From Paracyclopina nana (taxonomy: Eukaryota > Arthropoda > Copepoda > Cyclopoida > Cyclopettidae), in the NCBI GenBank assembly GCA_019096065.1, contig JAGUCH010000001.1:1860001-1924000 (forward strand): a stretch of 64,000 nt of DNA. Direction: 5' to 3'. This document shows, piece after piece, positions 1 through 64,000 of the stretch; within the stretch, counting starts at the first letter, position 1, and each line of letters starts with the position of its first letter. A program made the translations under genes and the position numbers. The notes beneath the pieces were generated by a model, which worked only from the letters and a program-made list of their open reading frames with translations, was not told the DNA's origin and did no database searches.

Positions 1-2620
1 ATCGCAAGAAAGATGCTGACCAAAATCAGCGCCTTACTGTGCGAATGAGTGGCCTGGGAGGCGCGACGTTAGTATAATAACTGTATCAACCTTAATGTGA
101 TGTAAGCGATCAATGACACCTTTTTTATATTTTTAGAGCTTAAAAACTATTTCAAAAGCTGAAAAAGTTAGGGCCGGGAAAGATGGGCAATAAGTACATC
201 ATGTCTCTGGTGCACGTTACGACCAGAATAGGACTTGATTGGACCCTCCAGTGGAACCTGTGGAAACCGTGGAGCCCGTGGAGCCGCCAGAAGTCCGGAA
301 GGTTGCCCATTCACCGCTACATCACCACCTCAAAATCACAAAACCTCCCTTCTCAAAAAACACCTTTTCATCTCCTCCAACTCTCTGATTGTTGCTGCTG
401 TTGCTGCTACTACCTATGCGTTGAGCCTTACCTATGGCAATTCACCTGACCTTGAGTGGAGAAGTTGCTAGCCATTGTGTGGAGGAGTTGCTAGCTGCTA
501 CATAGAGAGGACCTGCAGCTGCATGATAACGGAGAGAAGCAGATGGAAGCTGATGGAACTTGCTGCGATGCATCGAGTGGAGAAGAAGGAGAAGACTCGG
601 GGAGTTCGACGGGGGACTTCAGAGAAACAAGACATGGACCAAGTGCACATGGCCCATTGAGTGAGCTCTGCCCTGCTATTGTCCCACCAAAGTTCTCCAA
701 AGTGTGCTGAGGCATGAAGAAGATGGCCACAAGAATATTTACTGCAGTACTTATTTCTTTGTATTTGCTGCCATTAATTTGTGTGGTGTTAAAAGCTGAG
801 TGAATAAGACAACCTTGTTTGACTTTGTTCGACCATAACTTGTATAGAGGTTTCCTGGGCAGTTATGCATCCTCGTCTGAGGCTGTTGAGGCCGTTGAGG
901 ACGTGGGTAGGAGGCCCAATCACAGGTCTACAGCACTGAAGCTTGCCATGTGATGTATCTCGCCGGAGTTGGAGCACCGAGGCTGCGGCTTTGGGTCCAA
1001 GGCGGGTAGACATCCGGCCAGCACCCGGAGGCTGCGAACGGTACCGTGACCATGAAGCCGATGCTAACCATCCTAGGCTTCAGAGGGTGTGACCGTCGCA
1101 CACCATTGCTCTTAACTTTTCCTTCATCAGCAGCTAACGGCAGGTGCAATTTCGCAAGATTAAAGCTTCACGGGGCATTTGAGCATCTAGAAGAAAGTTT
1201 AATGCCGAAGTGTGCAAATTTTCGCATCATTTGTGCTTACTCTGACTCATCATCGAGGTGCACAGAAAGTGTGGAAAAAATTATGCTTTGCAGGTTGTTT
1301 TGTTCAAAATCAGCCATTTGTGAAAGTCGACAGAGGAACCTGGATTAATTTGGTGCTAATTAAAAGTAAACAAGGGCTGAATAGGGCCATTTGTTTGATT
1401 TTGTCATTTGCTCATTAACTCGAGCCACTGGGCTTTCTAAAGGCCAATTTGAGGCCGACAAGGCTCTCTTGTTGCTTTCTGGACATGTTGGAGTTGAGCC
1501 TGCTTTTTTTTGTGTATAGCAGTTGCAGCAGATATCAGATGCAGATAGTTGACGTTTACTGCGGACAAAATGCCATATTCATCCAGCAGGAGCAAAAAAG
1601 TTTTCCCTTTTACTCACATCTCATAAAGCTATCATACGTAGACCTGGTTTTGCACTGCGAGGCAAAACCTCGAAAAAAGTCCATCATAGTATTTCCCCAC
1701 CTCTATTTGCAGCTCTTTGTGTCAGAGTTCCCAGCCTGTGCACAAAGTTGAGTTGGCGTGCATTTCAGCCAAAAGTTCTTTTGCATCTCGTTCTGTCACA
1801 TTCAGAGATCTATACTTTTTGGCATGAAAAATTGATGCAGAAGCCAGAATACATCAAAATATTCTATTGCCGCCAGCCTGCAAACTTTTTCCAGGGGAAA
1901 CTCTAAAAGTGTCTCCTATCTAGCAACTTTTGAGACTAATGGGTTGCAGACTTTGCTGCTTTCCCTTTTTTCCCTACTGCTATATCAAACAACTTTGAGA
2001 CAATAATGCCAAAATATTGCAGGATCTTTTTATTGAAAAGCACTGGTGTTTTTCAAGTCTGTTTTGCCAGTGTGCATAGCTGATGCCAACTTCAAGAGCT
2101 CGTTGTGTCATCAAGAAACTTTGAAAAAGTGCCATTGTGCTCCCGTTGAAAAGTCCAACCCCTTTCAGTCACTTCTTTTTATTGCATCCTTATGTTGGCC
2201 AAACATTTTTACATGTCTGGCTTTTCGAGCATCACTCTGGAAATATCGAACTAGACATTCCTTTTTCCTTTGCTGCGATTGGGAAATGCTTCTTCTGCAT
2301 TCATAAGCCAGCAGAAATGCAAAATTTCCCCCCTTCCTTTTTTTCGAATTAGTCTGCTTCAAATGAAAAGTTTCTTTCCACTAATTTGAGTGCCACTCCT
2401 TCCCTAATTCGAGCAGTTTGTCAAAGCTCTGCTTTTCAACTCTCTCTCTCTCTCTCCAATTTCATAAAAGAGGATTTGATTTATTTGCACTTTTCACGGG
2501 CTTCCCTTATTTCCGCCTCCCTCTTTTGAATTGCACTTCACAGCTTTCTGAAATAGTGACATTAAAATTCATGATATATGCACTGAATTTGGATCTCAAG
2601 AACAAAACGTTCTTTGCTGC
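1..2620. other. Noncoding stretch, no gene recognised
   Basis: I find no convincing exon here. Open frames are short, overlap on both strands, and lack splice-flanked conserved sequence. The DNA is AT-rich with a (CT) run at about 2440-2457. From about 2620 a degraded sequence begins that resembles the 18-bp tandem repeat further right (AAGACCCTYAGTGGTC-like words). Confidence 0.5.
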
Positions 2621-2833
2621 GAAGACTCTTAGTTGTCTTAAGACCTTAATGGCCTAAAAAACCAAGACCCTCAGTGGTCACAAGACGCGTATCAATTCTA
2701 AGGCCCTTATTTGTCCTAAGACATTTAGAGATTCGGGCTCATTGGTTCTTATTTACTGACGAGGTTGCGATGTCAGTAAATAAGAAGCGATAACAACCGT
2801 AAGCATGCCACGATCAAAGACGCGGAAGATAAT

Positions 2834-3126
2834 GGCTTAGTCTCTTCTGGAGATTTCATAGTGACCAAGCCACGGTCATTATCGTTTCTTATGTACTGAG
2901 TAGGTTGCGATGGAACTACATAAGAATCGATTGTGGCTCATTATCTTCCGCGTCTTTGATCGTGACTTGGTTACGGTTGTTATCGCTTCTTATTAACTGA
3001 CATCGCAACCTCGTCAGTAAATAAGAACCGATAACAACCGCAACCATGCTACGATCAAAGACGCGGAAGATAATGAGCCAATGACCGTGGCTTGGTCACT
3101 ATGAAATCTCCAGAAGAGACTAAGCC
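2834..3126. mobile_element. Foldback MITE family A, copy 1, interrupted by B
   Basis: The ends are GGCTTAGTCTCTTCTGG and its reverse complement, flanked by the duplicated AAT (2831-2833 and 3127-3129) inside family B copy 1. Without the B element inserted in it, it matches the intact family A copy at 61778-61922. The central loop (TTCTTATGT...GGTTGCGATGG) lies in the opposite orientation relative to that copy. Long terminal inverted repeats would fold into a hairpin. No open frame is meaningful. Confidence 0.85.
2935..3079. mobile_element. Foldback MITE family B, copy 2 (145 bp)
   Basis: A near-palindromic 145-bp element inserted in family A copy 1. The left arm GGCTCATTATCTTCCGCG is mirrored by the right arm ending GAAGATAATGAGCC. 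The flanks (TGT left, AAT right) do not form a clean duplication. Comparison with the uninterrupted family A sequence (CGATAATGACC) shows where the insertion lies. This is the youngest layer of the nest. Confidence 0.85.
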
Positions 3127-3182
3127 AATGAGCCTCGAAGCACTTTTGTGGCCTGATTCTGAGTGGCCATTGATCTTCAATT

Positions 3183-3506
3183 GTCCAAAGACCCTCCGTG
3201 GTCCAAAGACCCTCCGTGGTCCAAAGACCCTCCGTGGTCCAAAGACCCTCCGTGGTCCAAAGACCCTCCGTGGTCCAAAGACCCTCCGTGGTCCAAAGAC
3301 CCTCCGTGGTCCAAAGACCCTCCGTGGTCCAAAGACCCTCCGTGGTCCAAAGACCCTCCGTGGTCCAAAGACCCTCCGTGGTCCAAAGACCCTCCGTGGT
3401 CCAAAGACCCTCCGTGGTCCAAAGACCCTCCGTGGTCCAAAGACCCTCCGTGGTCCAAAGACCCTCCGTGGTCCAAAGACCCTCCGTGGTCCAAAGACCC
3501 TCCGTG
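3183..3506. repeat. 18-bp tandem array, 18 identical units
   Basis: The unit GTCCAAAGACCCTCCGTG is repeated 18 times with no differences that I can see. Because the period is a multiple of three and the unit has no stop codon in most frames, several overlapping open frames cross it on both strands. These are artefacts of the repeat and not genes. The identity of the units implies recent expansion. Degraded relatives of the unit lie about 500 bp upstream (around 2620-2700), so the motif is older than the present array. Confidence 0.97.
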
Positions 3507-3594
3507 GTCCAAAGCAAAAATTAGAACGGTCCAAAGCAAAAATTAGAACGGTCCAAAGCAAAAATTAGAACGGTCTAAAGCAAAAATTAGAACG
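3507..3594. repeat. 22-bp tandem array, 4 units
   Basis: Four units of GTCCAAAGCAAAAATTAGAACG directly abut the 18-bp array. The first 8 bases (GTCCAAAG) are shared with the 18-bp unit, so the two arrays look like alternative expansions from a common seed. The last unit has one substitution (GTCTAAAG). Confidence 0.95.
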
Positions 3595-3599
3595 GTCCC

Positions 3600-6500
3600 T
3601 GTCAAACATTAACCATAACGTTTGAGTCCATTAGGCAGAAAAGCTATAGGTCTTCGTGTCCATGGACCATTTTTCGCAAGTGGTGAATTGGTTATTAGTT
3701 TGAAAGCCAAATGTGGCGACAGGGTGTTTTCCCTGCAGTATATATGTACCTTTGGGGTGGATCTTGTCGGTACAACATGCTGTAGCCATTAGAATATTTT
3801 GTTTTTATGATGGCAGCAGTGTAACGAATATTTGCCTCAAGGAGTTCGTTTGTCGTCTTCTTTTTGACTTTTGTGACTCATTTCTCTTACCAATTTACGT
3901 CCTCCTTCCCTCCAATTTAGGAGCGAGCGGAGAGGCGGAGTCTTTTAACTGCGAAAGGTGTAAAAGTCACACGGTGGCGAATTTAAGGCATTTTTGCCAA
4001 TATTGGCGCTCTCAAAGGGTCCAAAGGGCAAAATGGTCTTTTTCGCAAAGGGGAAGTGAGGTCTTTTGTTGTGCATTATCCTCCTTTTTTTGGCCTTAAA
4101 ACTTTTGGAGGGCTTAACAACGTTGTCAAGATTAAGGCGAATTTTTAGCCTGTTTCCCCTTTGTGCTGACAGGAGGCATTAGTTTCTTGGTACAGAGATG
4201 TTGCTGCTGTTTGCATGTTTTAGCCCGCAACTACTACTACTATATTAATGCCATTAGGTAGCTCAGCAACGGAAGCCTGAAATGGCTCTCGGAAATGGCC
4301 GGGGATTTTTTGCCAAAAAAACGCAAATTTTATGATGTCGTGCGTATTTGTCATCATTTATGTACCTGGTACTTTTTCCATGTAATGCTCCACATACACA
4401 TATATACCATGGGGGAATGTCATATTTCATTACCTCCCTTTTTTACCTTCCTGCATGCGCGTAGAAGATATGCTACTAGGGGGTCCTTGTGTGACACTGT
4501 GGGAAATTCGGTATTTTGGGGGGGGGCTTTCAAAAATGCTGCTTTTAATTTTGAGCATTATTATCATTTGCAGTGCGGCTTTTTCTTGCGTTTTTGGTAG
4601 GCGCTATCCCCCACTGTGTACCATATATACCCATATTGGTATGTCTACCGTGAATACTATAATGTCATCCTAAAATATGAATTTATCGGCCATTTGCCAG
4701 GGTAGGTCAACGAGATAGGAGAAGAATCTCAAATAAATACCATACATATAGTAAATAAAGACCCAGTTGACCAATAAATGTCCAAGTTTTTTCTCTTGTC
4801 AGATTTCCTTCCTTTTTTTTTTGGCATATCTAAAGAAATAGACTTGATTATTTCTTGTCAAAAAAAAATGTATGTGAGGATGTCACGTAATTTGACGAAA
4901 AAATGTCTTCTCAACCTGCTTTTAAGGTCTTTTTTATGAATCAGTGAGTTTACGGCCATTTGTGAAAATTTCCATGCCACTGTGAGAAGATTTCCAGAAT
5001 TGTATATTTTTTTCGCGAATGTTGAATGGTATATTGAAAAAAAAATGGCTGTCCACTTATCAAAACATGCGTTTTTTCCAGTATCGTGTGTTTAAGGGTG
5101 GCTTTTTTCTCAGTGCCCCTTGCGTTTTAATTGCCCGCGTCTCGTGAATTAGCAGTAAAAAAGTCGTAAAAAAAATATTTTTTGTCTGTTAAATGACTTA
5201 ATAAGGCAACAGTTATTTTTTCTCTCTCTCCGTGTGCATTTTTATAGCGTACCTGCTGTAGGCCTCAGGAATGGCCATATTTTTCACGATATATCTCTCT
5301 CTTTTGAGAAGAGGGAGTCATATATATTATCCTTCGAAAAGAAGTGTCGAAATTTGACGCTAAGCTTGATTGTCTATTTTTGGCCTTAAAAAGTCGACGA
5401 GAGCTTTTGTTGGATTTTAGTGGCTGCAAAATGTGCATTGAAAGTGGAAAAAAATCTACAACGTACCAAATTCTTTATGGAGATTTTTAGCCGTGTGTAC
5501 ACTTCAGAGCATCACCTTCACAGCGGGGGCAATTACTCAAGAAAGTGTTGCAATGATTGAACTAGATTTGGAGGGTTTTCTCTGCCTTTTACCCCAGGGT
5601 GGAAGTTGCAGTAAAACCCTTCACACATTGTCGTAATAACAGGAGTTGAACCAAATTCACATAAATGTCGCAAACTGTTGTGCGCCCGGCGAATTACGGG
5701 TTGATTTCAACTACGGCCGTAAAAAGAAAAAGAGCGACAGATGATGGAACTGTAGATGCCTTACTTTCCAGAGAAAGGCAATTTTGCTTTTTTTGAATGT
5801 CTCTCTAGGAGCTTTGTGTCTCTTTAAAGAATTTATTTTCTATATAAGAACTTGTTGACCAAGCCCATAATAGGCAATATTAATTTCAAATAAAAGGCAA
5901 GAATTGCAAATTCAGCCTAGTTAATTTTTTCACATATTTTGCTACAATTTGCTGAACTTTATGGCAAAGACGTGTACATCACTTTAAATCGTATAACAGT
6001 TTTTCCATCCATATTTTCTGCATATTTTGATCGTAATGCTTAAAAAGCCAAAACATGGCATTTCTTTTGGGCTTGTCCGTTCTCTGCATTTTCAAGGGAT
6101 CTAATGAGCAGACGGCAAGAAAAATTCACAATTGTCAATGCAAATGCATCGACACTTACGACCCCATTAAATTTTACGTTTGTAGCCAGATTCGGCATTA
6201 AAAATAGTCTAGACTTTTGAAGACCATATACACACACACTCGCTTACACATACCCGTATAAAATGTGCGTATAGAGTCTGCAGTTGGCCCCAAAAATGAA
6301 GCAGCATAATATTCTTGAATTTCAAGGGGATTCTTTGTCTCTGTGCCGAATGCTTGTGTCTCTATAGTTTCCATATGATTGTGAAAATGTATTTCCTTTG
6401 TTGTTTCACTTTGGTCATTCGTCCGTCATATTTTGACAGCTGCTTTATGCTACGTAGTCTTGACCCCTCCTTCAATTTTCTCCATTCTTCTTCTTTGTCA

Positions 6501-8916
6501 CCGGACAAATCTTTGTGTCCACTGTGGGAAATTCGAGCAAAAAAGCCACCTTTTCTCACACACACCAAAAAATTCCATGTTGTATTGCTGCCATTCAATT
6601 TGACCCTAATTTGAGCGTGGAGGAAAAAAACTACGTTTGTTGCTGCTGCTCTTTGTGCTTATATCAACTTTTGTGCTGCATGGAAACTTTTCTTTCTTTG
6701 ATCCGAAACTTGATAAAAATGCCCCATAAAAGCTTCAAAGGTTGCACGAGCCCCTCCAGAAAAATTATGATTGCTTTGGAAAAAAAACAGCAACAACATC
6801 AGGCTGTAAGGAAATAATAATAATTGGTGCCAATCGACTTGATTGATCCGTTTGTGCGAGCCTAGGCACTAATTATCTTACCAATTCATTATTGTAATTT
6901 CCCGCTCGAGCTCGCCTACAAAAGAAGCCTAGAGACCCTTTGTAAGTTGAGAAGCAAAAGCTACTAAGCGCCATAATAAAAATATGCTTAAAAGAGGCGC
7001 ACCTTTTTGCTCGTGGAGAATCTTTGAGGAAATCCCGACTGGAAGGGACGGATATGAGCGTGAAATTATTGCATGTGCAACAGCTGACAAAAAACCGAAC
7101 CATCTATCATCGAATTTTGCCTTTTGAAACGTAACTAGTTTATAGCTTGTGGGAACAAACAAGAAAAAAGGCCCCTTTCAAGAAGGCTGAAGTGCTGCAG
7201 TGAGTACACAACAAAAAATTAATTCAAAAGCTGGGAATTGTAATTTTTTATTCCAAAGCTAAAAAGGTGGAAAAAACAGGTGCATTTGGAGCAACCATGA
7301 CAAATGAAGATAGATGTCCTCCTCCTTTTATTGCTCATGTCAGACTACTCTAATTTGAACTCAGCGTGAGTTTTTCCAGGGCGAATTTTTCATATGGAGC
7401 CGAACAGAGGGAATTTTTAATTGAGGTTTCTCTATTTGTGGACCAGCCCCCCACTGTGGAAAAGGGGAGCCCTGAGGGCTGACAAAAAAGTTAAAACTAA
7501 AGGGTTCAATTTGTCAGGGAAAGGACCCCATGAAGTGCAGGGCTCCCAGACCCCTGCAAGCCATTCTTCCTGCCAATTATAAAGATTGGGAAAATTATGA
7601 TTGTGCGCTGGCCAAGATGTCTTCATTTTACCCCGGCAAATTTATGAGCACTCTGATCGTGTAATTTCTATGATCAATGGACACTTGATAGATGGCTCGA
7701 GCAGAGGTTCAACCCTTCGATTAGAACACGACAAAGCATCAAAACTGATCGACAGACGGTTGCTTTGAGGCGTTAACACTGGAATTTGGGCTTTGTGCGA
7801 GACAAGCAACCACCACCCTTTTTCTCCCCAGGAAAAAGTTCTCACCTCCAATTTACGTTCTTACTCATCACTGCACTGACGTTTTATACTTATAAGAAAA
7901 TGGGGAAAATTCTGCGGTTTTCATTAAATGTTTCTTAAAAGAAAGCACTGAAAGTGGCAACTTACGGCCTGGTTCACCTGTGATATTCAGGGGGTCTATT
8001 TTTTTGCAGATTTATACAGATTTTAAAGTACTTGGCTAAGTAGCCATATTTTTAGAAGTATTCAATATGTACTATACCTGAATGACGTTTGGTGGCAAAA
8101 ACTCACAATTTAATGAAAAAGCTTAAAAACGATTTTGCTCCTGATGTTTTTCGCAAATGTTTGCATAAACTTGGCCATATTATTAGATTATCTTGAAATG
8201 CACTGAGGTACCTAGTGGATTTTTTCCAAGACATTTAAAAATAGGAGGAAGATTAAGGTTATGTTGTTGCCTACCTTAGGAATTAACGGTCTACTTCCCT
8301 GGGTGTAGCTACATTTTGAGATGAACCACGTCTTGTGGAACGTTGTCACACTGTGCGTTGTTTTAGGAGCCTTCAATTGCTCATAATTGGCCATTCATTG
8401 TTGTTATGATTCATGAGCCTCAATAATATATGTTTTGATCTGGAGCATGAATGAAACAGTAGGAGAGCTGATCTGATCTGAATTGGTTAATAAAGTGCCG
8501 ATACTTTTTCACAACGGCAGCAGCAGCAGCGAGCGGAAACTAATTAACCCTCCCCTTTTTCAGCTGAGAAAATTTACAGTTTTCGCCCCCCGCAGATTTC
8601 TGGATGAAATTTAAGGCCACAGTCTATATACCTATATGTCTTATGTAGGCTGCATGATGTATAATAAAGCTTTTGTACCTGCTTTATTCAGTAACGCAAG
8701 CCCGGTTCCAACAAGAAAGCATAGTGAGGTGAACCAGTTAATTCAGGTCGAGCTGAGCGCGCGAGCTAGATGTGACCTGACTATGCTAATAAGTCAAGTT
8801 ACGTTTCCTAACTATGCGGATTTTCCTTGTGGGATCTGGACTTAAGGCAGTGTTCAGCAGTATATTATGTTCGGTAATTTTAATGCGTAAAAAAACTATT
8901 TTTGCGAGATACAATA
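3600..8916. other. Noncoding stretch, no gene recognised
   Basis: AT-rich sequence with poly-T and poly-A runs. The candidate frames are short and unlike known proteins. The 16-mer CACTGTGGGAAATTCG occurs twice, near 4495 and 6519. I see no splice-bounded conserved exon, RNA gene or terminal-repeat element. A weak match to the family D terminus (GGCCTGGTTCACCTG) is present near 7970. Confidence 0.45.
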
Positions 8917-9309
8917 GGGCGTTCCCGTATTGGCCTGTTAGTGAAGTTAAGTTAGGTAGAAAGTTAAGTTGAGTTCAGTTCCGTTCCCAGATATTTATGT
9001 AGGTAGAACTTAACTTCGCTTGATTTTATGTAGTAGTAGCTTGCTTGCCCAGCTAAGTTCAGTTGCCAAACTGAACTTAGCTACAAAAAGTGGTCTCATA
9101 TGCGTAGTAACTGAAGCTCGCATAATTGAGAAAAGCTAACTTTGCTCATCAGCTGCTGATGTTAAACGCGTTGGCGTGTCAGCTCAGCGGTCAACTGAAC
9201 ATTGCTAAAATGAACCGAACTTGGCTAGAACAAGCTGAACTTAACTGATCAAGTAAGGTTGCTGTTTTAGGAACGTAACTTGACTAAAAGTTCGAATATG
9301 GGATCGCCC
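8917..9309 (+). mobile_element. MITE family C, copy 1 (393 bp)
   Basis: The ends are GGGCGTTCCCGTATT and the reverse complement of GGGCGATCCCATATT, each bordered by TA. The same 393-bp sequence occurs in reverse orientation at 21123-21515 at high but imperfect identity. The interior is rich in short inverted words (AAGTTAAGTT, CTGAACTTAGCT). A near-perfect central hairpin is built from AGCTAAGTTCAGTT and its complement around 9050-9083. There is no coding capacity. A TA border fits mariner-type nonautonomous elements but also other classes. Confidence 0.85.
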
Positions 9310-12300
9310 TAATGAGTTTAAAATATTGGCTATAATTTTCGAGTTTCAATACAGTTTCATCCATTTTTAATAGGCGATAAAGCAAATAAATAACATTTTA
9401 GCTAAGCATCTTTTTCGAAAAGGAGCTGGTTCTCCACCAGAGCCAAAAAGAGGTTTCACTGAAATTCAGCCTTAATTAAGGGAATTGCCATGACTAACCC
9501 TATTACACGGTCTATGACTTGAGGACTTGTTACGTTATTTTAGCACTGCACAAGGCAGATATTTGGCCTCTGTTTTTAAGCACCTTCATGAAACTTATGC
9601 ACAGGATGCATTTTGTCAGCTCTGACTACCATTACAACTTTGAAGTGCTCGTTAGATGTCACCAACAGCAGCAGCAAGAAAGTGGGGTTTTTCTTGCTTG
9701 TCAATTACACAGAATGATTTCTAATTCAGTCCTGCAGTAATAATAATGGCTGTAGTGCTTGCTCGAGGCCCACCATTTGAAGCCATAAAAACACCTGTGG
9801 CTTACCATGGCATCATGATGATGAAAAAAGCCAGAGGCGTGGCCCCCCCTTTTTCTTACAGATAAGCTGGGGACTTTTATTGCCTCTCTGTGAAGCAATA
9901 AAACCCCAGTTTGAAGCATCTTTGCACAAAACTGCACTCTATGGGCTTTTCGTGATGGGCTAATAACCTCAAATTTCACTCCAAGAAAACCTCCTCCTTA
10001 TGCTAATGCCAAATAGGTGTCCAAGTGCCCTAAGTCATATTATTTTTAAGTGCTGTTTCTTCCTTTTATCCTGCACTGCACTCGCGTGAGCTCAGTCATT
10101 AAAATAGGGCTGGGGCTGTTTGAGAGGGAGAAAAAATTCCTTTCAATTATGGCTTCATTCTTTCTTCTCTGGTTTTTTTTGGTAGTGTGAAAGATGGATA
10201 TCTTTCTATTTTTGCACGTAGCTCGAGTAAAAATTTTGCGCGATTGAGATGAACGCGTGACTTGACTGGGTAAAAAGTCAATTTTGTGCACTCCTCACAA
10301 CACACACACTGGGCTGGCTGGTTGTTGCCAAAAAAGGCGAGAATGCATAAAGATCCTTCACGTTGGTGGACTATCATTGTGGCCAGGACAGCAGTGTACT
10401 TGGGGAAAAAGTATTTTTTTTACGGCTCCTTCTTTTGGTTCGGACCGACGACTCTGGCATTTTTGGATTTGGAGGGGGGTGCATTTTCCGCTCAAAAGTT
10501 TCTAATTTGAAAATGCTCGTTGCAAAGTTTGTAGTACTGCCTAATTTACATGCTTGTGGAAGAGCTGTAAGTCGTAACTCTTCAAAGAGTTTGTTGACTC
10601 TGCCCAACTTCTTTGCAACAGCCCTCAGCTGCCCCCACTGTGCATTTAGCTGCTAACTTGAGAGAGAAAAAGGTGAGATACTCATATAAGCCTACAAAAT
10701 TCAGCTTGGCAAAACAATCAAGTTTTATTTGTTTTCTCTTCCCCACGCCATGATCATGCTCTTGGGGCCATATGGATGATAGATAGGATCAGTTTGAGCA
10801 ACAAATGGGCTAATGGCTGACTCGGCCACCAGGTGGCGCTGATATCCAGTGCTGGCTGCACGGCAGATGGGCCGGCCGGCCGGGCAGTCAAGCATGGCTT
10901 AAATGGCGCCACCTATTGTAAACATACAAACATTTGGTGTGTCTTGAAATAGGGCCCCATAAATCCGGTCCAATTTGCAACGCGGCGATTTTGGAACATG
11001 GTCTTTTTTTGAGCTTGCTTTATTTTGTGCATCAAAAAGGTCGTTATATGAACTCGTGCAACCCCCATTAATTTCGGCCATTATCACGCTGAGCTTTGCT
11101 ATTAAAAGCCAATAAAAAAGGGCAAGAATTCATTAACTATCTGTTATTGTTCGGCAATAAAAAATCGACTTTCCTAGTACAGTAATTTATGGCCATTAAA
11201 GCACCCCTGTCAGACAGGCCTTTTTGCACACAACAACCATTCGCCTTGGCCCGTAAATAATTATTTATTTTCGCCCATCAACCTCAGCCGAATTTGCAAA
11301 ACTTTATTGTGCTATGAAAAAATTGAATTCAAGGAAGCCTATTTTTCATTGAAGTAGTTTTTGGAGTGGTAATTAGTAGCTTCGGAAAAAAGCTGCCAAT
11401 TCTGCCCATCTCACCTAAATCACTTTTAATTACCCTCATTTGGATCATTTGCATTAGGTATTATTATTAGCAGTATAATTTCTTCCCAAGCTTGTCTAGA
11501 CCATTAAGCCGAGCCCGTTCATCATGTTTTTGTTTCCCCTCCACCCACTTTTCTTCAAGGATTTTAAAAAGTATGGCGTTATTAATGACCGCTCGCGCGC
11601 ATTGAAGTTCAAAGGTTCCTTTTAAATGGGGCTACTTTCTACAGCTTAAAACTAAAATGCTGCCAACGATTAAAGCCTAAGGTTTGAGCAGAAAGGTTTT
11701 TCATCGCTTTTAGTGGAACTGCATTTTGTGTTCAAACCAAGTTATGGTCCAATTTCTTTGAGCAATGCCTAGAATTCGAAGTAGCTCATCGCACACACAC
11801 ACACACTGGGCCGAAAGACGGCTGTTGGTTCCAATTTTAGTAAGTACTTTTTCATGTCCACACACCAGATTCTGGCTGATGATGATCTTGGACTTTTGGC
11901 TGAGGCATTTATTTGGTGGTGTCCCAGAATGTTGCTAAATGAGCAGCAGCAGCAGCAGCAACTCTCAGGGTGAGTGAAATTGAGCATCATTCTTTTGTGT
12001 GTCGTGGTGACAAATCTCCAAGATTGTTGAGCAGCCACCCTGATGACCACTGACCACATTCCATTTCACAACAAAAGATCTCTTCCAAGGCAGCAAGTGG
12101 TATTGCTAATTTTGAGAGGCCACTCACAATCCGAGCTAATAATAATTCCCTTCTGTATTATTCTTTGCATTTCAATTGCGTGCGGAACGCAATTTTCAGC
12201 CGGGTGTCAGATCTTAGATCGAGTTGTCACTCATCAACTTGGTAGTGTGTATCACGCTTATGGGAGGGAATTTTGATGGATCTCGATTCATCTTTTTTCA

Positions 12301-12388
12301 CAGTAGTAAGTGCTTTGCTCTGCTGCTTTGCTGCTACAGTGCTAGTCTAATAGAGTTACTTTTTGAAACTGTTCTGGTGATGTGTGAA
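9310..12388. other. Noncoding stretch with simple repeats
   Basis: No gene is recognised. It contains CA runs ending in CTGGG (near 10297-10311 and 11792-11811) and a (CAG)n run at about 11943-11960. The sequence is otherwise unstructured as far as I can read. Confidence 0.45.
11943..11960. repeat. (CAG)n microsatellite
   Basis: A short uninterrupted CAG run in noncoding sequence. Similar short CAG/CTG runs recur near 25090-25110, 62385-62402 and 63108-63124. Confidence 0.9.
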
Positions 12389-12535
12389 TTGATGCTGACA
12401 GTGGAGCAAAATGAGGAAGAGTTGGCTTTTTTCGAGCCCAAATGGGACTTTAGTCCTTTGGTCATCAGCACATCCATAGCTGTCAAAGTTTGATCAAGTC
12501 CTTGGAATGAGTTATTCACAGAGTTCAGCGCACTG
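12389..12535 (-). repeat. Inverted-repeat arm E, left
   Basis: The reverse complement of this segment matches 12937-13072 and continues at 13533-13548 beyond the inserted element F. Both arms can be read in the same frame as a peptide containing SHLGSKKA, with MDVL upstream. Differences between the arms are a mix of silent and replacement changes. It may be the long terminal repeat of a larger element or two inverted copies of a decayed coding fragment. I do not recognise the peptide. Confidence 0.7.
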
Positions 12536-12663
12536 ATTAACAAACCAGTTATTACCCTAGCGGCGAAAAGCTGAGTACTTTCTGCTATTGCTATGCTAAG
12601 AAAATGCTCAGTGATTTGTTGACCAGTGTGCTGAACTGCGGGCAAGCGCAAAATCTACTCATA

Positions 12664-12808
12664 AGTTCATCATCTTCAGTGTCTTTGATCATGGCATGGT
12701 TACAATTGTTGCCAATTTTTATTTGTTAACAAGGTTGCAATGTCAGAAAATAAAAATTGATAACAACTGTAACCATGAAACAATCAAAGACACAAAAGAT
12801 GATGAGCC
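12664..12808. mobile_element. Foldback MITE family B, copy 3 (diverged)
   Basis: A 145-bp hairpin, the same length as the intact B copy. Diverged arms (AGTTCATCATCTTC on the left, GATGATGAGCC on the right) enclose the family B words GTCTTTGATCATGG, GGTTGCAATGTCAG and GATAACAACTGTAACCATG. It is clearly older than the copies near 3 kb. It lies in the spacer between the two E arms. No clean target duplication remains. Confidence 0.8.
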
Positions 12809-12936
12809 TCAATTTTGGATGGTTGTTTTTTACCAGTTTGCTCACCTTTGTGAAATATGTTGAGCATAAATTGGCATCTCCAAATACAATTACGTAGATC
12901 TCAGCAATTTGCATGAGCAGTGCTTTATTTGTATAC

Positions 12937-13548
12937 CAGTACGCTGAGTTCTGTGCATAACTCATTTCGTAAACTTGATCAGACCTTTACAGTCATGGAT
13001 GTACTGACGGCTAAAGGACTCCAGTCCCATTTGGGCTCGAAAAAAGCCATCTTTTCTTCATTTTGCTCCATTGCACAGTGGCTCAAAATGCCTACTGGAC
13101 GCGCACGAGAAAAAAACTCGCGAAATCGTAGGAGTCAATTTTCATAGGGCCGTAAGCTAAAAACTGACATTCAGAACTCCCAAGTCCGCAAATTTCCGCA
13201 GCCAATTTTGATGAATAATCATTAAATGGGGTCTGTTTGACCTCCCAGCCATAAAAGACAAATTAAATTCGATTCAAATCAAAAGTTATGGATCCCCAAA
13301 AAATGGGCAAGAAAAGCTATTCTACCATGTTTCTTGCTGAAAACTTATACACTCTAAGTTTGACTTTGAAGTCAAATTTGAATATGTATCTGTCAATTCA
13401 AACCATTTTTGGCTCTTTTCATTGCCTAGAAGTCAACCCAATTAGAAGTTGAAAATTGGTGGTTAAATGAGAATTCGGGCGATTTGGCGGATTTTCTCAT
13501 GCGCGTGAAAATGGCTTTTTGACCCACTGTGCATTGTCAGTATCAAGT
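12937..13548 (+). repeat. Inverted-repeat arm E, right, split by element F
   Basis: The counterpart of the left arm at 12389-12535. Similarity runs from CAGTACGCTGAG to GCTCCATT, stops at element F, and resumes after it with GTCAGTATCAA, which parallels GTCAGCATCAA in the left arm. The left arm therefore serves as an empty-site reference for the F insertion. Confidence 0.7.
13073..13532. mobile_element. MITE family F (460 bp), GCACAGTGG termini
   Basis: The ends are GCACAGTGGCTCAAAA and the reverse complement of GCACAGTGGGTCAAAA. Diverged inverted similarity continues inward for about 60 bp (ACGCGCACGAGAAA against TTTCTCATGCGCGT). The duplicated target is ATT (13070-13072 and 13533-13535). 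The uninterrupted partner arm of E shows the pre-insertion sequence, which fixes the boundaries. No open frame looks functional. The terminal word belongs to the CACAGTGGG family scattered through the window. Confidence 0.85.
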
Positions 13549-13549
13549 T

Positions 13550-16500
13550 TGATCCCACTGTAAGCTCCCAGTTGGAGATCATTTCTATACAGTAGCAGGA
13601 GCACGTCATGTCTCGTGTGTCAACTCTGGCTGAAAAAAGCATATACTGGAGTGAGAGAGTTACGAAAATAAAAAAGTCGTGATGTGAAAACTCCCTTTAG
13701 ATCAAAATGAGACAGGTCATGCGATATGATCAACTATGACACCCCAAAAGAGCTATTTCCTATTTACCAATTAACACTGACGTTTTCCCATTCAGAGAGG
13801 ATCTCGAGAGGCCATCATGCACTTTAAACACCCTAAAAAAGGTGAAAAAATAAAAGACTTGGGAAAAGAGGAGAGATTTTCTTGTGCTGCCACAGTGCAC
13901 AGTGTGATCAGAATCTTTTGTGTAAATGAACGCCCTGCTGCTACCTTGATGCATTTCCCATTTCTTTTGAAAACGCACTGTTGAAATATCCTACTCATGT
14001 TCACATCATTTTATATGGATAAAAACGAGATGACATGCCATTTATGGACTTTTGTGCCTCGTGATGAACATCCCCAAAAATACTATGCTATTCCCCATTT
14101 TCACGAGATTTTTCATAGCCCGATTAATCAAGCATTTCTTGACAGCAGCCGAGAGTCGTCGTCGCCGTTTTCCTATCTATGCTATTGGAATGAGGAGCTC
14201 ATTAAGTGAGTGGTTCTGAATATCTAAGCATATGTCACCCACTTAACAAAGTGCATATAATTGAGAGGCCATTAATTTTATCGTAGGGCTGAAAAAAGTG
14301 ATTTCCTGCCTTTAGAAAAGAGGAGTGTATCCCTTACTATTTAGTACGCAGCAGCAGCTGACAATGACATTGCGACTACTACTGTATTACTGCTATACCG
14401 ATATCATCCATAATGACCAGGATGAAGGCTCACTGTGGCGGTAATAATGCGGACCGTGACGGTGTTGTTTCATACGCCAGAGTGACTACCAATATTAGGT
14501 TCAAAGAGGGTGATCCGGCAAAAGCCCCACTCGGACTTGGAGCAGCCCAACTGCTCCTGTTTGGCTTTTTTTGCATCACCTTTTAGCCACCAAAGGAGCT
14601 TGTCCCAGAGGGCTGCTGTAATTGGGTCCAGGTTGCATCCAAAATGGCTGCATCATTGCCCTATGCAGCTTGAGCCAAAAGGAGGTTTTCAATTCGATAT
14701 ACATGAAAGATCTCGTTGATTGGCCCCTCTCCTAATGACAACACTGCTGGAATGATGAGGCAAAAAAGTGGAGTTATTTTTCTCTCTCAAACTTTCTGAG
14801 CCAATGTAGTACGTAAAGCCAAAGGTCATTCATGCGAATAAGGTTTTCCTTTTTAGCCTGAACAACAACAACAGCAGCAGCAGGAGAATGCCCTACAACA
14901 AGCACAAATAAGCTTAAGATTTTGCTTGTCAACAAAATGCTTGACCATGCTTGCATGACTCTTTTCAGAGTTACAAAAGCAACGCAAAAATTTGGGTCAA
15001 ATTTTTCCCTACTTAGATAAGAGAGCGGCGGCCCCAAAATCGTGTCTTGGTATATACTGCTTTAGTGTAAAAGTGTTGCCAAAACGAAATGGGCTTTGAC
15101 CTCATTTGACCTCTATAAGATCTCATGATGTGTTGTTGCTGTTATTGTTGGGAAATTTCAAGCAAACATGCATATCAAAATGGGCTTGGGATAATATGAA
15201 TGGGGCCAATCCCTGCATGCCTTTTTCCGAGGTGCTATTTGACACTTTTGATCCACCCTGCAGTAGAGCAGTGCTTTTTGCGTGAATTCCATCTACTTAA
15301 GTTGATGGGCAACCATGTCAAGTAAAAAGTAAATAAATTCTCCTGCTCCCCATCATCAAAGGAAAATTTTGATGATGGGGACACACACACAAAGCCTCTT
15401 TGTTGCTTACGAGAATAAATTGGAATGACGCAAAAATGCGTCGTATGCTAGTTATAATATACAGGGGAATCTATTTAGTACCACCATAGCTGCTGCTGTT
15501 TGTGAATAATGCAACTTCCTCACCGTGAGGCAACCTGCGCTGAAAAAGCCACATCTGGATTCTTCTCTATTTTCACTACTCAGAAGTTGTATGTATCCTG
15601 TATTCCAACTTTTGATTTGAGTATGTATCCAGTTTTGTAAGGATTCTCAAATGTAAATTGCATGCAGATATCTATTGATGTACCACCTGTCAAATAACCT
15701 GATGCTGTCAGAAATTTGGGGCGTTTTTTGCCCACATTTGCCTCATAGTGCAGCTACTAGGGACAAAGAAGAAAGAAGCTTTTTGGAGTGAGATTACACC
15801 ACACTACGCGTAGTAGTAGTAGTACTTCCATGGCGGTTCTCTTTGTCCCTGTCACCAAGTGGGATTTCTACCAATTTGTTTATCCTCGCTTCCATTTCTA
15901 TGCAGAAATGCTTTTCTTCTTTGTCCCTCATTTTTCTATGAGATTATCTGCTGTCCCCTGCTATATGCGCTGCTACAAGTCAATGTCTCAATTTTTCGCT
16001 CTTCTTTTCCTTGCACATTCTGTTTGCATGTGAAGTGTGCATTTCGAGGTCCAGTCATGGGTAAATTGGCTGGTTGAAAGTGATTTTTAGCCACCTTAAA
16101 AAAAGCACACAAGACACCCTTTGAAATGAGGAAGGGGGCTACTTTTTCAATAAGTGCATTTTTCTTCTGGCTCCCCAAATTACATGTTCTTTTCATCCTT
16201 TGTGAAAGATCAAATTGGAGTAGAAGTAGCAGCAGACCTTCTTTTCACATCAAAAGTGACATGGTTTTTGAGCAAGGTGCAACAACAATGATAATATGAC
16301 AGCTACGCCTGCTAAAAATGTACAATTGTTAAATCTAATCCCATCAAGGCCACCTTCGTGAATGCCAGAATTTCCAGTGAAGAGCAGGCAAAATGGCTTT
16401 TTCAGGTATGGCTTCAGCAATAAAGGGATTTCTGAAATTCAAGTGTCAGCTGAATTCGGCCATCTCACTTAAGCCCCCCATTTAATCGCATCATTGCCCA

Positions 16501-18476
16501 CATTTAGTCATTTGCCAAAGGAATGTTGAGCTACTGCTGCTGCTGCAGTGCTAACAGATCTTCTGGCTTGTCATCTGAAAATTATCAAAAGGATTTAAGC
16601 TGCTAACCTAGTTTTTGCCCGAGTTCCCACATATTGCTCAAATGTATTCTGGGGACCACCCAGACATTCCTTGGGTTGACACCTTTTATTAAAAAAACAG
16701 TAGCCCCTTTTTACACCCTTGTCTCCTTGGGGGGAAAATATGAGAGCAAAAAAAAAGTGGGCAGCAGCAGTAGCAGACACCTCTTGCTTCGTTTTGGACA
16801 TCAGACTGCTTTAACCTGTCACATAATTATTCCAGTTGCCACCTACTTTTGCCATGGCTGCTTCAGAGCTGACGACGACACCCTTCATAAAACCGTATCA
16901 CACTGGCCACAGAAAAATCAAAGCTGTGATCTTAACAAGCTATTTTAATGCCACCCAATTTCCCCAAAGATTGGGAGAGATTATCCAATTACCTTACGGT
17001 GCTCTGTAATGAAAAAAGCTCAATATTCTCTGCCTGCTTTCTAATCAAGCCATAAATAGATAAGAGTCTTTAATTAAGATGCTATTGATGTGGAGGAGGT
17101 TCGCACACACATTTCTGACAGTCATTAATATCGGTTTTGGCACGCCTGCAATAATTATCAACTTCTTCTTGGCTGCTTACTTTAATGGTGGACCAGTGTG
17201 TGCTGTTTCAAAGCCAGTAGTGTATAGTAGTCAGTCTAGTGTCAAATTAGGAATCGTTTCTACTCCCATAACACACACACACACCTTCTTTTCAAAACTC
17301 TTTTAATGATTGGAATTCAAACATAGACACACAGAGTGGGCAGGTGCAGTAGAGGGCCAACATTGGGAATGGGTTTTTAATGGCCCACTTCCCCACTGTG
17401 CTCTCGTCTGGCTTTTCATTTTGTCTCCCCCCAGATCAGCTAGGACATTGCCTTTGTTTGGCATACTTCAGGCTGGTAAAAGTGTGAAAAGGGGTGTTTT
17501 TCTGGCTGTAGTACTGTTTTTTTTGTGTATGTATACTTATGTGTGTGAATACAAGTGCCAGAAAGCAGATGAAAAATGGCCGTTTAATGACTGCCACCAA
17601 GTAATTGCCAGACAACTGAATAAATATTATAGCGCCAAGTCATTAGTCTAGATTTGCCCCCTTTTTTCTCATATTATTCAAAATCTGACCTACTGCTATG
17701 TAATGGCATGAATGTAGTATGCGGTCTGGGGTAGCCGTAAAATCAGTGCAATTTCTTTTGTTCAAAAATAAATTGGCCAAAAAAGCAGCAGGAGGTCGAA
17801 ATTGGCGAGACTGCAAAATTTCTATCATCAAGTGAAGCTCATTTCGCGAGCTCTCCGAATTTATTGATCATTTCAAATTGCCAACACAGTGGGAGGAATA
17901 GCTAGTAAAACAGCTGTACCGCACACGGCTGGTACATATTATGCGTATCGCTGTGTGGCTACGCAATGCAAAGAGGTATTTTAGCGCAAATATAATCCCC
18001 TGTGCTCTGAACATTTTGTTGCCAATTTTTGCCAACATGTCGTCAGATTCCCCGCTGAGTCGGGGCAAGATTTATGAGGCACTCGTTACGCTTTCTGGCC
18101 CCAAAAATTGCAGCTTGCGGCTTTTTGCAAAATCACCCCCACAGGTTCATTGTCTTTTCGTGATCACAGTGGGGATTTTGCAAAAATTGCCTGCCTAAGC
18201 CAGCATCTCAAATTCTATAAGGTGAAAGATATTTCTGCTCGCCCAACTGAATCTTTTCATCGCCATTTGGTCATGAGTCATTAGAAAAAAATGGGGAAAA
18301 AGCTGAAAATTCCTTGCACAGCAATTTTGGCCGAAATGCATTTTTTTTTTCTACGCGCCCGCTTATAACACTAAAAAAGGTACTTGAATAAGTAATAGTA
18401 TGGATTGAGTGCAAAATAGGATTGTGCAGGTTTTTTTGAACTGAGCCGCGCGGCGCGCTGAAAAGTACTAAACCGG
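13550..18476. other. Noncoding stretch, no gene recognised
   Basis: AT-rich sequence with scattered TAGTAG and CACACA runs. Open frames are short and not splice-bounded, and I recognise none. An inverted pair of CACAGAGTGGG and CCCACTGTG words occurs near 17330-17400. Confidence 0.45.
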
Positions 18477-18479
18477 TTA

Positions 18480-18701
18480 GGCCCTGTTCACCTGCATTAT
18501 TATCAGCAAAATAACGCGCGATATTATGATGAAATTTGCATATGTCTGGTATTTGTAAAATCATTTTTCAGATTTTGACTTCGGAATCGGTCTATTGGAA
18601 CCCAAAGCCATCCTACATCAATATAAAAATTCTCAGTTTCTCAGTATTTCTCTCTAATATTTTGCCAAAATAACGGCCATAATAAGCAGGTGAACAGGCC
18701 C
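18480..18701. mobile_element. MITE family D (222 bp), TTA target duplication
   Basis: Terminal inverted repeats GGCCCTGTTCACCTGC and its near-mirror GCAGGTGAACAGGCCC are flanked by TTA on both sides (18477-18479 and 18702-18704). A TTA/TAA duplication is typical of PIF/Harbinger elements, and this window also contains a Harbinger element, although its termini differ. A lone matching terminus (GCAGGTAAACAGGCCC) lies near 30704-30719. It is noncoding. Confidence 0.8.
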
Positions 18702-18704
18702 TTA

Positions 18705-21122
18705 ATGCCCTATAAAGCTCGATTTGGCCAAAATTGCGCTGCGGCCATAAAAATTCGCACAATACTCTGCTGACATGGCATTGAGTGAACAATGGGTGAA
18801 AATCTGCAATAAAAATCTTTAGTGTGATGATCAGCTTCGTAAAAAAAGGTTTTCATCAGATATCAGACTTGTTCTGATAATTGATCGGGGGGGAAATGAA
18901 TAGCAATTCGGCTGAGTCACGCTTTTTTTAGAAAGCAACAACTTTTGTGCGTAATCATTTTTCCACTTAGCTCACCACCACCAAACTGACATTGAGTGTC
19001 ATTATTCATAATTCCCCCTATGTATTTTCTATTTGCAGGTAAGCCCTTCTTTTCATAAAATGCACTACGGTGAGAGAATATTTTGAATAGTAAAAAAGCG
19101 AGCTTTATCTGCATAATCTGCAGATTTTGATTATTGTTCCACTTTGTTCTATACTTCTTTTTGGCCCTGTAAAAGGAGGCAAAACTGTGCAGATTCTCAT
19201 TGCTGATAACCAAAGTTATGCAGGTTAATTTTGCGTCGTCGGGCCAAAACTCATTGTGTGTATAGTCTCGCTTTTTATTTACTCATTTCCTTTTTGCCAA
19301 CTTTTTGCATCATATTATATGTATATGTACATATCCAACTTTTTGCAACTCATCAGATGTTTATCAAGTTGCACGACGAAAAAGGGCTTTGTTGTAGTAG
19401 TATATAGAAAACTGTGTTTTTTTTCCCTTGCCTTTTTGCAAGCCACTAATAATTATGCTGCATTTGTACCTCGTGCTGCAGAGATTATAAAGTAATTATA
19501 CAACTCTAAAATGCAAGCCTCTTTTTTGCAGCAGCCTATTATTACTGCATCACTAAAATGATAATGATGCAATGATGCCGAAAGCAATTCAACAAATTGA
19601 ATTCCTGGCCATCGTTTCGAAAAAATCTCTTTGGTTGTACCTAGGAATCCCTTGTCAATCATATTTGCTGCTGCAAAAAAACCCAACTTCTCTTAATTGG
19701 CAAATATTTGCAACTGGATCATTGACCTTTCACATATCAAAAGAGAGAGGGAGAAAAATCCTCTCTGGAGGCAACAACTTTGTTTTGACAGCCTTTTTCA
19801 GCCTCAAAATCGTACGTAGCAAAAGGTCATCACCATTTTGCTATAGTAGCTTTTGGAGTACAAAAGATTTTCTGCCAACTCATGCTTTTTGCCAAGCTTT
19901 TACAAAATGACTTCTGACTTACACCTCTGGCAAAGTCAACATTTCACTGAGCACACTTGAATGACTGGTGGCAAAACTTTGTGCATACAAGCTCCCCTTC
20001 TATATTATTGCATATTATTATTATTATGTGTATTGTAGTTTATTATCTATAGGTGACTTGGTATTTTGGCTGAATATGTGGCATTCAACGTGTCTCTCTC
20101 TCCTTGTTTGCTATCGACATAACTCGCTTTGACGTGAAATAATGACAGCATTAATTTTGTATACACCAACTTGCCATACTTGCATGTAGTATTTTTTGTC
20201 CGAAAGAGGACAGGCAACTTAGAAAATGCTGGATTAATTGCTGCCCCTTTCCCCTCTACGTTCACTGCATGTACGTACTAATTTGTCTCTAATTAAAAGT
20301 CACGTGGCTAAACAGAAACCAAACAGAAATTAAAAGCTTTTCGTTGTTGGTGGAAAGGTAGCAAACGAAGGAAAGTCCCTCTTTTGTTGAAACTCATCAA
20401 ATATTATTAGCTGCAAATGAATTTTCAATGATAGTACGTTTATGCTTGTGGCAGTTAATTGATTTTCAGACCTACTAATCACCCCTTATCGGCCGCTGAA
20501 TCAGGCTCAAAATGGAAAATCCGTGTTTTCAAGGCAGCCATAAATCCATGGGCAATAATCGTGGAAAAACTGGGGACTGTTGCGTAGAAATAATGCATTG
20601 GGTCATTAATTCTTAAGTGCTCATCAATCAAACTACGACACCGCTATGGAATGAGGGAATAACGCGCGCTACCACCACAATACAAAAACCACGCGTACAT
20701 AAATTGCTCCTCTGCGCTAATTTTGAATATAAATGCGGATATGCGTGGATTTTCTTCATTCGAGTCTTGTAAATATAATGGCTATTGCTGTAGGTGAACA
20801 CCACATTAGTCCCACAAGTGCTCCTTTAGTGAGGAGTGGATTTCACCCAAGATGGGTGTCAGACATGCCACCAAAAACTTCTACCACAGTGGGCAAGTTC
20901 CCCCCCTAGCTTACAAGACCAAGAAGTCTCATCTCAAAAGGGGGGAACTTACCTTGTGCATTTTGAACTGGTAGATAAGCTCATCTGAAAACTTGATAGG
21001 TGGGCGGAGATCAAGTATGCGCAAAACTTAAGCAACAAGAGATGGCCAAGTAGCCTGACATGAAATTTTGCTGCAAAAAAGTTGTGCAAACTTTGCCTAT
21101 TCTTCGTGGCTGCAAGCTAATA
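18705..21122. other. Noncoding stretch with one G/C-tract hairpin
   Basis: No gene is recognised. A local inverted repeat at about 20884-20965 pairs CAGTGGGCAAGTTCCCCCC with GGGGGGAACTTACCTTGTG. It looks like another very short foldback unit ending in the CACAGTGGG word. Confidence 0.5.
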
Positions 21123-21515
21123 GGGCGATCCCATATTCGAATTTTTAGTCAAGTTATCTTGCTAGAACAGCAACCTTACTTGATCAGTTCAGTTCAGCTT
21201 GTTCTAGCCAAGTTCGGTTCATTTTAGCAATGTTCAGTTGACCGCTGAGCTGACACGCCAACGCGTTGAACATCAGCAGCTGATGAGCAAAGTTAGCTGT
21301 TCTCAATTAATCGCGCATCCGTTACTACGCATATGAGAACACTTTTTGTAGCTAAATTCAGTTTGGCAACTGAACTTAGCCATGCGAGCAAGCTAGTACT
21401 ACATATAATCAAGCTAAGATAAGCTCTACCTACATAAATATCTGGGAACGGAGCTGAACTAAACTTAACTTTCTACCTAACTTAACTTCACTTACAGGTC
21501 AATATGGGAACGCCC
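21123..21515 (-). mobile_element. MITE family C, copy 2 (393 bp)
   Basis: A reverse-oriented copy of the element at 8917-9309, with exactly the same length. It is flanked by TAATA on both sides (21118-21122 and 21516-21520), consistent with a duplication of TA or of up to 5 bp. Substitutions relative to copy 1 are scattered along the length. Confidence 0.85.
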
Positions 21516-24500
21516 TAATAACCATTAAATAAGGCTCAGCCTTTGAGGTGTATTAATGAAAAGTGCTCCCTAAGCTGAGCTCATATCATGTCTTCTGCTT
21601 GGTTGGCTATGATGCATTGTAGTAAGACAGTCAAGCTGATAAAAGTTGTCCATTATGCCACACAACTTTCCCCTCTTCCACAGCCGAGCTAGATAACTAT
21701 AGTAGCGACGCGTGGAGGAGAAAGCTCCTTCTTCTATACTTCTTTTATGTATGGATATACTATGGTGAAAGTAAAAGTCGTATTCATGTCACAGCACATG
21801 ATTCTTCTTCATCCCTCTTTTGACCCGCTCGTACATTTTATAGGATCATCGCGGATCTACGAATCGCTTTATTCTTGCCAATCTTCTTTTTTCCCAAGTT
21901 TAACATAATCTTCGTGCGTACTTTTTAAGGTCCTCGCGGATCTACTAATGTGTTTATGCTTGATTTGCAAGCTTTTTGAAAGCAGCAGTTTTTTTCAGAC
22001 TTGTTTTCCGTCCTCTTCTTCAGTTCTTTGGAAGTAAGTGGATCAGTATCAAGGCCAGCCACTTTTTTGGTCGCCCCATCAATCTTGTGCACCAATGGAA
22101 TTTTTTGTACACATTCTCTATACAGATTAGAACAAGGCTGTGTGTGGCCTTGAGAGCCTCCTGAGTTGGGGGCTCTCCTCCACTTGACTACAACATTTCT
22201 GGCTAGAAATTCAGAGCAGTGATCTGTTGTGGTGGTGACTTGTGGAACCTTGAAATTGGAGATGTTTCTTCGCCATGATGATGGCTCAATGTGTCATGCC
22301 GTAAGTCGGCAATCTTTTTGGAAGAACACACAAGCTTGCTTAGACATCATTTGTTATGTCATGTCTCATCCTATTCACAAAATTGATGATGGCTTAGTTG
22401 CTAGGCTTGCAACTTCTTCTGCTCTATTCCTCCCTTGGGATACGAAACTGGCTTTTAAATTAGTTTTGCCCTGCCTTATCAAACTTATGACTTTGCCCTT
22501 AGAACTATGGCAAGCCTAGAAAGATATTACTGCTAGTGCCAAGTGCTTTCTCCCAAATTGCTTTATATCATCATATCCTTATTATTTTCACACCGCCTGT
22601 TTTCAGCTCGGAATTTCCACCTCATTCAGCTGCCAAGTTTCACTTTTTTTGTGTGTGTATGTGTCCTGGCTTTCTGTTAATTTCCTGTGAGTCACAAGAA
22701 GTAAAGAGGTAATTTTGCACACAATTCTTCGCGAGCAGCTTTCAAAAGCATCTGTTGTCCATTGCTTTAGTTATGTAGGAGTAGTAAGTGTTTATGGGGG
22801 AGGGAAAACATGTATGTAAGATGAAACCAGAAGCATGGATGACGACAACAGAGCCACCACTGCTTGTCAAATGTCTCAAATATGGTCTCTCCCCTTTTGC
22901 TTCTATACTCTCGTTTGAGGGACCTGCACATCTGCACCAACAGCCCCAGATTCCCAGCATTTTATACCGAACAATCATAATCTTTTTTGGAGTGATGAAA
23001 TTGGCCCATTAGAATCGCATTTCCTCTGGATGAAACAAGGATATATGCTTTGTGCAGTTGAGCAGGGTCTGCTGTTCATTTTGAGACTTCTGCTGCTGCG
23101 GTAACTTTACAAAAGTAAACAATAACAAATCTGTTTCCACACAAAAATTTGCCCTCCCTCCCTAACGTTGCCATCTGCTTTGGATGTCTTCTTCTTCTTC
23201 TGAAGACTTGGATTCTTTCAGATAATTACGCTCGTCGTATTCTCGCGAATCCTCGTATTATCACAGCAGTATCAAAGTTCAAGTTGGCATTCCAGCACGA
23301 GAATTGCTGAGTGGATTTTCAATTGTCTTCCACTCGTCGTTGTGAGGCTGCTCTTCCAAATTCCAGAGTGGTAGTAGTATTTCTTCAGCTATGGAAAAAG
23401 GTTCTTTTTGAGCATCATCACGCGATGCTCTGCAAGTGGTGATGATCTTGTTTTTCCCGGGAGCGCTAGATCATCACACATGCAAAGTAGTTTGATGAGA
23501 TGATGAGTTTCGTGTTCACTCCGTGTGTCATTAGCATAAATGTAGAATTTTGGGGCAAGCCAGAAAAACAGCTCTGTGAATAATTCCGACTCACACTAGG
23601 CCAGGGAGGCTTCATTTCGTCCGTTTTGGCCAAAATCGGAAATCAGTATTTTTCAACTTTTTTTGCTTCAACACTTAGTTTATGGTCCAACTCATCCAAA
23701 TTCACTCAGCAGAGACATATGAACTCAGTTCAGCTGATCATAAATGTCTGATTTTTGAGACCAAGTCAAAACTTGGAAAAAAGCAGCAAAAAAGTATGGT
23801 TAAGAAAATGGTGACAAACAACCTGTTCTAAGCTGCATACCTAAAAAAATTGCATTTCAGTATGATTTTTGATCTTGCTGAAAGTATTCAAGCAATTGTA
23901 GTTGATCTTGCCTAAAAGTAATTGCCTCCAAATCAGCCTCAAAAAAGCTGTTCATTTTCTAGAACAAAATTAGAACAAAATATGCTGTTCTTTCTTGGAT
24001 CAGCATGGATCACCAAAATTCATGGCTTATGAGTCTCCCTGACACTCAAATGCTTGATTCCAGTTGAATTTAGCTGCTACATTTTGCAACCTTGGAAGTT
24101 TTGGGAGGCCGAAAAGTCAAATTTTGCTATTATTTTGGAGCGCCATTGTAGCAGCTTCTATTTGACGGAAAAATCAAACCGGACGAAATAAAGCGTCACT
24201 GGCCCTGTGTGCGACTGTTTCTTCTACTAATAATTTGAGGTTTTTGACAGGGCTCGTTGGATTATTGTTCCTACTAAAAATTATTTATTTTCTTTAACAA
24301 ATTAAAGATGTATTTTTGGCCTTGATGAAAAGACCAATTTGAAAAAAATTGATTGACTTCCTTGGTGACATGCTTTTTAAATTGATGTATTTGAAAACTT
24401 TTTAAGTGAGTTTTAGTGCATCATCATTTTGTCTCTCTCTCTCAGTGATTTCAGCTTGGTTAAGCTAAGTAGAGTTAAAAGTGCTCTATTTGGCCAGCTT

Positions 24501-27500
24501 ATTCAAATTGAACTTTTGAAGCGTGAGTCTGCTCAAATATATATCCCCTTTTTTGTACTCTACTCAAATAGAAGATTTGAGGGTATTATGCTGCAGATTT
24601 TCGAGATGACCCGGTGTATATACACACAGCCTCTCTAAATTACCTGGTAGTACTTTTTTGTGCTGCTGCCTCACAAAGGTGGCCACATGAATGAGAAGAT
24701 GGCAGCAGTAGCTTATCAAACATAAAACTGGGGCTTTTTTGTGACAGTTTAAGCCCAAATTGCACTTTTGATGCTCTCAAATTTTTGACAACATCATGCA
24801 ACAATCTCCCTTCTTAGCTGCTCCTCTATTTGGTCTTTTTTCCTCTCACTCCTTCACTCTGCCCATTTTCCCTCCACTTTCTGTTTAAAAAAGCAGCAAA
24901 TTGAGGTTAATTTGATTTACCATCATCCTTCAGCTGCATTTTTCAGCCCACCATCCAGCAGTAGGGACAAATTTGAGATTTTGTGCAGACTCAACATCAT
25001 CTCATTTGTCTGCTGAGCAGCCAGTTTTAAATTCAAAAGCAGCTGAAACACAACACAAATCTCACTTCAAAAAGACAGGCTTATTAGGGCTGCTGCTGCT
25101 GCTGCTGCTCTTCTTCCCTTTTTTGTCAAAATTACCCTGTTTGCTTTCAAGTGTATCATCACGCAATCTCCAAAAAGGGTGCACAAAAAGCAACAAACAA
25201 GCTCGGAGGGAAAATCCACAGATCTCTATTGTTGATTATATGCTAATGTGTTGTTGCCGAAATTGCAAGCAACATTTGATGAAGTAGGGAAGAGTTGATC
25301 ACGACGACCTGGCTGGTCATCAATCGGTGGTTGCAACATTGCGTGTTGCTGCACACACTTTTATGTAAATAACTGCCTACTGTGGAGCATGTCTGATGCT
25401 TGGTCATGCAAAAGCTTGTTGCAATTGTGTTACATGCTACCACTGAATTTCTAATATCCCCTCCTTGTTGATTTGCAGTTTGCTGGCTAGCTGCCACTCA
25501 GGCTTAGTATGTACCAGGTTATTTTGCAATGTCTCTTTGCAGGTTGTTGAAATAAAAAACACTGTTTTCAACATTGGCAATACTTTCAGATTTTTTGAGC
25601 TACAAAACAGTTTTTAGCCTACATTTTCATAACCTTAAAAGTGAGTGAAAGCATACCTTTCTGCTATAATTTTGAGGGTTTTTATCAGGTCTCCTTTTAT
25701 ACTGTGAAAGTTTTATTTGACCCTTTTTTCTCGCGAAAACATTATACGCCAGATTGCTTCCATTATTCCCAACTTTTGACGTTTCCTTGGGTGTTCGACA
25801 CACAACTGGAACACGAATGCAGCCTAGGAAAGACACAAAAAGTTTTCATATTAGTATCTCCAGAGCTCAGGAGAAGAGAGGAGATGTGAAAAAAAGTTGT
25901 TTCTTCTTCGCCCAACATCTCATTTCTGCCATTATATTGCTGGCTATGAGTTGGTGGTACCTTTTTGTTGGCTCACTATGTAGAAGATTTGTGCTTTTAT
26001 TGTTGTTATTAGCATTTCGTGTATTTATATGCAGAGCAGCATTATTTAGGCTTTCACCTGGAGCTTTCACTTTTTCATTCCTGCAAGATTTCCCAAGTGT
26101 TTTCATGAGTTTTTTCCCTCGTTCTTTGTGTCTTGGTTGCTGCTCTTGTTTTCCACCTCTCAAAAACACATCAAATATTATTGAGAGTGTTTTTTGGTCT
26201 CATCCAGCAGGAAAAACAAGCTGTTATTTTTTTCCTTTTGTTGATCCTAAAACTGTCCTATCTTGTGATCAACGATGGCCCACTCTCCATTACAATCAAA
26301 TACACAATTCTACGAAGCCAAGTTTGTGAGGAGCCGTTTTTTGTCCAAATCAACTTGTCAAAAGTAAACAAAATGTCGTGTCACTCAATATGTTGACAAC
26401 GACATGTGCCATACCTTTTTCCCTGTACTGCATTCGCACACTGGGCCATTCATCAAGTCATCAGTTTGTACATTTTTAAAAAAATGCCAACTCTGCACAT
26501 TCTCCAACCGAGTTACTCTGGTGCACTTTTTAAACTCAAATCTGCCCACTGTGCGCCTATTTGAGAAAATGGTGTTTGCGTAAAAAATTTGATACGAGCA
26601 TCGCTTGGTCTTGTTTTCCTTTTGCTATGTGTGAACTAGCTTGTTACCAATCATCCATAGTGTCAATAGAGCACAGTGGGCGGAACCTGCAGAAATCGAT
26701 CTGTTTGCAGCGTTTTCGGCTGATGTGCCCCACAGTGCAGTGGAAAATGGAAAAGTGACACACAGTGGGCAAAACAAACAATTCATGGCATGCTGCTGGG
26801 CTGAACACATGTTTTCTCCATATTTTGGCTGAGCAGTCAATCTGCTGTGTGATGCTAATGAATTTGTTTACACTTATTTCACATCTCCTTTTTCCTCCTG
26901 ATTTTTCGGGACTTTTCAATCGGAGATTTCTGGGTGTGGGTCCAAAAATCTTCTGGGGGATTTTCGCCATTACCAAGATTGGTTTACATTCTTTGGCTGT
27001 CTGAGCAAAAGATGGATCAGTCTCATTTCCTTTGGACCTCACCAAATCTCATGCATTATTGGCGATCATCAGAGCTGCTGCTGTGGCCTCATATTAAAAC
27101 AATTGCCGGACACACTGGGCCGCACTACGTCATGTGCGTGCGGAATTATTTGCAGGCAGACGTCCACTGTGCCGTAGCACAATAGCACGTGGACAAGTGT
27201 GTGTGGGAAAACTGGAGCAATTTCTACCTGATCAAGCTAATTTGCAATTTATTAGAGCTCATCCGAAGATAATTCATTAGACTTGTCACCTTTGCACACT
27301 TGGCTGGCTTTGCCGGTTGACAGGCATGAAATGCTCGGAATTATCCTATTTTCATGCTGTTTTGAGCCATGAGGATCAAAGAGGCAGCTCGAGCCAAAAA
27401 TTCGAGTATACACCACTGATCTTTACTTTTCCCACGAGTCCAAATTTCCCAAAGGGCTTTTTCACATGAAGTAGTGACCCAGTGCGACGATGATCATTTC

Positions 27501-30500
27501 CATATCGTTTTTAGCTAAGCAAGCCACTCCTTAACTGCTTGATTAATAATAACATTTTTAGCATCTAAAAATTGGAAAATTGGCCAAGACTCAATTAATC
27601 AGTTATGTATTGCTAGTATTTCTAAGAAGTTGTTGGTTGTGAGACTTCTAAGGCTGAAACTGATCTAGCAAGTATATACAGATGTGTGATTGTTTCCGTA
27701 GGGGGGCCTACACGTGCCAGTGCTTTAATTGCCTCAAATCCCAGGGAAAAAGTGGAACAATGGCCATTGTCACTGTCCATACAGAGAGGGCAGCACTTTC
27801 GTCCTCAGTCGCTGTGGCAAGTTGGCAGGTCTTAAAAGGGGATGTGGATCAAATGGATATAAATTCAAAGGGTGTGACAGGATGTGCACAATGCTTGATC
27901 CGAGATTAGTTGGCTTTTACCGATGAATTCCGGCTGCTCGCCCATCTTGCCAGGGCTTAGGGCTTCCAAATGTCTCGGTTTTCAGCACTGTGCACCTTCC
28001 AGATTATTCAAACCAGGGATTTTCACACAATGAACTGAACGATACCAGATAGAGAGAGAACACTTTTCTATCCCTTGTTTTGTAAGCCTACTTTACACAG
28101 TAGGACTGAAATAAACAGCTCAGCTTTTACTACTGCATTCTGTACTAAAATTGGGATTATGTTCTCCTTCTTGATCAGGTTTTGAGTTCAACTTTTTGTC
28201 AGCAAATGTGAAAATGCTAGGTATGGTTAGAAAATTGTCGTTAAAAAGAGTGAAAGAATTATTTGAATTTGCCCGTAAAAATGATGCTCGGCCTCAAGCT
28301 GAACCTGTTGAGAGCTTCACTTTAGGTAGCTAAAAGCAGCAGATTCAGTTGACAATATGACAATGTTTGTCACCTTCAAGGCATTACTTAGGTTTGATTT
28401 GGGCACAAGAGTTGCAGCTGAACATGTTGATTCTTCGATGATTTTTAAGTTTCTTGGCGGAATAATATGAATGTGCAAAAACTGAGCTTAAATGACAAAA
28501 GGAAAAGGTTTCCCTTGGCCAAAATTTCTTAGAAGATGATCTCCACATTCTGTGACGTGTAACGTGGCCCTCATCTGCTTTGCCCTAGGAAAATCTTAAA
28601 TTAAACACGTTCATTGTCAACAATGTTTTTTGAGGCAGAAAATAATACTGAAATTGAGTATCATCAGGTATCTTTTCTCCTGAAATAGGATTTGCATGAA
28701 AAAAATCATTATAGAGAATACTATGGAATGAGAGTGTTTGCAGGTGAGCGCCACCACATCTGAAATATTACTGTGGAGTGCCTTTTTGATAATTCCTCAC
28801 AAGAGCTATAGGTTGGCAATCATGCGGATCTAATGTGGCAGGAGGGCCATTGTCCAACTTGTGACAATTGGCATAACCAATTAATACCTTTTTCCGCGTG
28901 CATGATTTGTTTGTCAGCACTTTTCACAAGCCAAGCAGCTTGGGCAGCTGTTGCTTCACTCTCATCATCACACTGTTGTAGTGGCATTTTTTCCCAACTT
29001 TTGCTAGTAGTGACCCATATTTTTGGCGTACAGTTGTCTGGGGGATAAAGTCAAGTAATTTGAGCTGAAGGAAATCTCCTTTGAAGCTTGCTCAAGTGCT
29101 GATCCCATGCCAGATTGGTATCTCTTATTTTACATATGATGCATTTTAGTAAAAGCTTCATTTCCTCTGGGTCACCCTGTTTTTCAAGATCACCTTTAAT
29201 TTTGAGGTGGATCTCAGAGCTCTGGTGGTAGCAGCAAACAGGATAATCTTGAAAGATCCTGTGATGATGAGCTGGCACACAGAGCTTTGCAGCACTCTCC
29301 CACAGCTATCAAGTGTATCATATTTGGGTGAGAGCTTGAAAACTGAGATGAACTTGCCACTGCCAAGGCCGCAGAGTGCTAAATTGAATTAAAATCTACG
29401 CTCTAGATTGACATCTCATGTGACACACTCCACTGTATAAATTCTGGAAGAAATTTTGCTGCTATTACATTTTGTGCATTTTCAGCCACTTTTTGGATAT
29501 GATGTGCACCATATGCCAAAATGACCTTTCAACCCCAATAAGAAGCCCCAGGCCTACTGCTGCTATTGTGTTACAAAAATGGCGGCCTAATTTAAGCTGG
29601 TTTTTTTGTATGTGTGACAAATGAGATTTTTTGCCGGAAAATTCCCACACAGTGCACACTATTATGTCTATAAATATTATTTCTTGTGCAAATAACGTGA
29701 ATTTGGGCCATGTTTTCATTGGGCCCAGTGTGCAATCCTGTGTTGTGCTATTAATAGGCCTACCTCAATGTATGACATTCAAATTTGGCCGGAAACGCAT
29801 TGTTTTTAGTTTTTTTTGGATCTGTCAAGAAAAAAGTGGCATGCATTTGATAGATGCATTTCATTACGTTACGTAATTAGGCCCAATTACGCCATCAAAC
29901 TTCTGAGACAGGATAATTAGCGGTGGTAACAAAAGATCACTCATTTCATGACTATTTGTGTTGTCATTGCTAGTCATTTTTTAGGGGGAAAAAACTTTGC
30001 AGCTTTCTTTGCTCGAAAAAAAAGTTGAGTCGAGCAAAACAACAGGAAAAGTGCAATTTAAAAGTGTCCAAGTTCCCCTCTCATTTTACTAATAGTAGTA
30101 ATAAGTGGCTGTCACAAAAATTGAATGTCCTGAATCCCAATTACGTCAAAATGTAATTATGATGTAGATCCTACAAAAAAAAGATGGATTTTCTCTTCCT
30201 TTCCTTCCTCACAAAAAAATTGGGGGAAGTTTGTATTTTCTTGGCTTTCCCTTTCCTGCGAAAAAGATATTCTTTTGGTCAGCTAATAATGGCTGGTTTA
30301 TTGTGCTTGAGTAGCTCAGAGTGAGGTTTAATTTCCTCTATTAGTTGTCATATGGAGAGCAGCTCTAGGGGATTTGCTTTTACTTCTTCTGTGGAGAGGC
30401 CATTGTTGTTGGTTGCCATAGAAGCATGAAAGGAAATGAGAGGAAATGAGAGTGGAATGACATGCATCCACCCTGATTGAGGATTATCCCTACTCTTATG

Positions 30501-31839
30501 ATTTCTGATGCTGCAGCAAAGCCTCTTCTGCACACTGGGCAAAATTTTTCACCTTGCAATATGATGGACTTCCTTTGGATTATCTCCACAGCTCAATGCT
30601 GCTTACATAACTAATAAAGACTCAATGCTTTCATCATTTACACTCAAGGCTTTTTTATGACTTTATTGGCTATACTTAAGCCCTGAATATCATCTATAAT
30701 ACGCAGGTAAACAGGCCCTTTTACAAGCTTTTTGGTGCCTTGAAAATTATTCTAAAAGCCTTTGTCGTATTTGGTTGTTATTCGAGAGGGGAGATGGAAA
30801 AAGAGGCTTAATTGGGTTAAGCTTTCTTTTCGCCAATTTAGCTCAGGAGCAAACAAGAGCTTGTTAAAAATGCGTGCTAACAAGCTGCATTAGTATGACT
30901 ATGTTTATTGCTGCAGAATCTTATCAGCTTACACATTAGTATCCTGCCCGAAAAAAAAAACTGATTTCATGAACAAAAGCTCGAACATGAAATTGATCCG
31001 CATTTACTTTTTGTAGTGCAACGTGTGAAATATGATGCTGGCGTTATTTAAGGCAAAAAGTAGTAGTAGTAGTACTTTTATGATTTACTGGCAATGCCGA
31101 GAATGTTATTCTTTCGTCTCTCCCACCAATTCTGAGATTATTGGTCTGCTGGGAGGATGAGCACCAGATCACAGCTTGCTGAACGAGTGTCTACCCACCA
31201 TTTTCCATAGGCAACTCTTTCCATGCCCAAATCGATATAAACTATGCCATGAAGGCTCTCGTGAGCAAATCCTGGCAAATCATGGGCTTGGGCCAAGCTC
31301 CGAACCAGCAAGCTGTGTTGAGTCTTCCAGAAGGAGGAGGAGGAGGTCAGAGTGGCATTTTATTAGGTGAAGAGCTGTGATCTGTCAGAGGGGTCTGATG
31401 CACACCATCAGGACTATTCATCTATCGAATGTGCATACCCCCTAAAATCATTACTCTGATTGCATTTGCCCCCATCCATGAATATCTGCTCGGATCTGCC
31501 TGATATCTACCAATAAAAGCCTGAAATGGGCTCATTTTGGAGTTTTATGGATGGGCTGTAAATTTCGCGAGGGCCCATTAATTAGCAGGTAATATACAAA
31601 GTGATGAAAAGGGGGCAGAATGATGTATTGGTGCAGTAAAAATACACATGAGCTGGGCCATTGAAGAGCTCTGATCATGTTTGTTCAGAGGGGAGCATTG
31701 GGATCAATATTCAAGTGGCTTCCTCCACCCAGAAAATAAGCAAGGTTTTCTTACATTTTCCAGCCCATTTTCTACTATATTGCCAATAAAGTACCATCCA
31801 ATGTAATCATATATGAGAAAATTCACTTTTTCCTTGCAG
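21516..31839. other. Long noncoding stretch upstream of the sestrin exons
   Basis: I searched this stretch for the missing 5' sestrin exons, expecting the conserved segment that ends just before AVARHSC, and did not find them. It contains a (CTG)n run at 25090-25110 and clusters of CACAGTGGG/CACACTGGG words at 26437-26770 and 27108-27177. Two short segments look somewhat coding (27745-27926 and 31211-31364) but have no recognised family. Much of it may be a sestrin intron. Confidence 0.45.
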
Positions 31840-32010
31840 GCTGTGGCCAGGCATTCCTGCACCGAACTGATGAACGTCCACGAGGCTGAATTGAAGTCTG
31901 CAATGGTCAACAACCAGGTCATCACCATGAAGGGCAAAATCAAGCGGTTGGACAGCATCAACAAGCTCCTCGCCCATCGGCCATGGGAGATCAAGAAGCA
32001 TCACATCAAG
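31840..32010 (+). CDS. Sesn: Sestrin, exon a (first exon found)
   Basis: Sestrins bind GATOR2 and restrain mTORC1 in the cytosol and on lysosomes when leucine is low or under stress; the N-terminal domain has an alkylhydroperoxidase-like fold. This 57-codon exon follows TTTTTCCTTGCAG and ends at a GTACGA donor, phase 0 at both ends. It encodes the conserved block starting AVARHSC and ending NKLLAHRPWEIKKHHIK, which corresponds to the start of the helical core after human Sestrin2 residue ~120. The catalytic Cys (TGC at 31858-31860) and His (CAC at 31879-31881) are kept. The position of human Tyr127 is Glu (GAA at 31864-31866). The N-terminal ~120 residues are not found upstream. Gene identity is certain from the block pattern across all five exons. 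Confidence 0.95.
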
Positions 32011-32481
32011 GTACGAGCACCATCAAATGACGGATCACCTCATAAACCTCGCGTTGATGATCTCTGGGTCAAAATACTGCATTTATCAGCTTCTTTTTTC
32101 TTCATTTTGCTTGATAGAACTGCTGTTTTACTTTTAGGCCAAATTTGAAAAAAGTTTGTAGAAAGTGGCTTGCATTTGCTGTTTCTTCCTGGTATTTGGG
32201 ACTGATGGTTGACTTGATGATTATAGGGCCTGAATCAGCATATTAATCGAATTTCTTTTGGCACTTGAAAATTCTTTGAATTTATAGTATGAGAAAATGA
32301 ACACAAGCTCAGGGTGGGGATGGAGAGGCTCCCTTGCAGCAGCGCGTTGCTCATTTTAGTCGTAATAGATAAATTCCTGGATGTTTGTTGCTCGGGTTGA
32401 ATGGACAAAAGTTGCGACAGATCAATCATGCCAATTGAAATCATGGAATTCTGTGGAGCTCAGTGATATGGCCTAGATAAT

Positions 32482-32649
32482 GGCTTAGTCTTTCGCAAGT
32501 TTTGCATAGTCACGCTATTTAAATAGCTCATAGCATAAAATGTATTTAAATAGCCTCTAGATGTATTTAAATAGCTGCTATTTAAATACGTTTTATGTTA
32601 TGAGCTATTTAAATAGCGTGACTATGCAAAACTTGCGAAAGACTAAGCC
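32482..32649. mobile_element. Foldback MITE in a sestrin intron (168 bp)
   Basis: A near-perfect palindrome with ends GGCTTAGTCTTTCGCAAG and its complement, flanked by AAT on both sides (32479-32481 and 32650-32652). The first nine bases match family A termini, but the interior differs and consists of repeated CTATTTAAATAG words. It lies in the 1.19-kb intron between exons a and b and does not touch the splice sites. High arm identity suggests a recent insertion. Confidence 0.88.
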
Positions 32650-33202
32650 AATGTATAATAGCTCCTATTCAGAACCACCAACATGCTCTGCGAAAATATC
32701 CATGCATAATATCCAAATGTTTAAACCCAGGCTCAACTTTGATAAATGGTTAAATAATTAGAAAAGTGGAATATAGGCAACATTATCATAGCAAAACCTT
32801 ACCCTCTACCGACATTTTGAGAAACTACTTGGGAGTTGAGTTCAAAATCAAGTATTGTTTTGATGAGTCGAGCCACTTTTATGAAGGCGAATAATTACTA
32901 CAAATGGCTACTTTTATTTTACTTATGCTTAGCATCAGGACTCTAACATCTTGATATTACGTTTCTAAAGATTTAAAATCATTCTTTTTTAGCATCATGA
33001 AGGAAAGCTTTACAAAGTTTGATTGGTCTAGTTTACTTGGGTCTTTATTTCGAACTACTACCCGAGTCGCAAAAACTCGGAAACTCAGTTTTTTTCTGTA
33101 GCAGTGTCAGCTGAAAATCCCAGATGTTGCCAATAAAGGCCGCTTGGATCGCCCTGCATCAGCGTTATTGTTATGATTCTAATGTGAATTAATATTTTGC
33201 AG

Positions 33203-33676
33203 GAATTGCTAAAGGGGGAAAACGCCGAGGACAAGTGGTCACTCAATGAGCTGGTCATCGCCATGATATTTTTGTGCCACTTCCATGCTCTGTCCTCGTT
33301 TGTCCTCGGCTGCGGCCTCATTAACGAGCCCACAGCAGAATCTCCCCCGCCTTCGGCCTCGGTCATCCTCACAGGGAATCACGAGACGGACGAAAAGGTC
33401 ACGAATATCCTGCGGAAAATGGAGCACTTGATGAGCATCAACGAGGAGCTCGAGCTGTCAGAAGTGGTCAAGCATTTCGAAAATGCCGTCAAAGGCCAAG
33501 AAGAGGCTGTGCACCAGCACCTCAAGTCGAGGTCGAGATCCTCCACGCCGGCCTCGGAAAAGGACGAGGAGATCAAGTATGTCGACCCCACCAAGTACAC
33601 CTCCGATTTGGACTTTCAGTACGAGGACTTTGTGAAGCGGAGCAACCCCGAGGACTCGCCCACTTTCCGCGAAGCC
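33203..33676 (+). CDS. Sesn: Sestrin, exon b
   Basis: A 158-codon exon between AATATTTTGCAG and a GTAAGT donor, phase 0 to 0. It continues HIK into ELLKGEN, then the conserved WSLNELV...FVLGCG helix pair of the N-terminal domain. It then runs through a long charged, probably disordered linker with Ser/Arg-rich and Lys/Glu stretches (about in-window residues 120-190). The exon ends in the conserved FQYEDFVKR...PTFREA that leads into the C-terminal domain. The linker is the region that varies most between sestrins. Composition is clearly higher in GC than the surrounding introns. Confidence 0.96.
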
Positions 33677-34073
33677 GTAAGTGTGGCACAAAAGTGCAAA
33701 CGAGTGGCGCTACTTGTGCCTTCAAAATTATTCGATTTTCCTCCCATGGAAGCTGAGAGACAATCAGCCTAATTTGCTCCTTCCAAATGATTAGTAGATG
33801 GCTAAAAGAGGAAGAAAGATGATGTTTCTCCCCTCCTTTTGGGTGAATTTCCAGCAAGTTTTCTCCTCTCTGCCATCATGGAAGTGAAAGGCAGAAAATG
33901 AGAAAAAATGGGAAGACACGACTAAGGAGGAGGGAAAGCGAAAGCAATTAGGAAGAAGTTACTGTTTTGACACTTTTTACTTTGCTACAACATAGAATAT
34001 TTTTCACTTAATTTCCCCCTTTTTTTGTTCTTTATAAGATATTGGAAAAAACCGCAATTTTTACTTAAATGTT

Positions 34074-34299
34074 GCCCTAAAAATGTCCGCACAGTTTCCA
34101 GCGCCAGTTAGATATCAGGCAAAGCGAGCCTACCGTTTTAGGGCAACTATTGCCAATTTTGAGCCCATTTGCACAGAAAATTTGCTGCCCTAAAAATGTC
34201 CCCTCAGTTTCCGGAGCCTGTTAGATTTCAGGCAAACCGAGCCTACATTTTTAGGGCAAATGTTGCCAATTTCGAGCCCATTTGCACCGATAATTGCTA
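34074..34299. repeat. 113-bp tandem duplication in a sestrin intron
   Basis: Two adjacent units, each beginning GCCCTAAAAATGTCC and containing CAGGCAAA..CGAGCCTAC and GAGCCCATTTGCAC. They are offset by 113 bp with moderate divergence. Each unit carries TAGGGCAA near its middle, complementary to TTGCCCTA at its start, so each unit could fold. It lies directly upstream of exon c. Confidence 0.85.
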
Positions 34300-34327
34300 G
34301 GCAGTCTGTACATTGATTTTCCAACAG

Positions 34328-34566
34328 GAATTCGGATGGATCGATTATGCCTACAACGTGGTGAACAATTTCGGCGGCGAAGACATTTCGGACTTGTTGG
34401 ACAGCAAATTCCAACTCATCACTGACCTCACTTACCGCAACATTGGCAAATTCGAGGCCGTGGACACGAAGCTGTTCCGAATGGCCGTGCAACGCTACGC
34501 CCAATGTCTTTTCGGCATCAGACACGACGACTACAACTACAGCCAAATCAACATTTTGCTTCCAAG
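34328..34566 (+). CDS. Sesn: Sestrin, exon c
   Basis: Begins after TTTTCCAACAG with EFGWIDYAYNVVNNF and ends with LLPR at a GTATGC donor, phase 0 in and 2 out. It holds the first half of the C-terminal domain, which in human Sestrin2 carries the leucine pocket and the GATOR2-contact Asp pair. FGIRHDDYNY keeps both Asp residues (human 406/407). LTYRN keeps Thr374 and Tyr375 but has Asn (34439-34441) for Thr377. VDTKLFR keeps Thr386 and Arg390 but has Phe (34475-34477) for Leu389. Numbering is by recall of the human protein. Confidence 0.97.
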
Positions 34567-35020
34567 GTATGCAACAGTAAAATATGAAACAATTTCGCGC
34601 GGCGCAGCCGAGGAAAAATGGGCAATTACACATGCAATATTGTAGGGCTTTTTTTCAATGTCCGCGTGTGTAACACATATCACGCAATGTGTATCATTTG
34701 GAATTGCTGTTCGTCTTCTTCTTCGACCTCATTTCACTCATGGGCCAATGTCATGAGCAATTTGCCGATTTTTTCCATTTTACAGCCTGTGCTGAGCCAA
34801 TTGGTTTTCCTTGCCAAAATGTGGGTGTGGGTGTGCGGAGAAAAGCCCTTTTGTGTGTCTAGATAATGAGGAATCTTTTTTGCATTTTGCACTAATCGAT
34901 TACGACGTGAAATTTCATGCCATCGCATGACTGGTGAAACAAAGGCAGCAAAGGCCGAAAAGCTCTTTTGCAAAAGGGAGAATAATGGACTGATTAATTT
35001 TGCCCTCTTTTTTTGCATAG

Positions 35021-35120
35021 GCGGCTGAAAACCTACATCAAGACACTCTGCTGTTTCCCTGAAAGATGCACAGTGGAGGAATACGAGGCAATTATGGCGG
35101 ATTTTCGCAACTCTGAAAAG
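35021..35120 (+). CDS. Sesn: Sestrin, exon d
   Basis: Begins after TTTTTTTGCATAG and ends at a GTAAAG donor, phase 2 in and 0 out. It encodes RLKTYIKTLCCFPE through FRNSEK, the conserved tail helix of the family. The SEK glutamate (35115-35117), equal to human Glu451 which holds the leucine amine, is present. The position of human Trp444, the lid over the ligand, is Met (ATG, 35094-35096). Confidence 0.96.
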
Positions 35121-36687
35121 GTAAAGAGCGTCTTTTTCGGCATCTTCCACAGCGGGGGCCTAATGGCTTTCGCATGTGTGTAAAGTTGAGAGATGGATGT
35201 TCACGCGGCTTTTTTCCCTCTTCTGCTGCTGGACCCCCTGCGTGGACACAGCGCTACCAGAGGAATATTTTTTGCATCTTTATTATCTGCCTAGTTAGGC
35301 TCGCTCAAATACACTTGCATGTCCCGTTCATCTGTGTGGAGAAATTATGCGAAAAGTCTTCTTTTTTTACTGGACCAGAAAAGTCTGCCTTTTCTACGTT
35401 TTTGGCCTCAATATTTTTTTTATTTGGGTAAAATGTAGCGTAATTGATCAAGATTGAGATTGGTTGCCAAAACTTGTTTGCCTCAAAATTGATCTGATTT
35501 CATCTTAAAAGCTGCTGAATCTATACCCTTTTCATGTACAGAGCTTTCATGATGAAAAGTCATTTTTCATCTTAAAATATAGAGCGATTCTTTTGCAAAT
35601 TACTGATGGAGGCGTTTTCATTGGAAATATGGCTATTTTTGGTCCAACTAAAATGGCTTTCTTGAACCTCCTAGTTTTTTTGGATATCTGCTCAGTACAC
35701 AAGTGTAATTTGAGCATTTTAGAGTTTATTTTGAGTTCTCACTTTATAAATTATCATAAGTTTTCTTAAGGTGACCAGGGCTTTCGTGAACAGGGCATTA
35801 GTGAAAGAGATGAATACTTTTCTCCTATGCCTAAACGTGTTTTCCTCGCAGTTTGGGGCGTACATGAACTGGGCAGCAACTCATATGCACAGTAACGTGG
35901 TCAAAATTGCGCGGCCGACATCATTTTCAAAGATTGGCCTGTAAAAGTCACTGCTTTGACCTCTAATTGGAAATGCATGAGCGATTTCACGAGTGTGCGC
36001 AATAGCACACACAAAGTTGCATGTACGCAGTAATGGCAGGATCGTATTAATCGCCAATGATTGCATCTGTTTTGTCTCCTGATTCATTCGCAAGTGTTCG
36101 CATTGTTTTATCAGATTCTGACGAGATTTCCAAGAAGCGAAACAAATATGAAAAATAGCATATTACATAAGTTTTTGGCCAAATACGAGCGTTTGCATTT
36201 TATTTACCATTTTTTAATTTTGCGCAGTTGATTTTCGCACTTGTTATGCATTCCTCTTATAAAACAGACTGAAAGGACAGTTGGTATTTTGGCCACTTTT
36301 TCCAATCCTAGCATATTTTACTAAACAGAATCTGGTGTGTTGAGGCAAGAGTATCGTTTTTCGATGCAAAAGGCCAATTGGAATAGCTAATAATGGTATT
36401 TACAGAATAGGGTCCAAATTGGAAAGCCCTCTACTTGTTTGCTAAGGAGTCAGTCGCGAAGGTAAAATGTCGTTATATATGGAAAGTCCACGTGACTTTT
36501 GCTTGTCCGGCCTCAGAATGGCCAATCAGAGATTCGCCAGCTTTCTCGTGTGATGCCCAGCTGAATAGGCCTAGGCCAATAGGAAAGCACTCGAAGCTCC
36601 TCCTTTTGCACTTTGTGATCTATGTAAAGTACCATGGTACTGCAGCCACAGCCGCCAAGCTTTCACTGTTTTCCTTTTTTATTACAG

Positions 36688-36774
36688 GTTCATGTGTGCC
36701 TTTTGGTGTGTGAGGCTCGACTCCAGGCTGAGCTGTTGTACGGCCTCAAGGCCATTTCAGAATATTATGCCTAA
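36688..36774 (+). CDS. Sesn: Sestrin, terminal exon e with stop
   Basis: Follows TTTATTACAG and encodes VHVCLLVCEARLQAELLYGL, the most conserved C-terminal block of sestrins. It ends ISEYYA then TAA at 36772-36774. Together the five exons give 356 residues and match the family's C-terminal three quarters without a gap or frameshift. The preceding intron is 1.57 kb. Confidence 0.97.
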   Translation, partial: VHVCLLVCEARLQAELLYGLKAISEYYA

Positions 36775-37135
36775 ATGCTACTACTCACTCTCCATGAAAA
36801 AATGTATGTCAGAAGAATCAATGCAGCAGCAGCAAGATCTGTGTATGTATATAAAAAAATCATGTGTTCCCCATAATTGAATATGGCTCTTCCATGTTGA
36901 AACAACTGAAATTTCCAGACTTGAAAATCAATGCACAGGGAAACAAGGCTTTTCCCACTCTTCAATGCATATAACATACCTATTATATATATATATAGTG
37001 TTCCTCCTCATTAATTTTAGCTGTACTTTTACTACACTTGCATTTTTTGCCAAAAATGCAGTAGACAACGATTGTAATTATTGTTACTGTGCCTCCATGA
37101 CTTTGATGAGGAATAAAACTGGGTAACTCAATTAT
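36775..37135 (+). other. Sesn: Sestrin 3' untranslated region with poly(A) signal
   Basis: AATAAA at 37112-37117 lies 338 bases after the stop codon and is followed by T- and GT-rich sequence (GTGTTTCATTTTTTATT), as expected downstream of a cleavage site. No other exon of the gene is seen after it. Confidence 0.65.
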
Positions 37136-37139
37136 GAAT

Positions 37140-38165
37140 GTGTTTCATTTTTTATTCCAAAAAGGATGTTTTTTTTACCCTTCAAATGGCAACATCATGT
37201 ATGTACATAATTTACAAGAGGGGCTGAAATCAATCAGTTGACACAAAAGCAGATAGATATAGAGATTTTGGCCACCAACACCATCATGTGTGCATATTTC
37301 AACTTCCAAATGGGAAATGTTTCTTCGCTCGGTGGGGGGAAGGAAAAGTGTTACTTAGCTGCTGCAGTCAAAAGTGGCTTTTTTCATAAATAAAAAAGTC
37401 CTGGGAGTGAATTGATAATGGTCAATACATAGCAAGTCCATGATTTCACTACAGTATGTGCTCTCAACAATTGTGCTCCTTCTCTCAGCTCTGTTGATAA
37501 TTTTTTCTTACGTTTTCTCGCCCTTTTTTTTGCTCGAGAAAATTGGCTCTTTTTGCAATTCTGGCTCGGTTTTTCTGACATAGTTTGTATACTCGATTCA
37601 TTCTCACTCACGCTCGCACACACTTTTCAATTTTTTGCTTTTTTTCAAAATCATTTCCAATTTTTTGTACCATCCAATAGTGCCCTGAAGCCATTATGGG
37701 GGTCTTCACCTATCACACAATTTTTGAACATGTTTTACAGTAGTTATAATGTGATTCTACGCGGTCAGCACATAGCCCCTATGCAATTATGATTTATTTT
37801 GTGGCCTACACAAATGTGGCTGAGAAATTCGCAAACTCCTCATGAAAGACTTGTGGGCATGGTTTTTCGTTTGAAAGACATTCGGGCTTATTTTCGATCC
37901 AGCATCACATCTAAATTTCGACCTAAACATGTATATTATGAGTTTTGTTGTTGTGCACTAACATCAATGATGATCTATAAAAGTTGTAGTAAGTAAGAGA
38001 GGCTTACTAAAAGCAGAATATTGTGTGTGTGCTCTAAACGGTGATTTCTTTTGCGTTATAGTATCAGTTGATGCAGGTGGTGGGAATTTTCGAGGGGATG
38101 CATTGCAGTTTAGTAATTTTAAAGACGACGGATGCGGAGGGCTGAAGATGAAATAGTATAGTTTA
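37140..38165. other. Noncoding stretch downstream of sestrin
   Basis: AT-rich sequence with no recognised gene. Two isolated GAAAGAC words (about 37841 and 37875) foreshadow the array that follows. Confidence 0.45.
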
Positions 38166-38169
38166 CAAA

Positions 38170-39490
38170 GAGAAAGACCTTAATTAAGAATGAGTTGATT
38201 CCTGAAAGACTCGAATCAGGTTAATGCCTTCGCAGGAACAATCATTGCTTCTTTTTGTCAAAAGGGATTGATGAAAGACTGTTGTGTGAGGTGTGAGATT
38301 TTCGAATTGTTTAATTCTTCTCCATTTGATATACTTCATGATTCAGAGCTTTGAGATAAGTTGTTGTTCCAAAAAAGAAAACAAATTACTTCGTGTCCTT
38401 TCGGCAGCAAAACGACGTTCTTTTCCTCAGTTGGTGTGGTTTCAATTTTGTGGAGCTTCTTGTGCAAATCTCACTTGTCTCATTCCTGGGTCAACATGAA
38501 AGACTTGATTCCAGCAATGAATGGGTGAAAGACTTGCTAATATTTTTTCCAAGGACTTGAAAGACTTTGTTGGATGAAAACAAAATAGTTAAACAACTTA
38601 ACAAGACATGTGGCTTCTCACATTGGGCTGTGGTGGTACAATAATCATCAAGAAAGACTTCTTCTTCTTGATCATCAATTTTGAGAAAGACTCCAATTCC
38701 TCTTCTCAGCTGAAAAACCTCTTCTTGGCTTCTTTATATACATCTCAGAAAGACTGGTTGTTGTTACAATGGAAAGACTTTTTCTCTCAAGAAAGACTTG
38801 GTTCCCAGCAGAAAGACTTTTTGATGAAAGACTTGATAAGAATCCCCCCTGATGTCAATTGAGGGATCTCTTCTTGATAATGAAAGACTTCTTTGATCTT
38901 CAGTAGAAAGACTTTTGCTCAATGAAAGACTTTGATCTTCTGTAGAAAGACTTCTTGATCCAAAAGTGAAAGACTTGGTCAAAATAAACAAAATGAAAGA
39001 CTGTTTTCTTCTGAAAGACTCTTTCCATCCTGAAAGACTTCTTGAATTTGATGAAAGACTTCTCCAATTTGATGAAAGACTTCTTCAATTTGATGAAAGA
39101 CAATTTCAATTTGATGATAAACTTCTTCAATTTGATGATAGACTTCTTCAATTTGATGATAGACTTCTTCAATTTGATGAAAGACATTTTCAATTAGATG
39201 AAAGACTTGATCATTAGGTGAAAGACTTGATCTGCTTGATCACTCACCTCACCTTCTTCTAGGTGGTAAAGACAATTGTTCTTGACTCTTGGCTGTAATT
39301 GGCAAATCATGAACTGAAGGGGAGGGGTGTCAAACTAGATTATTTTTAAAGTGATGAAAGACTTCTTCTGTACATAAATTCTGACAACAAATTGGGAAAG
39401 ACAATTTGAGTAGGGCTTGGTGTCTTTTCTTGTCAGAAGACTCCACAAGATTGACATGATGAAAGACAAGTTTTTGTTGATGTTCTTTTT
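38170..39490 (+). repeat. GAAAGAC array: core kept, spacers diverged
   Basis: By hand count about 30 exact GAAAGAC words, mostly GAAAGACTT, occur in 1.3 kb, all on the + strand. Between 39032 and 39200 the spacing is exactly 21 bp (unit near ATGAAAGACTTCTTCAATTTG, with three units changed to GATAAAC or GATAGAC). From 38882 to 39032 the spacing wanders from 18 to 27 bp, and the sequence between cores is largely unrelated. Further left the words are sparser. The variable spacing breaks any reading frame, although the regular 21-bp part is open as a heptad (DERLLQF). It looks like a decaying 21-bp satellite in which the core outlasts its spacers. Function is unknown. Confidence 0.85.
39032..39217 (+). 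repeat. Regular 21-bp minisatellite within the array
   Basis: About nine units at exact 21-bp steps (39032, 39053, 39074, 39095, 39116, 39137, 39158, 39179, 39200). The consensus GAAAGACTTCTTCAATTTGAT is clear. This is the best preserved part of the larger cluster and shows its original period. Confidence 0.92.
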
Positions 39491-42400
39491 GATTTTGCTA
39501 CCAAATGCAGGAATCCCTATTTTTTCTTACACATTTTGAACTGTTTTCAGAGAAAAGCAGGAAAGAGGGAAAGCAAGTGATGCAATGCCTAATTTTTCCT
39601 AATTTGGCACTTTTTGACACAACATAGATATTTCTTACAGTTTGTGAAAGACTTTTGTGGGCTTTGTTCTTCAATTCACACTCATTCATACTCAATTTAG
39701 ACAGGGCCGAAAGAAAGGTTTTCTGTATATCACTAGAAACCACTCATACTCTTCTTCAATTGTAGCTTTAGCTGGGCTTTTTTACGTGAGTCATTGGGAG
39801 GGCTGTAAAACTGCGTAGAGCCCGGTAAAGCTGCTATACCTGGTGATTTACTTTATAACTTGTGGGGCTACACGTTGACCGAACAATTCCTGATGTTTCA
39901 GAGCAACAAAAACCTGAGAGCTGCACAATTGGTCAATGATACTATGGTAGTGAAACTGTGGACTTGCAATATGTACATGAAGAGGAAATGAAAAGCTAGA
40001 AGAAACTTCGGATGAAAAGACTGGGAAAATATGGAAGCTTTTCATATATCACTTGCGGGCTTGATGAGAGCATTAACTTAATTTTGATTTGACTGATGCT
40101 GAAAAAAGTTCAAACATCAGCTGAAGAAAAAACGAAACAAAAAAATTATAATCAGATACAAACTGATCACAGTAGCTGAGAAGAGTTTTCCTTTTGCTTT
40201 CTTTTTGGGAGTTGGTGACCAGCTACAATTTCAATTTTGCAAGAGAGAATATCAAACTAAAAAATTGGCTGTTGGTCCATATGGTCTTACTGAGAAATTT
40301 CGCAAAATTTGTGTTGGTGGTTGTGATGCAGATCTTCAGTTCTCTCCAGGAAATGTCAGTGTTTGTCCATGTCTTCTTGGGGGGAAAATTTGTGTCGATT
40401 TGTTGGCCACCAAAGCAATAAAGAGGATGATGATGATAAAAAATCACAGTTTTTCAAGGGGTTGTTGCTCGAGGACTCCTCCACCTCCACCAAAAAATCA
40501 CCACCAGCATCTTACAAGTGATGAACTGACAAGTATAATTGTGTGTAGACTTTGACAATGTGATCGTTTAAGAGGACCGGAGCGTCATCTGCGAACGGAG
40601 AAATGACAATTAACAAAAGGTTTAACAAAAAATGACGGCTACTAGCTATGACTTGTTCAAGAAGAAGAATCCTACTACTTCTTGAGAGATCAGAAATTCT
40701 GCACGGTCACCCCTTTATCAAAAAGGTGTACTAATAGTCATGCCAGCCACTCTGGGGTAAACACCCCTCGCACCTCCCATTGGTCAGCTGGGAAAATTGT
40801 CAACAATTTGTGACAACTGCAAGTGGCCAATTGAGAGGTGGAGAAGGTGATTTTAGCGGAAAATCGCGACGAGTGGTCAGCTAGCCCCGAGGTGGACGTA
40901 ATATGACTTTGATTAAAGCCAAATCCCCTATGTACTTTTCTCTACTCGGAATGACCAGCAGAAATCATTGAGAACTGACAAAAGAGCCACTACTAGAAAG
41001 TTATAAAAAATCCTTCTTACCGGAGCTTCTCAAAAAATTCGGCTTCCCTTGTCTTGTCAAGTGAGAAAAAAGGACTCGGTTGAATAGTGAGGTGTCTGGA
41101 AAGAAAAAAGGATTTAACAATTAACACACGAGTCTACGCAGCTTTCCCGTAAAAAATGCATTTATCATTCTTTTTTTTTGGTTCTACGCAGTGACAGTAA
41201 TTTTGGTCAATTTTAGCCTTCTGCAATATTTGTTTTTCGTTTTTGCAGCTGAAACCACGAGACTGAAATCTCAGTCAGATTCTAATTCGGATGAGAGCTG
41301 CCAGTTTTTTCGCCGTTTCTCACTTATTACGCGCACGAATTGGGCACTTCAACGTCAACACTAAACGCTATGATTTTTCGCGCTCATTTCAAAGTGAAAT
41401 CGAAATTCGAATCGAGTTTTTTTTCGGAGATAAAAAAAAACAACTTTTCGGGCTAAAAAAGCCACGCGTTTTTCTGCAAAGACTCTGCTACTCAAGCGAA
41501 ATGTTGGCAAAGTTTTGTTGTTTTTCCACTAGGTTTTTGCCGCAAGCAAACATTGGAACGTTTGGCGGAAAGAGCGCTGAAACTCTCGGCTTTTTCTCTG
41601 AGAGGAAGAGAAGAAGCAGAGAGCAATTTTCCGCTCTTTCTCTCAAACATTGAATAACAGGCTAGATAATTAAAAAGCCCTTCAAAATTCACTGCTGATC
41701 CGTCAAAGTTTCTGGCTTTTTCTATTTACCTCAAATTCTCGGATCTGTCAGGTGATTGTCAAGATGGCGGAGTTGTTGTTATGTCGTCATGGCTTTTGGA
41801 GCCTCAAAAATGCCAGCGCGGAGCTTGACATTTGGCAACGCGGCGAGAAGAGGAGGAGGGCTAAATTCGGCCTGTTTTTCCAGGATGGTTTTGAGATCGA
41901 AAAGGGGCCTGTTCCAAGCTGTCATCCTCCGTTGTGAAATTTTCCTGATGTTCATGGAGGCTGAATTTTCCTGATGACATGCTCAACTGTTCTCCACTCC
42001 AGCCCAGAAAATCCACTTTCCTCCTCTTCTCTTCCATACTTTGTTTTTCATGGCATTATTCAAAGTGGCTGAAACCAGCAGTGGATTTTCCCCATGGCTG
42101 GAGTGGAACAGTTTTTCAGTCTTGTGTCTCTCTTGGTTGGTGGTAAGCACGAAACTGAAGAGACCGACAGCGACAAGTGGAGAACTGAGAGGAGCAAGGG
42201 CGCGTTTTTCCCGGCTAACGGCGATTGGCGGCGCATCGGCCGGTTCAGCGTTGCAACCGGCTTTGGATTTGGCAAGTGCCAACTCAGCCACGTGCTCGCG
42301 CCCGGATGAACGCGGATCAAGCGTCACTGTTGCCCCCCCATGACACACTGCACAGACGCACTTCCACTTTTTGTATGCATTCGCTCTTATGCATCCGCAG

Positions 42401-43363
42401 AATGTCCCTTACTATCAACATCAAATAAGATGAAAGCAAAGCGTACCCATTTTAGGTAATAGAAATTAATTTTAGCAGTGCAATGTACCGCATTTTCATT
42501 ATAAGAGCTAAATTGAATTCCTACTCTAATAAGAAGTTAAAAATACATTCAAGTTGCTAGATAATACAGAAATGTATTTTTGGGTTACTTGCGAGCAAAG
42601 TTGTAGCAGCAATTATCTGAATACTGCTTAGTTAGACTAATTAGAAGTAAAAAACGCTTATTAAGTTATTTGCCAGATTATACCGAGAGATATAGTGGAA
42701 AATGTACTATTTCTAGCCCCAACAAGGTTTTATTGCCAAAAAGATAAGCCATGACACCACAGCCTCATACTTGACACATGTTCCGGCTAATGATGCAATT
42801 TATCAAAAAATACCTTTTTGGACCCTATTGGAATTTTTTTTAGTGAATTTCACATGCTTGTGGAATTTGATACTACTACAAGCTTAGCTGTTCACATATA
42901 CTATATATGCCTAAGCCCCAACTCCGAACGTCGGATTTTGACCTTAGAGCACTGTGGACTGGATATCAGATTTTAGAGGAGCATAGTATGGGTAAAAAGT
43001 TGAGAGACCACACACTAGTAAACTAATTCCGTGACTGGTAGCTTTCTCAACATAGTCCAGGGATTACTGTTTACCTAGCTTCTTGGACAATACCCTCGGG
43101 CCCTATTGAGCTACTCTCTCGTATTTGCAAATAAGCTGAGCAAAACCTCCCCCGATTACTGAATGGATTAATAAGCCATTCAGTGACCCCTACAAGCTCA
43201 GGGAAAAATAAATGGATGGTCCAGTTTGAAAGCAAGCCATCCATTCTGCACATTCTTCAAGTTTAGCACAATGTTCACACACTGGGAGATCACGAAGCTC
43301 CAAGAATTTCCACAGTGTGCTGTAGACCCATAGGGCTTTGACATTGATATGGTCAGCCATTTT
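39491..43363. other. Noncoding stretch with a CpG-richer segment
   Basis: No gene is recognised. An open segment at 40205-40555 looks mildly coding but has no known family. From about 41280 to 42345 the sequence is noticeably richer in CpG than its surroundings, includes CAAGATGGCGG (41759-41769, a YY1/Kozak-like word), and could be a promoter with a first exon. I cannot assign a transcript. Confidence 0.4.
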
Positions 43364-43380
43364 AGCTTGTTCTCATAAAC
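43364..43380 (+). repeat. Harbinger left terminal inverted repeat
   Basis: AGCTTGTTCTCATAAAC is an exact 17-bp match to the complement of 47781-47797. Inward of this the ends diverge but share CAGGTAAG-type words, likely binding sites for the element's proteins. Confidence 0.9.
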
Positions 43381-43762
43381 ATTTATTCAGGTAAGGAAAG
43401 CGGAAAAAATTAAGGCAAGCAAGGCTTGCGTTCTCATGATAGTATGCTATGATACAATACCCTTTGCTTATGTTTATGTACTTATTAGTTAACTGATGCC
43501 TGCTATCAGTCCCTTGCTTAGCTTAGAATGGATCTCATATCAATTTTGAAAGCCTTGCTAACTGCATAGATGACTCCTCTTTCATAAGCGTATGCAGCAG
43601 TGTTAATCTCATCATTTAGCTGAATTTCTAGCTGAAATCTCAACCACTTCAGTGCTGAAATTGATCATCCATTTTCACCATTTCTACCATTTTTGTGCTT
43701 TAAATGTAAGTAAAATAAAATAATTCCTAAATTCATCTTTAAAATAGCATTCATAGAGTAAT

Positions 43763-45949
43763 ATGGGTCGCAAATCTCCTGAGAAGGTCTCCAAAACAGT
43801 ACAGCTGGATCTCCTCGTCGAACTTGGTAAAAAATACCATGTATATTCGGAACGAAACTCAACGAAGCTCAACCTAATCTGGAAGCAAATTGCGATTGAG
43901 TTCAACCATGAAACAGGCCTCGGTTTTGATGGGAAGAAGCTGTCAAAGATGTACAGCAATCGGTACTTATATTAAAGAGTTTTAAGTTCAAATGATTAAT
44001 TTTAATATGAGTAGGAAATCTTGGTTGAGAAAAAAGCGGACGGATCAAAAAGCTGACGAGAAAAAAACAGGAGGCGGGCCAAGCGAGGCAAATCCACTCT
44101 CGATTCATGAATTAAAACAGCTTTGTGATATGGGTGAGGAGAATCTGAGCTTTGAGACTCGTTGGGACACTGATGCCATCCTTGCTAAGCCGCAGCCAGG
44201 ACCAAGCAGATCGCCAAGTAAACACAAAAAGCAGCGGAATCTTGCAAATGTGACATCAAATAAGGTAATTTATTGGACTTCAGAAAAATTAGATCAAATT
44301 TCTAGTACAAGCTAAAGTTATTTGAACAAAAAAATTATTGTTGAAAATTAATTTTCGGAGAGTTTAATAAAATTAGATCTAATTGCATAAAGAAAATTGT
44401 TTTGTAAATTATTTCCCTAGAAAAGGCAACATACATTTTTAAAACTTTTCTATTTGTTGTCAAAGTAAGCCTTAAAAGTTATGGTTCGTTCTTCTTTTGA
44501 AAAACATAAACAAACAATTCTACAGCTTAGCTGTGTTTTTCAGAGCCTGAACGATGAAGAGTGCAATGCTGCCCTCAATGACATGGATTTTGAGGACAAA
44601 AATGATGATCAAAGAATTGTGGCTGAGTCCGAAACCTCAATTACCGTGAACCGAGAAAAGCAGCAAGTTGAGGAACGGCATCAAGGTAAGCTGGCTGCAG
44701 AAAATGCTCATAAGCTCCCTTTACGCGGAAAATGTTCCAAAAAATGCGGAAAATGCTCAGAAGCTTTCTTCTCTAAGAGAATTCTCAGAATTCAGAAAGA
44801 AAGTGCACACAACCTCTATTTTCAATTCACATCATTTAGATTAGAAAATGGTCTACTTTTTATTTAATAATTAGTACGTTTCAAGGGAGGCTGGTAAGAG
44901 GCCCGTTTTTTTCGCCAAACAAGCTTGCTTTTCCAAGCCGCTCCCTAATAAACACGAAAATGGCGATTTTGAGGCATTAGAATGATATATTTGGAAAAAG
45001 TTCATAAAATAATATTTGTAGAACTCGGGCTGGGATTTCCAAAACTGTCTTTGATTTTGCTCTAAGCCCAAGGACAATGGAGAAAATTGCAACTTTCTTA
45101 TACGCTGCATTTTGTGAAACTTTTTGGGCTCAAATTAAAGGGCACGCTGACCCGATTCCAAATATGTGCTTAAATTGTAGAAAAGTTACGTAACGGCAAA
45201 GTTACGGCCGTTTTAGTCCGTATGTATATGTGGTACTTTTTTCGCTCCGTGCTCGCACTCGCGAGTCATCCCCTTTTTGGGATCCCATTTATCATTTAAT
45301 GTTTTCTTTCAGAAATTGTTGCAACTGTTCAAGACATCAGTAGTGTGGCTGAATTCGTTGATGGCCCTGAAATAGCCTCGAATGCTAACGATGGCGATTA
45401 CGAGCAACAAGCTAGAGAGGAGCAAGCCAAGGAGAGGAGGTACAGCAAATCCAAACGTGTAAGGCTCCAGCCAGCAGCCGAGTCAATTCGGGAGTATCTA
45501 GAAGTCCGGAGTATGCGCGAGGAGGTCAGGAGCAATGAGTCCCATGACTTGCATATGGCAGCTATGGAGGCACTACTCAAAGAGGCGCAGCATAAAGAGG
45601 AACTGGCACGTAAAAAGCTTGAAATGGAGCAAGAGCTTCATGCCTTAAGAATGGATCATGAAAAGAAGATGATGGCAATTCAACTATCTGTTGCCAAAGC
45701 TAAAGCTGAGCAGGAGATTGAGGCCATATCTCGTGGAGACCAAGAATCTTGTCTTCAGCGTTGCAGAAGCAGCTCTGCTTCCATAAGGCGACTGAACTCC
45801 ATATTGGAACAAGGTATTTTTTATAGCTTAATGGTTTATTAAAGTAATTTAATGTTTGATTTTTTCTAGGTTCACAATATGGAGAGAATGCTGGGGCCTC
45901 CAGCTCTATTGAGGCTAATGGAGCTTCCTTGAGAAGCAATATTTATTAA
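43763..45949 (+). CDS. Harbinger Myb/SANT-like DNA-binding protein, five exons
   Basis: Exons by splice sites and phase: 43763-43962, 44015-44264, 44544-44685, 45313-45813 and 45870-45949; 390 residues. The start ATGGGTCGC (MGRKSPEK) opens a helical domain of about 70 residues (QLDLLVELGKKY, IWKQIAIEFN, KKLSKMYSNR then KSWLRKKR), the Myb/SANT-like trihelix type carried by PIF/Harbinger elements. Acidic and proline/serine-rich stretches follow. A long charged coiled coil fills exon 4 (alternating Glu/Lys with Leu and Met). In this superfamily the Myb-like partner binds subterminal DNA and helps localise the transposase; that role is inferred here. All junctions use GT/AG and join in phase. AATAAA follows at 45976-45981. 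Exact exon limits are by eye. Confidence 0.82.
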
Positions 45950-46431
45950 TTTATAAGTTTTTATACATCCAAGTCAATAAATTGGTTAAAATATGATTTT
46001 TTACATAAATTATGTAACAATGTTTTATTGCTTAATGCTACTTTGTCAAACCGTTCAGAATGAAGAGAACTGCAGCAGGGAGCCTGTCGGCCTACGGGTT
46101 GACCTCCCGCGCGCTCGCGCACGCCTCGGGGCGCACCATTAAAGGAAGTAAACTAGTTGCACGAGCACAGATGTTCTGCGGCACAGTAATGACTTCTGCT
46201 AGCTTTGCAGGCCCGTCCGACATAGCCTAGTTCCGAGTAGTGGCTTGATAAGTCATTGCAGTATATCTCGACCTACCACAGAACTTGTATATTAACCGCC
46301 TTCTTAGAGCAAGCTATAGTAGGTAGAGCAATGGAAGTTGAGCATAATTTAAAAGCAATGTAGCTCTCATGAGAATGAAGACATCAGGGTCTTGCCATTG
46401 TTTACTTTAAGGTGACATACTAAATTGAGCT
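45950..46431. other. Intergenic spacer of the Harbinger element
   Basis: Separates the convergent genes. It holds AATAAA for the + gene (45976-45981) and the complement of AATAAA in TTTTATT at 46022-46028, possibly for the - gene. A strongly GC-rich patch at about 46070-46140 (CCCGCGCGCTCGCGCACGCC) is unlike the rest of the element and may be a separate insertion or a remnant. I found no matching tRNA or terminal repeat. Confidence 0.6.
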
Positions 46432-47642
46432 TTATTGGAACTGACGAGCAATAATTAGATCTCGGACAAACTTGTTGCCATCAGTCATAGCAGGTACATG
46501 ATCATTTTGAGATTCTCTCATCATTTGCTCAAACCTTTCTACAAGCTTTTTATCATGCTTTGGCAATTCTGCTGGCTCATTCATGTCAAGGGCTAAATTA
46601 TGTAGCACAAAACTGGCAAATATGGTTGCTTGGCTAGTTTCTTGCTTGTCTTTTCTTAGCCCATAAAGCATGGCAGGAAAACGTTTTTTCCACACACCAA
46701 ATGCATGTTCAACTTTTACTCGGACTTTCTTAAGAGCATCATTGAACTTCTTCTGTGCATCAGTCTCAACTCGGTCATCCCTGATTGGGACAAGCAAAGT
46801 CTTCTGATTTTGGAATCTGAAATGGCCAACTTGTTTCACTAAATCAAAGTATTGAAAAGAATTTTTGCATACCCTTCATCACCTATTATAAACATAGGGT
46901 ATTTTGGATTGAATTGTGATTCAAGCAGGGCTTTAAGATGACTCTCATTGTAGATTCGGCTATCATGGGCTGATCCTGGATTTTTGCAGACTGCCCAACG
47001 AAATTTCAAATTGTCATCAACAACAGCACAACTGTTCCAAGCAAAATAGCCTTTTCTTGAGTAAAACTTGTTCACTAGAACTTTGTCCACGAATTTGGGC
47101 TTTGATATCTTAATCAAAGAGCCATCAATCACACCTATTATGCCAGGAATGCCACAATCTTCAAAAAATCTGCTAGCAATAAGTTTCTGCTCTTCTTGAT
47201 CCGGAAACTTGACATGATTGTTCATTTCATTAGCAATGATTTTGGCAGTATCATTAACAATTCGACCAACTGTAGCCACACTTAGTTGTATAGTGAAATG
47301 AGTAGAAACACATCTCAAGAAAGAATTTGACCTCAGGAAGTTCAGAAAGGTTGACAGCACCAGTAAAGCAGGAACTGGAGCATCTTTTTTCTTTCTTTTG
47401 GTGAGCTTGGGCCCAAAAAGTCTCAAAACATGTAGAAATCCTTCTTTTGAAAATCCATGGTGTGATTTAAACTCGCGATCATTGAAAAACTCGAGTGGAT
47501 TAGCTTGATCTCTCACAACTCTCCTTGGAACACTCACAGCCTCAGAATCTGCACTATCTTCTACAGTCGAAAGGTTCTCAATATTTTCAAGATCAATAAG
47601 AAAGCCAAGCTCCAAAGACATGATGATGAAGCTTATTTTCAA
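46432..47642 (-). CDS. Harbinger DDE transposase (HARBI1-like), two exons
   Basis: Exon 1 is 47642-46873 and exon 2 is 46816-46432, joined across a 56-bp intron (GTATGC...TTTCAG in coding sense). Joining restores IIGDEGF, the GDxG(Y/F) motif of the family, and gives 384 residues. A helix-turn-helix-like SVATVGRIV precedes the nuclease domain. Catalytic residues are visible: Asp173 (IGVIDGSLI), Asp227 (NPGSAHDSRIY) and Glu293 (KVEHAFGVWKKRF). The enzyme would cut and rejoin the element's ends with TWA-like targets. A start at 47621 (MSLELGFL) is an alternative, and a 5' noncoding or short coding exon nearer the terminus is not excluded. No disabling change is seen. Confidence 0.92.
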
Positions 47643-47780
47643 AAAACTACAGCTGTTGATGCTAACTTGTTTGGGGAACCAGTTAAGGAGGGTACCTGAA
47701 TTGATTAAGCAACCTAATAGCCTTGCTTACCTGAGTTGGGCAGGTACCTTAAAGTCGCTGCCTGACTTACCTTAATCTAG

Positions 47781-47797
47781 GTTTATGAGAACAAGCT
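47781..47797 (-). repeat. Harbinger right terminal inverted repeat
   Basis: GTTTATGAGAACAAGCT is the exact complement of 43364-43380, followed by TTT. Confidence 0.9.
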
Positions 47798-50700
47798 TTT
47801 ATCTCCGGTAGTACAGCCAGTCCATCCCTCATCACACTGGGGTAAACTGGATAAAAGAGCTCCTCTTTGTTAAAAATGCATCAAAGCAGTCCAGATTTGC
47901 CTGATGGGAGATGCATTGGCTGTGATCCGGATTTTGGTGCCAATTTTGAGCCACTATTGAGTCACATATCTCAAGCTGTGTTAGTGCAAAGAATTGTTGT
48001 CCATTGTCCTCGGTGTCACTAATGCTGATGGACTCCCTTTGTCAAGCTCCCCAGACATTGTTTCAATTTCCAGATGCCATAGGAAAATTGACCCTCTAAT
48101 TTAGCAAGATTTTCCTCCCCACATTATAATGGTGGCAAATGGAGTGGTGATGATGGTGGCATGGCCACCTCAAAGGAATTGGAAATCTGCTGGTTCACAT
48201 TTCTTTCCCCCCAAATGACATATCAGTGACACCAAAGACCAGAAGCTGGACATTTCCTACCTGATGTCCATAAATGATGAGATTCCAGAAGCTGAAAAAA
48301 AATGACGGCTTTGTTGTAGTTGACCAAAAAGCAACATGAAGCTTGAACGAGCAAAGAAGTTGTGACTTGGTGGATCTCATGCTTTAATGAAATAAAAGCC
48401 ACTTATCTTTTTCAAAAGTGACACTGCTCATGAAAAAAAGCCACGATGAACGAAATCCTTTGAGGCATCATTTCATCCTCATTTTTGACTAAGCAATGAT
48501 AGATGAAGCGATTAAACTTGTCCCTCGGAATCCAGACCCTCCAGAGACAAATTGTGCCGCATTGTCTACCCAACCACCACCTGCATTCCATCCATGAAAA
48601 ATGGACTTTGGATTACACTCACTTTAGTTTGAGCTGGCCCATTAACTGGTTAACTACCATGAATGTCCTTTGCCATGCTGACGACAATGGGTGGCCTATA
48701 TTGGCTTCAAACACTTTTTTCTTGACGATACGAGACACTCAGACATGCCATTCATCAGTGGCTTTTTTCGGCAGAAAAATTCACTCCTAGAAAATTCAAG
48801 TGGCTTTTTGATCATTGGATCATGAAATCCACCTCTGCACAACCCTGTTGCTTGTCAATGCTTCATGTTGCTTTTTCCCCGGCCAACAGTTCCTTCGGCT
48901 CTTTCTTCGCTTATATAAAGAGGCCTTTTAATAGACAGCACTAGATACAAAGGCTTCAAGACTGACCCCCCACCACCACTACCATCACACATTCCTAGTT
49001 AATTTCAGGTTCTCCTCCTGTGGAAGGGGAGTTTCGTTGTGTCTGCTTTGGGGGGTGAATGCAGCTCTCGAGTGAAAATGAATTTTTGTGTGAAACAACC
49101 CGATCATTTACAGCGTTCCATCACTGTCGTCCAACCATCGTGGCTCCATTTCGAAAAGTGCACCGATTTGTCTGCACTAGTAACGGTCTTCAAGACAATG
49201 CAAATAACGCAAGCTACATACAAAGCTGGACCAGGCTATACTGAAAAAATTGCTGTCTCACAGTGGGGAAAGCCCCCCTTAAACGGGCTGTTTCAGCCTC
49301 CTGTGAGCCTTGCTGCCCGCAGTTTTCCACAGTGTGCCTTTTGGGGACCATTGAGTGCTCGTGGTTTTTCACTGTCATGTGATAATGGGTAAGGCCACGG
49401 GCTCAAATTAAAGGGTAAACCAGACTTCCCCCAGCAGTGTGCCACTGTTGTGTTATTTATCACGTTCCCCTCTCCACTTATCATTTGACCACCAGACTCT
49501 CCGAGAATCTGGGATTCTCATTAATTAAGCCAGTTTGAAAAAAAGAATGCAGGCTCAGAGATCTACTATTATGGCGAAATTGGAGAGCAACCCCAAAGCA
49601 CTTAAAAAATTCCTCGCCTCTTCTGGCTTTTCCTACTTTGCATAATTTGAAGAGGGCAATTATAGCTGGCTAAATGTGCTTTTTTTGGCAATTTCTTTTC
49701 TGCCATGCTTTCAAGCATATTTTTTCCTTTTTTTCGTGAGCATCTTCACAATTGATAAAAAGATGGTGGGCCATTCATCAAATGTCTGAGTAATCGAAAT
49801 TATCTGAGATTTTGAGCTCCTCCTGAGTTGACAAATGAACCGTTCATCAATAACAAAAAATAATGAATTCTTCTCTGAGCTGAAAACTACCTTAAGAAGT
49901 AGGATTTTTTTGAAATGTAAAACAGCTAGCCCTCCATTTGTGAGAGGAGAAATAGCTATTCAAGCTGTATGAATCGTGGCTCTTTAAGGGCCTAAAAGTT
50001 GAGAGCCCTTAATCGTTAGATCACGAAATTCCGGCTGCAAGAGTGGAGAATGACCCATGCATAAAGTGAACTGCAAAAGAAGCTTCAACAATAATAAAAA
50101 AGCAAAGTCAGCCTTTTTGGAAAAAAATGAGTTAAAAAAAGTATATTTGCAGCATGATCAGAATGGGGGCGACACGAGCAAACATTTGCGAGAGTGCATC
50201 ATAAAGATTCTTGAGCCATAACTTTAATGCTCATATTTGCTGACACGAGGGCCATTATGCTATAGGAAGACATGACTGTATTTAACCCATAAATTGACCC
50301 TTAACCATCATGGCGCTAAAACCAGTGCTTTTTGACTAGCTCAACTCAATCAGGCTTGAATTCACTTTGTTCTCGTATTTTAAATATGAAAAATTAATAA
50401 TTTCATTAATCCGCAAGAGATGATTTACTTACATTGGAAATTATGCGACCAAGCATGGACAAACTAATTTGGCCACTGGCCCATCAAAAGTGCCAAAATG
50501 AAAAATCCACTTCTGGTAATTTTGCCTCTGCTGCAGTGGCGCCATCTATTGTAGCTATGAAAATAACGCCTTTTTCAGATTTATTATTGCGAAGAAGCCC
50601 AGTATAGGGATACTTCATCGAGTCTAAGGTACTTTCTGTCTTGTTTCCAGGTTCAAGAAAAGACGTGCAGTTCAAATTAGAGATGCCAGTGTGTTATATG

Positions 50701-52664
50701 GAAAAATGTGGTGCTGTTAAGACGTCCACCTCTAATTATGTGGAACGGCCAGGAATTATGGCATCTCTTCGTGTACGCGAGGATTTATGAACAAGCTTTA
50801 AAATGTAATGTATTCAACCACAATAATGTATTTCAACGTTTGACCGCCCTCCACACACAGCAGCTTATAATGACAAAAAGAGCAGCAATTTATGTGCATG
50901 AAAAAACAGTCAAACAAATCACGTTCGTAGTGAATCTCATTTTTCTCACCTCATCATCAAGAAAGATCTGTCTCTCGTCAACTTTTTTTTGTGTGTACCC
51001 AACAACAGCTCAGCAGTTTTTTGAGGCGAACTCCTATATTTTTAACCCAACTTTAGTACGAAAACTGACAGCATTGTGGGCTCACCAAATTAGAGATGCC
51101 TTAAGGTCTTCTGAAATCCATGGGTGGTACAGCTCTATTTTGACACTGCTGGCGGCTTTTTTGACAAATCGTCTTATAAGGAATACAGGCCACTTTCTAT
51201 CAATGCACACTGTGTGGAAGCCGGAAAAAAGCCTCATATTGCACCAGAGAGCAAAATACATTTGCAAATGTGACATTCTGTATTTGTTACACTACTGTAG
51301 GCTTTTTGAGCTAGTTTCTGCCCCAGTGTGATATTTATTGTAGTAGAACATCAAGTAGCCCACATAAAAAGGGCCCTCCCTCAGAATAGACTTCAATATA
51401 TCCAGTTGTAAGAAGAAGAAGTATATCTGAAAAAGTGATCACCCCATCCCAAGATGTCGTCCAGATCGAGATCTTTTTTACCATAACCACATGGGGCTCA
51501 CATGAGAATAGTGCTTTTTCACAATTTACTGGCTTCAAATGGAATGTCCCGTCTCAAAGCTGACATTTGCCTCTCAACTCCATCAGCCAATTTTCAAATA
51601 AAGGCTTCTCCCAGATCCCAGCAGCAATTTGAATACTACATTTTCTACTTTTAAAGATATTGTATTAGTGCTACAATGAATATATTATATTAGAGCTCTG
51701 AAGGGTTTTTCTTTGGAGTTGGTCAATAAAGAGGTGATCATGATGTATTTGGCCATGTCAAGATTGCTATCCACGCGTTTGGTAGTTGCATGAGTAATGC
51801 TGCTACCTTGATAAGTAATCATTCAATCAAGAGATTTTGCACCACCACCACCACGGCTGGAAACAATTCACGCACTCCATGTGCCCTCATCTATTACTTG
51901 TCAGCATGACAGGTCCATCTCACCATTGTGTTCAATCGCACATACCCCTTCGCCTTCTTTTTTTTTACTATTAATCCTATTTCATCTATAAACAGCCTAA
52001 AAGAGATAAACTATTTTCACTAACACTAAAGATGGCGCCACAGTAAAGAAGACAAATTACCAGAAGTGGTCTTTTTCGTTGTAACACCATTTTGGCGTTT
52101 TTGAAGGGTAAATGGCACAAAATGTCCTCTTTTTCTGGCATTTTCTTTTTAATCCAGCTGATCATAATAGGTTTGAGACCTGTGCCTCTCATTACAATTT
52201 TCCCCATAGCTATATGGTGTTTTTGAAGTATGGCACTGCGCGCACATTCCAATAGAGCTTTTTAATGTAGGCCCTTCTCATCTGCAAATTCTATTTATGC
52301 GCAATTAATGCAGAATATAAAAAATCAAAAGACATTTATGTCCCAATAATTTTGCATTTAGCAATTTTATGGTGTTTAAAAAAGTGTTTCACTCATGACC
52401 TCGGCTTTATTTTTCTGGTATAATAATGGGGCCCCAAGATTATGATCACCATCATCATTGTAGTCATTTGTGGACCCTGAGGTACATGCATGCAATGATG
52501 ATGATTTTGGTGGAAAAAAGGAGCCTTTTTCCTCATCCTTAGCAGTATATACAAGATAAATATGGTCAGGTGTTGAGAAATTACTGTTGTTGCCAAAAAA
52601 GTCTGGCTCTACAGGGGGTCCCTTCATTTTTGCAACCGAGGAGTCAGAAAACACGTGTGCTCAC
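47798..52664. other. Noncoding stretch, no gene recognised
   Basis: A 207-residue open frame at 50708-51331 (+) is long for this composition but starts at GTG, has no recognised domain and may be chance. A 92-residue frame at 52376-52654 (-) ends just before the Ig exon relic. The 17-mer GGGCTCAAATTAAAGGG at 49399-49415 also occurs inside the Harbinger element (45127-45143). Otherwise nothing is seen. Confidence 0.4.
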
Positions 52665-52803
52665 CTTATTTAGGGGCTACACTTATTTTTGCAACGTTTT
52701 TCAGGCCCAGATCATCTGAGGTGACTTCTAAGGTTCCACGCTGCAAATTCATCCACTGGATGCTGGCTTCAGGTGGTTGACCCAATTCGCAGGTGAGCCG
52801 GGC
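52665..52803 (-). pseudogene. Immunoglobulin-domain exon relic, sidestep/beat-like
   Basis: Read on the - strand, an exon-like block begins after CACAATTCAG (52803) and ends at a GTGAGC donor after 52665. It encodes ARLTCELGQPPEASIQW then about 26 residues to NVAKISVAPK. The Cys, the PPE/PPA turn and the Trp eleven residues after the Cys match the second-type Ig domains of insect sidestep and beat receptors, where the text continues P-K-E-D at a phase-1 intron. Here the codon before the donor is TAA where Glu (GAA) would be expected, a stop produced by one base change. No neighbouring exon is found, so this looks like a decayed duplicate or an isolated exon. Family assignment is from the pattern only. 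Confidence 0.45.
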
Positions 52804-55800
52804 CTGAATTGTGATTTGGTAACTAGCACCTTGCTTGGACATGTCCAAACAAGTCACGAACAACAACACTGAGCAAAACATACAAAAGGCCAATTTGGGG
52901 GGATCAAAAGAGCACAATTTTTTACACTCAAACTGCAAATACCTTGTTTTCACAACCTTTTTTAAAAACAAGAATTATCTCAACTATTTAATTGTCAAAA
53001 ACACATCCAGTAAACAAATACTTTCAGAGGGCTTTTCACTCTCTGGAATCAGTGATGAAACTCAATTATTTTTTGTCAATTCAGCAAAATTGCCATTGGC
53101 ACAAAAAGGAAAGGAAAGAAGTGAAAATGCAGCAATAAAAGACTTTTAGCTTTGTTAATTGATAAGTTGTTTTTACTTCAACTACTATTTTTTGCCTCTG
53201 ATATTTGCTGTTTATGGCAATTTGAAAAGTTTATAATATGGCAGATTTCACTGAAGGTGGAACCTAATTTTGCAGTCTAATCACAGCCTGTCTGCAAAGT
53301 TCATTCTATGTACTTTTGTTTTTGTCGTCGCGCCATAATTCAAAATCGTGCGAGCATGAATTTTCTTGGAACAATTTTTGCCAGCTCGGGAGATTACTCT
53401 CAATTTTTGCCAATTAGCTGAATGGCCTCACAGCACCGTTTTGCACACACTGTGAAAAACGCCATTTGAGTCGACCACATAATGGAATATGTCATCATAT
53501 GCTCATAGCACACAAATTCGCTCGCGAAAGTGGTGTTTTTTTCGCTGCCTTTTCCTTATGTGTTTTTGAGGAAATTAGAACGGAAATGGCCGCCACTAAG
53601 GGGTCTTAAAAATGGCTACAAATTACCGCCTCATTTTCACAAAATAAAGTTTGCAAAATAATGTCACAATTTAGGCGTCACAAGCTGACAAACAGCTCGC
53701 GAGTTTCTTCCACTATTTTGGTATGCAGTGTTATTACTCTGTCACAATAAATGCCATGAGAAATGCTAACACACAGGCAAATAAATCTTGACACTTGCAA
53801 TTTTTGCAAGGCTAATTTTCTGCTGGTAATGAAATCAAGGCTTTTTTGTGCCTCTGATAGTCATAACTCACACAATTGATTAATAGCCATCTCCACAATG
53901 ATTGGTGCACACACACACACTGGGAGAATAGGCAGTAAAAAATCCTTTAAAAGTCTTGAGTGCCAAAAGCATAAAACAGTTGACAAATTGAGCTGAGGGC
54001 CAATTGATGAGTGCCAAACGTATTTAGGGGAACAAGCAGAAGAGGACTCACAAAAAAGGTGAATCTGAAGAAGTGAGACTTTTTTCTATGCCATATTTGG
54101 TTCTGAGACCATTATGTAGCTTCAAAGTTTAGTGAACAGCAATAAATCATCTTCTGTGCTGACGCACACACTGGGCAATTTGCCCACAACAACTATACAG
54201 GAGAGAGGAGAAAAATATCAGCACTTCATGCTATTTGGAGCCAAAGAGTATTGGTGATCCTGGAAAATTGTTTCTTGAGCTCTCTCCTTCATATTTGGTC
54301 AGAAAAAGCTTGGAGGAGCTTTCTCAGGAAATCCCCCAAAAGTAGGGGAAAACAATTCAGGTCTCTCCTTTTTTGTGGCCATGTTGCTGCTGCAGCTTTG
54401 GCCCTTTTTTCCCAACATCACAAGTGAAAGTGGCTACATGGCCATTTCATGTTCCATTTTCTGGCCTTTTTATGTGGTGACAAAATTGCCAACTCTTCCT
54501 TCTTTTAGTATTCCCTTTCAGCTCCCTGCTGAAGTAGAAATTGTTGTCCAAGAAGAAAGGAAAGGTCTTTTTTCCAAGGTGTGTGTGATTGATAAGCACA
54601 GTGTTTTTGGCACTTTTTTGCCCATTACAGCACATAGTAAGTATATTGAGCTCATAAAGAGCCTGCAAGCAGCAGCTTTTATGACTTTGGCTCAAATTTG
54701 ATTTTCAGCCCCAGAAAATTCAGGAGAAGCCATTAAGCTATGTCATTATGTGGCCAAAAGCTGCCTTGGGCTGGCCACTAGCAGAAAGTCAAATTATGGG
54801 TGGTGGACAGGACTAATGAATTTTTGCCACAAATCAAGTAGCACCACAAGCACAATTGGGACAAAAAGTAATTCAGCTTTTTTCAGCCCTGCAGTACCAG
54901 AGCTACACACCTGAATGCCATCATCATCATCATAATGTTCCTCCGTCTACATATCCCTTGGCAAAACGTGTTGCACATAAAAACGCCCATTTGAGAGAAC
55001 CCGAATTATGTGTATCCCAAAAGCTGCTACTAAAATTAGCCTCATTGCTTTTAAAATGGCCAAAGTCTTGCGCGCGCATGCGCGGCATTTGTTGTTGTTG
55101 TTTTTTATTCAAAACAATAACCACGTGGCGTTTGAAAAATTGGCGCCCGCTCAGCAAACTTGAGGAGAAAAGATCGTGAATGTTCAAGGAATTTTCGGGG
55201 ACAGATCGTGATTGCCCAATGACAAGGGGTCATAAATTCAAGTGGTTTTTGACGCCATAAAATCTGCTCGAAAAATCAGGGCCATTTTTTACGACTTTAG
55301 TCAAGTGTCAAAATCTGAGGTCAAACGAGTTGGTTTACAAGATTCTGATTTATGGGCCTCAAATCGGCAGCGTTTCACTCCTAATATCATTTATAATTCC
55401 TTTTTGTTCTGCTACAAGCACAAACGTCCAAAAGGTCTCTGGATGAATCGATAGAGGATTGACATTAATGCAGTCAGCATGTAGTACTGGTTTTCTGCTG
55501 GATAATCTGACTGCCAGCCAGATGTCAAGATGAAACAATACAATAACACTGAGAGAGAGAGAGAACTGAGTGAAATAATGACAGTTTCGGGGCTCTCTCA
55601 ACTGCACAACAATATGACATAACTTTTGCTGCTGTCATGACAACAAAAGTCATGATGTGGTCAACTACAACTAAATGGGAACAAAAGCAGATGCCAAATT
55701 CCACCAAATGATGATTTTCCCCTCTCTTTTCCTCTGGTTTCCATAAAAAAGATACTTTCGGGCAGATTTGAGGGCAGAAGCAGAAATGAGGCGGCGGCCT

Positions 55801-58800
55801 TCGACAAAAAAAACTACGAAAAGTCGTGAAATCGTGACAACTGGAGCAGCTCATTTCTGGCATAATGATAGTCATTTAAAGTGGCGCTTTTGACGTAATT
55901 ATGCGCCATTTTATGGTCTCGAGCTAGATGACAACACTCGCAGCTAGCGCAGCATTTTCCAAATATTAGTGGCAAAAATTGGTTTTTAAAGGGCCTGCCA
56001 CCAGAGGACATTAGTGTCACTTGTTGTCTAATATCAGTTACCGATTTTTATGTACGCCAACGCAGACTTTTTGTCCACTGAATGGAAAAAAATCTTTGTG
56101 GGATTTTATTATAGATGAGAGTATTTTTAGAGGGAGCAGCTGCAAAGGGGCTTTTTCAAATATTTCAGGATGTCATTGGATGAAGCTTTAATCATGAGCC
56201 TCGTTTTGCCTCAAGCAACCCCAAAATATAACAGGATACTACTGAAGCAAACTAGGAGAGAAAAAATCTTCCATTTTTTGCTATAGTATGCACAAAAAAA
56301 AGCCAGGACTTTTTCCAAGTAGCTTCAAGACATGCATAAGCATTTTCATTTTTTGCTAAACATATCTTTTTCGCATTTTTGCAAGCTAGTATTTTTGCGG
56401 GCTATTTTTTGCTGATATGACTGAGGGCTTTTTGCAAAAAAAAGATAAAGAAATAATCCCGGTTGGAGCCAACCTGGTCATTTCCCGTCAATAAAAAGGA
56501 AATTCAATACAGCTTAATGGCCTCATTTTGCTGGCGAAATGTCCCTCATAAAATCCTCTCTCCTCGCATCTCATTTTATATCTGCAACAAAAAGTGGGAT
56601 AAAAAAGGTCTTTTTTCCATGCCAAAACCATTCAGGAAAAAGTAGTCAATTATTTGGAGCACTAGTTATAGCAGGAGATGCACATGATTTGCAGCAATTC
56701 CTGCTAGCTTCTCTTCCTATAATAGATTGCAATTGGCAAAACTGAGGTGGAACTTGTACTCGCAATTTTACAAAGCATTTATCTGCATCTCTCTATAAAA
56801 ATGGCAATTAAGTGATAAAAGGATCAACTATCTTCACACTTGAGGTATTTTTCTTTTTTTGCTCTATCTTCAAGCATAGTGCAAAGAAATTAATTCTGAA
56901 GTATGAAGGACGTGGCTCGTCATTATCATGGAAAGTGCTTTTGCGTGCTCCCTACCCTTTGCCTTGGCTGCTATTATCATCAGATCGATCATGCTCTCAT
57001 AAAGAGTGTGAAATTCATGTGAATTTTGCCGCGAGCAACTCAGACACGCAAACTGCTCACTCGTGAGCGAAATTCGCGACATTTCGCCTGCTGATTATTT
57101 GAACACTCTAGATACATATATGCTTATTTCAATTTGGAGCACACCGTTTTTTGCCATGATGTGATTGACTGGACTGACACAAACAAAAGTTGGCTGGCTT
57201 GGGCTTAATCTCATTGTTCTGGCTTTAGGCACGTTCCATCATCCATCTTGCTCCTCCTCTGCACAGAGAGCAGAATCAGGCGAAAAAAGCCACTTTTCCC
57301 ATATACATACACGTCATGCAAGATTTATGCCACGTTTGTAACGAGGATCGATTAAAATTATGCTTTAATGATTCGATTTAGCCGTTTCAATGCATGCTTT
57401 GATCTATTATGGGGGCCTCGGTTTTTGTTCGCATTAATTGCCCGTGAATCCAATCATCCTTTGATTCATATTTGAAGCTGCTCAGCTCCAATGCACAAAG
57501 CCAATTTGTCATGAGTTTTGGGCCCTCGACCTCATTTAGAAGTGCTTTCAATCAACATCATGTGCTCCATCAACTCAAAGCAAAACTCCAAATGAATGCT
57601 ATGATGGTCAGAAAATGCAAATCATCCAGCATTCTAGTATGTACAATTCATAAATGGAATGCAATTCTTTATTTACTTTGCTCAGAGCAGAACTTTTGCC
57701 ATTTTGGGCCATTTAGGCTGAATGCATAATCATAGTGTACACAAGTCCAATGTAAAGTTTGGGCTAAAGAGAAACTTTTGTAATAATCATAATGTTGAAA
57801 GTTCTCCTTAATTTCTCGTGGTCTGCTGTACTATATGTAATGTGCTTGATTATATTCATGTATCCTAAAAAGTGTGTTCATTTTCAAAATGAGGAGGAGG
57901 GAAACATGGAGTACTTGCTTTTTTTCTTTGTTGCTCTGTAAAGCACCAGATTTCTCCCCATTCATTACTGCTAAGGAAGATTTTTCATCAGCTAGATGTA
58001 AAGCATGAAGAGAAAAATAGGAGGAAAAATTGCCTGGAAATGGGCTTTTTTTCCCTTGATGACCATCATCCATCTATAAGTAATGGGAGCTTCTAGGGCC
58101 ATTTCGTATTTTTTGGTTGGCGGCCCTAAAAAATCCGGATCGTTTCCCTTAGATTCTGCCCAGCTGCAGATCAAATTAATGTCTCCATTTGGAGAATTTG
58201 TAAGCGTGAATTGAAGCCAGCAGGAGATCACAAGACAATGCAAGAGTGACAACTTAATAATTTTTACACCTATATAATACCACTTTGGTGGCCAGGTCTC
58301 AATAATTTTTCACTTTTGCTTTGCAACTTCATGGGAAGGCTCATTCTTCTCATGAAGTTGGAAAAACGTTGCTGGGCTGAACGAATCGCAAAGCCATTTC
58401 ATTCAATTTTGCTTTTGTCCAAAAGCAGCCTCGATAATTAATTAAAAGATGTACTACTACTACTTTGTAGTGGGCCAGTTTGGAAAATGTAGATTTTTTC
58501 CTTTTTGGTTTGGCCTAAATTTCCTTCTTTCTTCAAGTTCCTTTTTGTCTGTTGTTGAAGGTGATGCATGAAGAAAAACTTTTGTTGGTATTTTTTCTCA
58601 AGCTCTTCTCTTTTCAAAATGGTCTTGTAGACTTGACTTTGATTGAATTACAAGACTAAAAAAAGTACTGCTAAAATGGTAGTCTTCTTTTTGGCAGGAG
58701 GAAAAAGTGTCACATGTCCTAACTGGACTGGCAAAATCTCTATTATTTTGTTCAGTATAGCGGACTTTTGAAAGAGGAGGAAATCTCTAGTGTGTAAAAG

Positions 58801-61777
58801 CTGCCCCCACCAATGTTGATGTGTTTTAGGCCAAATCAAATATTCATTGGATTTTTCCACTTGAATTGAGTCTGTATTTTCTGGGAAACGAGACGTCGCT
58901 GTGAATAGAAAAGAAGTGGAGCTGGTGGCCACTTGAGAGAAATTGAACTTCAATACTAGTGCTATGGTGGTAGTCCACACTACTAAAAAATGATCTGAAA
59001 TCTAATGGAGGAAAAAAATCGTTTTCTATTGAGGCTCGGCCGATATTGGAGCCAATAATACAATTTCATGCCAGTCTCCCATTGTAAGATTGATCAGATC
59101 TCAAAAGTCTCTTTCAAACTTATTTAGGAGGCTCTTTCACACTCGAGGAGATTTTCCTCTTATCAATCCCTCTGTTTCGTTTGCCCACGATTCCAAGCCT
59201 TTGCAGAGATTGAATTTGTTTTGTTGCTTATCAGACCACGTGGTCTGCACTTCCGGTCGCATGCAGGTGGGCCTTGGAATCCCCTATCATCTTGCAAACT
59301 ATTCAAAGCTTTTTGCTCAGTTATTGAAAAAAATGAGCTGAGCACGGCTAATTGGACCCAGCAAAATTCTTATGATTTTCGGAACTAGTGATATTGCGCT
59401 TCAAAGGATTTTCCTTGCTTTGCACAATTAGTTGCAGAGTTCGCAATTACTGAAACGCGTATTTTGCACTTGAGGCAAGATCAAAGGGTGATTAGTATTG
59501 ATTAGCCGTCGATTTGTAATTAACCGGAAGTCCACAGAAGACCACGTGGTCCATTTGTAAACAAATCAAAGCGGCAGCTGTTTCCTCCTTATTTACCATA
59601 CAAAAATGGGATGGATCCTCTCAAGTTAGTGAACCTTACACAAAAGTTTGCACAGTGGGTCATTTTTCAGTTTCTCCGCCACGAGACTTTACGCTTCTCT
59701 GCTTCTGCTCAGCCAACCAAGAGTGTGCAGAATAAGGAACTTTCAGCTACTACCCAGTTTGCACACTGTGGGGGGAAAACTCTCTGAGCTGCTGAAAACT
59801 AAATTGATTTTTCAATTAACCAAATGCTACCTTGTTCACTTACTATGCATAATTCATGTGGCCAGAATGTTCAATTTTTGGCTTAATGGTCAACTGCTGT
59901 GTGTGTGTGTGCAGTTCCCCTTTGTGTGTGCATCTGAGAATGAGAAAATACTGCTAAAAGAATCTGTGCTAAGACAAAACTTCAGCCTAGCATAATGGAG
60001 TCCCCAAGGTGCAAAGTCTCTGCTATTTCTCCCCTTTTCTTCTTTGTCTCTGTCTTTTCGTCAGCTCAAAGCACTGAGAAAGAGAAGCACACAAAGCTTC
60101 CAATCCATTTGATAGCAATTTCACTATTGCCCAGACCATTTTTCCACCTTTCCTTCAGTTCTCGTCAATTAGACTTTTTGGGCCATTATTGTGTGTGCAG
60201 CCAGGAAACTGGCCCAAAAAGCCCTTAATTTTCTGCATGCTGAGAGTAGTTGTCACTTTTTGGGGCAAAAACGCACATTGGTCTTGACAGGCATGAATTT
60301 GGGCATTTTGATGCTCGCCTCACATCTTGCGATTCGAGGCTACATATTTTGCAAGATTGATATCTACGATATGAGCAAATTACCAGCCTGATTTCCTCAC
60401 CAAACCTCCAGCCCGCTGTGGTTCTTTTGTTATTTTTTACACTTTTATGAAATGGATGCGTGTTGTTGCCATTGCTACTTTTGGCTTTCACGCGGAACTT
60501 TGTGTGCAAAAACTCGCGTGATCTGCAATTGCATTCAAATTATGTTGTTTTTGCACGTAAAAAATTGCCCATGAGTGAGGTAATTTGTTTGCTGATTGTT
60601 CCATGAATTCTTGTGCAAATTCACGCCTGCATTGATTACGTGCACACAGAAACAATCAAATGCTCCTTATTTTTTGCATTTCCTGGCAAATTCCACGAAC
60701 GAGCCGAACAAAAAAAGGAGATTTCTGGCTGAATTGGCTATAACCAAATGGGAAAAGTGAAAATTGTTTCGGTGTTGCATAAATGGAGGATCAATCTTGC
60801 TGTTTTCCTGATGATGGTGAAAAGTTCACAATTTGTAGGGCAGCACAGTGGTCCATCATGCTCGCACGACAGATCTTCAGTAGATGATCTAGATCATCAT
60901 CAAGAAATTTCCAAAGAATGAAATTTTCCACGGGCAATTTTGTGGCCTCATCGTCACGACCTAGAGGCCGAGTTTTGACATGTTTTCAAATCTCCCAGGT
61001 TCACAGGTCAAACTGACAAATCATTGAATTCTGGGCAACAACAACAACATATGAGAAAATGGCCCCAAAATGTGATATTGGAAAATGGCCTGGCCAAATA
61101 ATAGACCATTTGCAGAAATACTAATTTGCCATATTTGCTCAGCAATGGTTTTCCAATATTTTAGCCATGTCTACCAACTTCTAGGAATACTTTTACTGCA
61201 GCCATAATCAAGCACTCGAGTCAAACCACAAAAAGTTGGGCCTTTGTTGCCACAAAGTGCCTTTTCAAAATTGCCTTTTAAAGCCTCGCGTTCAAACTAT
61301 ATGTATAGTATGTGCAAAAAAGTGATTGTGGAAAAAGAAGTTTGATGACCTTAGCACAGAGTCTTCTTATCAGGGGTAATTTGCAAAAATATTCATGACC
61401 CTGAAGGTACATACACAATGGAGCTTTTATTGTGGTTTTTATCTCGCAGATTAATGAAATGAATTAGCCTGGTAGCACATAACTGAATAGCTCTGCAAAA
61501 AGCCAGCTTTTTTGCAGGTTATGCCAAAAACCGAGCTTATAATCCGGTGGTGGTTTTGCATTGACATTTAAAATTGGATTAATCAATCTTTTCAAAATTA
61601 CTCAATTAGTGCAAAGATTTCAACAGAAGAAAAAAGCATTGAAACAAGGAGCAGACTGCAAAATGCACGATTTTTCACGTAAACGAAGCAATCTCATTAA
61701 AATCGGCGAATTACATCAGCATGCAAACTTTGCATTAAAATAATTTTCCCTTTGTGAAAACATAGTACTATGAAGTA
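52804..61777. other. Long noncoding stretch, no gene recognised
   Basis: AT-rich with a (GA)n run at about 55551-55564 and a (GT)n run at 59899-59911. CACACTGGG words lie near 53917 and 54171, with a CACAGTGGG/CACACTGTGGGG pair at 59653-59772. Several 80-115 residue open frames have no recognisable homology. I see no element with paired termini. Confidence 0.4.
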
Positions 61778-61922
61778 GGCTTAGTCTCTTCTGGAGATTT
61801 CATAGTGACCAAGCCACGGTCATTATCGATTCTTATGTAGTTCCATCGCAACCTACTCAATACATAAGAAACGATAATGACCTTGGCTTGGTCACTATGA
61901 AATCTCCAGAAGAGACTAAGCC
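61778..61922. mobile_element. Foldback MITE family A, copy 2 (145 bp, intact)
   Basis: A complete hairpin. GGCTTAGTCTCTTCTGGAG and about 45 more bases are mirrored almost perfectly at the right end, with a short loop containing TTCCATCGCAACC. GTA is duplicated at both sides (61775-61777 and 61923-61925). This copy defines family A and shows which parts of the 2.8-kb copy are insertions. High arm identity points to recent activity. Confidence 0.92.
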
Positions 61923-64000
61923 GTAATCAGCGTATGGAGTAAAATAATTAGTCAAGTACAAAAAATGCAGAAATGCAACAAGAAATATGTTATCACGGAA
62001 TGCTGGCATTTTTCAAGCTAGATAAAACAGCCATTAAGTATTGGATATGCTTCGCAGCAGCGGTGGGAAAATCTCTTACTTGGTCGGGTTAATATGGCAT
62101 TTTTCAAATGCCCCACATAAGGACTTTTTTCCATGGAATTTTATCACACACTCATGGCTCAAAGTAGTAGTTTTGGCCCATTTTAAAGCAGAATATTGTT
62201 TTCTTCCCAAAAAGCCTAATAGGCTGATTTTATACATGTAGAAATGCATACGAGCATATAATGCGTATGAAACTCGCTGTTTTGCCCTACAGTGTATGGC
62301 TCAGAGGTAAAATGCAATTTTCCCCAGTTCAGTGAGGTGTCAAATTTAAGACCTGAAGTCGAAGATGATTTTTCTGCATTTTTGTGCTGCTGCTGCTGCT
62401 GGCACGTGCGATACAGATCTACTTTCGTAGATCTTAATCACTTGTGATTTTCATTGCATTTTCAGGTGGAAACCATTATTGCATGATGATGTGCAAGATC
62501 AATAACGACGTCATCACTGCTCAAGCTGGACAATCATGATTTGATGCAGTTTCGCACCACGCTGGGCCGCAGAAAAAAAAGAGCCTAAAAAACCTAAAAA
62601 AATGAAAACAATTGCATTTCAGCTTGTAATCACCAACTAAAGGGTAATAATTTTTAATTTTAAAAATCGAGGGCAATTTGAAAAAATTCTTTCTGTAGGG
62701 GGTTTGGGGGTGAAAGTCCCCACTGTGGGGTTGATGATAGTCATCGTCATCACGACATGTATCAGCAAATCCAATAGTCTTGTTCACGCCTATGGTAATC
62801 TAATCTTGAGCAGACAATCAGTAGTTGCGGGATAATATTGCAATACGAAGGAAAATCTCAAGTAGACACGCTTTAAAATATGGAGGTTTGACAATTCGGG
62901 CCATATCTATAAGCCACATTTTCCTAACAGGGAAAAAGACCGCATGTGTGTAGGGGACATTCCTCTCGTGCAGTAGCAATTCGGTCAAATAAGCTCAATT
63001 TCTGCGTTAGGAGATTTCAAACTCATCTGGAATGATGTTAACGACAGACACAGCTAGGGGGGTCTCCTAATTCAAGAAGTGCGAGCAAGACTTTGGAATT
63101 TTCCCTATGCTGCTGCTGCTGCTGTTTCAATCTGACGAAATTCGAGCTGAAAAATGCATTTTTTCTTTGGGCTTGCAGTTGCAGTAATTTGAGTTCTTGA
63201 CTTGTCAAACATGACATAAGAGGGGGGAAAATACGCTGCATGTAATGCAAACAGTAATTCCTCTTTTTCTCAGCCAAAAAAAAATTACCTTCATAATTAA
63301 AACCAGCCTAATAATCATAAATGGCTCCAGCATTTGAATTCTAGCATTTTTGCCAGAATTGCTGCTATACTAAGGATGTTGTAAAAAGGCAATTTCCACC
63401 ATGGAGGAGCATAATGGAGATTGTTCTCTCATCAGACATTCCTCTGAATATATAGCATTTGAATGCTAACACTTTTAGTTCACAGCTCCTCGGCAAAATG
63501 GAGGTCATTTTGACTGGTTCATCAGTGGCTTTGGCAAAAATGCCATGAATCATCTTGGAGCCATGCATATGCAAAACTGGCCCTGAGGGCCTGGAATTCG
63601 TGATCATCCATTCATTGGAGTGCTGACTTGTCTTCTTATCCTCCCCCTACTACTCGATTTTGTGAAACTGCATAATCATCGCATTGTTGAGCAGCGCATG
63701 GAAAAGGCTTGCATAAAAAAGCAGCCAGAAGCAATTGGAGCAATAACCATTGGCCCCAGAGCAATAAAAATAAAATGAGCAGAGACATTGTCTTCTCTCT
63801 TGATGGCAGTAATTTCTATTAAGGGCCAATACACTCGTTCCTATACAGCTCTGAGCTCTCAGTCAGGATTAGGGTTCACTTGGGGGAAAAAAACTCAGCT
63901 GGCAAAAAAGGCCAAGACAAAAACTTTTTAAATAATGTCTTCTTTCAAAGCCACTTTTTGCCTTCCCTTCTATGCTGTGTACTTCAGTGTAACATAAATT
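61923..64000. other. Noncoding stretch with CTG runs
   Basis: Contains (CTG)n runs at about 62385-62402 and 63108-63124 and the palindrome CCCCACTGTGGGG near 62718-62730. No gene, RNA or element with termini is recognised. Confidence 0.45.

Follow-up and report, generated by a model that had tools for sequence, protein, structure and literature searches.

Between about 39.7 and 37.8 kb, the minus strand of the stretch of DNA analysed here (64,000 nucleotides of the Paracyclopina nana genome, referred to below as the window) probably specifies a noncoding RNA or an untranslated region that carries 33 canonical seed sites for the microRNA miR-71 and would serve as a natural sponge for it. The identity of the repeated word with the miR-71 seed, the adenosine bias around it, the sharp limits of the conserved core and the scarcity of near-miss copies agree with one another and thereby support the reading as a miR-71 sponge. 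Transcription of the array, binding of miR-71 and sponging are all predicted here from sequence, and we place the array, as a probable member, among the natural miRNA sponges rather than among the circular RNAs. The coordinates of its parts and of the neighbouring features are collected in Table 1.

Table 1. Features of the putative miR-71 sponge locus and its surroundings (positions are those of the window)
Feature	Coordinates	Strand	Remark
miR-71 seed-site array, n=33 (GTCTTTC as read on the minus strand, extended in 23 cases to the 8-mer GTCTTTCA)	37844..39652	-	probable body of the predicted sponge transcript
Dispersed part with 22 exact cores, unevenly spaced; no similarity detectable among the spacers	37801..39030	-	
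21-bp minisatellite part, 9.5 units; cores exact in 7/10, changed in 3 (GATAAAC once, GATAGAC twice)	39031..39228	-	
Sparse right-hand sites at 39356, 39396, 39461 and 39646	39229..39652	-	5′-terminal sites of the minus-strand array
Sestrin gene, as located by its best Pfam PA26 matches in three frames	31798..35126	+	context only
AATAAA, candidate polyadenylation signal, about 45 bp past the last seed site	37793..37798	-	1 of 7 such words on this strand, 34.8-41.5 kb

Read on the plus strand, the array consists of the word GAAAGAC, of which 33 exact copies stand at 37844-39652, all in that orientation; the count on the minus strand of 37801-39700 is 0, and the density in the rest of the window would lead one to expect 0.09 per 1900 bp. 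Over the whole window and both strands the word occurs 37 times, as against 8.83 times in 100 shuffles (sd 3.23, largest 20), and it is the top-clustered 7-mer of the window, with its 33 copies in 1900 bp being followed by AAAGACT (27) and TGAAAGA (23), and the count falls when the word is moved by a single base. Start-to-start gaps between neighbouring copies run from 15 to 299 bp with a median of 28 bp, the two widest being 225 and 299 bp, and 21 of the 32 are no longer than 35 nt (the class of 13-35 bp). Tandem structure is limited to the minisatellite and to three short patches of 2.5-3.1 copies, and some neighbouring units are alike; the array does not show the recognisable tandem units over most of its length that would mark an ordinary minisatellite. 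A preliminary description of this DNA had reported about 30 copies of GAAAGAC on the plus strand in 38170..39490, with about 0.1 expected by chance, and a 21-bp minisatellite at the right, all of which hold up (our recount for that interval is 30); its limits for the array proved too short, the real one reaching about 330 bp further left and about 160 bp further right.

The consensus of miR-71-5p, as given in PMC10458147, is UGAAAGACAUGGGUAGUGAGAUG, with GAAAGAC as its nucleotides 2-8, and the same source predicts a miR-71 8-mer site with an A opposite nucleotide 1. Judged by its letters, the reverse complement of GAAAGAC, GUCUUUC(A), is thus a canonical miR-71 seed site when read on the minus strand. 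There are 35 six-mer seed matches on that strand, of which 33 extend to position 8 (7mer-m8) and 23 are 8-mers, none being only a 7mer-A1; the plus strand of the array has one 6-mer match to the miR-71 seed and no 7-mer. Many canonical sites for one miRNA are thereby found on one strand, far above chance, and miR-71 alone has more than one site in 37701-39800 among the 36 miRNA entries (35 distinct) used in this site scan.

Outside the minisatellite, where the sites number 27 if its last unit at 39220 is counted as outside and strictly 26, an A stands opposite miRNA position 1 in 17/27 sites (p 0.002; strict set 16/26, p 0.004) and at site position 9 in 23/27 (p 6e-8; strict set 22/26, p 2e-7). 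The adenosine at site position 9 has a particular role in targeting, adenosines flanking seed sites are reportedly the subject of Lewis et al. 2005, and the bias opposite miRNA position 1 is typical of target sites. An A at position 1 strengthens sites in flies, and a fly target model picked position 9 in just 2% of runs (PMC6172730). Duplex energies of the array sites average -14.49, against -14.31 with shuffled flanks, and give no sign of 3′ supplementary pairing beyond these flank shuffles, so that the sites are essentially seed-only and lack extensive complementarity, the best pairing of any of them with miR-71 being 17/23 matched. That same miR-71 pairing is the best result of a scan of 36.4-41.6 kb with 34 miRNAs, which found no near-perfect site for a second miRNA, and the accessibility of the sites is average, no higher than that of other windows of the same RNA.

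miR-71 is an ancient miRNA linked to ageing and stress, and its gene is present in the same genome, of which 91,952,342 bp in 10 contigs were searched. There is a single exact match to the 20-nt miR-71 query, at C1:16903171-16903190 on the minus strand, together with 15 other matches that have 3 mismatches each (the reversed-query control gives 3 matches). The C1 locus matches Rfam RF00832 with 67.5 bits (gathering score 50) and adjoins three mir-2-like hairpins, of which one exceeds the gathering score and the others, with 44.5 and 33.4 bits, fall short of it; by these sequence matches, the genome carries an intact mir-71 gene beside mir-2 hairpins. Eight 20-mers about 313 bp apart at C5:4700280-4702492, each with 3 differences from miR-71, are probably chance matches within one satellite. 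TTAGG telomeric repeats stand at three of the six contig ends examined (C1 right, C2 left and C7 right); together with the cluster of mir-71 and mir-2 genes they point to an arthropod.

The preliminary description had also proposed that the core is kept while the spacers erode. Within this one genome, that claim stands for the sites outside the minisatellite, on the evidence of flank information, flank-only partners and near-miss cores, and equal rates of change in core and spacer, the outcome it had set against its own proposal, are not what is found there; inside the minisatellite the claim fails, as three of the ten units lack an exact core and the core is without visible protection, which indicates that young units are not individually protected. 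Across the 27 sites outside, full information resides in the seven core columns, with modest information at -1 (a T in 17/27) and at some of the positions +7 to +12, and values near zero elsewhere and beyond this span. When the best partner of each site is sought by its flanks only, the mean identity is 61%, with an exact core at the partner's centre for 3 of the 27; since the same procedure gives 57-62% (mean 59%) for 22 further stretches of the window, each sampled at 27 random positions, the spacers outside the minisatellite are without detectable common ancestry.

The cores behave otherwise. In 37801-39030, the 22 exact copies of GAAAGAC are accompanied by 2 one-mismatch copies, where shuffles predict 1.54, and in the entire array 33 exact copies are accompanied by 6 one-error copies, where the rest of the window leads one to expect 2.97. 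The ratio of exact to one-mismatch copies in 37801-39030 is 22/2 for GAAAGAC, 20/4 for AAAGACT, 13/12 for TGAAAGA and 14/10 for AAGACTT, and the block conserved in this interval is exactly the seed. The core-limit and near-miss tests rest on the same words and are not independent of each other, and units that have lost both their core and their spacer similarity are invisible, an ascertainment effect that the near-miss test answers in part, being blind to losses by several changes.

Flank information is 0.13 bits per column for GAAAGAC in 37701-39030 and 0.96 in its own minisatellite, and in four other arrays of the genome it is 1.43 (the 18-bp array of the window), 1.39 (C8), 1.50 (C4) and 0.98-1.22 bits (C5). 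A survey of the window and 13 other loci for 7-mers that reach 8 copies per 2 kb gives 109 words; three of them, each present 8-9 times, lie below the whole-array value of GAAAGAC. The closest case with more copies is AAGTCAA on C4, with 16 copies and 0.205 bits, and GCAGCAG, with 9 copies, has 0.058 bits. These comparison words decay, with 16 exact versus 63 one-error copies for AAGTCAA, 9 versus 66 for AGTCAAT and 13 versus 13 for GCAGCAG, that is, words with low flank similarity elsewhere have at least as many one-error as exact copies, unlike GAAAGAC. The C4 locus (positions 1-2025) is the fringe of an 18-bp array, with scattered AAGTCAA and eroded spacers, in which AAGTCAA decays too. The window itself holds, at 3183-3514, a perfect 18-bp minisatellite of 18.4 copies (100% match) and next, at 3506-3598, another with a 22-bp unit, the two being open in several frames.

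Close triple clusters, in which 5-35 bp separate each of three successive GAAAGAC cores from the next, number 20 in the whole genome, with 14 in the present array, 4 in the 18-bp minisatellite of C4 and 2 in a minisatellite of C5 (the reversed word gives 10 as a control), and no second such array is found among them. The segment 37000-40700 has two matches only in the genome (80% and 78%), both between its tandem part and a minisatellite on C8, whose unit contains GAAATAC and lacks GAAAGAC. Applied to the seed sites of miR-2 and miR-1, the triple pattern gives 62 and 173 matches, respectively; those listed have, by eye, the appearance of tandem satellites whose spacers recur.

As for the surroundings, the final matched stretch of the sestrin gene ends about 2.7 kb before the array and on the opposite strand (coordinates converted from matched residues), and within the span of this gene, at 34073-34295, lie two 113-bp tandem copies (87% matches). 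No Pfam domain is found on the plus strand of 40.0-49.0 kb or on the minus strand of 36.0-46.0 kb (E 0.001), and the window has no Rfam family at gathering scores and no tRNA gene. The lack of a minus-strand domain in that interval, the position of sestrin on the other strand and the placement of the AATAAA make a noncoding RNA the simplest putative host of the sites. Splice-like words are about as numerous on one strand as on the other; at 39250, within the array, stands a good 5′ splice-like word, none above the cutoff lies farther downstream on the minus strand (36901-42500 scanned), and this pattern leaves a spliced or circular exon unsupported. An inverted repeat of about 48 bp flanks the array (37429-37476 and 39923-39970), its score of 36 being marginal against 33 for the best of 120 control positions away from the locus, and a circular form of the predicted RNA is possible but unsupported. 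At 41750-42500, upstream of the array on the minus strand, the G+C content rises locally to about 50%, possibly as part of a promoter or exon. Farther on, two long open frames on the minus strand at 46432-47726 appear to resemble a DDE/Harbinger-type transposase, and another long open frame lies on the plus strand at 45300-45842.

Several other readings have to be weighed against that of a miR-71 sponge. A 21-bp unit might have expanded and then decayed neutrally, its match to a seed being coincidental, as could be expected in a genome rich in such arrays, and the 21-bp tandem with its similar adjacent units and its unprotected core is in keeping with this. Decay, however, should leave many one-mismatch cores, of which the dispersed part has hardly more than shuffles predict, and the best words of arrays that have decayed show 33 one-error copies to 31 exact ones (C4) and 12 to 23 (C5); the cores here remain exact though their spacers have become unrecognisable, and the prior that one 7-mer should match some conserved miRNA seed by chance on either strand is roughly 1% (arithmetic, with about 100 families assumed), so that we regard a neutral origin as unlikely. 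A cluster of sites for a protein that recognises GAAAGAC, either as a motif in a plus-strand RNA or in double-stranded DNA, would look identical insofar as its core would be kept and its spacers left free; an orientation shared by 33/33 copies is unusual for independent DNA sites, though duplication would produce the same, while the limits of the core and the adenosine biases suit a miRNA site and the matching miRNA is present in the genome, all of which makes such a homotypic cluster quite improbable.

The seed evidence as a whole fits equally well a minus-strand RNA that is a target of miR-71 without being its sponge, be it a strongly repressed 3′ UTR or noncoding RNA, or an RNA that stabilises miR-71, transports it or triggers its decay, and since mice that lack CDR1as have less miR-7 (PMC7390531), a "sponge" need not be an inhibitor. 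We nevertheless think this improbable: the minus strand at 36.0-46.0 kb is without a Pfam domain, 33 sites would seem far in excess of what repression needs, and target-directed decay calls for extensive 3′ pairing, which neither the best site nor the mean duplex energies provide.

If the array is a miR-71 sponge, the RNA from its minus strand would present the 33 sites to miR-71-loaded Argonaute, which would bind them via nucleotides 2-8 and would mostly be kept from slicing by the limited pairing beyond the seed. With many of the sites closely spaced, several Argonautes could fit and one RNA might hold much miR-71, whose action on other targets would thereby be relieved, buffered or localised. 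The sites probably spread by local duplication of the minisatellite type, after which selection would have held the seven letters of the seed constant, with a preference for adenosines at site positions 1 and 9, and the spacers would have drifted. The preliminary description offered two explanations, one being that a binding site or RNA motif is under selection and the other that the core was seeded repeatedly. The first, in the form of an RNA motif, has the better support, with the amendments that the motif lies on the opposite strand and is a miR-71 site, which had gone unrecognised; repeated seeding retains a part, as local duplication, seen in the 21-bp minisatellite and in a few adjacent units that resemble one another, probably contributed too. 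Whether an invertebrate has in this way independently evolved a CDR1as-like multi-site miR-71 sponge from a minisatellite, the tandem end being the birthplace of the sites and the dispersed part being older and selected, we consider evenly balanced. Few natural sponges are believed to have dozens of sites, and the array, if truly a sponge, would be a second independent one of this kind, in an invertebrate and for another ancient miRNA, which would suggest that sponges have evolved repeatedly; it would also illustrate a possible route, from expansion of a minisatellite to selection on the seed, and would offer a system in which removal of one locus tests the effect of a sponge on its miRNA.

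Among the matches listed from the open-licence literature there is neither a miR-71-5p sponge nor an invertebrate sponge with many sites. A river-prawn lncRNA has been proposed to bind miR-71-3p (PMC10458147), that is, the other strand from the one whose seed the array matches, and in Echinococcus granulosus miRanda predicts pairing of 17 lncRNAs with miR-71-5p (PMC7387405); for neither do the available parts of these sources describe a many-site array. Another known system is circRNA-ZNF91, a possible sponge with 24 miR-23 sites that derives from a zinc-finger gene, along with further site clusters predicted by a scan of the human genome (PMC6108476), which share with the present array the clustering of sites for one miRNA; unlike circRNA-ZNF91, the array lies in sequence without a Pfam domain in the intervals searched on either strand. 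Cyrano, with one near-perfect miRNA site (PMC7390531), and other single-site RNAs of target-directed decay resemble the predicted sponge in acting on one miRNA and differ from the array with its 33 seed-only sites. The nearest relative in kind is CDR1as/ciRS-7 of eutherian mammals, whose human locus is about 1.7 kb long (PMC6108476) and which has 73-74 seed-only miR-7 sites that are conserved against adjacent regions and bound without slicing (PMC7390531). The array differs from it in its miRNA, in having 33 sites, in belonging to an invertebrate, in the minisatellite visible at one end, in lacking support for a circle and in having no slicing site for a second miRNA among the 34 scanned (best 17/23). 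Both offer a single ancient miRNA dozens of sites that match it by the seed only and are kept relative to the neighbouring sequence, in the case of the array within one genome and outside the minisatellite.
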